Shown: positions 1 to 64,000 of the stretch, one piece after another
How positions within the stretch are numbered: position 1 is the first letter of the stretch
How the letters are laid out: each line of letters opens with the position of its first letter
Assembly (NCBI GenBank): GCA_902613175.1
Contig: CACMGJ010000010.1
Span: forward strand, 1-64,000
Direction: 5' to 3'
Length of the DNA stretch: 64,000 nucleotides
Source: Halieaceae bacterium
GTDB lineage: Bacteria > Pseudomonadota > Gammaproteobacteria > Pseudomonadales > Halieaceae
Made by a program: the position numbers and the translations under genes
Notes under the pieces: model-generated
Told to the model about the DNA's origin: nothing
The model's input: only the letters and a program-made list of their open reading frames with translations
The model's database searches: none

Positions 1-701
1 ACATCATTAAAGGCCTGATCACACCGAGTATCCCCGGAAATGGCGCGTTGGTTGTAGTCGGTCTCATCGGGACGACGGTCGTACCCTACAACCTGTTCTT
101 GCACGCCTCGACGCTGAAACGTCATGTCGCACAGGGCGTGACGTTAACCGAGGCACGACGTGACATCACTGTCTCGGTCATTGGTGGAGGCCTTATCACT
201 TTATGCATTGTAATAACGGCAGCTGCCGCACTTCATGGTGCGGGGACGTCTGTGACATCGCTAAACGACCTAGCACCCACGCTGGCACCATTACTGGGTG
301 ACTCATCCAGCATCTTTCTCGCCACTGGTTTCTTGGCGGCGGGATTGTCGTCCGCTATCACCGCACCGCTTGCTGCAGGCTATGCTGTCACTGAGATCGT
401 CACGTTACACCCCGAATTGAAAGATCGGGGTTTTCGCTGGACCTGGCAGTCCGTGATTGTCATCGGTGTTCTATTCGCCAGTCTGAACGTAAAACCGCTG
501 CAATTGATTCTGCTGGCGCAAATAGCGAATGGTGTGCTGCTGCCAATTATCGCAATCTTCATACTTTGGGTTTCGAACGACAAAACGTTGCTTGGCGAGC
601 GCTCAAATAACGCGGCGCAGAATCTTCTGGGATGCCTGGTGGTGGGTATCACACTCGCGCTCGGCTTACGCAGTATCTTGCTGGCAGCAGGATGGCTCTG
701 A
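1..701 (+). CDS. Nramp-like (YcsG-type) membrane transporter, 3' part
   Basis: The open frame runs in from the window edge, so the start codon is outside; the ORF track's first Met (TTG at 48) is internal. The visible part is about 230 residues of very hydrophobic protein with several membrane segments. A GTTVVPYNLFLHAS stretch aligns with the broken helix TM6 of the Nramp family, where metal transporters usually have A-x-x-MPH-N. The metal-ligating Met is Val here and the His is Tyr, so classical Mn/Fe transport is doubtful. The stop (699-701) lies 1 nt before the pxpA ATG, implying coupled translation. In Bacillus the Nramp-like ycsG lies beside 5-oxoprolinase genes, so a role in uptake of 5-oxoproline or a related organic solute is plausible but is inference. 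Confidence 0.85.
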   Translation, partial: IIKGLITPSIPGNGALVVVGLIGTTVVPYNLFLHASTLKRHVAQGVTLTEARRDITVSVIGGGLITLCIVITAAAALHGAGTSVTSLNDLAPTLAPLLGDSSSIFLATGFLAAGLSSAITAPLAAGYAVTEIVTLHPELKDRGFRWTWQSVIVIGVLFASLNVKPLQLILLAQIANGVLLPIIAIFILWVSNDKTLLGERSNNAAQNLLGCLVVGITLALGLRSILLAAGWL

Positions 702-702
702 G

Positions 703-1461
703 ATGTCGCGACACATCGATTTGAATTGCGACATGGGTGAAGGTGCAACCGAGGCCAGCGCCGCGCTCGATCGCGAATTGATGCGATTCATCAGCAGTTG
801 TTCGATCGCCTGTGGTGGGCATGCTGGATCTGAGAGCACCATGAGGCTCACGGTGAGGTCTGCGCTCGAGGCAGGTTTGCGAATAGGCGCGCACCCGTCC
901 TACCCTGATCGAGAAAACTTTGGCCGCCAGACAATGCCAATAACACCGGATGCCCTGTGCGCAGCGATATCCGAGCAGGTCTCTGTATTGCGGACCATTG
1001 CTGACGAGCAAGGAGGCAAGTTGAGCTTTATAAAGCCTCACGGAGCGCTTTATAACGATATGGTGCGCGACGCTGACCTTGCGGCGCTGGTCATTTACAC
1101 CATTAAATACATTGATCCGCGGTTGCAGATCATGGGTTTGGCTGGGAGTCATTGCCGCGCAATCTGCGAGGGTCTGGGGATGCAGTTCATTGGCGAGGCG
1201 TTTGCGGATCGCCGCTACGCCGATGACGGCCAGCTAAGTCCCCGATCACAAAATGGCGCTGTGATTACCGAGTCCGAGACAGTGGTAGAGCAAATCATGT
1301 CGATTGTTGAGCATGCGCGAGTCGGATCTATCAACGGTAAGTGGCTACCACTGCGAGCTCAAAGCATTTGCGTCCACAGCGACACACCGGGTGCTTTAGA
1401 ACACCTAACGCTCATCAGTAACCACCTGATCGCCCGCGGTCTAACCATCGGCGTAACATGA
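703..1461 (+). CDS. pxpA: 5-oxoprolinase subunit A (LamB/YcsF family)
   Basis: 252 residues, the usual family length. It begins with the signature IDLNCDMGEG and has CGGHAG near residue 37, GAHPSYPD near 62 and KPHGALYND near 110, all typical of the LamB/YcsF family. PxpA works with PxpB and PxpC to cleave 5-oxo-L-proline to glutamate with ATP, a cytosolic damage-repair and salvage reaction. I chose the ATG at 703, not the ORF-track start at 529, because the family N-terminus begins exactly there and it follows the transporter stop. The 3' end overlaps pxpB in an ATGA junction. The set is transporter-pxpA-pxpB-pxpC. Confidence 0.93.
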   Translation: MSRHIDLNCDMGEGATEASAALDRELMRFISSCSIACGGHAGSESTMRLTVRSALEAGLRIGAHPSYPDRENFGRQTMPITPDALCAAISEQVSVLRTIADEQGGKLSFIKPHGALYNDMVRDADLAALVIYTIKYIDPRLQIMGLAGSHCRAICEGLGMQFIGEAFADRRYADDGQLSPRSQNGAVITESETVVEQIMSIVEHARVGSINGKWLPLRAQSICVHSDTPGALEHLTLISNHLIARGLTIGVT

Positions 1462-2192
1462 CCCTATCTCTCGCATTCAAGATGGTGATTCGACCCTTCG
1501 GTGATTCAGCCCTGCTCATCGATATCGATGCCGGGAGTACCGATGCGTCAAGCGACATCGTAATGGCCCTGAATGCTCAACTGTCACAGCAGCGTACCCG
1601 CGGTATTACCCAAACGACGCCAAGCTACAACAGCCTACTCGTCTGTTTTGAGCCCGAGCAAGTGCAGCACTCCGACCTGCAAGCCAAGATCCATGCCATC
1701 GCAGATACCATCAACATCGAAGATATATCGAAGGGAAATCAGTGGTCTTTACCGGCATGCTTCGACGGGTCCTACGCGCTCGACTGCGTCGCACTCGAGA
1801 CGGAGCTATCGCAAGACTGGCAGTCCATCGTTGATTGCTTTTGCGCTGCGGAATATCGCGTCCATGCGGTTGGTTTTCTTCCCGGCTTCACTTATTTGGG
1901 GAATCTCCCGGACGCACTGCACTGCTACCGTCTGCGGGATCCGCGAGCAACTGTGCCTGCGTCATCGATTGCCATTGCCGGCACTCAAGCCGGCATTTAT
2001 CCCTTCGACTCGCCGGGCGGATGGCGGATCATAGGTCGACTTCCCTTCACTGTCTTCCAAGCTCAGGCTGACCAGCCAGCGCTATTTCAGGTCAACGATC
2101 GAATCCGCTTTGAAGCCGTCACTCCCGAGGTATTCAAAGAGTTGGAACAGCGACCCATCGCGTCACTGATCAAGCAGGCGACCCGCCGGTGA
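1458..2192 (+). CDS. pxpB: 5-oxoprolinase subunit B (KipI family)
   Basis: 244 residues. The N-terminal part has the RPFGDSALLI pattern, and the C-terminal part has GFLPGFTYLG and the SPGGWRIIGR motif of the AHS1/KipI domain. The start overlaps the pxpA stop by 4 nt (ATGA); a second Met at 1488 lies closer to the family core and could also be used. In Bacillus the homologue KipI was first described as an inhibitor of the sporulation kinase KinA. In proteobacteria, and next to pxpA and pxpC, it is best read as a subunit of ATP-dependent 5-oxoprolinase. The stop overlaps the GTG start of pxpC. Confidence 0.93.
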   Translation: MTLSLAFKMVIRPFGDSALLIDIDAGSTDASSDIVMALNAQLSQQRTRGITQTTPSYNSLLVCFEPEQVQHSDLQAKIHAIADTINIEDISKGNQWSLPACFDGSYALDCVALETELSQDWQSIVDCFCAAEYRVHAVGFLPGFTYLGNLPDALHCYRLRDPRATVPASSIAIAGTQAGIYPFDSPGGWRIIGRLPFTVFQAQADQPALFQVNDRIRFEAVTPEVFKELEQRPIASLIKQATRR

Positions 2193-3055
2193 AGCTTCAG
2201 TTCGTCACGAGTGGCTTAAGAACGACTACACAAGATTTGGGAAGGCCCGGCCATACGCATATTGGCGTACCCATGGGAGGTGCGCTCGATAGAAGTGCAA
2301 TGCGGTTCGCGAATCAGTTAGTGGGGAATGCCCTCGCCGCGCCGGTTTTGGAGGTCACGCTCTCCGGACCGCATTTACGCTGCCTTGAAGCCGGACGAGT
2401 TGCGCTTATCGGAAGCGGTTTTGATCTGCTGCTTAATGGTGAACCGCAGCCTGCGCTGCTTCCAACCTCGGTCAACCCGGGAGACGCGCTCATAATCAAG
2501 TCATCGGGAAACGGATGTCGCGCCTACCTATCAGTCTCAGGCGAGTGGCACGCTAAGCGTTGGTTGGGAAGCGCGAGCGCCCTCAGGATCGGAAGTCATG
2601 AGCTCGTGCCAGGCGCAGTCTGGACGAGAGGCGATATTCTAGAGACACGAGATAGGTCAGTAGAACCGTGGCCATCCGCGCTGCTTCCCCCCCAACCACC
2701 CAGCAATATCATCAAGGTGTCACCAGGCCCTGAGTACGAGTGGCTGGACGATCATGGCCAATCGCAGCTCCTGTCCAAGCGCATCCTGGTGATCGATCCG
2801 TCGAACCGAGTTGGTTTGCGCACCGACACCCAAATCCAACTGCGCGAGGACAAGCGCGACACTGAAATGGTGTCCTCGGGTGTTCAGCCCGGTACGGTGC
2901 AACTGACCCACGCAGGGCAAGCAATCATCCTGATGAGAGACGGGCAAACGATCGGCGGCTACCCACGCGTACTGCAGTGCGTTAGCCAGTCGCTAGACCA
3001 GCTCGCACAGATAAAGGCCGGTGATGAACTGATGCTCAGTTTGACCGATAGTTAA
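2189..3055 (+). CDS. pxpC: 5-oxoprolinase subunit C (KipA family)
   Basis: 288 residues of the AHS2/KipA (biotin-dependent carboxyltransferase-like) family. It opens with a TTTQDLGRPGH-type motif and IGVPMGGALDR, and later has SPGPEYEW and VSSGVQPGTVQ, all conserved positions of the family. The start is GTG, overlapping the pxpB stop as GTGA, so the three subunits are translated as a chain. Its stop lies 4 nt from the end of the convergent DUF3604 gene. It is expected to form the catalytic complex with PxpA and PxpB. Confidence 0.92.
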   Translation: MKLQFVTSGLRTTTQDLGRPGHTHIGVPMGGALDRSAMRFANQLVGNALAAPVLEVTLSGPHLRCLEAGRVALIGSGFDLLLNGEPQPALLPTSVNPGDALIIKSSGNGCRAYLSVSGEWHAKRWLGSASALRIGSHELVPGAVWTRGDILETRDRSVEPWPSALLPPQPPSNIIKVSPGPEYEWLDDHGQSQLLSKRILVIDPSNRVGLRTDTQIQLREDKRDTEMVSSGVQPGTVQLTHAGQAIILMRDGQTIGGYPRVLQCVSQSLDQLAQIKAGDELMLSLTDS

Positions 3056-3059
3056 GAAC

Positions 3060-5237
3060 CTACAGATCACCGGGAACAATATTGATGGGCGACGACCAGG
3101 CACGCTCTTGCAGTGTCTTTGCCAAATCCGGTCGCGGCTCTACCCCCGCCCAAATAGCGTCCCACGTCGACCACCGACAGGTTGGATTCTCGATAACACG
3201 TGCGTAATAAAAAGCACGAGTCTCGGAATCGAAGTCTGGATCGCTCCATAGCGCTGAGAGTTGGGCATCACCCGTCTCCCGATTGATGGCACAACTTGAG
3301 ATATCCACACGCGCACCGTTATCTGGACATCGGTTGGTTTCAGGGTCAACCGACGCACCTTTGGCACAGGCAACATCGATGACATCCTCGTGGGTCTGCC
3401 CTGCTTCATCTACCCAGCCTTTGATCACTTGCAATCGCTGCAGTGGTGCGCTGGATGGATCGGCCGACGCCATGATCAAGAATTTGGGTGCACCCTCTCC
3501 CTCCTCCACCATTTGAAGATCAGCACCCATGGTCACACCGGCCTCGTAAGCCCGGTCAATCCCGTCTGGCGAAGACATCATGGATTCCTCGAGATCGGCC
3601 CCGGCAAAAAAACGGATTTGAATGCGAGGACCCGATGTCGCAAAGACTTCTTTTCGTCTGAAAGCGGCGTACAGTGAGTCACGGGTGTTCTCTTCTGCCC
3701 AAGCTGCCGCCAGTCCCGATGCACCAAACGTAGGCGTCGCACCGATGATATAGACCTGACCGTTGATCTTCGAGTAGCCAGCGCCACCGCGAGGCGATGG
3801 ATTAGTCACTGCGAGCACACGACTTCCCCAATAAAAGGTTTGCGCATCCAGACCCGTGTAGGGTACCGAACCACGCTGGACAGCTTCGCTCGACAGTAAG
3901 CCCAATTTAGAGACGTAGTTGTCTTCTTCAATCGCCGCTGCACCTGAGTGAGTGTCGCTCGAGCCAATGAAACCAAACTTGTAGGGGTTTTGGCCGCCCG
4001 CGTCTTCGATCGCTAGCCCGTTGAGTAAGGCTTCCCGAGCGTAAGAGCCATTAACCGCACTCAAGGCGTTAGTTGCGACTCGGTACGGCATGATCTCAAA
4101 GCCGGCAAATTCATCTCGTGTAGACAGCAGCGGGTGCGTCTCCGAAGTGCCTTTGACCTGGGTGATTTCGACAACGGGTTCGTTGCGCATGCGCTGTTCG
4201 GCGTAGGCATCATCCAGCGGATCGCCCGCCCAATCTTCCAACTTGAACATCTGGCCATTCGAGCCGTTCGAGTTGTGCGGGATGGACAAGCTCTCCACAC
4301 CCATTGCCCGCAAATCATCCATCCAGTCCCACAAATCCTCAGGATTTACCGAATGAAAACGCGAGAATGGCTCTCGCGGTAAGCGGTCACTGCCCTTGAA
4401 GATCACGTTACGGTGCAGATTGCCCATGTCTTGGGTCGAAGCCGTGTATTCGTAAGCAACGAAGGTCGTAAAGTTACCTGGATCGTTGTGCTCATCGGCG
4501 GCGACAATAATGTCCGCCCAGGCGGATCGAATAACCCCGAGCACTTCATCCTTATCAATGTCGCCCGATCGCAAACTCCCCACCGCACTGGGCAGGAAAT
4601 TGGTAAAGGTTCTGAGTCGCTTAATTATGCTGAAAAAATCGGTGTCGTAGTTATGCGGATCATTTAGCCCGTGATACGGCGCGGCAAAATCATTTTTAGA
4701 AAACTCGGTGACGGTCTCGGCCGATGCTTTCGCCAATCCGAGAAACATTGCATGGTCAGTCACCGCATAAAAATCGAGTGGCCGTGACAGCTGCATTTCG
4801 AAACCGCCAGGGTTGGTGATGGCCTCCCCCTTGGCAAAGCGATACGCATCATAGGGCGTGGCCTGTGTCCCCATGGCATAACCATCGAAGGAATACTCGG
4901 TGTGGACGTGTAAGTCACCGTAAAACGCCGTTCGTCCTTGAGGTACCGGGGTATCGCCTTCGGCAGTGGCGGTTTCGTCGAGACCACCTGGCTCTAGCAA
5001 AACGGTGTCCGCATCAAACACGCTGGCCATCCAATTCCCTGCGGGATCCTGATCGATCAATAGCTGATCGATCTCAGCTGTGCTGGCGATAACATCGGGG
5101 TTGTTATGGACATCCGCCATCGCACTGAAAGCCTCGCTCGACTGCTCTACGGGCTCACCCGAACAGGCGGCTAATCCACCGACTGCGATCAGCAGCGCGA
5201 GCTTCTTTGAAGAAATACCATCACGACGATTCCACAT
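3060..5237 (-). CDS. DUF3604 (PHP-like) lipoprotein
   Basis: 725 residues. The N-terminus has a basic start, a hydrophobic stretch and the lipobox LAAC with Cys25, so it is probably a lipid-anchored envelope protein. A region rich in acidic residues leads to FYGDLHVHTEYSFDG near residue 106, the metal-binding HxH entry motif of DUF3604, which is distantly related to PHP-type phosphoesterases. Further metal-site-like motifs are VTDHAMFLG (about 160) and IGSSDTHSG (about 425). The family has no firmly established reaction; a metal-dependent hydrolase is the reasonable guess. Upstream is an AGAGG-type ribosome site. It ends 4 nt from pxpC in convergent orientation. Confidence 0.88.
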   Translation of the reverse strand: MWNRRDGISSKKLALLIAVGGLAACSGEPVEQSSEAFSAMADVHNNPDVIASTAEIDQLLIDQDPAGNWMASVFDADTVLLEPGGLDETATAEGDTPVPQGRTAFYGDLHVHTEYSFDGYAMGTQATPYDAYRFAKGEAITNPGGFEMQLSRPLDFYAVTDHAMFLGLAKASAETVTEFSKNDFAAPYHGLNDPHNYDTDFFSIIKRLRTFTNFLPSAVGSLRSGDIDKDEVLGVIRSAWADIIVAADEHNDPGNFTTFVAYEYTASTQDMGNLHRNVIFKGSDRLPREPFSRFHSVNPEDLWDWMDDLRAMGVESLSIPHNSNGSNGQMFKLEDWAGDPLDDAYAEQRMRNEPVVEITQVKGTSETHPLLSTRDEFAGFEIMPYRVATNALSAVNGSYAREALLNGLAIEDAGGQNPYKFGFIGSSDTHSGAAAIEEDNYVSKLGLLSSEAVQRGSVPYTGLDAQTFYWGSRVLAVTNPSPRGGAGYSKINGQVYIIGATPTFGASGLAAAWAEENTRDSLYAAFRRKEVFATSGPRIQIRFFAGADLEESMMSSPDGIDRAYEAGVTMGADLQMVEEGEGAPKFLIMASADPSSAPLQRLQVIKGWVDEAGQTHEDVIDVACAKGASVDPETNRCPDNGARVDISSCAINRETGDAQLSALWSDPDFDSETRAFYYARVIENPTCRWSTWDAIWAGVEPRPDLAKTLQERAWSSPINIVPGDL

Positions 5238-5400
5238 GTTTTGTGACCTCTAGGGCGACGAACGCAATTGTTATTGTTGGAGCACTAGCATAAATCAAAT
5301 CGGGTGCTAGAAAACCTTTGCCCCCACTTACCGCAGTCTGAGTTACGTCGGCAAGCCGCGCTCGACCTGGGGGTGCTGCGATAACAGCAGCGCCGATAGG

Positions 5401-5964
5401 TTATGGATTGATCGAAACCTCTGTCCAACCCGAAGCCGTCAAATGAGAGAGCGTGCGTCGCTGTATTTTGGCAAGCACAAGATGATCAACCCGCTGCGGG
5501 CTGCACTCGATGACAGTGAACGTTTCCGGGGGATGCATCGTGATCTCTAGCGACTGACCCTCGCCTGACGTAAGCCCCGGCTCTGGCCAAAAAAACTGTG
5601 CTTTTGCCGCGTCCGACAATCCCTTCCAGAGGGTGTCACGGTGTAAGTCCGCGTCTGTCCCGTGGCTATGTGTCACAGCGCTACATTGCAGTCGAAACTG
5701 CTCTCGAGTGTGAGTGAAATACCAACTCACCTCCACATCAGGACACTGCGCTAGCTCTTCCACTTTTTCGCTTCGCGCATCCGTGATGATAAAAAACGAG
5801 GCTTCGGAGAGTGAGAATCCGCGAAAAACGACCATCCTCACCCTAGGCTTGCCGTCCAGCCCGAGCGTCGCAAATTGCACGTAGCGATTATGGGCATCAC
5901 GACGATTTCCATTTATTGCGCGCTTGAGTTGTTGTAGCCATACCGGCGTCTCAACTGGAGTCAT
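5401..5964 (-). CDS. PNPOx-like flavin-binding protein (Alr4036 type)
   Basis: 187 residues resembling the pyridoxamine 5'-phosphate oxidase-like split barrel of the Alr4036 group. The N-terminal WLQQLKRAI, the FATLGLDGKPRVRMVVFRGF strand pair and EVSWYF match the FMN-binding fold. The short length and the absence of the classical PdxH C-terminal substrate residues argue against true PdxH. Substrate unknown. It is a single gene between the DUF3604 and DUF1501 genes, with no clear operon partner. Confidence 0.82.
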   Translation of the reverse strand: MTPVETPVWLQQLKRAINGNRRDAHNRYVQFATLGLDGKPRVRMVVFRGFSLSEASFFIITDARSEKVEELAQCPDVEVSWYFTHTREQFRLQCSAVTHSHGTDADLHRDTLWKGLSDAAKAQFFWPEPGLTSGEGQSLEITMHPPETFTVIECSPQRVDHLVLAKIQRRTLSHLTASGWTEVSINP

Positions 5965-6006
5965 TACATGGCTATCCTATTAAAGCGGGCGCCGTTAAGC
6001 ATAGCC

Positions 6007-7395
6007 TTAACCAAAGTGCATGAAGCCTAGATCTGCGGCATTAAAATTAGCCAGTGTTGGAAAGGTCTCGGCAATTTGAGACGGTGTCAGTCCGTACCAG
6101 CCTGCAAGGGTAGCCGCATATTGATCGACCGAGGTTGTCGGAATGATTCGGCCTTCACCAATGTCATCGTTACTCCCGATAGCGAGCTCTGGCATCGTGC
6201 CAAAAATTTTACCGCCATCGACACCATCACCCATGACCATTTGGTGGCTACCCCAACCATGGTCCGTACCATCGCCATTGCTGGTCAGAGTTCGACCAAA
6301 ATCACTGGCAGTAAAGGTAGTGACCTTATCAGACACACCCAGCTCGACCGTTTCGTTGTAAAACGAGGTCAGCGCGTGATTGAGCTCGTTCATGAGCGTC
6401 GGATGTCGATTGATTTGATCACCGTGCGTGTCGTAGTCGCCGATGCCCACAAAAAAGATTTGGCGCTTCATTCCAAGCTGTTGTCGAGCGGCAATCAGAT
6501 GCGACACCATCCTTAACATTGAGGCGAGACGGCTCGATCCATCGAATGCTGTCTGCGGAGCGCTCACTGCATTCAGTGCCTGGCGCAGCTCAATACCCAA
6601 ATCGATAGAACGTCTTTGAGTGCGAGCGAATTCCGTCGCAAACAGATGAGACTGAGACTGTGCGAGCAAGGCATCGTAGGCGGCATTGCGTCTCACCGAC
6701 CACTCCTCCGCATTGCCCGGCTGCAGGGACCAATAGTCGTTTACCCCACCTGCACCAATAGCGTAAGGCGCCTGAACACCGCCCGTCTGGAACGTATTCG
6801 ATCCGCTCAAGGTGATGTTCATCGAGAGGTTCTGATTCGTATTGGTGTCGATCATAAGATCAGCAATGCGACTCGCCCAACCCTGACGATTCCGGTTCGA
6901 CTGAAGGCTCAGCACAAAATTTTGCTGATCGTTATGAGAGAAAAGCTGCGGCGGCAGCTCCACCCGTTGATTAACGTAATCCGACTGCAGTGTGGGCTCG
7001 ATCAACGTCCCCACATTACCAATGAGTGAGAGCTTGCCGTCGTCAAATAGGTTCTTCAGATCCGGCATCTGAGGGTGCAAACCGTAGTCGGCGGGTAAGC
7101 TATTAGTTGGATTTAAGGGCAGTAAATCTTCACGCGCTATCGCGAGACTGCGGCGCGTGTCAGCGTAGGTTGTGTGCTCGCCCAGCGACCTCGGGACCAA
7201 CATGTTGAATGCGTCATTGCCTCCGTAAAGGAAGACACAAACCAACGCTCGGTAATCATCAGCGCCACCGACTTGCGCATGTGCCAGATTAAATTGTGTT
7301 GTCAATGCGGAGAGACTCGAGCTACCGACGGCAGCAAGTGCTGAGCGCCGAATAAAGTTGCGCCGGTCGATCATCGAAGGTTTGCATGCTTTCAT
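6007..7395 (-). CDS. DUF1501 protein with Tat-type signal
   Basis: 462 residues. The start was moved from 7440 to the ATG at 7395 because AGGAG lies 8 nt upstream and the longer form would run into the DUF1800 gene. The N-terminus has a twin-arginine-like DRRNFIRRS followed by a hydrophobic stretch ending in AHAQ, so export in folded form is likely. Then come VFLYGGNDAFNMLVP, IGDYDTHGDQ and SDFGRTLTSNGDGTDHGWGSH, all hallmarks of the DUF1501 family, which is structurally alkaline-phosphatase/sulfatase-like. Its partner DUF1800 gene ends 11 nt upstream, and that gene's TAG lies inside this Shine-Dalgarno sequence. Function unknown. Confidence 0.9.
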   Translation of the reverse strand: MKACKPSMIDRRNFIRRSALAAVGSSSLSALTTQFNLAHAQVGGADDYRALVCVFLYGGNDAFNMLVPRSLGEHTTYADTRRSLAIAREDLLPLNPTNSLPADYGLHPQMPDLKNLFDDGKLSLIGNVGTLIEPTLQSDYVNQRVELPPQLFSHNDQQNFVLSLQSNRNRQGWASRIADLMIDTNTNQNLSMNITLSGSNTFQTGGVQAPYAIGAGGVNDYWSLQPGNAEEWSVRRNAAYDALLAQSQSHLFATEFARTQRRSIDLGIELRQALNAVSAPQTAFDGSSRLASMLRMVSHLIAARQQLGMKRQIFFVGIGDYDTHGDQINRHPTLMNELNHALTSFYNETVELGVSDKVTTFTASDFGRTLTSNGDGTDHGWGSHQMVMGDGVDGGKIFGTMPELAIGSNDDIGEGRIIPTTSVDQYAATLAGWYGLTPSQIAETFPTLANFNAADLGFMHFG

Positions 7396-7406
7396 CTGAT
7401 TCACTC

Positions 7407-9251
7407 CTAGCGCTGCACGGCAAATTCGGGCGACATCCACATCAGATAAGTCGCTTCGGCCACTCGGTAGAGGCGCTGTTGTTCGTCATTGGGGTCAAAC
7501 GGTTCAATGTGATCGGCGATCACGCCGCGCATGTCATCGCTCATACCACCTGCCATCATGAGAACATTGAGGTGGTCGAGCAGTTCATCCGTATTTTTTG
7601 CGAGCTCAATTTCATCCTCGAACTTCGCATACAAGCAACCGACCCCTGCTTCGAAGTCGAGGTTCTCCTCACAGCCATCGCGCAAAAAATCATAGGAGTT
7701 AAACACAATGGATCCACCCCAATTTGAGGCCATGGTGATGTTTTTTTCATTCAGAATCTGGAATTCAGGACTCACGACATCAGCGCCGCCAAAGGCATTG
7801 GCTGGCTTGTAATCCGGTCGGTAGAAATTAAAGACCGAGGGGGAACCGTAGGGTCTCTGACCGTAATCGTAGCCGGGCCCGAAAAATCGTATCGTTTCTC
7901 GCTCAACTGACCCGTCCTCAGTCAGCGGTTGAAAGGCCTCGACATGGAAAGCGCGCATCAAAGCGGAAAATTTGAGAATGGGCTCTTTGAGTTTACCGAA
8001 GGTCTCGCGTGTCTCTGGGCTAAGTTGCCTTGCCTCATCATCGAGCAAGATCGCTCGTGCAACGGCTTCCAGATCACCCTTCTCGCCACTGCCGTTGTCG
8101 TTGAACACCGCACTTACTCTGGCCACATACTCAGGTGACGGGTTACTGGTCACCAGACGCTGAATGAGTTGTTTACTCACAAAGGGCGCCACGTTCCGGT
8201 GCGCAAATACATTGTCTAACGCCGCATCAAGGTCCTGCTGAGCTGTCTGTCCCGCTGGCAAGACTTCACCGTTCAATAAGGTCTTTGTATGAGTATCGTG
8301 GTACGCCTCAAACGGCTTCATTGCCAGAGTCGTGCTCTCATTAAACCAGTCAGCCCAATACCAGTAAGGCGCGTTACTGTACATCCACCCTGTAAAGACG
8401 CTGGCAAAGGCTTTCGTGATCTCCTGATCGTAAGTTGGAATAGGGTTTCCACCCTCATCCAACCTGACAGTCCCATCATCATTCAGTTCGACCAAGCCAA
8501 TCGTGAACAGTTGCATCATTTCTCGGGCGTAGTTCTCGTCCGGGCGAATATTGCGTGACGCATCTGCCTTTTCGTTACGCACCATACTGAGGTACTCGCC
8601 CATCATGGGATTTAGGGTCACCGCCTCCAGTAAGTCTCGATAATTTCCAAACGCGTGGTCGGTCATGATGTCGTGATAATTCGCTATGCCCCTTGCATCA
8701 TTGAACAGCGCATCTGACAAATCAGAGATGACAAAAATCTGGCTCAAAGCGAAGGCAACCCGTTGGCGTAACTGGTCTTCGCCATGAACAAATCGCTCCC
8801 ACAATATATCGCTGGTGAGCATGCGTTTCTGCCAATCGAGCTCCAAGTTTCGCTTGTTGCTCGGTTCTAAGCCCGAAGCCCGCATATGCGCATCGAGACC
8901 TTCGAGGATTAGTGAAGGCGTCGCTGCCACCTGTTCATCAATCCAGGCATCAAAATCACCATTGGATTCGTACAGTGCCTTGATTTCCGACTCGGTCGGA
9001 CCAAAGGTCGCCTGAGTCAGAAAGCGCGTTACATTAAGCGCCCGCTCATTGCCCACCATCTCTCTGAGCTCTAGTGGCTCGGGCGGCGCAGGTGGGGGAT
9101 TTGTCGCGGCTCCGCCCCCTGAAGACCCAGAACTGTCTACTACTGGAGTTGATATAGGAAGCGAAGACCCACCTCCCCCACCACAGGCAACCATCAGCAC
9201 CAGTGACATAGCCACCACAAAACGACTGAATAACGCCACGATTTCCCCCAT
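7407..9251 (-). CDS. DUF1800 lipoprotein
   Basis: 614 residues. The signal sequence ends in the lipobox MVAC (Cys23), followed by a run of five glycines and a Ser/Gly/Pro linker, so this is probably an outer-membrane-facing lipoprotein. The body matches DUF1800: ATFGPTESEI, a WERFVHGEDQLRQRVAFALSQ-type helix, MMQLFTIGL and VFTGW. It forms a two-gene unit with the downstream DUF1501 gene. Such pairs are common in marine and planctomycete genomes, but their biochemical role is not established. A divergent promoter region separates it from the small gene at 9430. Confidence 0.9.
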   Translation of the reverse strand: MGEIVALFSRFVVAMSLVLMVACGGGGGSSLPISTPVVDSSGSSGGGAATNPPPAPPEPLELREMVGNERALNVTRFLTQATFGPTESEIKALYESNGDFDAWIDEQVAATPSLILEGLDAHMRASGLEPSNKRNLELDWQKRMLTSDILWERFVHGEDQLRQRVAFALSQIFVISDLSDALFNDARGIANYHDIMTDHAFGNYRDLLEAVTLNPMMGEYLSMVRNEKADASRNIRPDENYAREMMQLFTIGLVELNDDGTVRLDEGGNPIPTYDQEITKAFASVFTGWMYSNAPYWYWADWFNESTTLAMKPFEAYHDTHTKTLLNGEVLPAGQTAQQDLDAALDNVFAHRNVAPFVSKQLIQRLVTSNPSPEYVARVSAVFNDNGSGEKGDLEAVARAILLDDEARQLSPETRETFGKLKEPILKFSALMRAFHVEAFQPLTEDGSVERETIRFFGPGYDYGQRPYGSPSVFNFYRPDYKPANAFGGADVVSPEFQILNEKNITMASNWGGSIVFNSYDFLRDGCEENLDFEAGVGCLYAKFEDEIELAKNTDELLDHLNVLMMAGGMSDDMRGVIADHIEPFDPNDEQQRLYRVAEATYLMWMSPEFAVQR

Positions 9252-9429
9252 CTAATGCGTCAACTCCGACAGGGTAGCGCGGTTGGCCCGCGATACAAGC
9301 GCGTTTGGCCGATTTTGCTAGCCGCGCGTCCACATTGCGTTGACATCACTTTGCATGTACCCATCGCCTCCCGTGACCGGGACAGTCACACTTATAAAAG
9401 ACTCTGGTCAAGACAATTGCGAGGCTGCC

Positions 9430-9627
9430 ATGGCACGGCGAACCTATGAGAATGATGGCTTGAACGTCGAAACCGCAGATGACGTCGATGAATTGGTCGC
9501 AGACAAACGCCAGGGCTGGCGCGCCAATGCAGCTAAAGCTCGACGGCGACAGCGTCGGTACAAAAAGCGATTAACCAATGAGATTCGCCACCAATCAGGT
9601 ATCACCAATGAGGGTGAGCAAAACTAG
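9430..9627 (+). CDS. Small basic hypothetical protein
   Basis: 65 residues, starting MARRTYENDG. The middle is acidic and the C-terminal half strongly basic (AKARRRQRRYKKR). I preferred the ATG at 9430 to the ORF-track start at 9340 because GAGG lies 5 nt upstream. A TATAAA at 9393-9398 could be its -10 element, but no convincing -35 accompanies it. I do not recognise the family. The basic tail suggests nucleic-acid or ribosome contact, which is inference. Its 3' end overlaps the last codons of the opposing broken thiolase gene. Confidence 0.55.
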   Translation: MARRTYENDGLNVETADDVDELVADKRQGWRANAAKARRRQRRYKKRLTNEIRHQSGITNEGEQN

Positions 9628-10570
9628 TTACAGCGCTCCAGCAATTACGTTCGAGAATCGCTTTTGTGGCTTCGACGCATCCACCAACTACCTCAAGGGG
9701 CTCCCCGCAACAGGTCACTGTGTCGACGATCCGAGCGATGGGCTTCAGCCCTTGCTCCTCGGCAAACTTGGACGAGCCAACCATTAGTGCGGCCGCGGCA
9801 TCACACATCGCTGGCGAATTAGCCGCTGTATGAAGATGGCTAATCTCACTCAAGCCAGGAAATTTCGCGAGCTATACCTGATCAGATCCCGCCTTCCCCA
9901 AATCACCGAAAACACTGGGCATCGCGGCAAGTCGATCGGGGGTAAGCGAGGGTCTGACGCATTCATCGCTACAAACCAATCCCTTCGATGTCGCTATGGG
10001 CAGGATGGAGGTGAAGCGTTCTTCCTTTTGCGCGCGCAGTGCTCGCTGATGACTGCCGAACGCCACAGCATCGAGATCCGTGCGCGACATCTCCCCTCGA
10101 GAGGCAATGAGATCAGCACCCGCCCCCATGAGTAGCATCTGATGATTGACGCCAAAGTCGTGATCAGCGAAGACCCGGGCGCCGTCTGCCATTAGAGGTA
10201 TCCGCGACATCATTTCTACACCGCCAGCCACCAATGCAGAGGTTTGCCCACAATTCACTTTCATTGCAGCCAGTGCAATTGCATCGATACTGGATGAGCA
10301 AAATCGATTGATCGTCATCCTGGCGACTGATGCTGGCCAACCCGCTCTTAAGGCAGAGGTTTTGGCGATGTTGGCCGCCTGTTCGCCCTGCTGGGTGACA
10401 CAACCAAGAATGACTTCAGAAAGCGATACGGGATCGACTTGCGTGCGCAGCACAAGTTCATGGTAAAGCTGATCCAGCAGGTCGGAGGGAGAGAGTTCGT
10501 GAAGCCCGCCGGATTCCTTTGCTTCTGTTCGGGGGCTCCGCAGCGCCTCTAGGACAAACGCATCAATCAA
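9602..10570 (-). pseudogene. Interrupted and 3'-truncated thiolase (acetyl-CoA acyltransferase)
   Basis: Two ORF-track entries (9872-10570 and 9602-9853) lie in the same frame and are parts of one thiolase, separated by an in-frame TAG at 9872-9874. The reading continues as LAKFPGLSEISHLHTAANSP, matching the thiolase core. The active-site Cys91 is in NRFCSSSIDA. After VEATKAILER about 110 residues are missing, including the NEAFA and CxGG catalytic blocks, and the frame ends in unrelated sequence that overlaps the small gene. The start is TTG, directly after the stop of the upstream thiolase. It is most likely a decaying gene; a sequencing error could explain the TAG but not the missing end. 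Confidence 0.8.
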
Positions 10571-11806
10571 TCACGCACCCACACCTACCACCAGACTCGC
10601 GCAGGTGGTTGTGCTACCGCCCATGTTGAAGGTCAGTAAATTTCGCGCATCAGGTATCTGGTACGCACCTGCTCTGCCAGAAACTTGCTTCGCACAATCA
10701 AGCGCCATTCGAACACCGGTCGCGCCCACAGGATGGCCCAGTCCAATCAATCCCCCGCTGGCATTGATCGGAAAATCACCATCAATAGCAATACGACCAG
10801 CTTCCACGGCTTTCCAACTCTCGCCGGGTTTCGTAAAACCGGAATGATCTATCGCCATGTATTCGGTAACGGTGAAACAGTCGTGAGTCTCAAGCCCGTC
10901 CACCTCATCAGCAGCGCCAAAGCCTGCGCGATTTAATGCATCGGACATAGTCTTTGCTGCATGAGGAAAAATGAGATCATCGCCACGCGACCGCGCAAGC
11001 TTTGTCTCCAGAGAAATGGGCGCTGAGCAATGGCCCCAACCCTTGATACGCGGTATGTCCTGCAACTTAAGACCTCGTTTTTCGGCATGTTGCCGCGCCA
11101 ACCTTTCGCTTGCGAGGACGATGCAGGCCGCGCCATCCGTAATCTGACCGCAGTCGAGTTTCCGTACTCGTCCCTCGATGACCGGGTTGAGTGTTTCATC
11201 ACCACGAAAACTGCCTTCGGCGAACTGCCAAGCACGTGTTTGTGCATTCTCGTTCAACTTGGCATTGGCAAAATTGATTTCGGCTATCTGCGTTAAATGA
11301 TCATCTCGAATACCGAAACGCCGGTCATATTCCTCGGTAATCAAATCGAACATAAACGGCCAGGGAAAGTCACAGCTGAGCGCTTCGTGGCCGTGTCACG
11401 TTGCCGCGCCTAAATACTCAGCACCGGTTTTACCGCTCACATTTCGCATGAGCTCAAGTCCAACCACACAGGCAGTCTCATAATGACCCGCCTCGATGTC
11501 CCGCATCGCACCGAGAATCGCCATTGAACCAGACGCACACGCTGCTTCGTGCCGAGACGTCGGCAACATCGCAAGTTCAGGGAATACTTGGCCGAAAAAG
11601 CCACCGATGAGACCTTGCCCGGCGAATAGATCGGCAACAAAATTTCCTACATGGCCGACCTCAATCTGGGCTGGTTCGATGCCTGCGTCCCTGATCCCAT
11701 CGGTCAGTGCCTCGGTAAACATGTCATACACTTCAAGGCCTTCACGCGCCCAATTACGCGCAAAATCCGTCTGACTGCCACCTAAAATATAGACGTTGCT
11801 GCTCAT
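10571..11806 (-). pseudogene. Thiolase family gene with an in-frame stop
   Basis: The N-terminal ORF (11396-11806) and C-terminal ORF (10571-11353) are in one frame, split by TGA at 11396-11398. Restoring a Trp codon there gives a continuous thiolase-like protein of 411 residues. The N-half starts MSSNVYILGG and has the catalytic Cys90 in HEAACASGSM. The C-half has the GLIGLGHPVGATG histidine motif and ends in a MGGSTTTCAS stretch, as in SCP2-type thiolases. The ATG at 11806 has GAGG upstream; the longer ORF-track start runs through the tRNA and is not credible. Together with the next gene it looks like a two-gene acyl-CoA operon in decay. Confidence 0.82.
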
Positions 11807-11899
11807 GTCACGCCTCGATTTGTTATTTGTGTGAGGGATGAACGAATACTTTACTCGCTGCGTGCTATCAGCGCGAGTGAAACAGACTCTGCCTGTTAG

Positions 11900-11916
11900 A
11901 GGGATGAGGTATCCCT
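11900..11916. repeat. Palindrome AGGGAT-N5-ATCCCT upstream of the thiolases
   Basis: Perfect 6-bp inverted arms around GAGGT, about 95 nt upstream of the first thiolase start. It could be an operator for the thiolase operon; no regulator gene is adjacent in the window. Seen directly; its role is inference. Confidence 0.35.
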
Positions 11917-11950
11917 TATCAACGGAACTGCGCGAGATTGTGGTATGTGA

Positions 11951-11962
11951 CCGCTCGAGCGG
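11951..11962. repeat. 12-bp perfect palindrome CCGCTCGAGCGG
   Basis: A continuous palindrome about 145 nt upstream of the first thiolase, between that gene and the tRNA-Lys terminator. It could be a regulator site or chance; GC-rich palindromes of this length are uncommon but not decisive. Confidence 0.3.
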
Positions 11963-12002
11963 CACACCCGGTACCAGCCTTATCAACAACAACTCACATG
12001 AC

Positions 12003-12024
12003 AAAAAAACCACCCGATGGGTGG
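12003..12024 (-). terminator. Intrinsic terminator after tRNA-Lys
   Basis: On the minus strand, CCACCC-ATC-GGGTGG forms a compact hairpin followed by seven T residues. It lies 12 nt beyond the encoded CCA end of tRNA-Lys and would end the transcript before the thiolase genes. Confidence 0.85.
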
Positions 12025-12036
12025 CTTCTTTTGAGA

Positions 12037-12112
12037 TGGTGGGTCGTGCTGGGTTCGAACCAGCGACCAATTGGTTAAAAGCCAACTGCTCTACCGACTG
12101 AGCTAACGACCC
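12037..12112 (-). tRNA. tRNA-Lys (anticodon TTT)
   Basis: The minus strand gives GGGTCGT at the acceptor, a D-loop with AGCTCAGTCGGTAGAGC, an anticodon loop CTTTTAA (anticodon TTT), the T-loop GGTTCGAACC and an encoded CCA 3' end: 76 nt with a complete cloverleaf. It follows the tol-pal-cpoB genes. In pseudomonads a tRNA-Lys lies in a comparable place, after queE and queC, and serves as an integration site. Those two genes are not between cpoB and the tRNA here. Confidence 0.97.
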
Positions 12113-12272
12113 GAAAACTGGTGCAAGAGGGCGCGTATCCTACGGTTTACGCGCGAAAAATCAAGCCTTGAAAATTACCGTCCCATGTCGCGTGTTTACA
12201 CGCCATAAGACCGGCGGGACAAAGCCGCAGAAACACCAAGACGAGCAATAACTCCGCGGCGCAGAACGCTTC

Positions 12273-13106
12273 TCAATCGAGGCTATCTAAAAAGTCCTTG
12301 GCCAATTGGGCCGCGGGATGTTGTTCCGCACCATAGTCGGCAATGACTTGGTTGAGATACTCCTTCGATCGATCTATGTTGCCCTTTAGTGCCTGGACTC
12401 GGCCCAGCTTGTAAAGCGCATCGGGGACCTTACGGTCGTTAGGGTATTGATCCAGCAACAACTGGAAATTCTGACGCGCCGACTCCGGGTCAACAGGCTC
12501 AATAACAAGATACAGCTCACCGAGCCAGTAGTGCGCATTGGGCGCAAATCGACCAAATGGATAACTGGCCAGGAAGGTATTAAACGCGTCAACTGCCGCC
12601 TCGAACTGTCGCTCTCTTACCAAGCCATACGCCGACTGATACGCCTCGCGCTCACCCGGCTGCACCTCGGCCACCGCCACTGGCACCACTGGTGACGGCA
12701 CACTGTCATCGGGAGCTGGGATATCCGTTTCCTGGTCGCCTTCGATGACAGCCGATGGATCGACTGTCCCGATGGCCGCTAAACGTCGATCCACCTCAAC
12801 GTAGCGTTCGAGAGACTGATCTTGCAGACGCATGAGCAGACTGGCCTGCTCTTCCACCAGCCCATTCAGCCGACGGATTTCTTCCTCTAGTTGCTGAACC
12901 CGAAGCGCAAGCGAACGTGAGCCCGTTGATGATAATGGAAGAGGCTGACTGCCGGTGAAGTCAGTAGAGGTGTCCGCCTGCGCGTAAGGAAGCACTGCCG
13001 CCTGCTCGGCCGCGGGCTCAACAGTGGTTACTTGAGCCACACTCGCCGATGCCCAAACAAAAAAGCCGGCGACAAGCGCCGGCTTCGTAACTCGTCGAAG
13101 AATCAT
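12273..13106 (-). CDS. cpoB: Cell division coordinator CpoB (YbgF)
   Basis: 277 residues with a cleavable signal peptide ending near ASASVAQ. An N-terminal coiled coil (VQQLEEEIRRLNGLVEEQASLL, about residues 70-95) mediates trimerisation in the family. A C-terminal TPR domain (YQSAYGLVRERQFEAAVDAFN onward) matches YbgF. It is periplasmic and links outer-membrane constriction by Tol-Pal with PBP1B-driven septal peptidoglycan synthesis. The start is 6 nt after the pal stop, so it is co-transcribed as the last gene of the tol cassette. The linker between the two domains is rich in Asp, Pro and Val. Confidence 0.92.
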   Translation of the reverse strand: MILRRVTKPALVAGFFVWASASVAQVTTVEPAAEQAAVLPYAQADTSTDFTGSQPLPLSSTGSRSLALRVQQLEEEIRRLNGLVEEQASLLMRLQDQSLERYVEVDRRLAAIGTVDPSAVIEGDQETDIPAPDDSVPSPVVPVAVAEVQPGEREAYQSAYGLVRERQFEAAVDAFNTFLASYPFGRFAPNAHYWLGELYLVIEPVDPESARQNFQLLLDQYPNDRKVPDALYKLGRVQALKGNIDRSKEYLNQVIADYGAEQHPAAQLAKDFLDSLD

Positions 13107-13112
13107 AACGTC

Positions 13113-13679
13113 TTACTTGATCTCCACGCGTCGATTCTTCATCCAGCTAGACTCGCCTGAACCGTAAGCCACTGGATTTTCCTCGCCATAACTGATGGTT
13201 TCGATGCGATAAGCAGGAACACCACTGGCTACCATGTAATCACGCACCGCATTAGCACGACGCTCACCCAGAGCTAAGTTGTACTCTCGGGTGCCACGCT
13301 CATCCGTATGGCCCTCGAGTCGAACATTACCGCTATCGGCCATCATGAGAGCCACGTGTGCATCGATGGCAGCACTCGCGTCATCACTGAGTGATGAACT
13401 ATCGTAATCGAAGTAGAAAACACTACCGGCGGCGGAAGCAGCGTCCATTAGACGACGCTTCTCTTCGCGCTTTTCAGCCATCATCATGGCTTTCTCTTTT
13501 TCAATTGCTCGCTGCTCGGCAGCTGCAGCCTCAGCCGCTGCGGCTTGCTCTGCGGCAGCACGTTCTGCCACAGCCTGCGCTGCAGCTTCTTCCTTAGCGG
13601 CATTGCTTGAGCACGCGCTCACTAATGCAGCCATCAAAACAACAGCAGCGGCTTTCCCCAAAGTATTTTTCGTAGTCAT
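13113..13679 (-). CDS. pal: Peptidoglycan-associated lipoprotein Pal
   Basis: 188 residues. The signal peptide ends in the lipobox LVSAC (Cys23). The C-terminal OmpA-like domain (from about residue 86, FYFDYDSS) carries the peptidoglycan-binding signature with EGHTDERGTREYN and ends KNRRVEIK. Between them is an unusually Ala-rich, Glu/Arg/Lys-containing segment (about residues 27-75) predicted to be a long helix, longer than the linker in E. coli Pal. AGGAAA precedes the ATG by a few bases. It anchors the outer membrane to the wall and binds TolB. Confidence 0.95.
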   Translation of the reverse strand: MTTKNTLGKAAAVVLMAALVSACSSNAAKEEAAAQAVAERAAAEQAAAAEAAAAEQRAIEKEKAMMMAEKREEKRRLMDAASAAGSVFYFDYDSSSLSDDASAAIDAHVALMMADSGNVRLEGHTDERGTREYNLALGERRANAVRDYMVASGVPAYRIETISYGEENPVAYGSGESSWMKNRRVEIK

Positions 13680-13766
13680 GGCGTGTTTCCTACACAGGTT
13701 TCTTGAATACTACCCATAATGTAGCGCATATATGTCCATTTGTTGAACATGTAGGCTCTTTTTTCA

Positions 13767-15059
13767 TCATTGTTGCGGCAACATGGGAGACCAAGCAGGC
13801 TCCTGCACGCTACCCGAGCGCGCCGGCAAGCTGAATTTAACTCCCCCATCCACAGCGACCGCACCGAGCACACTCCGCTCACCTCGCTTAGTCGCATAAA
13901 TAACGAGCGATCCGTTGGGCGCAATACTGGGACTTTCATCCAGCGAAGTTTCGGTTAAAACAGTGAGTCGCTCAGTGACTAAATCGAAGACGGCAATGTG
14001 AAAACGTCCGTCTCGCTGATGCACCAGAGCCACGTTACGACCGTCTTCAGCGACACGCGCTCGCGCGTTATATCGCCCCTCGAAGGTCACCCGCTCGATC
14101 TTGCCGGTAGCGAGTTCATAACGGTAAATCTGTGGACGACCCCCGCGATCGGAGGTGAACAGGAGCGACTTACCGTCTGGCATCCAGGTGGGTTCCGTAT
14201 CGATGGCGTAATGCCGTGTCAGCCGGGTCAGTGCTTTTGTCTCAAGATCCAGGAGATAGATATCGGGACTACCATCCTTCGATAAGACTAGCGCCATAAA
14301 CCTGCCATCAGGAGACCATACCGGCGAGTTGTTTAAGCCCTGAAAATTGGTCAACTGCTCCCGCTCGCCGGTGGCGAGTACTTGTCGATAAATAGCAGGG
14401 CGAGACGACTCAAAAGAGACATAGGCAACTTCTTTACCATCGGGTGACCAACTCGGTGCCAAGATAGGGTCGCGCCCTTCAAGAAGGACAATAGGACGTC
14501 GGCCATCGGCATCCGCAACTGTCAACCGATAGAAGTCTTTGCCCTCAGGATTACGCGTCACTGACACATAAATAAGCCGGGTTGCGAAAGCGCCGGGTAT
14601 GCCGGTCAGCTTTTCATAAATCGCATCCGCGACGCCATGCGCCACCATGCGGGCCTCGGATTCGCTACCAACCACTTGACCTGAGAACAACTCAATACCT
14701 CGCTCGACATCGTGAAGCGCGAAATCAACACGTAATTGCGTGCCTTTGCTGACCCGACCGATCACTAAATACCGCGTCGCGATCGCTCGCCAGTCACGAT
14801 AAAATATATCCGCTTTCGATGTCGGCAGACTCAACATGTCACGGCGGCTAACAGGACTAAACTGACCACTGCGCGCAAGGTCGGAATCGACAATCTGTGC
14901 AAAGTCGACGGGCGATGTACCCAAGCCATCCCAGGCGAAGGGAGCAATTGCAATCGAGGTTGGATTATCGATGCCGCGCGTGACTTGAATCTCGAGTTGC
15001 CCCCAAGCAAGAGACGAATAAATCAGGCTCAACAAAAGGAGGGTTATGCGCTGCGCCAT
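13767..15059 (-). CDS. tolB: Tol-Pal protein TolB
   Basis: 430 residues, with an N-terminal signal peptide (hydrophobic [14 protein letters not shown]), an N-terminal domain, then a six-bladed propeller with repeated WSPDG, WMPDG and SDRGG motifs. It is a periplasmic protein that cycles between Pal and TolA during outer-membrane constriction. The gene lies 2 nt downstream of tolA, so it is translationally close, and about 90 nt separate it from pal. Confidence 0.96.
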
Positions 15060-15061
15060 AC

Positions 15062-15775
15062 CTAATACCTCAGATCTTCTGGCTTGAATCGTAGGGGGAA
15101 GCGTCGAAAGTATCGCTCGAAATCGGAAATAGACAAGACTGTGACCTCTGGGAAGCGCGCCACGCGCTCAACGGCTGTAATCGTACTGCGATCAAATGCC
15201 GTACTTCCACTACTGCTGGATATCGAGATACCGACGACTTCACCCGTGGGTACCAAGCTGATAATGAGCAGCACCTCCATACCGTTTCTCGCCGACGGCG
15301 GCCGTCGCCAATTCTGAGTGATTCGCGCCTGCATTAATCCGGCAACCTGCTGAACCTCGTTAACTTCCTCGTTGGGCAGTTGCTCATCGGCATCGGGTAA
15401 ATCTTCAAAGCCTGCCATCAACTCGCGTTGCAGCTCCGCAAGTCGCTCCTCCTGAGATACCTCAGGCGCAGACCCGGGCTGCTCAACGATAGGCTCAGGT
15501 GGTGGCGCCTCGATCTGTGGCGCCGGCGGAGGCGCGGGCTTTGGTTCGGGTTTCGGCTCTACCGCCTTCGGTTTGGGTTTGGATTTGGATTTGGGTTTGG
15601 GCTTTGGTTTTGGCTTAGATAACGAGACCAATGATGCCTGAACTACCTGTGGCTGCGCAGTGATCGTAGGCGAAGCAGTCGTCCACCCACCTTCCAGGGC
15701 AAAAACGAACAGCAGATGAACCAGTAACGCAACGAGCGCCGGAATTCCGAAAATGAGTAAACGATCCGAGTTCAC
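15062..15775 (-). CDS. tolA: TolA with a proline-lysine stalk
   Basis: 237 residues. One N-terminal transmembrane segment (about residues 8-27) anchors it in the inner membrane. A stalk follows, made largely of Lys-Pro and Glu-Pro pairs (about 54-85), then a helical region and a C-terminal TolA/TonB-like domain ([27 protein letters not shown]). Usual TolA stalks are long Ala/Lys/Glu helices; this one resembles TonB. The position between tolR and tolB makes TolA the right name. The GTG start overlaps the tolR stop by 1 nt. It transmits the TolQR proton-driven force to TolB and Pal. Confidence 0.92.
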
Positions 15776-16191
15776 TATCGCCTCGCAGGCGCCTCGGTCA
15801 CCAACCCGACAGATGGCGCCCCTGCTTCTTGCAGCTCTGACATCAGCACCACCACCTCTCCATAGGAAACGGCGGCGTCACCCCAGACCATTACCGCCTT
15901 ATCTGGGTTGCGCTTCAAAACGGTTGCGACACGCTGCTTGACGGTTTCCATGCTCAGTGCCTGATCATCACTGGTTCCCAAATTGAGGTATAGCCTCGCT
16001 TGCGCATCGATGGAGACAATGAGAGGTTCGGCGTCGCTGTCGGACACGGGCGAGGAGTCAGCCTTCGGCAAATCCACCTCGACACCCTGCATAAGCAGCG
16101 GTGCGGTCGCCATGAAAATAACCAGCAAGACCAACATCACATCGATGTAAGGCACGACATTTATTTCAGCGACGGCTCGTCGAGATCTCAC
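15775..16191 (-). CDS. tolR: TolR, inner-membrane motor subunit
   Basis: 138 residues, ExbD/TolR family. A single N-terminal transmembrane segment contains INVVPYIDVMLVLLVIF, with the essential Asp of the proton channel. A periplasmic domain follows. The GTG start overlaps the tolQ stop (GTGA). With TolQ it forms the proton-motive-force motor that energises TolA. Confidence 0.95.
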   Translation of the reverse strand: MRSRRAVAEINVVPYIDVMLVLLVIFMATAPLLMQGVEVDLPKADSSPVSDSDAEPLIVSIDAQARLYLNLGTSDDQALSMETVKQRVATVLKRNPDKAVMVWGDAAVSYGEVVVLMSELQEAGAPSVGLVTEAPARR

Positions 16192-16892
16192 TGGCTGTTG
16201 CCCCGCTTCTGAGCGTAACTCTGGCGTTGCAATAACCCCGAGAACTCATCAACAAACGACTCATAGCGATTGAGTAGCGCATCCGCCTTTGCCGCAAATC
16301 GGTTGTAGGCCAAGACCGCTGGAATGGCAGCAAATAGCCCCATAGCAGTCGCAATCAAGGCCTCCGAGATACCGGGAGCCACGGCCGCGAGCGTGGCCTG
16401 CGAGCTGGTAGCCAATCCTCGAAACGAGTGCATGATGCCCCAAACTGTTCCAAACAAACCGATGTAAGGACTGGTAGAGCCTACCGAGGCGAGGAACGGT
16501 AGGTGCCGCTCAAGTCGGTCGCTTTCGCGCATCAGGGCAACACGCATTGCTCGGCGAGAGCCCTCAACCATCGCCTCAGCATCCATATTTGGCTGGCGGG
16601 ACAGCTTCGAAAACTCTTTGAAGCCGGCTCTGAACAGCGCCTCACCACCCGTGATATCGACGCCCTCTTCAATCGCATCCGAGCCCTCTCGGTAGAGCTG
16701 TGCGAGATCCATTCCCGACCAAAATCGATCCTCAAAATCGAGCAACTCTTCATTCGCACGCCTCAGAATGATCACTCTCTGGACAATCATGAACCACGAT
16801 GTCACCGACGCGGCGACAAGTGTTGCCATCACAAACTTCACTGTGAGGCTTGCCCCAAGAATCAACTCGATAACGCTAAGTTCATCTGCCAT
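16188..16892 (-). CDS. tolQ: TolQ, inner-membrane motor subunit
   Basis: 234 residues, MotA/TolQ/ExbB family. Three membrane segments are visible: near residue 18-38, and a pair at about 135-190 with GSTSPYIGLFGTVWGIMHSF and ISEALIATAMGLFAAIPAVLAYN. It forms the pentameric channel around TolR. It lies 35 nt after ybgC and overlaps tolR. Confidence 0.96.
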   Translation of the reverse strand: MADELSVIELILGASLTVKFVMATLVAASVTSWFMIVQRVIILRRANEELLDFEDRFWSGMDLAQLYREGSDAIEEGVDITGGEALFRAGFKEFSKLSRQPNMDAEAMVEGSRRAMRVALMRESDRLERHLPFLASVGSTSPYIGLFGTVWGIMHSFRGLATSSQATLAAVAPGISEALIATAMGLFAAIPAVLAYNRFAAKADALLNRYESFVDEFSGLLQRQSYAQKRGNSQ

Positions 16893-16927
16893 TTTTTATC
16901 TCACCACTCCTCTCTCACTCAGATGCT

Positions 16928-17320
16928 CTAAGTAAGTAATTCGCGCAATCCCTTTGGCATTCGTTTCGGTTTCCCCGATGTGCCATCGGTAAGAGCCACT
17001 CTCACCTGTCCGCTTGCAAGCTCAGTTCCCGATCGAACGACGGACTGCCTAAAGTCGATCGTGGCAGCACCACTGTTAACCACCTCGGCGACCGCCTCAA
17101 GCTGATCATCCAATCGCGCTGGCACGTGATAATCGATCGCTGCGGAGGTGACGACGAATACCGATCCATCTTCCGTCACCGCTGTTTTATCGACGCCCAG
17201 CGATCGGATAAGTTCCGTGCGCGCACGCTCAAAATACTTCAAATAATTGACGTAATAGACGATGCCGCCTGCGTCAGTGTCTTCAATATAAACTCTGATG
17301 GGGAGCCGGTACTCAGGCAT
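16928..17320 (-). CDS. ybgC: Acyl-CoA thioesterase YbgC
   Basis: 130 residues of the hotdog-fold YbgC/4-hydroxybenzoyl-CoA thioesterase family, with the signature [21 protein letters not shown] near the N-terminus. I moved the start from 17407 to the ATG at 17320, which begins [11 protein letters not shown] as in homologues and overlaps the ruvB end by only 8 nt. It is the customary first gene of the tol-pal cluster and may act on acyl-CoA or acyl-ACP in phospholipid metabolism. Confidence 0.93.
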
Positions 17321-18374
17321 CACCCTGCTCACCGAGGTCCAAAGAAAGATTACTACCTGTCTCGAGTGACTTTGGTGGCGCCAATCCAAAATGCCGGTAT
17401 GCCGCATTAGTCACAACTCTCCCCCGCGGGGTGCGGACAATCAGTCCCTGCTGAATAAGATAGGGCTCGATGACATCTTCGAGCGTTCCGCGCTCTTCGG
17501 ATAATGCGGCAGCCAGGCTATCAATACCAACCGGCCCACCCTCGAACTTTTCGATCAGTGCGAGCAGGAATCGTCGATCGAGGTGATCAAAACCCTGCTC
17601 ATCAACACTGAGCATATCCAGCGCCTGCTCTGCCATCAGTTGATTAATGACACCGTCACCTTTGACTTGCGCATAATCCCGAACACGTCGCATCAGTCGA
17701 TTGGCAATCCGAGGGGTGCCTCGCGATCGCTTGGCTATCTCAAGCGCACCCGCGTCATCTGCCTCAACCTCAAGGATCGATGCGGCACGGGACAAAATGC
17801 GCTTCAGATCGCTGACCTCATAAAACTCCAATCGCTGAACAATGCCAAAACGATCTCTCAGCGGCGATGTCAGCAAGCCCGCTCGGGTCGTAGCGCCCAC
17901 GAGAGTAAAGGGTGGCAGGTCTAATTTAATCGAGCGTGCCGCAGGTCCCTCCCCAATCATAATGTCTAGCTGAAAGTCCTCCATAGCGGGATAGAGTATT
18001 TCTTCGACGTAAGGACTGAGCCGGTGGATTTCGTCGATAAACAGGACATCGTTGGGTTCAAGATTGGTCATGATGGCCGCAATATCACCTGCCTTTTCTA
18101 GTACGGGGCCACTGGTGGTCTTGAGTTGCACGCCCATTTCATTTGCGATGATGCTCGCCAGGGTCGTTTTGCCGAGACCTGGCGGACCGAAGATGAGCGT
18201 GTGATCAAGTGGCTCACCCCGACCTTTGGCTGCCGACAGAAAGATCTCCATCTGCTCTCGGACAGCAGACTGACCGATATAGTCATTGAGCGTCTGTGGT
18301 CTGACCGCGCGATCGAGGGCCGTCTCGCGGTTATCAGCGGCACCTCCAGCGACTAAACGATCGGTTTCAATCAC
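17313..18374 (-). CDS. ruvB: Holliday junction helicase RuvB
   Basis: 353 residues, AAA+ ATPase with Walker [10 protein letters not shown], Walker [10 protein letters not shown], sensor [18 protein letters not shown] and a C-terminal winged-helix region ([16 protein letters not shown]). It drives branch migration of Holliday junctions with RuvA. The gene lies 35 nt after ruvA and its end overlaps ybgC. Confidence 0.97.
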
Positions 18375-18409
18375 GGCATTCTCTCAGGCTCTTCATCGTA
18401 TCCACACCA

Positions 18410-19015
18410 TTATCGCATTGCCGTCTGAAGCGCGGCTCGAATTAGTGTTTCGCTGCTATCAATCTCATCCAAATCCACCGCCGACACCAATCTAGATGCC
18501 TCAGTGGGCTTGTATCCGAGCGCAACAAGTGCCTGTTCAGCCTCGGCCCGCATATCGGTGACTACAGGCTGTGCTGCCGTCACAGACGCGCCCGGAAGCA
18601 CGTCGGATAGCCACTGCCCGGCTTTATCTCGCATCTCCACCAGCAATCGCTCGCCCGTCTTCTTTCCAACGCCGGGAAGGGCAACGAGTGCATCGACGTC
18701 ATTTCGGTTCATGCAGGCGGCGAACTGCTCCGTATCCATGCGGGAAAGGATGGCCAAGGCGAGTTTTGGGCCCACACCATTCACTTTGATCAGGTCTCGA
18801 AACAGACGACGGTCGATTTCTCTCACGAAGCCATACAACTGCTGCGCATCTTCTCTGACCACAAAGTGGGTCAGGATGATGGTCTCTTCACCTACGGCAG
18901 GCAGTTGATAAATGGTTGTCATCGGGACGCGAACCTCGTAGCCAACACCAGCCACATCAATAATGACCTCAGGGGCCTGCTTGACCAGCAAAATGCCGCG
19001 GAGTCTCTCGATCAT
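18410..19015 (-). CDS. ruvA: Holliday junction-binding protein RuvA
   Basis: 201 residues with an N-terminal OB fold (MIERLRGILL), two helix-hairpin-helix elements (INGVGPK-like VNGVGPKLAL and LPGVGKKTGERLL) and a C-terminal RuvB-binding domain (ALVALGYKPTEA). It forms the tetramer that holds the four-way junction. Thirteen nucleotides separate it from ruvC. Confidence 0.97.
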   Translation of the reverse strand: MIERLRGILLVKQAPEVIIDVAGVGYEVRVPMTTIYQLPAVGEETIILTHFVVREDAQQLYGFVREIDRRLFRDLIKVNGVGPKLALAILSRMDTEQFAACMNRNDVDALVALPGVGKKTGERLLVEMRDKAGQWLSDVLPGASVTAAQPVVTDMRAEAEQALVALGYKPTEASRLVSAVDLDEIDSSETLIRAALQTAMR

Positions 19016-19028
19016 GGCTGCGTCCCCA

Positions 19029-19547
19029 TTACTTTAATCGCCCTGTAGCGAAGGCCTGTGCTCCGGTCGCTCGTCTTACGGCCGCACCACTAATGTGACA
19101 CAGTGCCGCAGCGAGTGCATCGCTGGCATCCTCTTGCGGCGTTGACGGCAGCTTGAGTAGACGTGTGATCATGTGCTGCACTTGGGCTTTACTCGCACCG
19201 CCAGTGCCCACAACCGCCTGTTTAATCTGACGTGTCGCGTACTCGTGAACTTCAAGATCTGCGAGCGCGCAAACGACCATAGCCGCACCGCGAGCTTGCC
19301 CTAGCTTTAGCGCAGAATCTGCGCTCTTGGCCATAAATACCTGCTCTATCACGGCTAGCGTCGGTTGATACTCGGAAATGATCTGATCGAGCGATTCGGC
19401 AAGCACCTTAAGGCGCGCAGCGAGTAGCTCATCGACCGGCAACTTGATCACGCCACTCGTCACGTAATGCGTGCGCTTACCATCGTTTTCAACTATGCCA
19501 AATCCCGTCTTTCGCGAGCCGGGATCAATCCCCAGAATTCTTGTCAC
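19029..19547 (-). CDS. ruvC: Holliday junction resolvase RuvC
   Basis: 172 residues with the RNase H-like fold and acidic active-site residues in [20 protein letters not shown] and [13 protein letters not shown]. The start is GTG, supported by GGAGAGG a few bases upstream. It cleaves Holliday junctions and is co-directional with ruvA and ruvB. The yebC gene often found between aspS and ruvC is absent here. Confidence 0.97.
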
Positions 19548-19612
19548 AATGCCTCTCCGCCCATGGTCTGATTGTGCGGGAAAGAAGCGCTGACGTCATG
19601 TCAGCGCAGAAA

Positions 19613-21379
19613 TTACTTCTCGGGCGTTCGCAATCGAATATTGAGGTCGCGCAGTTGCTGCTCCGACACCTCGCCAGGGGCATCGGTCATGACACATTGC
19701 GCGGACTGTGTTTTGGGGAAAGCGATGACATCGCGAATCGACTGCCCATCGACCATCAGCATGACCAATCGGTCGAGACCAAATGCAAGACCACCGTGGG
19801 GTGGCGCACCGTGCTTGAGTGCCGACAACAGGAAGCCAAACTTGGCATCTGCCTCTTCTTCGGAGATACCAAGCACCTCAAAAACGGCCTTTTGCATGTC
19901 TTGGCGGTGAATACGGATTGACCCACCACCAATCTCGCTGCCATTCAGCACCATGTCATATGCGCGTGACAGCGCCGCCTTGGGCGCCGCTGTCAGCTCA
20001 TCGACAGAGCAAGAGGGCGCCGTGAACGGATGATGTAATGCGGTGAGATTGCCGTCTGTGGTCTCCTCAAACATCGGGAAGTCAACCACCCACAAAGGCG
20101 CCCAACCCTCACCGATCATGTCCATCATCTCGGCTACTTTTAAGCGCAACGCACCCAGCGAATCATTCACAACCTGACGTTTGTCTGCACCAAAGAAGAC
20201 GATATCGCCATCCTCTAACTGTAGGCGTTCTACCAAGGCAGCAACCGTAACCTCAGGCATGAACTTGAGTATGGGAGACTGCAAGCCTTCAACACCCGAC
20301 ACCTTGTCGTTCACTTTGATCCACGCGAGACCGCGTGCCCCATAGTTACCGACATACTTGGTGAGATCGTCGATTTCCTTGCGGCTAATCTTGGCGCCGC
20401 CAGGGACGCGTAAACCGGCAACGCGCCCTGTCTCATCATTTGCAGGGCCCGAGAACACCTTGAACTCTACGTCGGCCATCAGATCATCCACAGAGACGAG
20501 CTCAAGATCGATGCGCAAATCTGGCTTATCCGAGCCGAAACGCTCCATAGCCTCATGCCATGTCATGCGAGGAAACGCTCCGAGGTCGACATTCAAATGC
20601 TGAACGAACAGCTCTTTGACCATGCCTTCCGTGAGGCTCATCACCTCTGACTCATCGGTGAACGATAATTCGATATCAATTTGCGTGAATTCTGGCTGTC
20701 GGTCAGCGCGCAAATCTTCATCTCTGAAACAACGCGCGATTTGGTAATAGCGATCAAAGCCCGAAACCATTAGAAGCTGTTTAAAAAGCTGCGGGGACTG
20801 AGGTAGCGCAAAAAATTTCGATGCGTTGGTTCTACTTGGCACCAAATAGTCCCTGGCGCCCTCAGGTGTCGCGCGCGTCAGAACGGGTGTCTCAATGTCT
20901 AGAAAGCCCGCAGACTCCAGATAGGTCCGAATCGTGGAAGTAATGCGTGAGCGGCTGATTAGATTTCGCTGCATAGAGTCGCGGCGAAGGTCCATGAAGC
21001 GGTACCGCAGGCGCACGTCTTCGCCCACGGATTGGTGTGCATCAAGGGGGAAAGGAGGCGGTGCCGCCTCGTTCAAAATCACAAGCTCTTTTCCAAGGAT
21101 CTCTATGTGGCCGGTGGCCATTGCAGGATTAATCGTTTCGGTAGCGCGATTGCGGATGCGCCCCGTAATCTGCAGTACGTACTCACTGCGCACACGATCG
21201 GCCAAATCGAAGTGCTCTTTGGTGTCTGGATCAAAGACGACCTGCACAATGCCTTCGCGATCGCGCATGTCGAGAAAGATCACCCCACCGTGATCGCGTC
21301 GCCGGTCTACCCAACCACAGATAGTGACCGTTTCGCCAACAGCGACATCCTTTGTAGCACCGCAATAATGTGTCCGCAT
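19613..21379 (-). CDS. aspS: Aspartyl-tRNA synthetase
   Basis: 588 residues, the bacterial-type length with the inserted GAD domain. An N-terminal OB anticodon-binding domain ([26 protein letters not shown]) precedes class II motifs, including [27 protein letters not shown] and the C-terminal [13 protein letters not shown]. It charges tRNA-Asp in the cytosol. The gene lies 65 nt upstream of ruvC and may head the cluster. Confidence 0.97.
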
Positions 21380-21418
21380 TAGTACTCTTTAATTATCCTC
21401 TTCCTGTCTTCCCCAGCA

Positions 21419-21694
21419 CTAATCTGACGATGTCGTTGAGGAGGCAGGTGTTGCAGATGCTGAAGCGCCGCTCGAGTCAGATTTCGAGTCATTGGCTAAG
21501 TTCTTCTTCACACCCGTTTTAAAATCGGTTTCGTACCAACCTGATCCAGCGAGCCTGAACGCAGGCGCTGACACTTTTTTCTTCAAGGACGATTGGCCGC
21601 ATGCCGGACAATCCGTCAGCGTGGCATCTGATATTTTCTGCAGTGCCTCATGCGCGTTACCGCCGGCACCACATACGTACTCGTAAATTGGCAT
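21419..21694 (-). CDS. FmdB-like zinc ribbon protein, first CxxC incomplete
   Basis: 91 residues. The N-terminus MPIYEYVCGAGG is the FmdB/CxxC_CxxC_SSSS family start, but where the family usually has CxxC the second Cys is Gly (GGC codon). The second pair, DCPACGQ, is intact. A low-complexity Ser/Ala/Thr tail follows residue 70. It lies just upstream of aspS, a usual place for this family. Function is poorly defined; the loss of one zinc ligand makes metal binding uncertain. Confidence 0.85.
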   Translation of the reverse strand: MPIYEYVCGAGGNAHEALQKISDATLTDCPACGQSSLKKKVSAPAFRLAGSGWYETDFKTGVKKNLANDSKSDSSGASASATPASSTTSSD

Positions 21695-21806
21695 GCGAAC
21701 ATTCTCAAAGATGATGAACCGAACTCCGCACCCTACCGCGCGGAGCGCGAGAGATTACACTAATCAGGGCTCGAGGTTAATGGCATTACTCGCTCAATGG
21801 GGTTTA

Positions 21807-22163
21807 TTACGAGTTAGCAAAGCCTTTCAGTCTCTTCAGAGCTCGAATTTTTACCGTTCTTGACTCCGGCCGGGCCGCAAATACCGTCTCTTCACCGGTA
21901 AAGGGATTGATACCTTTCCGAGCTTTTACAGCTGGACGCGTGGCTGTTGCGAACTTGGCCAATCCCGGCAACGTAAACTCTCCCGGGCCGTCGGTTTTCA
22001 TTTGATCTGCAAGCACGTCCTCGAGCGCAGCAAAAACCTCGGTCACGCGCTTCTTGCTGAGACCGGTTCTCTCTGAAATCGCCCGATGCAAATCTCGCTT
22101 TGAAAGCCCAGCTGTTTGCTTCTTTTTCTTACCTTTTTTGGTCTTCATCTTTTCGGCTTGCAC
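21807..22163 (-). CDS. HU-like DNA-binding protein with lysine-rich N-terminus
   Basis: 118 residues. The core from about residue 20 matches the HU/IHF fold (LSKRDLHRAISERTGLSKKRVTEVF), with a DNA-arm region (TRPAVKARKGINPFTGEE). It is longer than HU (about 90) because of a KTKKGKKKKQ extension and a modified C-terminus (IRALKRLKGFANS). The GTG start at 22163 has GGAG 8 nt upstream and is preferred to the ATG at 22148. Likely a nucleoid-associated protein; whether it replaces or supplements HU cannot be told from this window. Confidence 0.85.
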   Translation of the reverse strand: MQAEKMKTKKGKKKKQTAGLSKRDLHRAISERTGLSKKRVTEVFAALEDVLADQMKTDGPGEFTLPGLAKFATATRPAVKARKGINPFTGEETVFAARPESRTVKIRALKRLKGFANS

Positions 22164-22418
22164 GCTCTTTTCTCCGAATTCGCTACAGGATCTTTCAGCG
22201 TCCGCTGTAGCTCCATGGGGTGGCTAGAATAGACACCGATCCAGCGACTGACAACCGTCTTGAGACGCACCCAACCACTCATCCGTTGCGAAGATATGCG
22301 AGCGATGTACACGAGATGGGTGAATTGTTACCTAGCGACCTAAAAACCCAGTTTTGGTACACTGTGCCGCTGCGCTTCACAGCAACTTTTTCGGTTAATG
22401 TATTCATAGGAAACCTTG

Positions 22419-24125
22419 ATGCGATTTTCAAATTTTCCCATCTCTACCACCAAGGAAACACCAGCAGATGCAGAGGTGATTAGCCACCAGCTCATGCTCC
22501 GCGCAGGCCTTATCAAACGCATCGCTGCAGGCATCTATACCTGGATGCCATTGGGATTGAAAGTCGTCCGAAACGTCGAGCGTGTGGTTCGGGAAGAAAT
22601 GGAAAATGCGGGTGCCGTCGAGGTGGCCATGCCCGTCGTTCAGCCTGCAGAACTGTGGCAGGAATCGGGCCGTTGGGAGCAGTATGGTCCCGAGCTGGCG
22701 CGTGTAAAGGATCGGCATGAACGCGATTTCTGCCTGGGGCCGACTCACGAGGAAGTTATTACAGAATTGGCCAAGTCGGAAATCAAAAGCTATAAGCGCT
22801 TACCCATTAACTATTTCCAAATTCAAACGAAGTTCAGAGACGAAATTCGCCCGCGGTTTGGTGTCATGCGCTCGCGCGAGTTCGTGATGAAAGATGCCTA
22901 CTCATTCCACGAAAACCATGCATCGCTTGAGAAAACCTACTGGCGAATGCACAAGGCTTACTCGACTATTTTTGACAGGCTTGGCTTGGACTATCGCCTC
23001 GTTGAGGCCGACACAGGCTCAATTGGCGGAAGTCACTCCCACGAGTTCCATGTCTTGGCTGATTCAGGAGAAGACGACATTGCCTTCTCCACAGAGAGTG
23101 ATTTCGCTGCCAATGTTGAGCTAGCTGAGGCGCTAACACCCGATGCGGTTCCAGCAGAACACGAGCCAATGACAGTGTTCGACACGCCCGATACAAAGAC
23201 CATCGATGCACTTGAGAAAAAGCATGGCGTTGCCGCCAGCGCATCCATCAAGACGTTGTTTGTCGAAGGCGAGGATGGCGAACTGGTGGCGCTTGTCTTG
23301 CGTGGCGATCATCAGCTCAATCCAATTAAAGCCGAGAAACTCCCTGGCATGAGCCAACCACTCAAGATGGCTCAAGAAGAAGCGGCCATAGCAGCGACGG
23401 GGGCATCCTTTGGATCACTGGGACCTGTGGGCCTCAATGCACGCATCGTCGTTGACCGAGCCGCATCAGTACTTAGCAACTTCGTCTGCGGCGCCAATGA
23501 GGACGACAAGCACTTGAGAGGTGTGAACTGGCACCGGGATATCACCAGATTTGAAGTCGCCGACTTGCGAACCATCGCCGCAGGTGACCCCAGTCCTTGT
23601 GGCAAGGGGCAGGTTGAAATTAAGCGCGGTATCGAAGTCGGCCACATTTTCCAGCTCGGCACCAAGTATTCCGAAGCCATGCGCGCCGAAGTTCTCGACC
23701 AAACTGGCAAATCGGTTCCCATGAGTATGGGGTGCTACGGAATAGGTATCACGCGGATTGTGGCAGCCGCTATCGAGCAAAATAATGATGAGAACGGCAT
23801 CATCTGGCCCGAAACTATGGCGCCCTTCTCAGTCGTTCTTATCCCACTTGGCATGGATAAGTCTGAGACTGTCGCTGAGGCCGCCGAGGCACTTTATGCA
23901 GACCTAAAGGCCCGCGGCATCAATGTCGCAATGGATGACCGTAAAGAAAGACCGGGTGTGAAGTTCGCCGATTGCGAGCTCATCGGTATCCCTTTGCGAG
24001 TCACTGTGGGAGAGCGATCGCTGGCCGATGGCGTCGTTGAGATACAAGGTCGAAGAGAAGCAGAGGCTAAACGGGTTGCCATTGCGGACGCAGCCCAGCA
24101 CCTTGCAGAGCGCGTGAGTGGTTAG
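22419..24125 (+). CDS. proS: Prolyl-tRNA synthetase (bacterial type)
   Basis: 568 residues, close to the E. coli length. Class II motifs are present ([25 protein letters not shown]), as is an INS-like editing domain in the middle (about 225-400, with a YbaK-type segment) and the C-terminal anticodon-binding domain ([12 protein letters not shown]). I chose the ATG at 22419 with AGGAAA upstream; the ORF track begins one codon earlier at TTG. The 256 nt upstream, between it and the divergent HU-like gene, must hold both promoters. Confidence 0.97.
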
Positions 24126-24196
24126 AGCGAGCTGATAGACCCAAAAGCAACCTGCCTCTGCGGTCGATTGACCTACGAGGGGAAACGCTACACCCT

Positions 24197-25069
24197 ATGC
24201 TAGGCCAAATGGGAAACGGAGCTTCAAAACCCGTGGATACAAATGCCTTTCAACGTTGGAATACAGATCTGGCCAACATCGTTGCGCATGTTGGCGAGCC
24301 TATTTTTTTTCAGCAGGTATTCGCCGCCATTGAGGCGCAAGTACCAGTGGCCTTTCCACAGGCTTGGCTCTATCACCGGGACCTCCCGCCAAAGCTGCTA
24401 GATCACAAAATCCCAAAAGAAGCCTACGGCTCTCAAGTTGACGAGTACTTAGAAGGCCCTTATCGCGAAGATCCTTTTTTTAAGATTTCGCTGAACTCCC
24501 CTCGAAATAACTGCTACCGCCTTTCACGACTGGTCACCGGAGATTTCGAGGACAGTAGTTACCATCAAAATTACTACGCCATCACTGGCACGGTTGATGA
24601 GGCCATCATTGTCACCCGTCTGGACGATGGCAGTGTGGTCAATATCAGTCTCATGCGCCTTGAAAACCAAGGAGAGTTCAGTGAGGACGAGTACAACTGG
24701 CTGTACAGTGTCAGTCAGGTCATCGCAGAACTGATTGACCTTCATACGCGGCGGGAAGAATTTGTAGAGAGCAATCTGCTGCAACCCAGTGTCGACCATC
24801 ATATTCAACAGGGTTTTGAGTCATTCGGTTCAAGTTATGTGAGCGACAGAGAGCAAGAAGTCTTGGAGCTACTACTCCGAGGTTATGGCGCGGACACCAG
24901 CGCGGAAAAACTCGACATTTCACTGGAGACCGTCCGTCGTCACAGAAAGTCGATCTACAAGAAACTTGATGTCAACAGTCAGGCCGATTTGTTTGCGCTC
25001 TTTATCAACGCCATCCCCTACGTCGCGCAGGCCAAGGGCGATGATCCATTAAAAATCTATATGAATTAA
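24197..25069 (+). CDS. LuxR-type transcriptional regulator
   Basis: 290 residues. A C-terminal LuxR/FixJ helix-turn-helix is clear (about residues 215-272: VSDREQEVLELLLRGYGADT, ISLETVRRHRKSIYKKL). The N-terminal 190 residues are not a receiver domain, since the phosphoacceptor pattern is missing; they look like a PAS/GAF-like sensor, but I cannot assign it. The start may be the ATG at 24197 or 24209. It lies 100 nt upstream of a PuuA-like gene and could control it; that is inference from proximity. Confidence 0.85.
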   Translation: MLGQMGNGASKPVDTNAFQRWNTDLANIVAHVGEPIFFQQVFAAIEAQVPVAFPQAWLYHRDLPPKLLDHKIPKEAYGSQVDEYLEGPYREDPFFKISLNSPRNNCYRLSRLVTGDFEDSSYHQNYYAITGTVDEAIIVTRLDDGSVVNISLMRLENQGEFSEDEYNWLYSVSQVIAELIDLHTRREEFVESNLLQPSVDHHIQQGFESFGSSYVSDREQEVLELLLRGYGADTSAEKLDISLETVRRHRKSIYKKLDVNSQADLFALFINAIPYVAQAKGDDPLKIYMN

Positions 25070-25169
25070 TGAGACTGACCCAGCTAAGGTATCGATTGCC
25101 CCAGCTTGGTCATTGAGCGAACGCGCGCGACGACCCACCATTTGGGCTTACCCCAAACGAGTCTAGGTT

Positions 25170-26510
25170 GTGCAGTCGACAAGACAATTTCTCAACGCCT
25201 ATCCGGACATCACTATGGTCGAAGCGCTGATCACCGACTGCAACGGGATCGCGCGCGGAAAGTGGCTGCCCGTGCAAAAACTCGACACGATCGAGAAGCA
25301 GGGCCTCAAGCTCCCTAAGTCGGCGCTGGGACTCGACGTGTGGGGTCGTGATATTCCTGCGCTGGCTCACGCCAATGGCGATATCGACGGATACTGCCAC
25401 TTGGTCGAGGGTTCGCTTCGACCCCTCCTGACTGAGCGCGGTGTGGATCAGGCTCAGGTGTTGCTCAGCATGTTTGATAAGGACGGAAGTCCGTACATGG
25501 GGGACCCCCGACAGGTGCTACAGGCACTGGTAACCCGATTCACCGAGAAAGAACTCAAGCCATGTATGGCCGTCGAGCTGGAGTTCAGCTTGCTTCCAAA
25601 GCCAGAAACCAGTGAAGCCATTGGTACAGCGCTTCGAGATCAAAACGCCGTAGGCGGCAACTTATACGCCCTCAGCGAACTCGATTACCACGGCCCGCTA
25701 CTCGAAGCATTGCGACAGGCATTTGATACCCAGGACCTCCCCTACGAGGGCATTATCAAAGAATCAGCCCCCAGCCAGTTCGAAATCAATGTGGCACACA
25801 GTGATGATGTCATGCTTCTCGCGGATCAAGTGATCAGAATGCAGCGCACTATCAGAGCGGTTTCGGCACGCCACGGCTTTGTCGCCAGCTTTATGCCAAA
25901 GCCCATTGATGATGAGGCTGGTAACGGATTGCATGTGCACTGCAGCCTGCTTGACGAAAAGGGAATCAATGTCTTCGATGATGGCGGTGAGGAAGGCTCT
26001 GACCTATTACGTTACGCAGTTGCTGGATGTTTGGAATTGCTGCCAGCTTCCATGCTTCTGTTCGCACCCAGTTTCAATGCCTACCGGCGATTTCAACCGG
26101 GCAATCATGCACCAACCGAATCTGCTTGGGGTTACGACAACCGAACCGCGGCGATTCGTATTCCCGAGAGCCCAGGCGCGGCCCGCCGCATTGAGCATCG
26201 CGTGGCCGGGGCCGACGCCAACCCCTATCTGGTATTAGCAGCAGTGCTGGCCGGGATTTGGCACGGCATCGAGAACACGCTGTCACCGCCAAACCCTATC
26301 GAGGGAAATGCTTGGGATCAGGAGATCGATGCACCTGCCCTACCTACCACCATGGATGAGGCCATATCGGTCTTCGATAAGTCGGACGTTTTATCAAGCT
26401 ACCTGACGAGCGAGTTCAAAACGCTATTTTTAGCAACGAAAGTGCAAGAGTGGAACGAGTTCGCTAAGCGCGTCACCGAATTCGAACTGGAAACTTACCT
26501 GAGAATGTAG
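25170..26510 (+). CDS. Glutamine synthetase family ligase (PuuA-like)
   Basis: 446 residues of the glutamine synthetase fold with MAVELEFSLL (Glu ligands), IKESAPSQFEINVAHSDD, AGNGLHVHCSL and FQPGNHAPTESAWGYDNR, plus RIEHRVAGADANPYLVLAA. These match gamma-glutamylpolyamine synthetases of the PuuA group rather than GlnA, and the GlnA adenylylation loop is not apparent. The start is GTG. The expected reaction is ATP-dependent gamma-glutamylation of an amine such as putrescine; the substrate is not proven. No puuB or puuC homologue is in the window. Confidence 0.9.
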   Translation: MQSTRQFLNAYPDITMVEALITDCNGIARGKWLPVQKLDTIEKQGLKLPKSALGLDVWGRDIPALAHANGDIDGYCHLVEGSLRPLLTERGVDQAQVLLSMFDKDGSPYMGDPRQVLQALVTRFTEKELKPCMAVELEFSLLPKPETSEAIGTALRDQNAVGGNLYALSELDYHGPLLEALRQAFDTQDLPYEGIIKESAPSQFEINVAHSDDVMLLADQVIRMQRTIRAVSARHGFVASFMPKPIDDEAGNGLHVHCSLLDEKGINVFDDGGEEGSDLLRYAVAGCLELLPASMLLFAPSFNAYRRFQPGNHAPTESAWGYDNRTAAIRIPESPGAARRIEHRVAGADANPYLVLAAVLAGIWHGIENTLSPPNPIEGNAWDQEIDAPALPTTMDEAISVFDKSDVLSSYLTSEFKTLFLATKVQEWNEFAKRVTEFELETYLRM

Positions 26511-26546
26511 TTTCCTTCGCGGCCCGTTGTTTCAAGGAAGCTCGCA

Positions 26547-27026
26547 ATGTCCAACGTTTATGATTATTCAGCCACGCTCGCTACCGGCACCGAGGCCTCG
26601 TTATCGGACTACAAAGGACGAGTCCTTCTGGTGGTAAATACAGCGTCGAAGTGCGGCTTCACCCCCCAATACGAGGGGCTTGAGAAGCTATACCAAGACC
26701 ACAAAGACGCTGGTTTTTCGGTTCTGGCTTTCCCGTGTAACCAGTTCGGCGCTCAGGAACCCGGTAGCACTGAAGAAATTGTAGAGTTTTGTGAGATGCG
26801 CTTTAAGACCAGCTTCCCATTATTCGAGAAGATTGAAGTCAACGGTGACGGGACCCATCCGCTATACAAGCATCTGAAATCCTCTGTGAAAGGCATCATG
26901 GGAACCGAGCGCATCAAATGGAACTTCACAAAATTTCTCGTCAATCGCGAGGGAGAGGTTGTCGCTCGATTTGGGTCTCAAAAGAAGCCCGCTGACATAG
27001 CGCAAAAAATCAAAGCGCTTCTATAA
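26547..27026 (+). CDS. Glutathione peroxidase family protein
   Basis: 159 residues, with the peroxidatic Cys in NTASKCGFTPQY, the second conserved FPCNQFGAQEP and KWNFTKFLV, a standard thiol-dependent Gpx. The Cys at the active site replaces selenocysteine. AAGGAAG precedes the ATG. It faces prfC, convergent, with 14 nt between. Expected to reduce peroxides with thioredoxin or glutathione; which donor is not visible. Confidence 0.93.
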   Translation: MSNVYDYSATLATGTEASLSDYKGRVLLVVNTASKCGFTPQYEGLEKLYQDHKDAGFSVLAFPCNQFGAQEPGSTEEIVEFCEMRFKTSFPLFEKIEVNGDGTHPLYKHLKSSVKGIMGTERIKWNFTKFLVNREGEVVARFGSQKKPADIAQKIKALL

Positions 27027-27040
27027 AGGGTAACGCGCAA

Positions 27041-28618
27041 TCAATGCTCTCGAGTTTCTCTAAAGCGGATGTCGGGCCAGCGCTCCTGCATTAGCGATAG
27101 ATTGACTCGGGTTGGCGCGAGGTAGGTGAGATAGCCTCCGCCATCCTCAGACAGGTGATCGGCAGCCTTCTTTCGAAAATCTTCTAACTTTCTGGGGTCT
27201 TCCGCGTCCAACCACCGAGCGGTGTAGATACTGACCGGCTCATAGATGGCGTCGACCTTATATTCATCCTTCAACCGGTGAGCAACGACATCAAATTGCA
27301 GCTGCCCTACAGCACCAACAATCAAATCCGTTGTATTGAGCGGCGAGAAGACCTGCGTCGACCCCTCTTCTGACAACTGTTGTAAGCCCTTTTGTAAGGC
27401 TTTCATTTTCATGGGATCCGATAACCGAATCTTGCGGAAGAGTTCGGGCGCAAAATGCGGAATACCCGTGAATTGCAACGCTTCTCCAGACGTAAATGTA
27501 TCGCCGATCTGGATCGTGCCGTGATTATGAAGACCAATGATGTCGCCCGCTACGGCGGACTCGACCAATTCACGCTCACCGGCTTTAAACGATACTGCGT
27601 CCGCAATTCTGATGTCTTTATCGATTCGGACATGGCGCATTTTCATGCCTTTTTCGTAGCGCCCTGAACAGACGCGAACAAAAGCAATGCGGTCGCGATG
27701 CTTGGGATCCATGTTGGCCTGAATTTTAAACACGAAGCCGGAAAATTCGGCTTCAGTGGGCGCAACATCACGCGATTGCGTGGTTCTCAATTGGGGCTCG
27801 GGTGCCCACTCAACAAAATCGTCCATCATTTCCCTGACACCAAAATTACCGAGCGCGGTTCCGAAGAATACGGGGGTCTGCTTTCCCTCTAGAAAAGCCG
27901 CTTTGTCAAAGGTGTGACTGGCACCACGAACAAGCTCAACCTCATCGCAAAAGTCATCGTATTCATCTCCCAGCAAGTCACGCGCCTCGTCAGATTCGAG
28001 CCCAGAAATGCGTTGATCGGGCGGCAGTACCTGTCCATGACCTTTCTCGTAGTAGTGAATGGTGTTCGTATACAGGTTGTAAACACCCTTGAAAAACTTA
28101 CCCATGCCAATAGGCCAGTTAATCGGTGCTGCCTCGATCTTTAACACTTTCTCGATTTCATCAAGCAACTCAATGGCATCACGAATATCGCGGTCCAACT
28201 TGTTTACAAACCCTATGATCGGGGTGTCACGCAGTCGACAGACATTCATTAGCTTAATGGTTCTATCCTCTACCCCTTTCGCACCATCGACAACCATCAG
28301 GGCGGAATCCACCGCAGTCAGCGTGCGGTAGGTGTCCTCCGAGAAGTCTTCGTGACCGGGAGTATCAAGAAGGTTGACCATACGATCGTGATAGGGAAAT
28401 TGCATGACCGAGGAAGTGACTGAAATGCCACGCTCCTGCTCCATTGCCATCCAGTCAGATGTCGCGTGCGGGCCACGCTTTCCTTTCACGGAACCCGCTA
28501 CCTGAATGGCCGACCCCAGCAACAGAAGCTTCTCTGTGATGGTGGTTTTACCTGCGTCAGGGTGAGAGATGATGGCGAATGTGCGGCGCGCGTTAATGAC
28601 GCTGTCGTTTTCTGACAT
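27041..28618 (-). CDS. prfC: Peptide chain release factor 3
   Basis: 525 residues, translational GTPase. G1 [17 protein letters not shown]3 [14 protein letters not shown] and G4 NKLDRD are complete, and the C-terminal domain ([23 protein letters not shown]) matches RF3. It recycles RF1/RF2 from the ribosome. A 49-nt gap separates it from lipB; it appears to be a single-gene unit. Confidence 0.97.
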
Positions 28619-28667
28619 GAGTCCTCCGATGACGCCGCGGATTATGCCACTTAAAGAGGCCGGTCGC

Positions 28668-29279
28668 TTATTGAAGCGGGAGTTTTGAGAGTAAATGCTC
28701 CACTAATCGCTCGGAGGCATCCGCTTGTGACGGACATTGCTCACCGAGAAGTTGTGCTAGGGAGGTCACTCGCAAACCAGCATAGCCGCAAGGGTTAATT
28801 CTCCCAAAGTGCTCTAGATCTGGGTTCACATTAAGCGCGAGACCGTGATAGCTAGATCCTCGACTAATTTTTAAGCCCAATGATGCGATCTTCTCGCCCA
28901 ACACGTAGACGCCGGGGGCTTTTGGGTCCGCCTCTGCAACCAGGCCAAACTCAGACAAAAAGGCGATGATGGCCTGCTCGAGTCCAGTGACCAAGTCGCG
29001 AACACCCAGCTTTGCCCTGCGGATATCACACAAAACATAAACGACAATCTGTCCCGGTCCGTGATAGGTCACCTGTCCACCGCGGTCTGTTCTGATCACC
29101 TCGATCTCGCCCGGTGCCAGCAAGTGCTCCTCTTTCCCAGCAATACCTTGTGTAAATACGGGGGGATGCTCGAGCACCCATAGCTCATCGGGCGTTTCGA
29201 CGCCGCGCGCCTGAGTGAATGCTTTCATTGCCTCGATCGTAGGGAGGTAGTCGACATGACCCAGATCGCGGACAACCAT
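28668..29279 (-). CDS. lipB: Octanoyltransferase LipB
   Basis: 203 residues with [12 protein letters not shown], the lysine-containing [20 protein letters not shown] and the catalytic Cys in [13 protein letters not shown]. It transfers octanoyl groups from ACP to lipoyl domains, the first step of lipoate assembly. The start lies 3 nt after the ybeD stop. No lipA follows in the window, unlike many relatives where lipA is adjacent. Confidence 0.97.
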
Positions 29280-29282
29280 GAC

Positions 29283-29552
29283 CTAAATAACCATGGATAC
29301 ACGACCCGACGCCACCAACTCCTTGTGGAGCGCGTCGAGCTGATCGGGCCCGGTTGCCGTTATCGTGAACGTGATCGAATCAAACGTCCCAGAGCGACTG
29401 CTCTTGGTCTCGATATCTGCGTCGGCCAGCCCGGTCGTGTGACGGTCGAAGATGGCGCGTATCGCCTCCGCGTAATCGGGTGTCGCGCGACCCACCACTT
29501 TGATGGGATAACGACATGGAAATTCAATTTTAGGTGCTTCCTGTTCTATCAT
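29283..29552 (-). CDS. ybeD: DUF493 protein YbeD
   Basis: 89 residues with PCRYPIKVVGRA and the C-terminal LYKELVASGRVSMVI-like end. It is the usual neighbour of dacA and lipB; the name rests on that order and on the fold signature. It is a small cytosolic ferredoxin-fold protein of unclear function. Three nucleotides separate it from dacA on one side and lipB on the other, so all three are probably one operon. Confidence 0.92.
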   Translation of the reverse strand: MIEQEAPKIEFPCRYPIKVVGRATPDYAEAIRAIFDRHTTGLADADIETKSSRSGTFDSITFTITATGPDQLDALHKELVASGRVSMVI

Positions 29553-29555
29553 GGC

Positions 29556-30719
29556 CTAACCAACCAGATTTTGGAACCAAAGAATTAGTGCATCCATTAG
29601 ACGTTTAAAAAATCCACCACTTGGAACATCCTCCAAAACCCGGAGCGGGGTTTCAAACAACACCTCGCCGCCTCGAACGACTTGCACACGGCCAATGACA
29701 TCACCTCGGCTAAGCGGAGCCTCAAGCTGCTCGTCCACCGTCAATTTGATATCGGAAGCGGTTCGCTCTCGCGGCACTGTCAAAACCACAGATTCCAGCA
29801 CACCCGCGTGTAATGATTCAGCAGCGCCCTTCCACACGCGAGGCTCGACCAATGTGACCTCCGCCGAGAGGGGTCTTAAATTCTGAAAAAATCGGAACCC
29901 GTAGTTGAGCAGACTGCTATTTTCAGAGGCTCGGGTCCGCTTACTAGCACTACCGAGTACAACAGATACCAAGCGCATATCCTCACGTTGTGCGGAAGCG
30001 ACCAGCCCGTAACCCGCTTCACTGGTGTATCCCGTCTTCAACCCGTCAACTGTGGCATCTGATCGCAATAAGCTGTTTCGGTTGTATTGCTTAATTCCGT
30101 TGTAGGTAAAGCTTTGCTCTTTGTAAATTTTATAGTGCTCAGGGTGACCGTTGATCAGGGCCACTGACAAGGTTGCTAAATCACGCGCCGTCGTGCGGTG
30201 CTCGGGATGCGGTAAGCCATGTGGGTTTCGGTAAACGGTATTATCCAGGCCCAGCTCTGAAGCCAGCTGATTCATCACGTCGACAAAACTCGACTCTGTG
30301 CCTGCAAGGTGCTCGGCCACTGCGACGGACGCATCGTTGCCTGAGGAGATGACAACACCACGTTCAAGGTCAGCGAGACTGACGGGCTTACCCGGCTCAA
30401 TCCACATCAGTGAAGACCCTTTAAAAGTAGGGTTCTGTGACCAAGCGTTCCTGCTGACCTTGATCATGTCATCGAGCGAGGCTCTGCCCGCATCGACCTC
30501 TTCAGCCAAAACGTATGACGTCATTATCTTGGTCAAGCTTGCTGGCGGTAATGACAAGTCACCATTGTAATCGACCAATACCTGACCCGTCGTCGCATCC
30601 ATCAAGACGTAAGCATCCGCGGGCAACTTAGGCGCGGGCGGAACTGCTGCTATTGCTTGGTTCGCCACAAAGGCCAACACACACATCAATAGCCAATGAA
30701 AGGAGGTCGATCGCATCAT
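29556..30719 (-). CDS. dacA: D-alanyl-D-alanine carboxypeptidase (PBP5/6 type)
   Basis: 387 residues with a signal peptide, SLTK (catalytic Ser), SGNDASV and KTGYTSEAGYGL motifs of penicillin-binding proteins, a beta-rich C-terminal domain, and a C-terminal amphipathic helix (FFKRLMDALILWFQNLVG) that attaches it to the inner-membrane surface. It trims the terminal D-Ala of peptidoglycan pentapeptides. It lies between rlpA and ybeD in an elongation/lipoylation cluster. Confidence 0.96.
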   Translation of the reverse strand: MMRSTSFHWLLMCVLAFVANQAIAAVPPAPKLPADAYVLMDATTGQVLVDYNGDLSLPPASLTKIMTSYVLAEEVDAGRASLDDMIKVSRNAWSQNPTFKGSSLMWIEPGKPVSLADLERGVVISSGNDASVAVAEHLAGTESSFVDVMNQLASELGLDNTVYRNPHGLPHPEHRTTARDLATLSVALINGHPEHYKIYKEQSFTYNGIKQYNRNSLLRSDATVDGLKTGYTSEAGYGLVASAQREDMRLVSVVLGSASKRTRASENSSLLNYGFRFFQNLRPLSAEVTLVEPRVWKGAAESLHAGVLESVVLTVPRERTASDIKLTVDEQLEAPLSRGDVIGRVQVVRGGEVLFETPLRVLEDVPSGGFFKRLMDALILWFQNLVG

Positions 30720-30779
30720 TTTTTTACCTTGGCGCGGATTTACTGCGGCGCTAGTGTAACAACTCGAGAGCCTAATCGC

Positions 30780-31553
30780 TCAGGGTAATGGCTGTCCTTT
30801 TGAGAGGCCGTTTTTTACAAGAAGTTCCTGAAGCTCGTGGAGTTTCTCGGAACTATCCACGGGTCCTACGCGCACCCGAAAAATTGTACCTGCCTCATGC
30901 TGAACGCTACTCACATGGACGTCGATACTCTCTCCGAGAATGTTCCGAATGTTTGCTGCGACCTGCTCGGCGGAAGACCTGAGTTGATAGGCCCCCACCT
31001 GCAGCTGACCGTAATTAGACCCCTGAGCCCCTCGCCAGTCATCACTGCCATCGACCGGGATATGCTCTAACCGCACGCGGGCTGTTCCCTGCTCGGCGAA
31101 TCCCAGTTTCACAGCAACACCATAAGACACATCAATCAACCTATCACCGACAAAGGGCCCTCGATCATTGACACGAATGATCATAGACGCCTCGTTCTCG
31201 AGGTTAGTTACTCGCAGATAAGATGGGAGTGGCAGCGATTTGTGAGCTGCGGTCGCCTTGTAGACATCAAATATCTCGCCATTAGAAGTCCGACGCCCCT
31301 GAAATTTCATACCATACCACGAGGCAACGCCCTCTTCAGTGTAGCCATCGGCAGACGACATGACCGTATATTGCTGCCCAAAGACTTCGTAGGGGCTCTT
31401 ATTCCCCATCCTGGAGATGGGGTCTGCCGTGGGTACGGCATCGACGATAGCCTCAGCTGAGATTGGGGGCGGCTGATAATCCTTCGTCGTCGGGGGACTT
31501 CCGACACAACTCGCTAGCGCCAACAGCGCAAGCGAGGTGAATACGCGCATCAC
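30780..31553 (-). CDS. rlpA: Septal ring lytic transglycosylase RlpA
   Basis: 257 residues. The lipobox LASC gives a lipoprotein. A double-psi beta-barrel domain (EGVASWYGMKFQGRRTSNGE to IDVSYGVAVKLG) carries the catalytic fold and a C-terminal SPOR domain (LQVGAYQLRSSAEQVAANI) binds denuded septal glycan. The start may be GTG at 31553 (4-nt overlap with mltB) or the ATG at 31550; both keep coupling. Confidence 0.95.
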   Translation of the reverse strand: MMRVFTSLALLALASCVGSPPTTKDYQPPPISAEAIVDAVPTADPISRMGNKSPYEVFGQQYTVMSSADGYTEEGVASWYGMKFQGRRTSNGEIFDVYKATAAHKSLPLPSYLRVTNLENEASMIIRVNDRGPFVGDRLIDVSYGVAVKLGFAEQGTARVRLEHIPVDGSDDWRGAQGSNYGQLQVGAYQLRSSAEQVAANIRNILGESIDVHVSSVQHEAGTIFRVRVGPVDSSEKLHELQELLVKNGLSKGQPLP

Positions 31554-32530
31554 AGCATCTGGGCCCGCAGGGTTTGACTCAACTGATGAACCGCCATCGC
31601 ATACATCGCACTGTGGTTATAGCGAGTAATGACGTAAAAATTATGAAGCCCTAACCAGTACTCCTCACCCGATTTACCGTCAAACTTAATGGGGGTCGCC
31701 AACTGATCAGACGACTGCTCAGTCACTGGCTCCAACCCCTTGTCAGTCAGCACATCAATACTAAGCTTGGGCTTTAATCCGACATCAAACAGGGCTGGGT
31801 TTCCGTAGAACTTCGCACGAGTAATCACCTGACCACCGGGTCTCCAGCCATGTTCCACAAAATAATTAGCCACACTCATGATGGCATCGTTCGGATTCGT
31901 CCAGATATCGATGACACCGTCGCCCTCATAGTCCTTCGCGTAAGCGCGATAACTGGAGGGCATGAACTGCCCTAGGCCCATCGCACCCGCATAGGAACCC
32001 TTTAACTCAGCGAGCGGCAAGCCAGACTGATAAGCGAGCTCAAGAAACACCTCGAGTTCTTTGGTGAAAAAGGGTGACCGCCGAGGATAATCAAATGCCA
32101 ACGTCGACAGCGCATCAATGACGCGATACCCGCCTGTGATGCGTCCGTAATAGGTCTCGACGCCAATAATCGCGACGATGACCTCGGATGGCACGCCGGT
32201 GTCCTGAGACACTCGATCTAGCGTTTCCCTATTCTCCCGCCAGAACTTAATGCCCTCTTTTGCCCTTCGATCGGTGAGAAAAATGTCTTGATATTCGGAC
32301 CACGGTTTACTTTTCTCCGCGGGACGCGAAATGGCTTTCAAGATACTTACCTGCCGCGTCGCTTCTGACAAGGCAGACTGCAACCAGTCGCGGTCCACAC
32401 CACGTTCGGCAACACGGTTGATCAGCGCTTCCGCACTCGGATGATCACTGTAGTCAGCGGCTACCGTTAGGGGCAGACAGCCTAAGGTCAGTGATAGTAG
32501 GATCGTCTGAAAACGCATAAAGCCACCCAT
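31550..32530 (-). CDS. mltB: Lytic murein transglycosylase B
   Basis: 326 residues, with a signal peptide (LLSLTLGCLPLTVAA) and the MltB/Slt70-type domain. The catalytic Glu is in IIGVETYYGR, followed by SYAGAMGLGQFMPSSYRAYA and the DIWTNPNDAIMSVANYF segment. There is no lipobox, so this is probably a soluble periplasmic form. The start may be at 32530 or at the Met at 32518; the second is closer to typical signal peptides. It overlaps rlpA. Confidence 0.94.
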   Translation of the reverse strand: MGGFMRFQTILLSLTLGCLPLTVAADYSDHPSAEALINRVAERGVDRDWLQSALSEATRQVSILKAISRPAEKSKPWSEYQDIFLTDRRAKEGIKFWRENRETLDRVSQDTGVPSEVIVAIIGVETYYGRITGGYRVIDALSTLAFDYPRRSPFFTKELEVFLELAYQSGLPLAELKGSYAGAMGLGQFMPSSYRAYAKDYEGDGVIDIWTNPNDAIMSVANYFVEHGWRPGGQVITRAKFYGNPALFDVGLKPKLSIDVLTDKGLEPVTEQSSDQLATPIKFDGKSGEEYWLGLHNFYVITRYNHSAMYAMAVHQLSQTLRAQML

Positions 32531-32587
32531 AGTGTGCTCGCTCCCCTCAGTTAATGTATCTGGGTTGTTATTCCCTAAATCGTGTGC

Positions 32588-33736
32588 TCACCGCATGGTT
32601 CGTGGGACCGGTCTCTCGGTTGAGATCGCCATTAGCATGCCCAAAGCAATCATCATCGACGCCATAGCCGTTCCACCATAGCTCACCATAGGCAATGGCA
32701 CTCCGACAATAGGTAAGAGCCCTGAAACCATTCCAAGGTTCATCACCAATCCAGAAAAGAAGGTTGCAACCAGCGCGCCCCCGAGCATTCGCGCGAAACT
32801 CGACTGCGCCCGCCATGTAATCAGCAGACCCCGACCGAGGATGACAGCGTAAATCAGGAACAGTAGTAAAACGCCGCGAAAACCGAACTCCTCAGCCAAC
32901 ACGGCAATAATGAAGTCGGTGTGACCCTCGGGCAGAAAATCTAATTGCGCCTGACTGCCTTGGGTCCAACCCAGACCTTCCCAACCGCCGGATCCAATCG
33001 CGGTTTTGGACTGGATGATGTTCCATCCAGCGCCAAGCCGATCAGATTCGGGGTTGAACAGTGTAAGCACGCGCTGCTTCTGATAGTCCTTCAGCACGAA
33101 GACCCACGCCGGCCAAATGGAGACGAGGGCGAGTGCCATCATTGAAAAAATATACCGCCACTGAATCCCGGCCATGTAGATGGCGGCCAGGCCACTGGTG
33201 GCAACCAGTAGCGACGTTCCAAGATCAGGTTGCTGCAATATCAATCCAGAGGGCACAGCTACCAGGGCGAAGGCTACTGCGAGCGATCGCAAATCAGGTG
33301 GAAGTGCCTTTTTGGACAACCACCACGCGAGCGCCAAAGGCATCGCTACCTTCATGACCTCCGAGGGCTGAAAGCGAATGAAGCCCAAACTCAGCCAACG
33401 CTGCGCACCTTTAGCACCCACACCAAAGAACGCCACAGCAACGAGTAGGAGCGTGGCCAATGCAAAAATATAGGGCGATACCCCACGCAATGTCTCCAGT
33501 CTGAATTGAGCAGTAATCAACAGGACCATCACGGCCACCACGATGTTACGCATTTGCGCATTCAGGATCACATCAGATTGACCGCTGGCACTGTAAAGAA
33601 CAAATAATCCACCAACACAGAGCATCAGCAGTGGCACCGCAAGCCAGAGATCAATATGAAGCACCTGCAATAACCGGACACGAGCACCCAACTCTCGGGA
33701 AGAGACCTCGGCAACTCGCGCAAAATCGTTACTCAT
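32588..33736 (-). CDS. rodA: Rod-shape SEDS glycosyltransferase RodA
   Basis: 382 residues, about ten transmembrane segments. Conserved SEDS features include GAQRWLSLGFIRFQPSEVMKVAMPLALAWW, QPDLGTSL and FLPEGHTDFIIAVLAEEFG, with VPLPMVSYGGTAM near the end. It polymerises glycan strands for cell elongation together with PBP2. Its start overlaps the mrdA stop by 8 nt. Confidence 0.97.
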   Translation of the reverse strand: MSNDFARVAEVSSRELGARVRLLQVLHIDLWLAVPLLMLCVGGLFVLYSASGQSDVILNAQMRNIVVAVMVLLITAQFRLETLRGVSPYIFALATLLLVAVAFFGVGAKGAQRWLSLGFIRFQPSEVMKVAMPLALAWWLSKKALPPDLRSLAVAFALVAVPSGLILQQPDLGTSLLVATSGLAAIYMAGIQWRYIFSMMALALVSIWPAWVFVLKDYQKQRVLTLFNPESDRLGAGWNIIQSKTAIGSGGWEGLGWTQGSQAQLDFLPEGHTDFIIAVLAEEFGFRGVLLLFLIYAVILGRGLLITWRAQSSFARMLGGALVATFFSGLVMNLGMVSGLLPIVGVPLPMVSYGGTAMASMMIALGMLMAISTERPVPRTMR

Positions 33737-35570
33737 CTCGCCTCATCCAGTAATCAAGCACGGCCCGGGCAACCGGGTATGCGGAACTTCCGCCCCCACT
33801 GTTCTCCGTTAAAACGGCTAAAACAATCTCGGGATTCTCGACTGGGGCAAAAGCAACAAACCAGCCATGGTTACGCTGATACTCCGACAACGCCTCTTCA
33901 TCGTAGGTCGCATCTTGCGCAATACCCACAACCTGGGCCGTTCCTGTTTTCCCCGCTACGCTGTAAGTCAAACCCGATCGCATGCCGAAGGCTGTCCCCC
34001 TGACGGACGCTACGGTGTCAACCATACCTGCAAATACCTCGTCCCAATACGCTGTATCTGCTGAGACATTGAGTAGCGGCTCGGGTTCAACGGACCTGCC
34101 GTCCACGGCTGCAACAAACGTGGGCTTGAAGGCGGTACCTCGTGTGGCAAGCACCGTGGTCGCTACCGCTAACTGCAGTGGCGTAGCCAACATGTATCCC
34201 TGGCCAATACCGACTATGAGTGTTTCACCGCCATACCAGCTACTGCCAATGACACGACGCTTCCACTCAGAACTCGGCAAAATTCCTCGCTTTTCACTGG
34301 GCAGATCGACACCCGTCAAGCTGCCAATGCCAAACTCCTCCAGCGACTCGGCGAGGGCATCAATCCCAAAGCGATTCGCGAGCTCGTAGAAATAGACATC
34401 ACATGACTGCGCGATTGAGTCCCGAAGATTCATTTCCTGGGCATGACCCGTGCCGCGCACGCGAAGGATCCAGTCCCTGTATCGACGAGGGTCACCGGGT
34501 AATTGGTAATAACCGGGGTCAGGAATAGCGGTATCGATAGTGATCAAGTCGCGATTTAAACCAGCAAGCCCCAACATGGGCTTGATCGTTGAGGCCGGCG
34601 GATATTGACCCTGAATGACGCGATTTAGTAGTGGCGCATCTCGCGAGTCGCGCAGCTCCGCATAGTCAGAGAAGCTAATTCCGTTCACAAATTTGTTCGG
34701 GTCATAGCGGGGGTTCGAGACCGCAGACAACACGCCCCCAGTTCTCGGATCCAACGCCACCACGGCACCTCGCATGTCCCCCATGGCGGCTGCGGCCACG
34801 CGCTGAAGCTCTATATCAAGGTGCAAAGTCAGCTCAGCACCCGGCACAGGCTCTATCCGGTCGATCACGTCTAACTCGACACCACGTGCATTGGTTTCGA
34901 TACGACTTAACCCTAGTCCTCCTTTCAGGACGTCCTCGTAGTAAGCCTCCAGCCCCACCTTTCCTATGTGACTAATACCCCGATAGGCTTCTTTCTCAGA
35001 CTCATCGACATCATCAATACCAATACGGCCAACGTACCCTAGCGCATGCCCGAGCAGATCTCCCTCAGGATAATGACGCGTTAATTCAGACAGGACAGAC
35101 ACACCAGAAAGTACGTGTTTATTGACCGCGATAACGGCCAATTCCTCATCGGTTAGTCGATACTTCAGAGGCACTGGACTTAGGGGACGCCGACGCTTTC
35201 GCGCTTGCGTGAACAGCTCGATATCAGTCTCAGTCAGGCCCAACAGGTCACTGAGCGTGGTCAACACAATATCGAGATTCTCGGCGCGCTCTGGCGTGAT
35301 GGCCAAGGTAAACGACGGCTGGTTAACCGCGAGGAGATTACCTGATCGGTCGACAATGACACCGCGAGTGGGCGCTACGGTTCGCACCGCAATTCGGTTT
35401 CGGTCTGACTGCGCTCGGAATTCTTCGTTCTGGATAACCTGGAGAGAGAAATAACGGTACAAGAGGCCCATCATTACCAAGACCATTACCGCCGCCAGCA
35501 CCGTGACCCTCCCGTGGGTAATCCGGGTTTCACGCGCCCAATCTTGCATTTGGTTAAGCTGGCGTGCCAT
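33729..35570 (-). CDS. mrdA: Penicillin-binding protein 2
   Basis: 613 residues with one N-terminal membrane anchor (about 26-46), a dimerisation domain and a transpeptidase domain with PASTIKPML (active-site SxxK), SQSCD and KTGTAQV. It is the elongation-specific transpeptidase and pairs with RodA, encoded directly downstream with an 8-nt overlap. A 48-nt gap separates it from rlmH. Confidence 0.97.
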   Translation of the reverse strand: MARQLNQMQDWARETRITHGRVTVLAAVMVLVMMGLLYRYFSLQVIQNEEFRAQSDRNRIAVRTVAPTRGVIVDRSGNLLAVNQPSFTLAITPERAENLDIVLTTLSDLLGLTETDIELFTQARKRRRPLSPVPLKYRLTDEELAVIAVNKHVLSGVSVLSELTRHYPEGDLLGHALGYVGRIGIDDVDESEKEAYRGISHIGKVGLEAYYEDVLKGGLGLSRIETNARGVELDVIDRIEPVPGAELTLHLDIELQRVAAAAMGDMRGAVVALDPRTGGVLSAVSNPRYDPNKFVNGISFSDYAELRDSRDAPLLNRVIQGQYPPASTIKPMLGLAGLNRDLITIDTAIPDPGYYQLPGDPRRYRDWILRVRGTGHAQEMNLRDSIAQSCDVYFYELANRFGIDALAESLEEFGIGSLTGVDLPSEKRGILPSSEWKRRVIGSSWYGGETLIVGIGQGYMLATPLQLAVATTVLATRGTAFKPTFVAAVDGRSVEPEPLLNVSADTAYWDEVFAGMVDTVASVRGTAFGMRSGLTYSVAGKTGTAQVVGIAQDATYDEEALSEYQRNHGWFVAFAPVENPEIVLAVLTENSGGGSSAYPVARAVLDYWMRRDE

Positions 35571-35618
35571 TAGCGTCTTATCTTGTTACCTCAGTGCACT
35601 GTGCCACAGGACGACGCC

Positions 35619-36080
35619 TCATGCTCGGTGATAGGGGTGTCCCGCATTAATTGACCAGGCTCGGTACAGCTGTTCCGCCAAAATCACTCGCACCAGCGGA
35701 TGTGGCAGTGTTATCCGACCCAGGGACCACCGTGCACTTGCCTTTGCTTTCAGCGAGGGATGAAGTCCGTCAGGGCCGCCGATGACAAATGCGATTTTCG
35801 AGCCATCGCTCTGCCACGTCGCGAGGGTCTCAGCAATGGTCTCGGTCGAGATCACCTTCCCTTCCACGTCCAAAACCACCATTAGCTCTTGGGGCTTCAA
35901 CCGTCGCTCGATAGCAGCTGCTTCCTCAAGCCTACGGCTTTCAGCGGTGTCTCTCGCTCGTTTGGAGGCGGGCAACTCAACCCATTCAATTGAGGCTTCG
36001 CGAGGCAGTCGTTTGACGTAGTCATCGGCACCATCGCTCACCCACTGGGGCATGCGCGTACCAATTGCCAAAACACGCAT
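35619..36080 (-). CDS. rlmH: 23S rRNA (pseudouridine1915-N3) methyltransferase RlmH
   Basis: 153 residues of the SPOUT fold, with FVIGGPDGL, SLGRITLPHPLVRVILAEQLYRAWSI and the C-terminal YHRA characteristic of RlmH. It methylates pseudouridine in helix 69. It lies 3 nt after rsfS and before mrdA, the usual order in gammaproteobacteria. Confidence 0.97.
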   Translation of the reverse strand: MRVLAIGTRMPQWVSDGADDYVKRLPREASIEWVELPASKRARDTAESRRLEEAAAIERRLKPQELMVVLDVEGKVISTETIAETLATWQSDGSKIAFVIGGPDGLHPSLKAKASARWSLGRITLPHPLVRVILAEQLYRAWSINAGHPYHRA

Positions 36081-36083
36081 TGA

Positions 36084-36458
36084 CTATCCCCAGGAATCTG
36101 AGACTGCGTCTGGCTCTACAGCGGTCTCGGGTTCTCCTGACCACAACCGCTCAAGGTCATAAAAGCTTCGCGCGGCGGGCTGCATCACATGAACAACAAC
36201 GTCGCCAAGATCGACTAAAACCCAATCAGCGTCATTTTCACCTTCGACACCGATCGGTGGACACCCAGCCTCTTTAGCTCTGACAACGACATTATCGGCA
36301 AGTGACTTCACATGGCGAGACGAATTGCCACTTGCAACCACAAGAAAATCCATCACGGAACTGAGTCCACGGACATCCACTATTTTCGTATCAACTGCTT
36401 TTAGATCGTCTAGGGCATCGACCACAAGGTCGGTAATGATTGCATCTGTCGGGGTCAA
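36084..36458 (-). CDS. rsfS: Ribosome silencing factor RsfS
   Basis: 124 residues with [33 protein letters not shown] and [24 protein letters not shown], the RsfS (Iojap) signature. The start is TTG in a TTGA overlap with the nadD stop. It binds L14 and prevents subunit joining when nutrients are short. The C-terminus is slightly extended relative to E. coli. Confidence 0.96.
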
Positions 36459-37132
36459 AGAACTGCCTCAGTCTGGCTCAAATTTTCATACAGTTTGTGA
36501 TGCCTAATATACTCCATAACCGGGTATGGAATCATCTCTGTCTCGCGTTCGCCTGACTTCAGTGACTGCCGTATTTCCGATGATGAGACATCAACCAGAA
36601 GACATTCGAGCCGCGATACACATCCCGCCGGCAGCGATGACAGTTGGGCTAAGGGCGCTTCACGATCATGCCACCAGGCAGCCACCTCAGATGGAATCGC
36701 TAAAAATTCTCCTGGTCGATTGGCCACAATAAGGTGAGCGTAATCGGTCAGTACCTGCCAGCGCGACCACTGATTTAGCGTCGGCAGCAAGTCATCACCG
36801 ATCAGGAAATAGATCGTTGCGTCACTGCCCATCTCTTGGCGCAGTTCCTGAAGACTATCCACCGTATAAGACGGCCCTTCCCTTTCGAGCTCACGCGTAT
36901 CGAGCTGAAGTTCAGGAAATTCGGTCATCGCGAGATCGAGCATGGCAAGTCGATGTTCGGCGCTCACCGAGTGCTGGGTTTTTAACGGGGACTGTGCGGC
37001 CGGCATAATGCACATAGCGTTGAGCGCTAGCCTGCGTTTGGCATCGCTCGCGACTTTGAGGTGCCCATAATGAACAGGATTAAAACTCCCACCCATAATG
37101 CCGATATGTCGGTTAGGCGCGGATGTGACCAT
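36455..37132 (-). CDS. nadD: Nicotinate-nucleotide adenylyltransferase
   Basis: 225 residues. I set the start at the ATG at 37132, not at 37267, because homologues begin with a short leader to [16 protein letters not shown] and the longer frame would overlap proA by about 155 nt. The HxGH-type nucleotidyltransferase motif and SSSEIRQSL confirm NadD. It makes NaAD in the NAD synthesis pathway. It overlaps proA by 20 nt and rsfS by 4 nt. Confidence 0.95.
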
Positions 37133-38369
37133 TGCCCAGAACGACGTATTTTTGACTGGTGAGCCCCTCCAGACCCACTGGACCGCGGGCGTGGATTTTA
37201 TCCGTGGAAATACCGATCTCAGCGCCCAACCCGTACTCGAACCCATCAGCAAACCGTGTTGAGGCATTCACCATCACAGAGCTGGAATCGACCGCCCTCA
37301 GAAATTGCATCGCACTGCAGTGACACTTGGTAACGATGCCATCCGTGTGGCCTGAACCAAACCGCGCAATGTGATCGACAGCGGCATCAAAATCTTCGAC
37401 CACTTTGATCGACAAGATGGGCGCAAGGTACTCGGTGGACCAATCCTCTTCCGATGCCAGCGCACAGTCCTCGCCCAACCAGGCGCAGGTTTGCTCGCAG
37501 CCGCGGAGCACGACACCCTTTTCTAGCAATGAGCGTGCGAGTTCCGGAAGCAGTGCGGCGCACTCGCTATCGATGAGCAGTGATTCCATCGTGTTACAGG
37601 TCCCGTAGCGATGGGTTTTTGCATTGACTGCAAGCTCAATCGCCATGGCTGGGTCCGCATCACTATGGATGTATAAATGGCAAATACCATCTAAGTGCTT
37701 AAGCACGGGCACTGTAGCATCGCTCGCAACGCGTTCGATCAATCCCTTGCCGCCCCGAGGAACCACCATATCTACGACACCGTTAAGCTTGACCATGGCC
37801 GATACGGCCTCTCTATCAGTCGTATCGAGCACTTGAACCGCTTGCGCAGGCAAGCCGGCGGCTTCAAGCCCCGCCTGAATACAGCTTGCCAAGACCAGGT
37901 TGGAGCGAAGGGCCTCAGAGCCGCCACGCAGCAGCACGGCATTACCCGACTTCAGACAGAGGCTTGCGGCATCGATCGTGACATTGGGGCGCGACTCATA
38001 AATGATGCCGATAAGGCCGAGCGGCACGCGCATCTTGCCCACTTGTATACCGGACTCCATCGACTTCAAGCCCTCGATCCCACCGATGGGATCCGGTAAC
38101 GCTTGCACAATCGCCAAAGACTCTAGCATGCCATCTACTCGCGTCTCGGTGAGTTCAAGGCGATCAATTAAGGCCGCATCAAGACCCGCGTCATGAGCTG
38201 CCGAGAGATCCATCGTATTCGCATCGAGCAGCGATTGTCGCTGGCTTTGTATTGTGCCGGCGATGGCCTCCAATACCGCGTTACGCACTGACACATGCGA
38301 ATTCGCCACAAGTTTTGAGGCGCTCTTCGCGGATATCGCTAGGTCTTTGACGTACTGCTGAACCGACAA
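37113..38369 (-). CDS. proA: Glutamate-5-semialdehyde dehydrogenase ProA
   Basis: 418 residues of the aldehyde dehydrogenase superfamily, with [35 protein letters not shown], the catalytic-Cys region [15 protein letters not shown] and [21 protein letters not shown]. It reduces gamma-glutamyl phosphate in proline synthesis. The start is TTG (38369), supported by GGGAG 8 nt upstream. It heads the cluster that runs through nadD, rsfS, rlmH, mrdA and rodA. Confidence 0.97.
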
Positions 38370-38424
38370 TGGTCTGACTCCCGGTGGTGAGCGGCGGAGT
38401 ATACGCTAAGACGCCAAAACATTG

Positions 38425-38453
38425 TTGACAATGGTTCTCATTAACATTACCAT
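38425..38453 (+). promoter_or_regulatory. Putative bfd promoter (TTGACA-17-TACCAT)
   Basis: A perfect -35 hexamer TTGACA (38425-38430), a 17-nt spacer and TACCAT (38448-38453, 4/6 to consensus). The predicted start would fall on or beside the bfd ATG at 38460, suggesting a leaderless mRNA. The spacer is covered by a Fur-box-like sequence. Confidence 0.55.
38430..38448 (+). promoter_or_regulatory. Putative Fur box upstream of bfd
   Basis: AATGGTTCTCATTAACATT matches a 19-bp Fur consensus (AATGATAATCATTATCATT) at 15 of 19 positions by my count. It lies between the -35 and -10 elements, where Fur-Fe would block transcription under iron-replete conditions. This fits the role of Bfd in releasing iron from bacterioferritin. 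Confidence 0.6.
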
Positions 38454-38459
38454 TCTCGT

Positions 38460-38657
38460 ATGTATGTATGTATTTGTAAAGGCGTCACCGACCGTGCCAT
38501 TCGCGAGCAGGTAGCTTCCGGTGCGCGCTCACTCGCCGAGGTAAGCCGCGCAACAGGTTGCTCCACACAGTGTGGCAAGTGCTCTTGCTTTGCCGAATCC
38601 CTGGTCAGCGAAGCACTCAATCGCGGCGTGCAAATACAGGCAGCTCGCCGCGCCTAA
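38460..38657 (+). CDS. bfd: Bacterioferritin-associated ferredoxin
   Basis: 65 residues with the BFD-like [2Fe-2S] ligand pattern: Cys4 and Cys6 in YVCICKGV and the pair in TQCGKCSC. In related bacteria Bfd binds bacterioferritin and passes electrons to release stored iron. Three ATGs spaced 4 nt apart (an ATGT repeat) occur at the 5' end; only the first is in the BFD frame. No Shine-Dalgarno sequence is visible. The gene lies upstream of bfr and behind a Fur-like site. Confidence 0.92.
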   Translation: MYVCICKGVTDRAIREQVASGARSLAEVSRATGCSTQCGKCSCFAESLVSEALNRGVQIQAARRA

Positions 38658-38780
38658 ATGCGATTGCGGTTGCGAATCGTTCCCATTATCTTTTCTTTTA
38701 AAAACAATAAGTTACGCTTTTTTTAGTCTGCGTTTCGCGCTATCCTATGGCCTAATATCAACACGCCAGGACTATCCGTG

Positions 38781-39272
38781 ATGAAAGGCAACTCAGACGT
38801 TATTCGCCACCTCAACAAAATTCTTTACAACGAACTTGTCGCTATCAACCAGTACTTTTTGCACGCCAAGATGTACAAGGACATGGGACTTACCGAACTC
38901 GCCGAGCACGAGTATCACGAGTCCATCGATGAGATGAAGCATGCCGACGAATTGGTCGAGCGCATTCTGTTTTTAGAGGGCATCCCCAACCTGCAGGACT
39001 TGGGAAAACTGAGAATTGGTGAAACACCCCGTGAGATGCTCGAGTGTGATCTCCAGCTAGAGCATGTCGCGCATGAAGACCTGAAGGCAACCGTCAAATG
39101 CTGCGAAGATGTGGGCGACTACGTATCGCGCGACCTGGCAAAGCGGATTCTAGACGCTGAGGAAGAGCATATTGACTGGCTCGAGACGCAGCTATCGCTC
39201 ATGGATCGCGTGGGAGAACAGAATTACCTTCAGACCGCGATGAAAACGGTCAAGCCAAGTGAGGGAAGTTAA
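38781..39272 (+). CDS. bfr: Bacterioferritin
   Basis: 163 residues in the ferritin-like four-helix fold. Ferroxidase ligands are visible in [28 protein letters not shown] (also the likely heme-ligating Met) and [11 protein letters not shown]. The start is the ATG at 38781 with AGGA 9 nt upstream; GTG at 38778 is an alternative. It stores iron as a 24-mer in the cytosol. It follows bfd by 123 nt, so the two may share control or have separate promoters. Confidence 0.95.
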
Positions 39273-39294
39273 AGAAAGCTGGTTAAAGTCGGTT

Positions 39295-39320
39295 AAAAAG
39301 ACCGTCGTTTTCAGACGGTC
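39295..39320 (-). terminator. Intrinsic terminator of grxD
   Basis: On the minus strand the stem GACCGTC/GACGGTC with a 7-nt loop is followed by TTTTT, 15 nt after the grxD stop. For the plus-strand bfr transcript the hairpin lacks a T tract, so it serves mainly grxD. Confidence 0.75.
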
Positions 39321-39335
39321 GGCCGCGCTCCGAGT

Positions 39336-39659
39336 TTAAGACTCGGAGTCACCCTCACCGACAATGAGTTCGCGTAATTCGCCGGTTTCGTCCATGTCGC
39401 AGACTATGTCGCAACCGCCGATTAGCTCTCCATCAACCCAAAGTTGCGGGAAGGTAGGCCAGTTACCGTAAGCCGGTAAGTTCGCTCGGATCTCAGGGTT
39501 GCTTAGCACGTCGACGTAGGCAAATTTCTGACCGCAACCCATAAGCGCCTGCACCGTACGCGCTGAAAAACCGCACTGCGGCTGATTTGGGGAGCCTTTC
39601 ATGTAAAGGATCACACGATTGTTCTCGATCTGATCATTAATGGTCTCCATAATATCCAT
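39336..39659 (-). CDS. grxD: Monothiol glutaredoxin GrxD
   Basis: 107 residues with the monothiol CGFS motif (QPQCGFSARTV) and WPTFPQLWVDGELIGGCDIV. GrxD proteins carry and deliver [2Fe-2S] clusters, which fits the neighbouring iron genes. It is single, with its own terminator, and is divergent from argD. Confidence 0.95.
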   Translation of the reverse strand: MDIMETINDQIENNRVILYMKGSPNQPQCGFSARTVQALMGCGQKFAYVDVLSNPEIRANLPAYGNWPTFPQLWVDGELIGGCDIVCDMDETGELRELIVGEGDSES

Positions 39660-39769
39660 TGCTAGTCTCCGCGCCGTAGTTAGCTCTAATTCAATTACTC
39701 GCGAGCGAGAGTCTATCAGAAGCCATGCGCGGTAAGTCGTAAAATCGACAATTAAAGGTAATAATAGCC

Positions 39770-40942
39770 ATGTCAGCCATCATGCCCACATACGGTCGAT
39801 TACCCGTAACATTTGCGTCGGGTGCAGGCGCCTACCTCACCGACCAAAAGGGCGAGCAATATCTTGATGCGCTGTCTGGCATTGCCGTCACCAATCTCGG
39901 CCACTCTCACCCGAGCGTCACGCGTGCTATCACCGAGCAAGCAGAAAGCCTGTTACACACGTCCAACCTTTACGGTATTGCACAGCAAGAGCGACTGGCT
40001 GCAGAACTCAATCAACTCACCGGCATGGAACGCATCTTCTTTTGCAACTCGGGAGCAGAGGCGAACGAGACGGCCATCAAGATGGCAAGGCGCCACGGCC
40101 ATAATAAAGGTATTGCCAATCCTCAGATTGTGGTCTTGGAGGGCGCCTTTCATGGACGAACCATGGGTGCCCTATCAGCGACGGGCAGTGCTGCGATTCA
40201 AGCAGCCTTCAAACCCCTACTGCCGGGCTTTATTCGGATTGCGAGAAATGACGCCGAAGCGCTGGAGGCTCTCGCAAAAACACGAGATGACATCGTCGCG
40301 ATCCACCTAGAGCCCGTGCAGGGCGAGAGTGGAATATACCCTCTGGACCGTGGGTTTCTGGCGTGCGTGCGCGAACTCTGCGATCAAGAAGACTGGTTGC
40401 TCAGTTTTGACGAGGTACAGTCCGGTAACGGTCGATGCGGAGCCCTGTATGTCTTTCAACGCCTCGGGATCATCCCGGACGTCTTAGCCACAGCAAAGGG
40501 ACTGGGTAACGGCTTACCCATAGGCGCGTGTCTGGCTCGCGGGCGTGCCAGCGATTTGCTAGTTGCAGGCGACCATGGAACCACCTACGGGGGCAACCCT
40601 ATCTGCTGCGCTGCCGCAAGCGCCGTTATCAACACCTTAAGCGCAGACCAGCTCTGGGATCGGGCCGATATCATCCGCGCAGCCATCTTTGAAGGCTTGG
40701 ATTCAGAGATCGCCGATGGAGACTTGATTCGCGATCGTCGTGGTGTAGGGCTTATGATTGGCATTGAACCCACGGTTCCCACAGAAAACCTGGTCCGAAT
40801 GGCACTGGATAGACACCTATTGATCAATGTTGCCGGCGGCAACACCATCCGACTACTACCACCGCTGGTCATGAGTACGGATGATGCACGACGTGTTGGG
40901 GCTACCGTCGCCGACATTGTGAATTCACTCAAAGATGCTTAA
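39770..40942 (+). CDS. argD: Acetylornithine aminotransferase
   Basis: 390 residues, class III PLP aminotransferase, with the PLP-Lys in ATAKGLGNGLPIGA and SGAEANETAIKMAR and GTHGTTYGGNP-like GDHGTTYGGNP. It follows the ArgD/AstC family; the adjacent argF supports the arginine-synthesis assignment. A second Met at 39782 could also be the start. AGGTAA lies upstream. Confidence 0.93.
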   Translation: MSAIMPTYGRLPVTFASGAGAYLTDQKGEQYLDALSGIAVTNLGHSHPSVTRAITEQAESLLHTSNLYGIAQQERLAAELNQLTGMERIFFCNSGAEANETAIKMARRHGHNKGIANPQIVVLEGAFHGRTMGALSATGSAAIQAAFKPLLPGFIRIARNDAEALEALAKTRDDIVAIHLEPVQGESGIYPLDRGFLACVRELCDQEDWLLSFDEVQSGNGRCGALYVFQRLGIIPDVLATAKGLGNGLPIGACLARGRASDLLVAGDHGTTYGGNPICCAAASAVINTLSADQLWDRADIIRAAIFEGLDSEIADGDLIRDRRGVGLMIGIEPTVPTENLVRMALDRHLLINVAGGNTIRLLPPLVMSTDDARRVGATVADIVNSLKDA

Positions 40943-40966
40943 CTCATGGGATTGTAGGACAGACGT

Positions 40967-41872
40967 ATGAACACGCCCCGCCACTTTCTGACACTGAATG
41001 ACCTGTCCTCGGACGAGCTGCTTGCGGTTTTAAGGCGGGCATCAGAGCTCAAGCAGATGCAACGCAATGGGACACCTCACGCGTCGCTCACCGGGAAAGT
41101 GATGGCCATGATTTTCGCCAAAGCATCGACACGAACGCGCGTTTCTTTTGAAGCCGGGATGACACAGCTTGGTGGCAGCGCCATATTCCTCTCATCCAGC
41201 GCCACACAGATGGGCCGCGGCGAACCCGTGGAGGATACGGCAAGAGTGATATCGTCGATGGTCGATATTGTGATGATACGAACATTCGATCATCAAGAGG
41301 TCGAAACCTTCGCAGCGAACTCGAGCGTGCCCGTCATCAACGCATTGACAAATGACTTCCACCCCTGCCAGCTACTTGCTGATATGCAAACATGGTTCGA
41401 GCATCGCGGCGATATGCGAGGAAAAACAGCCTGTTGGCTCGGCGACGGCAACAACATGTGTCACTCCTACATTAATGCGGCAAAGCTACTGGGCTTTCAT
41501 TTGCGCATTGCCTGCCCCGAAGCTTATGAGCCCTCACCGGTGGTTCTTGCGGCGGCGGGAGATGCGGTAACCATCGAGCCAGATCCAAAAGTAGCGGTTG
41601 CCGGCTCACACCTGCTAGTCACCGATGTTTGGGCATCTATGGGGCAGGAGTCCGAGGCCAGTGAGCGCAATAGCGCGTTAAAAGCCTATCAACTCAATCG
41701 GGAGCTTCTTGACCTCGCCGACGATGAAGCAATTTACTTGCATTGCCTGCCGGCACATCGAGGCGAAGAGATCACCGCCGAACTGATGGATGACCCTAAC
41801 TCAGTTATCTGGGATGAGGCTGAGAACCGACTGCACGCCCAAAAGGCGTTGGTCGAATTTCTCCTGAGCTAG
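40967..41872 (+). CDS. argF: Ornithine carbamoyltransferase
   Basis: 301 residues with the carbamoyl-phosphate motif [16 protein letters not shown], and the C-terminal [11 protein letters not shown] that defines ornithine specificity. It makes citrulline. AGGA precedes the ATG, and 24 nt separate it from argD, so the two form an operon. Confidence 0.97.
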
Positions 41873-41933
41873 TAGCTACCTTACAGGCAATGACGGCCAG
41901 CTTTTGAGCCACCAACTGCCTGCCGATTTATTG

Positions 41934-41963
41934 CATTGATGTGACATACAGCCCGCATCAATG
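41934..41963. repeat. Inverted repeat CATTGATG-N14-CATCAATG
   Basis: Perfect 8-bp arms in the 330-nt argF-nrdA interval. It could be an operator or a weak hairpin; no T tract follows, so it is not a clear terminator for argF. Confidence 0.4.
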
Positions 41964-41997
41964 TGAGTTATTTCAAAACGACTTCAGCACCCCTCAT

Positions 41998-42015
41998 AGT
42001 TAGTAAGCACTAACT
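41998..42015. repeat. Palindrome AGTTAGT-N4-ACTAACT
   Basis: A perfect 7-bp inverted repeat around AAGC, 18 bp overall, in the nrdA upstream region. The spacing resembles operators of dimeric repressors such as TetR-type proteins; the cognate protein is unknown. Confidence 0.45.
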
Positions 42016-42032
42016 TCTTAGAACGCCACATC

Positions 42033-42041
42033 TTATCCACA
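42033..42041 (+). promoter_or_regulatory. DnaA box TTATCCACA
   Basis: A perfect 9-bp match to the high-affinity DnaA box, 161 nt upstream of nrdA. In E. coli DnaA boxes regulate nrdAB, so a link between replication and dNTP supply is likely here as well. Confidence 0.65.
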
Positions 42042-42063
42042 AGAAATCCGCTGGCTTTTGGGC

Positions 42064-42092
42064 TTGCATTCAACCCTATACCGCCCTATCTT
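42064..42092 (+). promoter_or_regulatory. Possible nrdA promoter
   Basis: TTGCAT (42064-42069), 17 nt, then TATCTT (42087-42092). The -35 matches only TTG and the -10 matches 4/6, but the spacing is ideal and the -10 lies inside the upstream NrdR-like box, as expected for repression. Confidence 0.4.
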
Positions 42093-42095
42093 GGG
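42082..42095 (+). promoter_or_regulatory. Upstream NrdR-like box
   Basis: CGCCCTATCTTGGG matches CACWATATATWGTG at 9 of 14 positions. Its start is 32 bp before that of the better box at 42114, the three-turn spacing that NrdR box pairs usually show. Confidence 0.45.
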
Positions 42096-42113
42096 GACAG
42101 AATATGACGCAAC

Positions 42114-42127
42114 CCCAATATGTGGTG
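42114..42127 (+). promoter_or_regulatory. Downstream NrdR-like box
   Basis: CCCAATATGTGGTG matches the NrdR consensus core CACWATATATWGTG at 11 of 14 positions by my count. It lies 75 nt before nrdA. NrdR with dATP/ATP represses ribonucleotide reductase genes. No nrdR gene is in the window. Confidence 0.6.
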
Positions 42128-42202
42128 AGAAGCACGATAAGAAACACCTCGTGATGGACCGGTTGCAAACCCACGAAAAGACGAGTTAAAGGTGAAGATA
42201 GA

Positions 42203-45088
42203 ATGCAGACAGGCAGTGAATCAGTAAGCAATCCAGCGTCCGCAACCCCCCCTATTACAGGCACTCCCAGCCAGACACGCATTGCCGCTACCGCGCCCGG
42301 ACAAATGCGCGTAATCAAGCGCAACGGGACTGTTGTGCCGTTTGAAGACAGCAAGATATCGGTCGCCATTACGAAAGCGTTCCTAGCGGTTGAAGGAGGC
42401 ACTGCCGCAGCGAGCACGCGCATTCACGAAACTGTTGCCAAGCTAACGCAGCAAGTAGTCGGCACCTTCAAGCGACGTATGCCCTCAGGTGGCACGATCC
42501 ACATCGAAGACATTCAGGATCAGGTCGAATTGGCTCTGATGCGCGCCGGTGAGCATTTGATTGCTCGCGACTACGTGATCTACCGCGAATCCCGACGGCA
42601 GGCCCGTGTAGAGAAAGAAGCGCTGTCGCCCGAATCAGAGGCAGCCGCCGGCGCGATTAAGGTCATGGGTGCCGATGGCACCGCAAAGCCGCTTCATATC
42701 GAGCGCATTCGCACGATCGTTGCGGAGGCCTGTATGGACCTCACCGACGTCAGCGAGGCAGCGATCATCGATGAAGCATTGAAGAACCTGTACGACGGTG
42801 TAACAGAGCACGAGCTGAGTACCTCACTAGTCATTACAGCACGCACCATGATCGAACAGGAGCCTAACTACTCGAGCGTTGCCGCCCGACTGTTGCTCGA
42901 CAACCTACGCACTGAGGGACTAAGCTTCCTGAATGTCGCACAGTCAGCCACTCAAGGGGATATGGCAACGTACTATCCTCAGGCGCTCAAGTCGTTTATC
43001 AGTAGGGGCATTGAACTCGAGCTGTTGGCGCCTAACCTCGCAGACTATGACCTCGACATGCTGGGCGAAGCCCTCCTGCCCGAGCGCGATCTGCAGTTCA
43101 GCTACCTAGGATTACAGACACTGTACGACCGCTACTTCATCCACAGCGATGAGACTCGCTTTGAGCTACCGCAGCTCTTCTTCATGCGCGTCGCTATGGG
43201 GCTGGCGACTCGCGAAAACGACCAGAACGCGAGAGCGATTGAGTTCTACCAGCTGTTGTCATCGTTTGACTACATGAGCTCAACACCCACGCTGTTCAAC
43301 TCTGGCACATTGCGACCCCAGTTGAGCTCGTGCTACCTGACGACCGTCCCAGATGACTTACACGGTATTTACGGTGCGATTCAGGACAACGCCATGCTGT
43401 CTAAGTTTGCAGGCGGGCTCGGAAATGACTGGACACCGGTTCGTGCCCTTGGCGCCTACATTAAAGGTACCAACGGAAAGAGTCAGGGCGTTGTTCCATT
43501 CCTTAAGGTGGTCAACGATACTGCCGTTGCCGTGAACCAGGGCGGCAAGCGTAAAGGTGCGGTCTGTGCCTATCTCGAAACATGGCACATGGACATTGAG
43601 GAGTTCCTGGAGCTCCGCAAAAACACTGGAGACGATCGTCGCCGAACCCATGACATGAACACCGCAAACTGGGTGCCTGACCTCTTCATGAAACGCGTAT
43701 TCGAAGATGGTGATTGGACGCTGTTCTCTCCTAACGATGTGCCAGACCTCCATGACCTGTATGGAACAGCCTTCGAGGAACGCTATAACCACTACGAAGA
43801 GCAAGCCCGAAATGGTGGACTAAAGCTCCATAAGACACTGAAAGCACAGGCACTTTGGCGAAAAATGCTGGGCATGATCTTTGAAACAGGACACCCCTGG
43901 ATCACCTTTAAAGATCCCTGCAACATTCGGTCGCCTCAGCAACACGTGGGCGTGGTCCACTCATCAAACCTGTGTACCGAGATCACGCTGAACACCAGCA
44001 AAGACGAAATCGCTGTCTGCAATCTCGGTTCAGTCAACTTGCCGCAGCACATCGAAAGCGGCGAGTTGAACATCGATAAGCTTCGCAAGACGGTGACGAC
44101 CGCTATTCGCATGCTCGATAACGTCATCGACATTAACTACTACTCGGTAGATACATCTGAAAACTCGAACATGAAGCACCGACCCATTGGTCTAGGTCTC
44201 ATGGGGTTCCAGGACGCGCTCTACAAAGTCGACGTGTCTTACGCTTCTGACGAGGCAGTAACGTTTGCCGATCAGACAATGGAAGCCATTAGCTACTTTG
44301 CGATCAACGCATCAACAGATCTGGCTGCCGAGCGTGGCGCCTACTCAAGCTACGACGGTTCGCTATGGAGCCAGGGCATTTTCCCGATTGATTCGTTGAG
44401 CATGTTGATCGAACAGCGTGGAACCGACTATATCTCGGTCAACCAAGACAGCACCATGGACTGGGATGCACTCAGAGGCAAAGTCGCTGAGCAAGGCATG
44501 CGCAACTCGAATGTCATGGCGATCGCGCCGACGGCAACGATTGCCAACATTACTGGCGTGTCTCAATCCATCGAGCCGACTTATCAAAACCTCTACGTGA
44601 AGTCGAACTTGTCAGGTGAATTTACCGTCGTAAACCCTCACTTGGTTCGTGACCTCAAAGAGCGCGGGTTGTGGGACAAGGTCATGGTCAACGACCTCAA
44701 GTACTACGATGGGAGCGTACAAGCCATCGATCGTATCCCGGCCGATCTAAAAGCAAAATATGCGACAGCTTTTGAGGTTGAACCCCGATGGTTAGTCGAT
44801 GCAGCAAGTCGACGACAGAAGTGGATCGACCAAGCTCAGTCGCTAAACTTGTACATTAATAATGCAAGTGGAAAGAAGTTGGACGTGACGTACCGAATGG
44901 CTTGGTTCAGCGGTCTGAAAACAACATACTATCTGCGTTCGCTCGCTGCGACGGGTACTGAGAAGTCCACGGTTACCACCGGTCAGCTCAATGCCGTATC
45001 ACAGCAAGCAGCAGCTGCACCAGTGCAACCCGCACCGGTTCCAGCTACCTGCTCTCTCGACGATCCAGATTGTGAAGCCTGTCAGTAA
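42203..45088 (+). CDS. nrdA: Ribonucleotide reductase class Ia alpha subunit
   Basis: 961 residues, longer than E. coli NrdA (761), mostly because of the N-terminus. Two ATP-cone-like domains occur: about 35-130 (MRVIKRNGTVVPFEDSKI) and about 152-232 (IKVMGADGTAKPLHIERI). The catalytic Cys residues are in LSSCYLTT, SSNLCTEI and EIAVCNLGS, and the C-terminal redox Cys are in CSLDDPDCEAC. A duplicated cone is known from Pseudomonas aeruginosa, where the first acts in allosteric oligomerisation. AAGGTGA precedes the ATG. It is followed by nrdB. Confidence 0.96.
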   Translation: MQTGSESVSNPASATPPITGTPSQTRIAATAPGQMRVIKRNGTVVPFEDSKISVAITKAFLAVEGGTAAASTRIHETVAKLTQQVVGTFKRRMPSGGTIHIEDIQDQVELALMRAGEHLIARDYVIYRESRRQARVEKEALSPESEAAAGAIKVMGADGTAKPLHIERIRTIVAEACMDLTDVSEAAIIDEALKNLYDGVTEHELSTSLVITARTMIEQEPNYSSVAARLLLDNLRTEGLSFLNVAQSATQGDMATYYPQALKSFISRGIELELLAPNLADYDLDMLGEALLPERDLQFSYLGLQTLYDRYFIHSDETRFELPQLFFMRVAMGLATRENDQNARAIEFYQLLSSFDYMSSTPTLFNSGTLRPQLSSCYLTTVPDDLHGIYGAIQDNAMLSKFAGGLGNDWTPVRALGAYIKGTNGKSQGVVPFLKVVNDTAVAVNQGGKRKGAVCAYLETWHMDIEEFLELRKNTGDDRRRTHDMNTANWVPDLFMKRVFEDGDWTLFSPNDVPDLHDLYGTAFEERYNHYEEQARNGGLKLHKTLKAQALWRKMLGMIFETGHPWITFKDPCNIRSPQQHVGVVHSSNLCTEITLNTSKDEIAVCNLGSVNLPQHIESGELNIDKLRKTVTTAIRMLDNVIDINYYSVDTSENSNMKHRPIGLGLMGFQDALYKVDVSYASDEAVTFADQTMEAISYFAINASTDLAAERGAYSSYDGSLWSQGIFPIDSLSMLIEQRGTDYISVNQDSTMDWDALRGKVAEQGMRNSNVMAIAPTATIANITGVSQSIEPTYQNLYVKSNLSGEFTVVNPHLVRDLKERGLWDKVMVNDLKYYDGSVQAIDRIPADLKAKYATAFEVEPRWLVDAASRRQKWIDQAQSLNLYINNASGKKLDVTYRMAWFSGLKTTYYLRSLAATGTEKSTVTTGQLNAVSQQAAAAPVQPAPVPATCSLDDPDCEACQ

Positions 45089-45112
45089 CCAAATAAGTTA
45101 AGGGAGTTAACA

Positions 45113-46351
45113 ATGCTTAATTGGGATGATTACAACGTAGCCGAGGGCGAAGCGCCCGTAGCGGCACCGCAGCAACAAGCACCTGTTCAACCCGAAGTGG
45201 TTAACAAGGCGCTCGAAACGCTCAATCAGGAAGAGGCAGGGTCTGCGCCTGTAACGGATCAGGTTAAAGCGGCGGCTGAAGCGGTAGCTAATATTGATAC
45301 TGCGCCTGGCCTAGAGGATTTTGAGATGGGCGCATCGCGTATCTCTGTTGATGAGAAAGCGATGATTAACTGCCGAGCAGATCTCAACCAGCTGGTGCCG
45401 TTTAAGTACGACTGGGCATGGCAGAAGTATCTCGATGGCTGCGCGAACCACTGGATGCCGCAGGAGATTAACATGACCGCTGATGTGGCGACCTGGAAGA
45501 GTGAAGACGGTCTCACTGACGACGAACGTCGCATTGTGATGCGGTCTTTGGGTTACTTCTCAACCGCTGACTCGCTCGTGGCGAATAACTTGGTATTGGG
45601 TATCTATCGACTCATTACCAACCCAGAGTGCCGCCAGTACCTCCTGCGTCAGGCATTCGAGGAAGCGATCCACACACACGCTTACCAGTACTGCATTGAG
45701 TCACTGGGTATGGACGAGGGTGAAGTCTTTAACATGTACCGTGAAGTACCGTCCGTCGCTAAGAAGGCTTCATGGTCATTGAACAAGACCCAAGCGCTCT
45801 CAGACCCTAACTTCAAAACGGGCACGGTTGAGGACGACCAGCAAGTCTTGCGAAATCTGATCGGCTTCTATGGCGTCACCGAGGGGATTTTCTTCTACTG
45901 TGGCTTTACGCAAATCCTTTCAATGGGTCGTCGTAACAAGATGACCGGGGTTGCAGAGCAGTTCCAGTACATCCTTAGAGACGAGTCGATGCACCTCAAC
46001 TTCGGCATCGATGTGATCAATCAGATCAAGCTCGAGAATCCACATTTGTGGACTGAGGAATTCCAGCAAGAAGCCATTCAGATGATTCTTGAGGGTACTG
46101 CGCTGGAAATCGAATACGCACGCGACACAATGCCACGCGGTGTACTAGGAATGAATGCCAGCATGATGGAAGAGTATTTACAGTTCATCGCAAACCGCCG
46201 TTTAACGCAGCTTGGGCTGCCCGAGCAGTTCCCAGGTGCTCAAAATCCATTCCCATGGATGTCAGAGATCATGGATCTGCGAAAGGAGAAGAACTTCTTC
46301 GAGACCCGTGTCATTGAGTATCAAACAGGTGGCGCTCTTAGTTGGGACTAA
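45113..46351 (+). CDS. nrdB: Ribonucleotide reductase class Ia beta subunit
   Basis: 412 residues with the di-iron/tyrosyl radical site: [13 protein letters not shown] gives Glu, His and the radical Tyr with the class Ia spacing, and [10 protein letters not shown] supplies further metal ligands. The C-terminal tail (GGALSWD) is the peptide that docks on NrdA. The N-terminal 60 residues are low-complexity Ala/Gln/Glu-rich. GGAG is 6 nt before the ATG. The operon ends with the terminator at 46372. Confidence 0.96.
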
Positions 46352-46371
46352 TCTATCGATAAACCTTAAAA

Positions 46372-46397
46372 AGCCCCGTACTAGCGGGACTTTTTTT
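46372..46397 (+). terminator. Intrinsic terminator of nrdAB
   Basis: A 7-bp stem with one mismatch (AGCCCCG/CGGGACT, loop TACTAG), followed by a run of seven T residues directly after nrdB. It lies between two convergent genes. Confidence 0.8.
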
Positions 46398-46426
46398 GTC
46401 TCAATAGGTTGTCACAGAGCCTCTGA

Positions 46427-48505
46427 CTATTGAACTTCGAACTGATACCGGGGCAAGGTATCCATAATCGCACGTCCGTATCGCTTCGTGATAATTCTCC
46501 GATCCAATAACGTGATAACGCCTTCATCCGTTTCTGTGCGAAGCAGTCGACCGCAAGCTTGGAGCAATCTGAGAGACGCTGAAGGCACAGTTAGCTCCAT
46601 GAATGGATTGCGTCCAGCGGCCTCAAGGAGCTCCGCATGTGCAGCATCGATGGGGTCATCGGGTGCCGCAAACGGCAGCTTTGCGATAATCACGTGGCTG
46701 CAGTAGTCACCAGGTAAATCGACGCCCTCAGCGAAGCTGGCGAGTCCGAATATGATCGACGAGTCACCGCGATCGATTCTTCTCCGGTGTTCTTGCAGTA
46801 TTTCTGCTTTACTCATCTGCCCTTGAATAAGAAGCCGTGACTCATACGCGGGCTCGAGAGCCTCAACCAATTCTTGTAACTGACGCTTAGAACTGAAGAG
46901 CACCAGCGTACCACGATGCCGCTCCAATAAGCTCGGAAATAGGTTAATCAGCTCATCCGAATGCGCCGCGGGCTCGCTTGGATCAGTCGTCATTTCGGGC
47001 ACAACAAATCGGCCACGAGACGCTTCAAAGGGGCTTTCAACCCGCGCTAACTTGGTGTCACTCGGTAAGCCAGTCTGCTCCATTAAATGATCAAAGGACC
47101 CGAGCGCAGTAAGTGTCGCAGAGGTCATTACAGCCCCCGCAACGCGCTCCCAAACATGCTCAGACAGAATATCTCGCGCGTAAATCGGGCTCGCATAGCA
47201 CTCGATCGAGCTTTCGTCACCATAGTGCCGCATCCATCGTGCCCATGGAGTGCTCGATTCTTCATCAGATGAAGCATAGCTGTCCCACAGTGCGATCTGG
47301 CCCTCAGCGCGTGCCAATATAACTTGCAGGTCATTGAGATTAATCTCCCAGACCTCCCTCTGATCAGCGTCGCCCTCCTCCACCAAAGCCTCAATCAAAC
47401 TAAGCACTGGTGAGAGCTTTTGCCGGTGCAGTCTCCAAAGATCTCGAAGCGAGCGCGATGCATCGCGCAACTCTTCATCAACAACACCAAGCGGAAAACG
47501 CAAGTCAGCGCGATCGTCGACACGCCCGCTCAATGCGTTCCAACACAGCGCATAGGTATCGCGGCTTGCTTGAATAAGGTCGTCTGTACTAATGGACAGT
47601 GCTGACAGGGCTTCAGGACGCACCTCATATTCGATTAATAGCTCTCGCTTGGCATCCAACCACTGCTGGGTCTCTGCCAGGTTATTGTAGGTCCGCCCAC
47701 TTCGAGAAAAACACGCAAAGTGCTCCAAACACTTTTCGGCCAACTGGTGACCCTCATCGAAGATGTAGTAACTCTCCTCCGGCTCCGAGAGAATTCGCCC
47801 TCCTCCCAATCTAAAGTCGGCTAGCACCAAGTCGTGATTGGTCACAATGATGTCTGTCTCTTCAAGTCCCTCCCGAGCACGAAAAAAACTACAACCTGTA
47901 ATGTGTGGGCACCGACGCCCTAAGCACTGCGAGTGATCAGTGGTAATCGATCGTATAACGCCTACATCGAGTGCCTCAGGCCAGGCATCGAGGTCTCCGT
48001 CCCACGAATCGTCACTCACCGCGGTCAGCATAGCGTCATAGGTCCGCTGTACCTCCTCCCCTTCGGGAAGCTCACCCTCATCGGGGTACATCGACAACAT
48101 AGGTGACTCAGCGTAGCCCTGAATCAACTGATCGAGCTTATATAAGCAAAGATAGCGGCTACGTCCCTTGGCAAGCTGATAGGTAAAGTCAATGCCACTG
48201 TGACGCCTGATCTCTGGCAGGTCCTTAAAAATAAGCTGTTCCTGTAGAGCGACCGTGGCAGTAGCGATGATCAGTTGTTTTGACTGTGTCTTTGCCACAG
48301 GCAAAGCAGCCATGATGTAAGCAATGGTTTTACCGGTACCTGTACCCGCCTCGATCGCAAGAAACGGCGGTGTGTCTGGATCGCCCAACGCATTGGCAAC
48401 CTCGGCGATCATCTGGCGCTGACCCCAGCGAGGCTTTAAATCCTTCGCCTCGGTCAGCGTAAAAAAAGCCGCTCGAATTTCTTCTCTTAAGGTATCAGCT
48501 AACAA
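46427..48505 (-). CDS. dinG: DinG-family ATP-dependent helicase
   Basis: 692 residues, XPD-like SF2 helicase. Walker A is IEAGTGTGKTIAYI, box II is DEGHQL, and a 4Fe-4S cluster is suggested by Cys in YLCLYKLDQL and in HSQCLGRRCPHITGC. The C-terminal half has the QACGRLLRTETDEGVI motif. DinG unwinds structured DNA and R-loops; YoaA is a close alternative, so the symbol is probable rather than certain. Six nucleotides separate it from the upstream acyltransferase gene. Confidence 0.88.
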   Translation of the reverse strand: MLADTLREEIRAAFFTLTEAKDLKPRWGQRQMIAEVANALGDPDTPPFLAIEAGTGTGKTIAYIMAALPVAKTQSKQLIIATATVALQEQLIFKDLPEIRRHSGIDFTYQLAKGRSRYLCLYKLDQLIQGYAESPMLSMYPDEGELPEGEEVQRTYDAMLTAVSDDSWDGDLDAWPEALDVGVIRSITTDHSQCLGRRCPHITGCSFFRAREGLEETDIIVTNHDLVLADFRLGGGRILSEPEESYYIFDEGHQLAEKCLEHFACFSRSGRTYNNLAETQQWLDAKRELLIEYEVRPEALSALSISTDDLIQASRDTYALCWNALSGRVDDRADLRFPLGVVDEELRDASRSLRDLWRLHRQKLSPVLSLIEALVEEGDADQREVWEINLNDLQVILARAEGQIALWDSYASSDEESSTPWARWMRHYGDESSIECYASPIYARDILSEHVWERVAGAVMTSATLTALGSFDHLMEQTGLPSDTKLARVESPFEASRGRFVVPEMTTDPSEPAAHSDELINLFPSLLERHRGTLVLFSSKRQLQELVEALEPAYESRLLIQGQMSKAEILQEHRRRIDRGDSSIIFGLASFAEGVDLPGDYCSHVIIAKLPFAAPDDPIDAAHAELLEAAGRNPFMELTVPSASLRLLQACGRLLRTETDEGVITLLDRRIITKRYGRAIMDTLPRYQFEVQ

Positions 48506-48511
48506 GGATGC

Positions 48512-49645
48512 TTACACTCTTTCGTTACTGGCCATCACATGCAGAACCGGTCTCGCATACATTTCGAGCGCTTGCTGACGTTCCGCTTCAGACAGCTCAT
48601 CAAACCGGGCAAGGTACGCTGATTGAGTGATGCTCGCCTCTGCTTCATCGCGATCTGATTTATCGATGGTGTAACCCAATGCTTCGCATGCCCAAAAGTT
48701 GGTTTTGAACAGTCGGTAATTGGCCACCATAGCGTCATCAATAAGCGACACGGCATCAGGTACCGACAGTGACGCTTGATTCAGAGGCTTGCCGAAATGG
48801 ATATGGACATGCCCTTTTTGTCCCTGAATACCTTGCGCGATACTTTCCAGATCTTCAAAGGGCGCCTTTTCGTACCCAGCCCCGTAAGCCAACTCCCGCG
48901 CTTTCATTACATCGCATGGATCGATTTCATAAGAAATCGTTAGCGGCACTATGTTGAGCTTGCCCAAAACCTCATCCGGCGACTCCGTGGATTTGTCGCG
49001 CGACAGCGTCAACATTTTTAAAACAGCGGCCTCCGTTCGGTCATTCCCATCCTTTGCCCGACCTTCCCGCTGCGCGATCCACAATGGTCCCTGATTTTCG
49101 ACAATCGCCTCACGCATGAAATTGGCCAGCTGCTTGGAGGCTGCGAGCTGTTGCTTCGGGCCGCTCAAGCTCCGCTTCACAATGAAACTCTTATTGACAC
49201 GCATCAGGTGTGACACCCACGGCTTCTGCAACAGATTATCGCCGATAGCAATTTGTGCCGTACGATGGCCCTCAATAACCAAGACACTGTTGGCGTACGC
49301 AGAATCCATAACAATATCGCGATGATTACTGATGAAGAGATACGACGCTTCGGTATCCAGTTGTTCGATACCTGAGTAGGAAAAGTATGAGGTTGCCTCT
49401 ACCACCCGATCGAGACGCGGCTTGACTAAGGCCTGGAAGCCGTCAACGGTGCTAACACCGACAAGCTGTGACCTCATGGTCCGCCGCGCAAATAAACGCA
49501 CGAGCCCGGGCATCCATTTGGCAATACGATTACCGCGCAAGGCGATCAGCGTATCGATAAACTCATTGTCCGACAGCAGTGTATCGATCACTGAACTGAC
49601 CTCATGGTCACGGTAGGGTCGAATGTCGTTGTAAAGATCTGTCAT
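48512..49645 (-). CDS. PlsC-like acyltransferase, divergent HX4D motif
   Basis: 377 residues. The acyltransferase entry motif is FISNHRDIVMDSAY: His is followed by five residues before the last Asp, so it is HX5D, or the nearer Asp of NHRD is used. The glycerol-phosphate-binding block QREGRAKDGNDRTEAAV and a later VPLTISYE block support a glycerolipid acyltransferase. No membrane segment is obvious beyond the N-terminal region. The product may act in phospholipid or lipid modification; the acceptor is unknown. It forms a pair with dinG. Confidence 0.8.
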   Translation of the reverse strand: MTDLYNDIRPYRDHEVSSVIDTLLSDNEFIDTLIALRGNRIAKWMPGLVRLFARRTMRSQLVGVSTVDGFQALVKPRLDRVVEATSYFSYSGIEQLDTEASYLFISNHRDIVMDSAYANSVLVIEGHRTAQIAIGDNLLQKPWVSHLMRVNKSFIVKRSLSGPKQQLAASKQLANFMREAIVENQGPLWIAQREGRAKDGNDRTEAAVLKMLTLSRDKSTESPDEVLGKLNIVPLTISYEIDPCDVMKARELAYGAGYEKAPFEDLESIAQGIQGQKGHVHIHFGKPLNQASLSVPDAVSLIDDAMVANYRLFKTNFWACEALGYTIDKSDRDEAEASITQSAYLARFDELSEAERQQALEMYARPVLHVMASNERV

Positions 49646-49816
49646 TGCTAAAAACGCTAATTAGTTAGGCTGTCATCTTCGAGAAAATTGGGGGTTTTAC
49701 CGAGTGCATCATTTCAAGCGTGAAGAATCCGACTATTACCTCATAAATGCTTTGATACGGCTCGCAATCTGGTAGCATCGCGTCCCGTCGTGAACCCTAC
49801 CTGCGGAGAAGAAGAG

Positions 49817-50041
49817 ATGGAAGCGTACAGTGCGTATTTAATGTTTTTGGGGGTGTCCTGCCTGTTGGTCAGCTGGTGCCTATTGCTCATCACAGCGTGG
49901 AAAGAAGATTACGCCTGGGGAATGTTCTCACTGCTGTTGCCACCCGTTGGCTACGGCTATGCACTCTTCCGGTTAGATTCAGCGAAAGAGACGCTTCTCC
50001 TAGCTGTGATCGGCTGGTTGCTGGTGATTCTCGGGCTCTAA
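49817..50041 (+). CDS. Small inner-membrane protein of unknown function
   Basis: 74 residues with at least two hydrophobic segments (LMFLGVSCLLVSWCLLLIT and the C-terminal LLAVIGWLLVILGL) and a central SLLLPPVGYGYALFRLD. The ATG at 49817 has GGAG 8 nt upstream, so I prefer it to the ORF-track GTG at 49790. I do not recognise the family. It lies between the divergent acyltransferase gene and rpsT. Confidence 0.7.
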   Translation: MEAYSAYLMFLGVSCLLVSWCLLLITAWKEDYAWGMFSLLLPPVGYGYALFRLDSAKETLLLAVIGWLLVILGL

Positions 50042-50132
50042 ATTAGACATTATCAGTATATGGGCTCTGAGCGGTTGACATCACCCTCGACGTCACCCAA
50101 TATCGGCGCCCTTTCAATTCTGGAGAGAATTC

Positions 50133-50402
50133 GTGGCGAACTCACCACAAGCTCGCAAGAGAGCGAAGCAGAACGATAAGCAACGTGCGCATAACGCAAG
50201 TCTGCGCTCACTCGTTCGCACCAAGATGAAGCAAGTACTCGCAGCGGTCAACGCCGGTGAGTGCGGGCGCGCGCAAGAAGCATACAATGCGGCCGTTCCA
50301 GTCATCGATCGTATGGCGAACAAAGGTATCATCAAAAAGAACAAAGCAGCACGTCACAAGAGCCGTCTAAACTCGAAAGTAAAGGCGCTAGCTGCTAGCT
50401 GA
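50133..50402 (+). CDS. rpsT: 30S ribosomal protein S20
   Basis: 89 residues, basic, with the S20 pattern ([39 protein letters not shown]). The start is GTG with GGAG close upstream. In E. coli rpsT also uses a non-AUG start and is autoregulated at translation. A TTGACA occurs at 50075-50080, but no good -10 is spaced correctly after it. Confidence 0.97.
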
Positions 50403-50405
50403 ACT

Positions 50406-50427
50406 CAAGCCGCCATCCAGCGGCTTG
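50406..50427 (+). terminator. Hairpin after rpsT
   Basis: A perfect 8-bp stem CAAGCCGC/GCGGCTTG with a 6-nt loop, just beyond the rpsT stop. The following ATTGTG is a weak T tract, so it may be a terminator or a 3'-end stabilising hairpin. Confidence 0.6.
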
Positions 50428-50489
50428 ATTGTGAATATTCTATGCTAGTTTCACATCGCTCCACGGAGTGAGCTTGTTAAACTAGCGCC

Positions 50490-51359
50490 ATGCCGAAGGA
50501 CCCCACCAACGACGATAGTTACCGTTTTCTTTTTGAAGGCGCGGACATTCGTGGGGAGACCGTTATCCTCGATAACGTGCTAAAAGACCTGATTGGAAGC
50601 CACGCCTACGGACCCGGTGTTCAAACATTGCTCGGTGAATTTGCGGCGGCAACCGTAGTCATTTCAAACAACCTCAAGTTTGAAGGCCGCGTGGTCTTGC
50701 AGGGCCGCAGTGACGGCCCGATCTCGCTGGTCATGGTCGAGTGCTCCAGCGATGGCGATATCAGAGGCATTGCACGCGGCGAGCTAGAGGCACCAGAAGG
50801 CCCCATTAAGAGCCATTTACCCAATGGCGTTTTGACGCTCACCATCGAGCCAGAGGTTGGGCAGCGCTATCAAGGCATCATCGCGGTACAGCGAGATGAG
50901 TTAGCCGATGTGCTCAGCGACTACTTCGAGCAGAGCGAACAACTTGCCACCAAATTTTGGCTATCCACACGGGCTGGATTGTCAGCAGGCCTGATGCTCC
51001 AACAGCTGCCAAAGCAGCTCATCAACGACGAGGACGAGCGGCTAGATCAGTGGCAGACCCTTTGTGCGCTCGCTGACACGGTGACGCCCGACGAGCTGAT
51101 TGATACTGATACCGATCAATTGTTGTTCAAGCTTTTTAATGAATGGGATGTGAAGCGCTTTGAACCTAAGCGTATCCGTTTCTCATGCAATTGTTCGCGT
51201 GATCGCAGTTTGAATGCGATCCGTTTACTACCTAAACATGAGATCACCGAGCTCTTTGAGGAGCAACTGACGGTGACAATGAATTGCGAAATGTGTGGCG
51301 ATAGCTACCACTTTACGCGTAATGATATAGATCAGTCAGAGGAGCCTACGATCCACTGA
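50490..51359 (+). CDS. hslO: Redox-regulated chaperone Hsp33
   Basis: 289 residues, with the C-terminal zinc centre CxC near [10 protein letters not shown] and CxxC in [11 protein letters not shown]. Oxidation releases zinc and activates holdase activity in the cytosol. The core ([19 protein letters not shown]) matches Hsp33. About 40 nt separate it from pckA, so the two may be co-transcribed. Confidence 0.95.
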
Positions 51360-51402
51360 TTGGGTAACTGTATCTCCACACTCACACTGGAAGCACATAC
51401 CA

Positions 51403-52965
51403 ATGACAGTTGAACAGAGTGCCAAAGCACCGATTAAACACACTGACAACACTGCAGCCCAACTTATTGAGATGGCATTAGACCGGAAAGAGGGCTGTTT
51501 GACAGATACCGGCGCACTTCGCGTCGAGACAGGGTACAGGACAGGTCGGTCTCCAGCCGACCGATTTATCGTTAGAGAACCCTCGAGCGAGGAGGCGATC
51601 GAGTGGGGCAGCGTTAACCGAGAGTTCGATGCGGCAGCCTTTGATGCGCTGTGGGATCGGGTGAAGGCGTATCTCGCCACCGGCGAACAATGGGTGCAGC
51701 ACCTCCACGTAGGCGAGCACCATGACCATTACATACCTGTGAGGGTTATGACAGGCACCGCGTGGCAAAGCCTGTTTGGTCGCAACATGTTCATTCGGCC
51801 CGAGAACTACAACCCCTCAGAAAAGCCAGAGTGGCAAATTATGAATGTTGCCGACTTTGTCTGTGATCCTGAGCGAGACGGAACCAGCTCGGACGGCACT
51901 GTCATCATCAACTTTGGCCAGCGCAAAGTGCTCATTGCGGGTATGCGTTATGCCGGTGAGATGAAGAAAGCGATGTTCTCGGTACAGAACTTCCTCCTTC
52001 CTGAAAAAGATGTGCTTCCCATGCACTGCTCAGCAAACATCGGTGACGAAGGGGATACAACTCTATTCTTTGGTCTTTCTGGCACGGGGAAAACCACCCT
52101 GTCGGCAGACCCCGCGCGCCACCTGATTGGTGACGATGAGCACGGCTGGGCGCAAGGCTCGGTATTTAACATCGAAGGCGGCTGCTACGCAAAGACCATC
52201 GACTTAAGTCAGAAAAACGAACCTATCATTTGGGATGCCATCCGGTTTGGCGCGATCGTCGAGAACGTGGCACTTAATGAGTCGCGACAAGCCGATTACT
52301 CAGACACGACCCTCACCGAAAATGGTCGCTGCTGCTACCCGCTCTATCACGTTGAGAAGCGCTCAGCCACGAACATGGGCGGCGAACCCAAGTGTGTAAT
52401 CTTCCTCACTTGCGATGTGTCCGGCGTGCTTCCGCCGGTGAGCTTGCTATCGAAAGAAGCGGCAGCCTTCCATTTCCTCTCAGGCTACACAGCCCGTGTT
52501 GGCTCGACCGAGCTTGGTGCCGAAGCCGGTATTCACCCAACCTTTAGCACCTGCTTTGGTGCTCCGTTTATGCCTCGCCCAGCTCAAGACTACGCAGACC
52601 TGCTAATGAAGCGTATTGAAGATTTCGGGTCGCAGGTCTACCTCATTAACACAGGCTGGACCGGTGGCTCGGGAGGCGCAGATGGCAAAGGTAATCGCTT
52701 CCCAATCCCAGTCACTCGTGCCGTAGTTGCCGCTGCTCAAAGCGGCGCCTTGCTCAATGTGGACACAAAGCACATCGATTCGCTGAATCTGGATTTCCCG
52801 ATCACAATTCCCGGTGTAGCCGACGAATACATCGACCCCAAAGCCAGCTGGGGAGATGATGATGCCTATGAAGAGCAGGCCAAGAAACTGGCTACCCTAT
52901 TCAAAGGCAACATCGAGAAGTTTGACGTCAGTGATGACATCGTTGCCGCCGGGCCTCAATTGTAA
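51403..52965 (+). CDS. pckA: Phosphoenolpyruvate carboxykinase (ATP)
   Basis: 520 residues, with the P-loop [14 protein letters not shown] and neighbouring [21 protein letters not shown] near residue 47, and the GWTGGSGG block. It converts oxaloacetate to PEP in gluconeogenesis. GGAAG lies 8 nt before the ATG. It ends in a strong hairpin terminator. Confidence 0.97.
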
Positions 52966-52990
52966 GCACATTCAACAGACCATAAAAAAA

Positions 52991-53011
52991 GGGGCTACTG
53001 CCCCGTTTTTT
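52991..53011 (+). terminator. Terminator after pckA, possibly bidirectional
   Basis: GGGGC-TACT-GCCCC followed by G and six T residues. It is preceded by seven A residues, so on the other strand it could also end the convergent RND operon. Confidence 0.8.
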
Positions 53012-53103
53012 ATCGTGTGTAATTTTCAATCACAGCTCGCTTTGAAGAGACCTCCGCAGAAAAGCGCGGCGGTGTAGCCTTTCCACCCTTTACCCTCTGC
53101 TCT

Positions 53104-56100
53104 TCAGACCAGGGGTGGTGATACGTCTCCATCTTGTCGCTCCAGTTCGCGCTTCGTCACGCTCGATAGGGTCTTACCGATATCATCACCCAACAGGTAG
53201 AGCGCAGGCACCAACACCAGCGTCACACCTGTGGCAAACATCACCCCAAATGACAAAGACACCACCATGGGAATTAGGAACTGAGCCTGAACACTGGTTT
53301 CCAGCATGATCGGTACGAGACCCACAAAGGTCGTCACTGAGGTCAGGATAATCGGTCGGAAACGATCGGTCGCTCCGTGTAACAGTGCATCGACCAAATC
53401 CATGCCCTCATCGCGAAGGTTATTAATCCGATCAATCAACACTAGGTTGTCGTTTACAACGACGCCCGCACAGGCGATGACGCCCATAATGGAAAACATA
53501 CTGACCTGCCAACCGAGCATCCAGTGACCAAAGATCGCGCCCATAAGCCCAAAAGGTACGGCCGTTAGAACCAAGAAGGGTTGCCAATAGGATTTAAAGG
53601 CGATCGCCATTAGCCCGAAGATAATCAGCATTGAGAGCGAGCCCATGTAGACCATTGCTTGCTGAAACTCGATCTCCTCCTGAAGCTCGCCGTCCATATT
53701 AATGGTCAACCCAGGATACCGTTGCAGCCACACAGGACCGTCATTTCGAAGTACCGACTCCACAATAGCTCGAGGCGGTGCGCCATCCTCGGACACGTCT
53801 GCACTGACCTCCAGAGTTCTAAGTCGGTCCAATCGTTCAATCGACTGATAACCGGTTTCAACACGGTAAGTGGCCACGGTCGAGAAAGGAACTTCAGCGC
53901 CATCACGGGTACGGATATACATTGAATTGATGTTAGCGATCGCTCGGCGCTCTGACTCTGGATAACGAATCATCACCCGGACATCCTCACCATCCCGGGG
54001 TATGCGCTGAACCTCTTCACCATAAAATGCCTGACGTATCTGTGTCGCCACATCAGCGAGCGAAATACCGAGCGTTTCAGCCGCTGGCTTCAAAGACAGC
54101 GCGAGCTCCTCTAATGGTGCATCGAAACTGTCCGTGACATCAAAGACGCCCGTGTAGCGCTCGAGTGCTCCGCGCACTTCCTCCGCAAGCACCTCAAGAT
54201 CAGCGATGCTATCGGATGCAAATAACAAGGAAATGGGCTTGCCTGGATCACGAATGGTGTAATCAAACCGCACGTCCTTGGCCTGAGAAAAATCACCTAG
54301 GCTTTGTCGTAGGCGCTTGGTCATTTCTTCCGTATCGAGATCATCGTTCACTGTTTGAACTAACAGATCGACTTTATTTCCGCCGGCAACGCCCAAGATG
54401 TTGTCTATGGCTGGCGTCTGCTGATAACGAGGCTGACTGTTGTAATCCGTCTTAATGGCCTCTGCCGCAGTGACCAAGCGGTCGCGCATGGCCTGCGAAG
54501 CGGCGAAAGCTCCACCCTGAGGCAGCTCGACAGTACCCACGACAAAATCTGAATTCACACGAGGGAAGAAGGCGCTCTTCAGATAACCGCCGCCGAACAA
54601 TGCCAAACTCAAACACAATAAAACTAGGAAGAAGCCACCCACCGAGGCGTGATTACGCAAGCACTTCTCGAGGAAGGGTCGATAGCGTTCGTTAGCAAAG
54701 CGCGCGAGCCAGCTTGCGCAAGCCATGCGAGTACGCGTTAACCAACCGGAATCGGGCACCTCTGGCTCAGGCTTCATGTGCGCCAGATGCGAGGGAAGAA
54801 TAAGTAAGCTCTCAATCAGCGAGAACGCCAGAGCCAGACAGACTACAACCGGAATTCCCTTTGACGCGGGTCCCCACTCCCCGGGTAAGAAGAACATGGG
54901 GGCAAAGAACACCATCGTACTGATGACGGCGAACACTACCGGCTTCACCACCTGACGCGTCCCCACCAGGGCACCGTGAACGCCACTCAAACCACGGGAC
55001 TGTGCCGAATGCACCGACTCTCCAACGATTATGGCGTCGTCAACGACGATGCCGAGCGTCAGCAGGAAAGCGAACAGGCTAATCATATTCAGCCCCTGCC
55101 CCGTGTAAGGCAGGAGGAAAAGCGTGCCCATGTAGGCGACCACGATACCGACCGACACCCAGAAGGCCAGCATAGGACGCAGGAACAACATCAACACGAT
55201 GATGACCAGCACTAAGCCGCCTAGACCATTGCTTACCAGTGTTCGCACCCGCTCTTTAAACGACTTCGAGGGATCCTGCCAAAACTCCAGCGATACGCCC
55301 TCGGGTAACGACAGCTCGCGCTCCTTGACCCAGGCCTTCACTGTATCCGTGGTCAAAATAACGTCTGGTGACGTTGTGACATAAACATTGAGACCCAGCG
55401 AGCGCTTGCCATTGAACTCGATATCGACGTCGATATCCTCAAAGGTATCCCTCACGGCAGCGACATCACTCAAGAGTAGTTCCTGCCCTGAGAAGTCACT
55501 TCTCAGGACAATCGACTCAAAGTCTGCTCTGTCGTAGGCCTGACCTCGGGTTTGAATCAGTAGATCACCGCTGTCTCGCTGGACCGCGCCGGCCGGCAGA
55601 TTGATAGAGGCAGAGCGGACAGCAGCTGCGACCTGATCGAAGGTCAGTTGATAACGTTGGAGGCTCTCTTCGGATACCTCGATCGATACTTCATAAGGAC
55701 GCGCCGTCTGGAGTTCGACAACGGATACCCAAGGCTGGCGCACAAGCTCGTCACGCAACGTCCCGCCGAGCTCTTTCATCTCCCGCTCACTTAGGTCCCC
55801 AAAAATTTGAACCCGCCCCATCTGGTGTCGGTGGGTGATTTCAGTGACAGTTGGCCGCTCCGCATCTGACGGGAAGCTTCTAATCGCATCGACACGCGTG
55901 TTGATGTCATTGGTCAGCTTTTGAGTCGGGTAATCGCTTTCCACCTCAACCAGTACTACGCCAACCCCCTCTCTAGAGGTCGACCGGAGCTCCTCGATCC
56001 CGTTGAGGTCGTGAATAGCCTCCTCAATGCGAACCGAAATTTGCTCTTCAACTTCTCGAGGACTCGCGCCGCGAAACTCCATGCGAATCTCGATCTGATT

Positions 56101-56229
56101 GATTTCAGGTGTGGGGAAGAACTGCTTATCCAGCTTGGGAATACTGGTGTACCCGCCAATGATGAGAAGCACCATGAGCAGATTGGCCGCGATGGGATTC
56201 TTAATGAACCACGCAATAGGTCCACTCAT
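53104..56229 (-). CDS. RND efflux permease
   Basis: 1041 residues with an RND layout: one N-terminal transmembrane segment, a large periplasmic loop, six segments, a second loop and five more. The proton-relay Asp pair in TM4 is present (LTLGIVVDDAIIVGESV). It belongs to the HAE1/AcrB-like group in broad terms, with no substrate evident. It follows a membrane-fusion protein gene with a 1-nt gap. No outer-membrane factor gene is in the window, so a TolC-like protein encoded elsewhere is probably used. Confidence 0.93.
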   Translation of the reverse strand: MSGPIAWFIKNPIAANLLMVLLIIGGYTSIPKLDKQFFPTPEINQIEIRMEFRGASPREVEEQISVRIEEAIHDLNGIEELRSTSREGVGVVLVEVESDYPTQKLTNDINTRVDAIRSFPSDAERPTVTEITHRHQMGRVQIFGDLSEREMKELGGTLRDELVRQPWVSVVELQTARPYEVSIEVSEESLQRYQLTFDQVAAAVRSASINLPAGAVQRDSGDLLIQTRGQAYDRADFESIVLRSDFSGQELLLSDVAAVRDTFEDIDVDIEFNGKRSLGLNVYVTTSPDVILTTDTVKAWVKERELSLPEGVSLEFWQDPSKSFKERVRTLVSNGLGGLVLVIIVLMLFLRPMLAFWVSVGIVVAYMGTLFLLPYTGQGLNMISLFAFLLTLGIVVDDAIIVGESVHSAQSRGLSGVHGALVGTRQVVKPVVFAVISTMVFFAPMFFLPGEWGPASKGIPVVVCLALAFSLIESLLILPSHLAHMKPEPEVPDSGWLTRTRMACASWLARFANERYRPFLEKCLRNHASVGGFFLVLLCLSLALFGGGYLKSAFFPRVNSDFVVGTVELPQGGAFAASQAMRDRLVTAAEAIKTDYNSQPRYQQTPAIDNILGVAGGNKVDLLVQTVNDDLDTEEMTKRLRQSLGDFSQAKDVRFDYTIRDPGKPISLLFASDSIADLEVLAEEVRGALERYTGVFDVTDSFDAPLEELALSLKPAAETLGISLADVATQIRQAFYGEEVQRIPRDGEDVRVMIRYPESERRAIANINSMYIRTRDGAEVPFSTVATYRVETGYQSIERLDRLRTLEVSADVSEDGAPPRAIVESVLRNDGPVWLQRYPGLTINMDGELQEEIEFQQAMVYMGSLSMLIIFGLMAIAFKSYWQPFLVLTAVPFGLMGAIFGHWMLGWQVSMFSIMGVIACAGVVVNDNLVLIDRINNLRDEGMDLVDALLHGATDRFRPIILTSVTTFVGLVPIMLETSVQAQFLIPMVVSLSFGVMFATGVTLVLVPALYLLGDDIGKTLSSVTKRELERQDGDVSPPLV

Positions 56230-56230
56230 A

Positions 56231-57424
56231 TCAGTTAACCGCTAGCTCTGTTGCAACACGTAATCCCGGGAAGAGCGTGTTGTTAAGCTGCGCCACCACC
56301 AAGTCGCCAGTAACTAAGCCGGACACCCAAACCGATCGCCCTTCGCGGTTAATAACTGCAACGTCACGGCGCTCTAACTTCGATTCATCATTGACGATCA
56401 GCACGTGACCATCGGGGCTCAATGCCGCATTCGTGAGTTCGATCACACCATCGACGGGTCGGCCAATGATTTGTGCGCGCGCAAACATACCGGGTGTCAA
56501 AGCGGGTCTTCCGTTTTCCAAATCGGGACTACCAGGGAACTCGGCAATCACCGTCGCGACGCGACTTCGCCGATCAAGCTCGGCCTCAGATCGTTTGATA
56601 TCAGCAGGAAATTGCCATGCTCGACCGCCAATGTCGACCGAAACAGACGAACTAGATCCGACTAAACCTCCCGAGGAAGTCAGCAACCGCTCGGGCAACA
56701 GGGCAAGCTGAGCGTCCGACAAAGGCAGCCGCAGCTCCATTGCCTCAAGTGCGTAAATCTGTGCGAGCGGAGTACCGTTTCCAACAAACTGCCCGATATC
56801 GACGCGCTTCTGTTGAACGCGTCCATCAAAAGGTGCCCTGATAATGGTGCGATCAAGCGCAAGCTCAGCAGCCGCGACATCCGCTTGAGCGGCCTTTACC
56901 GCCAGCTCTGCTGCTCGCAACTGCGGCTTCCTTAGGAAAAGATCGTTGGCTTCATCCGAACCCAGCTCTCGCCATTCGCGACGCGCCTGCCTGCTGCGTC
57001 CTCGCTCTTCGGCCAGACGTTGCTCGGCCTGTGCCAGCGAGGACTCGGCCCGCGCCAGCGCAAACTCATAGTCATTGCGTTCAATGGATAACAGCACGTC
57101 ATCTTTTTCGAAAAATCCACCGTCTGCGAAGGCATCACTTACCTCCACTACCTTGCCGGCCACCTGAGCCACAAGGTCCACCCGGCGCTTCGCGTCGATG
57201 GTACCTTGCGTGTGCACCAATAATTGGTGTGTTGCGGGCGTTGCCTCGATTACAGCCACCATCGGAGCGGGTCGATCGGGTGGTGGTCCAGCCTGCGGCT
57301 CCGATTTGGCTGTAAGAACCACCCACGTTAATGCAAGACCAGTAAGGGTAGCCACAGTGGCGATAGTTAACTTTCTCAGTGACAGGCGATTGGCCACTGT
57401 AGAAACCTCAGGGGTATCAGACAT
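56231..57424 (-). CDS. RND membrane fusion protein
   Basis: 397 residues with an N-terminal hydrophobic segment (about 18-38), the lipoyl half-motif VDLVAQVAGKVVEVS, a helical hairpin (about 125-185) and TIIRAPFDGRVQQKRVDIGQFV. It is the periplasmic adaptor of the permease encoded next to it and is probably anchored by the N-terminal helix. The 271 nt upstream hold divergent promoters for this operon and the peroxiredoxin gene. Confidence 0.93.
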   Translation of the reverse strand: MSDTPEVSTVANRLSLRKLTIATVATLTGLALTWVVLTAKSEPQAGPPPDRPAPMVAVIEATPATHQLLVHTQGTIDAKRRVDLVAQVAGKVVEVSDAFADGGFFEKDDVLLSIERNDYEFALARAESSLAQAEQRLAEERGRSRQARREWRELGSDEANDLFLRKPQLRAAELAVKAAQADVAAAELALDRTIIRAPFDGRVQQKRVDIGQFVGNGTPLAQIYALEAMELRLPLSDAQLALLPERLLTSSGGLVGSSSSVSVDIGGRAWQFPADIKRSEAELDRRSRVATVIAEFPGSPDLENGRPALTPGMFARAQIIGRPVDGVIELTNAALSPDGHVLIVNDESKLERRDVAVINREGRSVWVSGLVTGDLVVAQLNNTLFPGLRVATELAVN

Positions 57425-57694
57425 GTTTTGTTCCGTCGCGGAAAGCAGTCGACTTAATGGGGACTCATCAGTCCGAACTCAAGCCTGGTGTCTGGCTTTT
57501 GTCTCAGGTGAACTTGAACATTATACGGAGACGGGTCAGTTACCCGTTAAAAAACTTGTCACATTTTCGGGGCAATACCCAAGCGTCATCGAGAAAAATG
57601 GTCATCGCGTTAAATTCGGGTCAATCGCCACTTGCCTAGTGAGGGAGTTTTCGCGGACTATTTGCGGCTCAAACAAAACAATTTGGAGTTTTTC

Positions 57695-58174
57695 ATGGCG
57701 CTTACCACTGGAGACAAAGTCCCACCTTGCACACTATCTGTTATGAGCGAATCAGGTCCCGCACCGCTCTCTACTGATGATCTTTTCGGAGGTAAGCGCG
57801 TGCTGCTGTTTGCACTACCAGGCGCTTTCACACCCGGCTGTTCCATGGCTCACCTACCAGGTTACGTCGCCAATGCCGACAAGATTAAAGCAGCCGGCGT
57901 AGATTCAATCGCCTGCCTCTCGGTCAACGATGCATTTGTGATGGGCGCTTGGGGCGAGACTCAAAATGCCAGCGAAATCATCATGGTCGCCGATGGTAAT
58001 GCACAATTTACCGACGCCATGGGACTTACACTCGACGCAACCGGATTCGGTATGGGCAAGCGCAGTCAGCGCTATGCCATGTTGGTTGATGACGGCGTCA
58101 TTACTCATATCAACGTTGAAGAAGGGCCAGGCGTGGAAGCGAGCTCTGCAGAAACGATGATGGCGCTACTCTGA
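57695..58174 (+). CDS. Peroxiredoxin (Prx5 type)
   Basis: 159 residues. The peroxidatic Cys is in LPGAFTPGCSMAHLPGY, where Prx5 homologues have PGAFTPTC. The ATG at 57695 has GGAG 6 nt upstream and is preferred to the ORF-track start at 57632. No resolving-domain fusion is present, so an external thiol reductant is needed. It reduces hydroperoxides in the cytosol. It is a single-gene unit converging on the transporter. Confidence 0.94.
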   Translation: MALTTGDKVPPCTLSVMSESGPAPLSTDDLFGGKRVLLFALPGAFTPGCSMAHLPGYVANADKIKAAGVDSIACLSVNDAFVMGAWGETQNASEIIMVADGNAQFTDAMGLTLDATGFGMGKRSQRYAMLVDDGVITHINVEEGPGVEASSAETMMALL

Positions 58175-58198
58175 CAGATAAAATGGTTACTGCTGCGG

Positions 58199-59596
58199 CT
58201 AAGCCGCAGTAGTAACCACGTAAATCACGGATGTAATGATCAGCGCACCAAGAAGGTTTACCCAAATTCCCCAGCGCACCATCGTCCGAATGTCGATCTG
58301 ACCCGTTCCAAAAACAACCGCATTGGGTGCAGTGGCGACAGGAAGCATAAAGGCACAACTAGCGCTCATCGCCGCGGGAACCATTAATATCAGGGGATCA
58401 ATGTCGGCTGCCATGGAGGCTGCCGCCAAAATCGGCATGAGCAGTGCGGTTGTTGCTGTATTCGATGTAGCCTCGGTTAAAGCAGTTACCAGCAACGCCA
58501 CCGTCGCTATCGCAATAAGCGTCGGCACCATGGCAAGACTGGCAAGGATTTCTCCCATTTGACCACTCAAGCCCGAACTGACAAAGCCCTTGGCCAACGT
58601 GATGCCACCTGCAAACAGTAGTAGTACACCCCACGGTATATTGCTCGCCTGCTCCCAGGAGATAAGCGGCTCTCCCTCTCGGTCACGCGTTATGAACAGG
58701 GCCACGACCGCACAAAACGCGACCGCTGCATCATTGGCCATTGGCATATCGAGCCATGCGCGCCAACCACCAAACGGCTCGATACGCGTCATCCATGCGA
58801 GCGCGGTTAACCCGAAAATAATGAGCACCCGTTTCTCTGCGCTGCGCCAGGCACCAATATCTGGAAGATCCACAACGAGATCGGTCGGGACTTTCCGGGC
58901 CAGCGCTATGGCGATCAGCGGAATCATTAACGCTACGACTGGAACCCCCCATGACATCCACTGACTGAAACTGATCGCCGAGCCTGTCGTGTCCTCATAA
59001 ACTTGCATGAAGATAAGCGTAGGCGGTGTTCCGATCGGCGTTCCCAACCCGCCAATACTGCAAGCCCAAGCAAGCCCTAACAGAAGGGGTGCTGCCAGCG
59101 CTTTCGGCGCACTCGAGGTGGCAATAACTGCTAGCGCAACCGGCAATAGCATCAATACGGTGGCGGTATTGGAAATCCACATGCTGAGTGAGGCTGCAGC
59201 GAGCATAAATCCCATGATTAAACGCTTCGGCTCGTCAGCGCCAACGAAGCGAACAACCGTCACCGCAATCCGCGTGTGAGCCCCCGTAGACTCCATACCC
59301 TTAGACAATAAAAACCCGCCCATCAGAAGCAGGATCAAGGGTGATCCATAGGCAGCGGCAACATCACTCGGGCTAATGACACCCAAGAGCGGCAGCACTG
59401 CCATGGGAATCAGGGAGGTGACCGGAATCGGGATGGGCTCGAAAATCCACCAGAAAACACACAGGACAGCGACGCCTGTAGTAACAGACGCGGCCTCTGA
59501 CTGCCCCAGAAGGGCCGAGAGACACCCCGCTGCCAGGGCGGCAACCAGTCCAGGAATCACCGATGCATTTAAATTTAGCCAATGCGGTTTCAGCAT
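58199..59596 (-). CDS. SLC13/DASS family anion symporter
   Basis: 465 residues, about eleven membrane segments. It has the DASS signatures SNTATVLMLLPVALA and SNTATTALLMPILAA, which supply the paired Na+/carboxylate motifs, plus LPVATAPNAVVFGTGQI near the C-terminus. Most likely a Na+-coupled dicarboxylate transporter; the substrate (succinate, malate or other) cannot be told. It is divergent from moaA with only 37 nt between the starts. Confidence 0.9.
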   Translation of the reverse strand: MLKPHWLNLNASVIPGLVAALAAGCLSALLGQSEAASVTTGVAVLCVFWWIFEPIPIPVTSLIPMAVLPLLGVISPSDVAAAYGSPLILLLMGGFLLSKGMESTGAHTRIAVTVVRFVGADEPKRLIMGFMLAAASLSMWISNTATVLMLLPVALAVIATSSAPKALAAPLLLGLAWACSIGGLGTPIGTPPTLIFMQVYEDTTGSAISFSQWMSWGVPVVALMIPLIAIALARKVPTDLVVDLPDIGAWRSAEKRVLIIFGLTALAWMTRIEPFGGWRAWLDMPMANDAAVAFCAVVALFITRDREGEPLISWEQASNIPWGVLLLFAGGITLAKGFVSSGLSGQMGEILASLAMVPTLIAIATVALLVTALTEATSNTATTALLMPILAAASMAADIDPLILMVPAAMSASCAFMLPVATAPNAVVFGTGQIDIRTMVRWGIWVNLLGALIITSVIYVVTTAA

Positions 59597-59633
59597 TGCG
59601 TATTACCCATGGTTGTTCGTTACACTAGGTGCC

Positions 59634-60635
59634 ATGAAATCTCAGCCATCCTCTCTTGTCGATACTTTCGATCGCCGGATCCGTTATCTACGGCTGTCGG
59701 TGACCGACCGGTGCGATTTTCGCTGCCAGTATTGCATGACTGAAGAGATGCGGTTTTTACCCCGTAAAGCCGTGCTATCCGCCGAAGAGATTATTCGGCT
59801 CGCGACGCTGTTCGTGGATTTGGGTGTTCAGAAAATTCGACTGACCGGTGGCGAACCGTTGGTGCGTCCTGACATCGTTGATATCGCCCAGGGGTTATCC
59901 AATATCGAAGGGCTCAATGAGCTTGTGATGACAACCAACGGTAGCCAACTGCCAACGCTAGCAAGGCCTCTGGTCGCCGCAGGAATCTCTCGTATCAATG
60001 TGAGTCTGGATACCTTGTGCGACAGCCAATTCGCCGAATTATCGCGAACCGGCGACCTGAGTAAGGTACTCGCTGGATTGGATGCGGCCATTGATGCCGG
60101 GTTCGAACGGATTCGACTCAACACCGTCTTACTGACGGGTAAAAATGACACCCAGATAGAGCCACTCATCGACTATGCGCTCCATAAGGGTATTGATATT
60201 GCCTTCATCGAAGAGATGCCGATGGGACATATCACTCAAACTGACCGTGAATTGAGCCTCGTACCCTCCGCACAAGTGTTGGAGACGATTCGGCGCCGGT
60301 TCAACCTTGTACCTATCGTAGGGTCTTCAACAGATGGACCCGCACGACGCTACTCGGTGCAGGGAACCAGCACCGAGGTCGGCGTTATCTCACCGATTAC
60401 GGATAACTTCTGTGATGCCTGCAATCGCCTCAGAATTACGCCAGACGGCCGATTGGTCCTTTGTTTAGGCCACGAAAATTCTCTGGATTTACGCCAGATG
60501 CTGCGTAGCGACATGGATTCGTCCAGCTTGAAACGTGCAATTGTTGCCGCTCTTGCGTATAAACCCGAGCGTCATGTGTTTGATCAGCCAGATGAACCTC
60601 AGGTCGTTCGTTTGATGAACGCCACTGGCGGATAA
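59634..60635 (+). CDS. moaA: GTP 3',8-cyclase MoaA
   Basis: 333 residues. The radical-SAM cluster is CDFRCQYC (Cys27, 31, 34) and a second cluster is near the C-terminus (NFCDACNRLRITPDGRLVLCLG). The chain ends in the Gly-Gly that MoaA needs. It starts molybdopterin synthesis from GTP. I chose the ATG at 59634; the ORF-track start at 59376 lies within the antisense transporter gene. The next gene starts 20 nt downstream. Confidence 0.97.
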   Translation: MKSQPSSLVDTFDRRIRYLRLSVTDRCDFRCQYCMTEEMRFLPRKAVLSAEEIIRLATLFVDLGVQKIRLTGGEPLVRPDIVDIAQGLSNIEGLNELVMTTNGSQLPTLARPLVAAGISRINVSLDTLCDSQFAELSRTGDLSKVLAGLDAAIDAGFERIRLNTVLLTGKNDTQIEPLIDYALHKGIDIAFIEEMPMGHITQTDRELSLVPSAQVLETIRRRFNLVPIVGSSTDGPARRYSVQGTSTEVGVISPITDNFCDACNRLRITPDGRLVLCLGHENSLDLRQMLRSDMDSSSLKRAIVAALAYKPERHVFDQPDEPQVVRLMNATGG

Positions 60636-60655
60636 CATCACACTAGGATTTATTT

Positions 60656-61603
60656 ATGTCCCATTCCTTTCCGAAGCTGGAGAGCGTTGACAGCATTGTC
60701 GAGTCACTTGCTACCGCGGGTTACATTTGTAACGAGCAAATCGCCACGGTTGTCTATCTAGCCGCAGCACTAGAAAAGCCTATCTTGGTAGAGGGTCCGC
60801 CCGGTGTAGGGAAAACGGAACTCGCGAAAAGCTGTGCGCAGGTGACAGGTGCACCGCTGGTACGCTTGCAGTGCTATGAAGGACTAGATGAGTCAAAGGC
60901 GATTTATGAGTGGAAGTACGGAAAGCAACTGCTTTACACACAGCTTCTCAAGACACAGCTCTCCGAGGTAATGGAAGGGGCGCAGGGTTTACGCGCATCG
61001 ATTGAGCGATTGCACAGTTTTGATGATGTCTTCTTCTCAAAAGAGTTCTTGGAGCCAAGGCCCCTACTTCAAGCAATCGATGCCGAGGGCGGTGTTGTGC
61101 TTTTGGTGGACGAGATTGACAAGGCAGATTTCGAGTTTGAGTCACTACTACTTGAAGTGCTCTCCGACTTTCAGGTTTCCATACCTGAACTCGGTACACT
61201 TCAGGGACGGTCAAAGCCACTTGTCTTCCTCACCAGTAACGATACCCGGGATCTGTCCGACGCGTTAAAACGCCGATGCCTGCACCTACATATCGACTTT
61301 CCAACGACGGAACTCGAGGGCCGCATCGTCAGAGCTCGCGTACCGCAGATCACTGAGGCTATGACAGATCATCTGGTCACCTTCGTCAGCAAAGTGCGCG
61401 AGATGGATCTCAAGAAACTTCCATCGGTATCAGAAACCATCGACTGGGCAAAAAGTCTGGTCCTGTTACACGCAGACTCGTTGGATGAAGAGCTTGTGAA
61501 AAGCTCTTTGAACGCACTCCTGAAGTATGAGGAAGACCTGACCAGTGTGGTCGAAAACTTGGTGGATCTCCTCAATACCGAAAAGCGGGCGGCCAACGCC
61601 TAA
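60656..61603 (+). CDS. MoxR-type AAA+ ATPase (CoxD-like)
   Basis: 315 residues with Walker A EGPPGVGKTE, Walker B LLVDEIDKAD and sensor LTSNDTRDLSDALKRRC. The segment IYEWKYGKQLLYTQLL is like CoxD, the ATPase that matures the Mo-Cu centre of CO dehydrogenase. AGGATT precedes the ATG. It is followed 6 nt later by a CoxE-like VWA protein, the typical MoxR/VWA pair. No CO dehydrogenase gene is in the window. Confidence 0.93.
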   Translation: MSHSFPKLESVDSIVESLATAGYICNEQIATVVYLAAALEKPILVEGPPGVGKTELAKSCAQVTGAPLVRLQCYEGLDESKAIYEWKYGKQLLYTQLLKTQLSEVMEGAQGLRASIERLHSFDDVFFSKEFLEPRPLLQAIDAEGGVVLLVDEIDKADFEFESLLLEVLSDFQVSIPELGTLQGRSKPLVFLTSNDTRDLSDALKRRCLHLHIDFPTTELEGRIVRARVPQITEAMTDHLVTFVSKVREMDLKKLPSVSETIDWAKSLVLLHADSLDEELVKSSLNALLKYEEDLTSVVENLVDLLNTEKRAANA

Positions 61604-61609
61604 AAGGTC

Positions 61610-63040
61610 ATGGCACACGCTGAACGATTCAGTCAGGACGCACCCACCGATCGACTGCTGGCCTTCATCGAATTTCTGCGCGGTCGAGACATACTGATAT
61701 CGCCTGCCGATTCACTTGTGGCTATGGAAGTCGCTGGGCTCGTTGGCTACGACGACCGGACACTGCTCAAAAATGGCCTGGGCAGTGCGCTGGCTAAATC
61801 AAAGTTTGAAATCGAAGTCTTCAACGAAGCCTTCGAGCAATATTTTGGCGCACCCTCTTCCGATAAATCCAAAAATGAAAACTCATCCAGCAGTGCGGAT
61901 GACAGCACAGGCGACAGCCCATCCTCTCAGGAACTGGGCGAGCAACTCTCGCAGGCAATGCAGGCACAACCTGAACTTGCGAAAAACCTGTCGAGCGAAC
62001 TGGTTGAGGCCCTGAAGAGCGGCGATGAGGCAGCAATTGCTATTGCCGTGGAGACGGCGGCGCAACAGGTCGACGTATCGGCGATTAAGCTACTGACGCA
62101 ACGAGGACAGTACATCCGCAAAATGCTCGACGCACTTGGCGAGCAAGCCCTTCGAGATGCCGCGGTAGAGCTTGAAAGCACTGAACCCGCTGCGTTTGAA
62201 GCAGTGCAGGCGCTGCGCGAGCAGCTTCGCAATAAGGTCAGAGATCGGGTCGATAGAGCCTATATGGTTCACGCCAGTGGCGATGCCGAGGATATGCTCG
62301 ATGAAGCACTGAGTAACATGTCGCTCGGTAATGTAGACCAGCACCACAGAGCCCGACTAAAGCGATTACTGGAGCGCATGACACGCAAGCTTGCCGCTCG
62401 TCACGGCCGCGTCCGAAAGCGCGTCAAACGGGGTCAACTGGCAGTGCCAGCAACCCTGCGAAAAGCCATGGCGACCGACGGTGTGCCTTTCAAACCACAG
62501 TGGCGCAAAAGCGTTCGTCGCAAACCTCAGATTTTGATTTTGTGTGACGTCAGCGGATCTGTGGCGGCTTATGCGAAATTCTTATTGCTGTTCCTCCACT
62601 CACTTCAAGATATTCTGCCGAGAACACGCAGTTTTGCCTTTTCATCGAACTTGGGTGAAGTCACAGAGACACTGCGTGCGCTTCCTGTAGAGATCGCCAT
62701 TGAGCGGGTCAACTTGAAGTACGGTGGTGCTACGGACTACGCCCGTGCTTTTGAGGACTTTGCGAGCCTGGCCATGACCGACATCAATCGCGTCACTACA
62801 GTGATTATTTTGGGTGATGCGAGGAACAATAATACGGATCCAAGACTCGACCTGCTTGCTGAAATTCGATCGAAGTGTCGACAGCTGATTTGGCTTAATC
62901 CGGAAAGCCAAAGAAGTTGGGGCACAGGTGATTCTGAAATGCCAGGCGTCATCCGCAACTGCGATGTGGCGGCCGAGTGCAGCACCCTCAAGCAATTAGA
63001 GCGGGTTATTGATGACTTACTAGTTCAGCTCAACAGTTGA
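61610..63040 (+). CDS. VWA domain protein, CoxE-like
   Basis: 476 residues. A von Willebrand A domain near the C-terminus has the metal-ion-dependent adhesion motif LCDVSGSVAAY (Asp313, Ser315, Ser317). The central region (about 85-125) is low-complexity Ser/Asp/Glu/Gln, then helical. RRKPQILI precedes the VWA strand as in CoxE proteins. The partner is probably the MoxR ATPase upstream; together they would insert a metal centre or remodel a target. The target is unknown. Confidence 0.92.
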   Translation: MAHAERFSQDAPTDRLLAFIEFLRGRDILISPADSLVAMEVAGLVGYDDRTLLKNGLGSALAKSKFEIEVFNEAFEQYFGAPSSDKSKNENSSSSADDSTGDSPSSQELGEQLSQAMQAQPELAKNLSSELVEALKSGDEAAIAIAVETAAQQVDVSAIKLLTQRGQYIRKMLDALGEQALRDAAVELESTEPAAFEAVQALREQLRNKVRDRVDRAYMVHASGDAEDMLDEALSNMSLGNVDQHHRARLKRLLERMTRKLAARHGRVRKRVKRGQLAVPATLRKAMATDGVPFKPQWRKSVRRKPQILILCDVSGSVAAYAKFLLLFLHSLQDILPRTRSFAFSSNLGEVTETLRALPVEIAIERVNLKYGGATDYARAFEDFASLAMTDINRVTTVIILGDARNNNTDPRLDLLAEIRSKCRQLIWLNPESQRSWGTGDSEMPGVIRNCDVAAECSTLKQLERVIDDLLVQLNS

Positions 63041-63267
63041 GCTAGTCAGTCTCCTCCAACTATAGTCCGCCGGCGGCGCCGGCACCCCCCTCATCAGCGA
63101 GGGTCTTAAGCCAATTTTCAAGATCCCTGCTGCGCACATTCTCGGGTTTACGTCGAACTGCTGTACCAACTGATCTGATAGCGCGTACACTTGCGACCGA
63201 TGTTGTACAGCGATCCGAAATAGCGCATCGACGTACATGACCCCAGTGGTTTGTAAGGTACTACAAG

Positions 63268-64000
63268 ATGATGGCTGCAGCATTTAGAACGGCAATAACA
63301 AACGGTAGCCCGTCTGACATTCTGCAAATAACCAGAGGCATCGAAAAAGAAGGCCTTCGTGTGTCTTCAAGCGGCCACAGGCTCTCGCAGAAGCCCCACC
63401 CCACACCATTGGGTTCTGCCCTAACGCACAAAGCCATCACAACGGATTATTCGGAAGCACTTCTCGAATTCATCACGGATGTCCATGATACGCCCGCGGG
63501 CGCGCTGAACGAGCTCCATCAACTGCACGCCTATACCGCTCAGTCACTTCCCGACGAAATCATTTGGGGCGCCAGTATGCCGGGAGAACTCGGACCCGAG
63601 ATGGAAATTCCCATTGCGAACTATGGCTCATCCAACATCGGTACGATGAAACGTGTTTATCGAAATGGATTGAGCGCGCGGTATGGTCGAACCATGCAGG
63701 TCATCGCCGGAATTCACTACAACTTTTCATTACCCGATGCGTTCTGGGAGACGTCTAGACTCATCGGTAACCCAGACTGTTCACTCACCAATTGGCGAAC
63801 GCAGGGCTATCTAGCGCTGATAAGAAACTTCCAGCGCCATGGCTGGTTACTTAACTTTTTAACAGGTAGCTCCCCGGCGCTTAGCCGCTCATTTATTCGG
63901 GGCGAGGTGCCAGGGCACCTGCAAAGCATTAACGATCACACACTTTATGGCGAGTTTGCGACATCTCTTCGTATGGGAGATCTCGGCTACACCAGCTCCG
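63268..64000 (+). CDS. gshA: Glutamate-cysteine ligase, 5' part
   Basis: The ORF track omits this frame because it runs past the window edge. From the ATG at 63268 (AAGG upstream; a second ATG follows directly) it encodes about 244 residues: RGIEKEGLRV, LEFITDVHDT, YGSSNIGTMKRVYR, IAGIHYNFSLPD and ATSLRMGDLGYTS, all GshA positions. It makes gamma-glutamylcysteine, the first step of glutathione synthesis. The 227 nt between the VWA gene and it contain a GCCGGC-GGC-GCCGGC palindrome but no other gene that I can see. Confidence 0.95.
   Translation, partial: MMAAAFRTAITNGSPSDILQITRGIEKEGLRVSSSGHRLSQKPHPTPLGSALTHKAITTDYSEALLEFITDVHDTPAGALNELHQLHAYTAQSLPDEIIWGASMPGELGPEMEIPIANYGSSNIGTMKRVYRNGLSARYGRTMQVIAGIHYNFSLPDAFWETSRLIGNPDCSLTNWRTQGYLALIRNFQRHGWLLNFLTGSSPALSRSFIRGEVPGHLQSINDHTLYGEFATSLRMGDLGYTSS

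Follow-up and report, generated by a model that had tools for sequence, protein, structure and literature searches.

The window analysed here, a stretch of 64,000 nucleotides from a Halieaceae bacterium, opens with four genes on the forward strand. The first (3..701) encodes the C-terminal 232 amino acids, from TM6 to the end, of an Nramp-fold transporter (PF01566, E 2.3e-47, profile positions 145-356 of 357), and it is followed by the genes for the three subunits of 5-oxoprolinase, pxpA (703..1461; PF03746, E 1.8e-86, and above the cut-off of NCBIfam NF003814), pxpB (1458..2192; PF02682, E 2.1e-56) and pxpC (2189..3055, with a GTG start; PF02626, E 1.2e-61). The PF03746, PF02682 and PF02626 proteins are thus encoded together, and the PxpA, PxpB and PxpC families are also matched in NCBIfam, although PxpB, whose gene has an alternative ATG at 1482, scores 132.7 bits on TIGR00370, just under the cut-off of 145.55. 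The pxpABC genes were reportedly described in a 2017 paper. A single base separates the transporter stop codon (TGA, 699-701) from the pxpA start codon at 703, giving a TGA-G-ATG junction at 699..705 on the forward strand, and the pxpA/pxpB and pxpB/pxpC junctions each overlap by four nucleotides (ATGA and GTGA, respectively). An earlier note on this DNA had described these three junctions correctly, and its proposal that the four genes form one functional unit is supported both by them and by the conserved co-occurrence with 5-oxoprolinase genes described below. The unit is ended by a convergent DUF3604 gene (3060..5237, reverse strand; PF12228, E 2.5e-222), which is kept 3' of pxpC in eight relatives and lies outside the 5-oxoproline pathway; beyond it, at 6007-7440, is a gene for a DUF1501 protein.

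The transporter reading frame is open at its 5' end. Because contig 10 ends at base 1 of the window, almost half of the protein has been cut off, TM1 with it, a point that the earlier note had not raised. Its scores fall under the cut-offs of the NCBIfam Nramp models, which is expected for a fragment and would also fit with divergence. In the source assembly (1.9 Mb, 59% complete) it is the sole Nramp match, and it adjoins the sole pxpA match. A full-length relative that is 96% identical to the window protein (L004) spans 441 codons from stop to stop.

We examined the 80 nearest homologues, 79 of which have enough downstream sequence to be scored. The next gene on the same strand is pxpA in 59 of these 79 loci, so that the co-occurrence in other genomes on which the earlier note had made its reading depend is indeed found. 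The median gap between transporter and pxpA is 1 nt over the 54 measurable cases, though start codons for these counts were chosen by script and single values may be off; a 1-nt gap is also seen in L128, L129, L130, L132, L133 and L151. Within the genus, for which Luminiphilus is the nearest named record among the relatives, a close homologue occurs in 16 genomes including that of the window and pxpA is adjacent in all 16, the fifteen other homologues being 58-96% identical to the window transporter. Outside the genus the pxpA-linked loci are mostly from Bacteroidota, and in Natroniella and its relatives the transporter gene lies between pxpA and a D-glutamate cyclase gene on one side and pxpB and pxpC on the other. 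No pxpA was found within about 1.5 kb of any of ten NRMT- or MntH-type loci. We conclude that the adjacency of transporter and pxpA is not due to chance.

The linkage is not universal. There is no oxoprolinase gene within reach at 16 of the 79 nearest loci, and the transporter is lacking from many genomes that encode pxpABC. Among 28 genomes in which the transporter is not beside pxpA, 21 encode pxpA at another place. In two of the remaining seven a fused HyuAB adjoins the transporter, and another three contain HyuA or HyuB homologues, whose commonness makes them weak evidence. The unlinked members from Pseudidiomarina, Colwellia, Pseudoalteromonas and a second type in Luminiphilus have no lactam gene adjoining the transporter, and pxpA is present in nearly all of their genomes. 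In an order-level sample, pxpA was present in 6/6 transporter-positive genomes against 16/35 transporter-negative ones (two-sided Fisher test, p = 0.023, which like the genus-level test below carries no correction for phylogeny). A search of a viral contig collection gave no matches.

Further variants are found in and around the genus. A distant, unlinked member of the clade (L115-L121, 33-41% identical) is present in 22 genomes of the genus, in several of them close to genes that encode a PLP-dependent enzyme and a sulfatase; HNH, MoxR and DUF58 genes lie on its opposite side. It is absent from all 16 genomes with the pxp-linked type (0/16 against 22/41, Fisher 1.3e-4). We leave this exclusion out of the argument, since the species tree by itself might account for it. 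Other genomes of the genus contain a different pxpABC, about 23-39% identical (L134-L150, 17 loci, for example L136:4762-10699), in a conserved cluster that comprises genes for D-glutamate cyclase, PxpA, PxpB, PxpC, a GLUCM-like_C protein, a class IV aminotransferase and alanine racemase and has no transporter gene; the gene set suggests a route that leads from D-amino acids via D-glutamate and internally made 5-oxoproline. On a Leisingera plasmid (L187), TRAP transporter genes directly precede two genes of the urea-amidolyase family (one annotated as allophanate hydrolase subunit 1, the other as urea amidolyase) and pxpA, and there is no Nramp-fold gene; the TRAP genes are thus another type of transporter for what seems to be the same pathway.

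In canonical Nramps the metal ligands are an Asp and an Asn in TM1 together with a Met in TM6; in the Deinococcus radiodurans protein the strictly conserved motif consists of D56, N59 and M230, and the D56A variant is inactive in transport (PMC13060092). TM6 can be read directly in the window, where TTVVPY (72..89, forward strand) occupies the site that is (A/C)xxMPH in metal-transporting Nramps, while TM1 and TM3, which lie outside the window fragment, were read in relatives. The TM6 Ala, Met and His are replaced by Thr, Val and Tyr in 123/124 aligned homologues, the one exception (L168) being outside the clade, whereas Escherichia coli MntH has the Met and the His; haloarchaeal members have VGY for VPY. 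At TM1 the DPGN of Nramp has become GPGT in nearly all relatives, including those 96%, 94% and 91% identical to the window protein, with Asp to Gly in 122/122 and Asn to Thr in 120/122 of the homologues readable in the alignment. At TM3, Asn takes the place of the proton-path Glu in the clade. The fold is nevertheless that of the family, since an AF2 model of a 62% identical relative (L033, pLDDT 91.3) has Nramp and NRMT as its best matches among solved structures. Judged by its residues, the clade protein would not be a metal transporter, and the replaced ligands rule out an ordinary MntH.

The substitutions recall a group already described. In Cellier 2023 (PMC10606218), SLC11 models were given Thr, Val and Tyr in place of the TM6 Ala, Met and His, together with Tyr and Asn at TM3, to mimic an 'orphan' outgroup of SLC11 within PF01566; in the passages of that paper searched, no substrate is named for this outgroup. 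The clade shows the same pattern, with Thr, Val and Tyr at TM6 in the window and Tyr and Asn at TM3, plus extra invariant glycines, in the relatives. Since the set of substitutions matches, the window clade is very probably the orphan outgroup, as far as that described pattern alone can identify it.

The earlier note had also drawn a parallel with ycsG of Bacillus. For the Corynebacterium glutamicum homologue PxpT, 50% identical to YcsG, the gene is needed for growth on 5-oxoproline, a phenotype that was complemented, and the protein acts in uptake, although its authors leave metal transport possible (PMC13274462). YcsG itself has been reported as a Mn2+ importer, since overexpression raised cellular Mn; a triple mntH mntA ycsG mutant could not be made, and doubt was cast on the 5-oxoproline phenotype as a potential polar effect (PMC10448178). 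As stand-ins for B. subtilis YcsG we used pxpA-linked YcsG-type proteins of Bacillus badius, L. plantarum and Gram-negatives. The gene order in B. badius is pxpA, NRAMP, hydro-lyase, which we take to be the ycsF-ycsG-ycsI order. The YcsG-type proteins (from B. badius, L. plantarum, Shinella, Aureimonas, Enterobacter, Proteus and Fusobacterium, and one from Paracoccus) form a clade with support of 100 and a stem of 2.5, apart from the window clade, and the node joining the two has support of 75. Those of B. badius and L. plantarum are 17-25% identical to the window clade, about as far from it as MntH, and the integrative YcsG model 9a52 is 17% identical to the L033 model (Foldseek). With these stand-in sequences, identity and separate clades rule out orthology to YcsG/PxpT: the window transporter lies outside the YcsG branch and does not have its signature, and has in common with it the adjacency to pxpA. 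The parallel is one of analogy. Two Nramp-fold branches thus accompany 5-oxoprolinase, and the PxpT/YcsG phenotype is not transferable by orthology. All eight YcsG-type proteins also lack the metal ligands, having GPGF and GGTVGGY, residues that speak against an ordinary metal site in YcsG-type proteins and, insofar as the stand-ins represent it, would do so for B. subtilis YcsG.

Two observations concern the surroundings of this second branch. An Nramp-family protein from Rhizobiaceae (L168:4588-5772), with GPGN at TM1 and TNFSINAAF at TM6, groups with the YcsG branch (support 96); its gene is preceded by one of the dihydrodipicolinate-synthase family, and it could represent one more branch without a metal substrate. 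In Enterobacter asburiae, an IncF-type plasmid (L192, and similar loci) carries genes for a YcsG-type transporter, PxpA, a hydro-lyase and urea-amidolyase-family proteins, and Klebsiella accounts for 93 of the 168 plasmid records with a YcsG-type match.

Within the window clade the partner enzyme can be exchanged. At ten haloarchaeal plasmid loci the transporter gene is directly followed by those for HyuA and HyuB of the hydantoinase/oxoprolinase family, which are non-homologous to PxpABC; a CopG-type regulator usually precedes the transporter, and an Asp/Glu-racemase-family gene lies 3' in several. In two Bacteroidota MAGs the transporter gene is located 22-25 nt upstream of one encoding a fused HyuA-HyuB of 1252 amino acids. 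Both HyuAB-linked groups fall among pxp-linked relatives in the tree: the haloarchaeal proteins are sister to the sequence of Natroniella, itself linked to pxp, at a support of 0.999, and those of the two MAGs branch within the pxp-linked Bacteroidota. HyuAB enzymes vary in substrate and that of these proteins is uncertain, their best sequence matches including N-methylhydantoinase, caprolactamase and 5-oxoprolinase; caprolactamase models and N-methylhydantoinase give the haloarchaeal pair its top scores, and in haloarchaea the substrates may therefore be hydantoin-like lactams. The theme common to the PxpABC and HyuAB partners is a five-ring lactam, and the occurrence of one transporter beside two unrelated lactam-opening enzymes points to a shared lactam and not to metals.

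The loss of the metal ligands and the operon with an enzyme that opens 5-oxoproline together suggest that the clade transporter is probably an importer of 5-oxoproline, or of a close lactam, and we regard this as the likely reading. The operon, its conservation, the ligand loss and the enzyme swap can be read from the sequences; from them we infer the substrate, the direction of import and the ion coupling. Clade-wide ligand loss and the replacement of PxpABC by unrelated HyuAB, two observations that extend those of the earlier note, likewise favour the non-metal solute that it had envisaged. Replacement of Asp by Gly in the broken helix of TM1 (DPGN to GPGT) would remove a metal ligand and leave a glycine-rich turn that might resemble the GSG-type turn. 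In amino-acid transporters of the same superfamily, a turn of the GSG type holds substrate carboxylates. The carboxylate of 5-oxoproline could bind at the glycine-rich turn of TM1 in the clade. As the proton-path residues (TM1 Asp, TM3 Glu and TM6 His) are all replaced, coupling must differ from that of metal-transporting Nramps.

One competing idea is that the protein imports other cyclic amides, such as hydantoins or carboxylated lactams, with 5-oxoproline just one substrate. The haloarchaeal HyuAB, matching caprolactamase and N-methylhydantoinase as well as 5-oxoprolinase, and the racemase-family protein added in several of those operons would fit with this, but PxpABC, a known 5-oxoprolinase, is by far the commonest partner, and no hydantoin gene was found near the transporter-pxpABC unit among the window genes examined; we consider it rather unlikely. 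An ordinary Nramp Mn2+ importer that happens to share its regulation with nitrogen genes, which has been claimed for B. subtilis YcsG (MntG), would explain the PF01566 match and the Nramp fold, and it could draw on the raised Mn upon YcsG overexpression and the unobtainable triple mutant (PMC10448178). It is made improbable by the replacement of all TM1 and TM6 side-chain ligands in the clade, and also in the pxp-linked YcsG-type proteins, by that of the proton-path residues, and by the fact that YcsG is not an orthologue.

A Mg2+ transporter of the NRMT kind comes to mind because EleNRMT is one of the best matches in fold as well as in sequence. The NRMT-type sequences compared here, however, have DNDAGG and TTIxPW (or NDAGG and TTITPY) where the clade has GPGT and TTVVPY, and they form a separate clade with support of 100; signature and clade rule out NRMT identity, and transport of this kind is very improbable. 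Gene context alone gives no direction, and 5-oxoproline arises spontaneously in cells (PMC13274462), so an exporter, or an overflow valve, that disposes of internally made 5-oxoproline or glutamate has to be weighed too. Yet the alternative pxpABC cluster of the genus, with genes expected to make 5-oxoproline internally, is the one without a transporter, and in the other branch PxpT serves uptake (PMC13274462), leaving export as the least credible of these alternatives.

Import of 5-oxoproline by the clade would have several consequences. Among the matches listed, all haloarchaeal plasmid homologues that carry an annotation are called 'Nramp family divalent metal transporter', and inferences about metal homeostasis drawn from clade members would therefore be wrong. 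For the orphan outgroup, with which the Nramp family has been rooted, the clade suggests what the substrate might be. We offer more tentatively, at somewhat less than an even chance, that the whole outgroup consists of importers of 5-oxoproline-type lactams and that, with the YcsG branch, transport of organic solutes has originated or survived on the Nramp fold, next to metal transport, on more than one occasion. The disagreement about YcsG (Mn2+ or 5-oxoproline) becomes testable in a second branch, and the clade offers a natural case for comparing how a single fold is adapted to carry a small organic acid instead of metal ions.

As a kind, an Nramp-family transporter of 5-oxoproline has been published before, for YcsG/PxpT (PMC13274462); relative to the open-access literature, the new elements here are this branch, the absence of metal ligands from it, the exchange of its partner enzyme and its distinctness from YcsG. 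With canonical Nramp/MntH the window clade has the fold and family profile in common, but it has neither DPGN nor MPH and its TM3 Glu is replaced. NRMT belongs to the same family and fold and differs in its TM1 and TM6 signatures and in its clade. The described orphan outgroup has in common with the window clade Thr, Val and Tyr at TM6, Tyr and Asn at TM3, and extra invariant glycines. YcsG/PxpT resembles it in the PF01566 fold, the operon with pxpA, the lost metal ligands and a probable uptake of 5-oxoproline, but has GPGF at TM1 and GGTVGGY at TM6 in place of GPGT and TTVVPY, and stands as a separate, long-stemmed clade.
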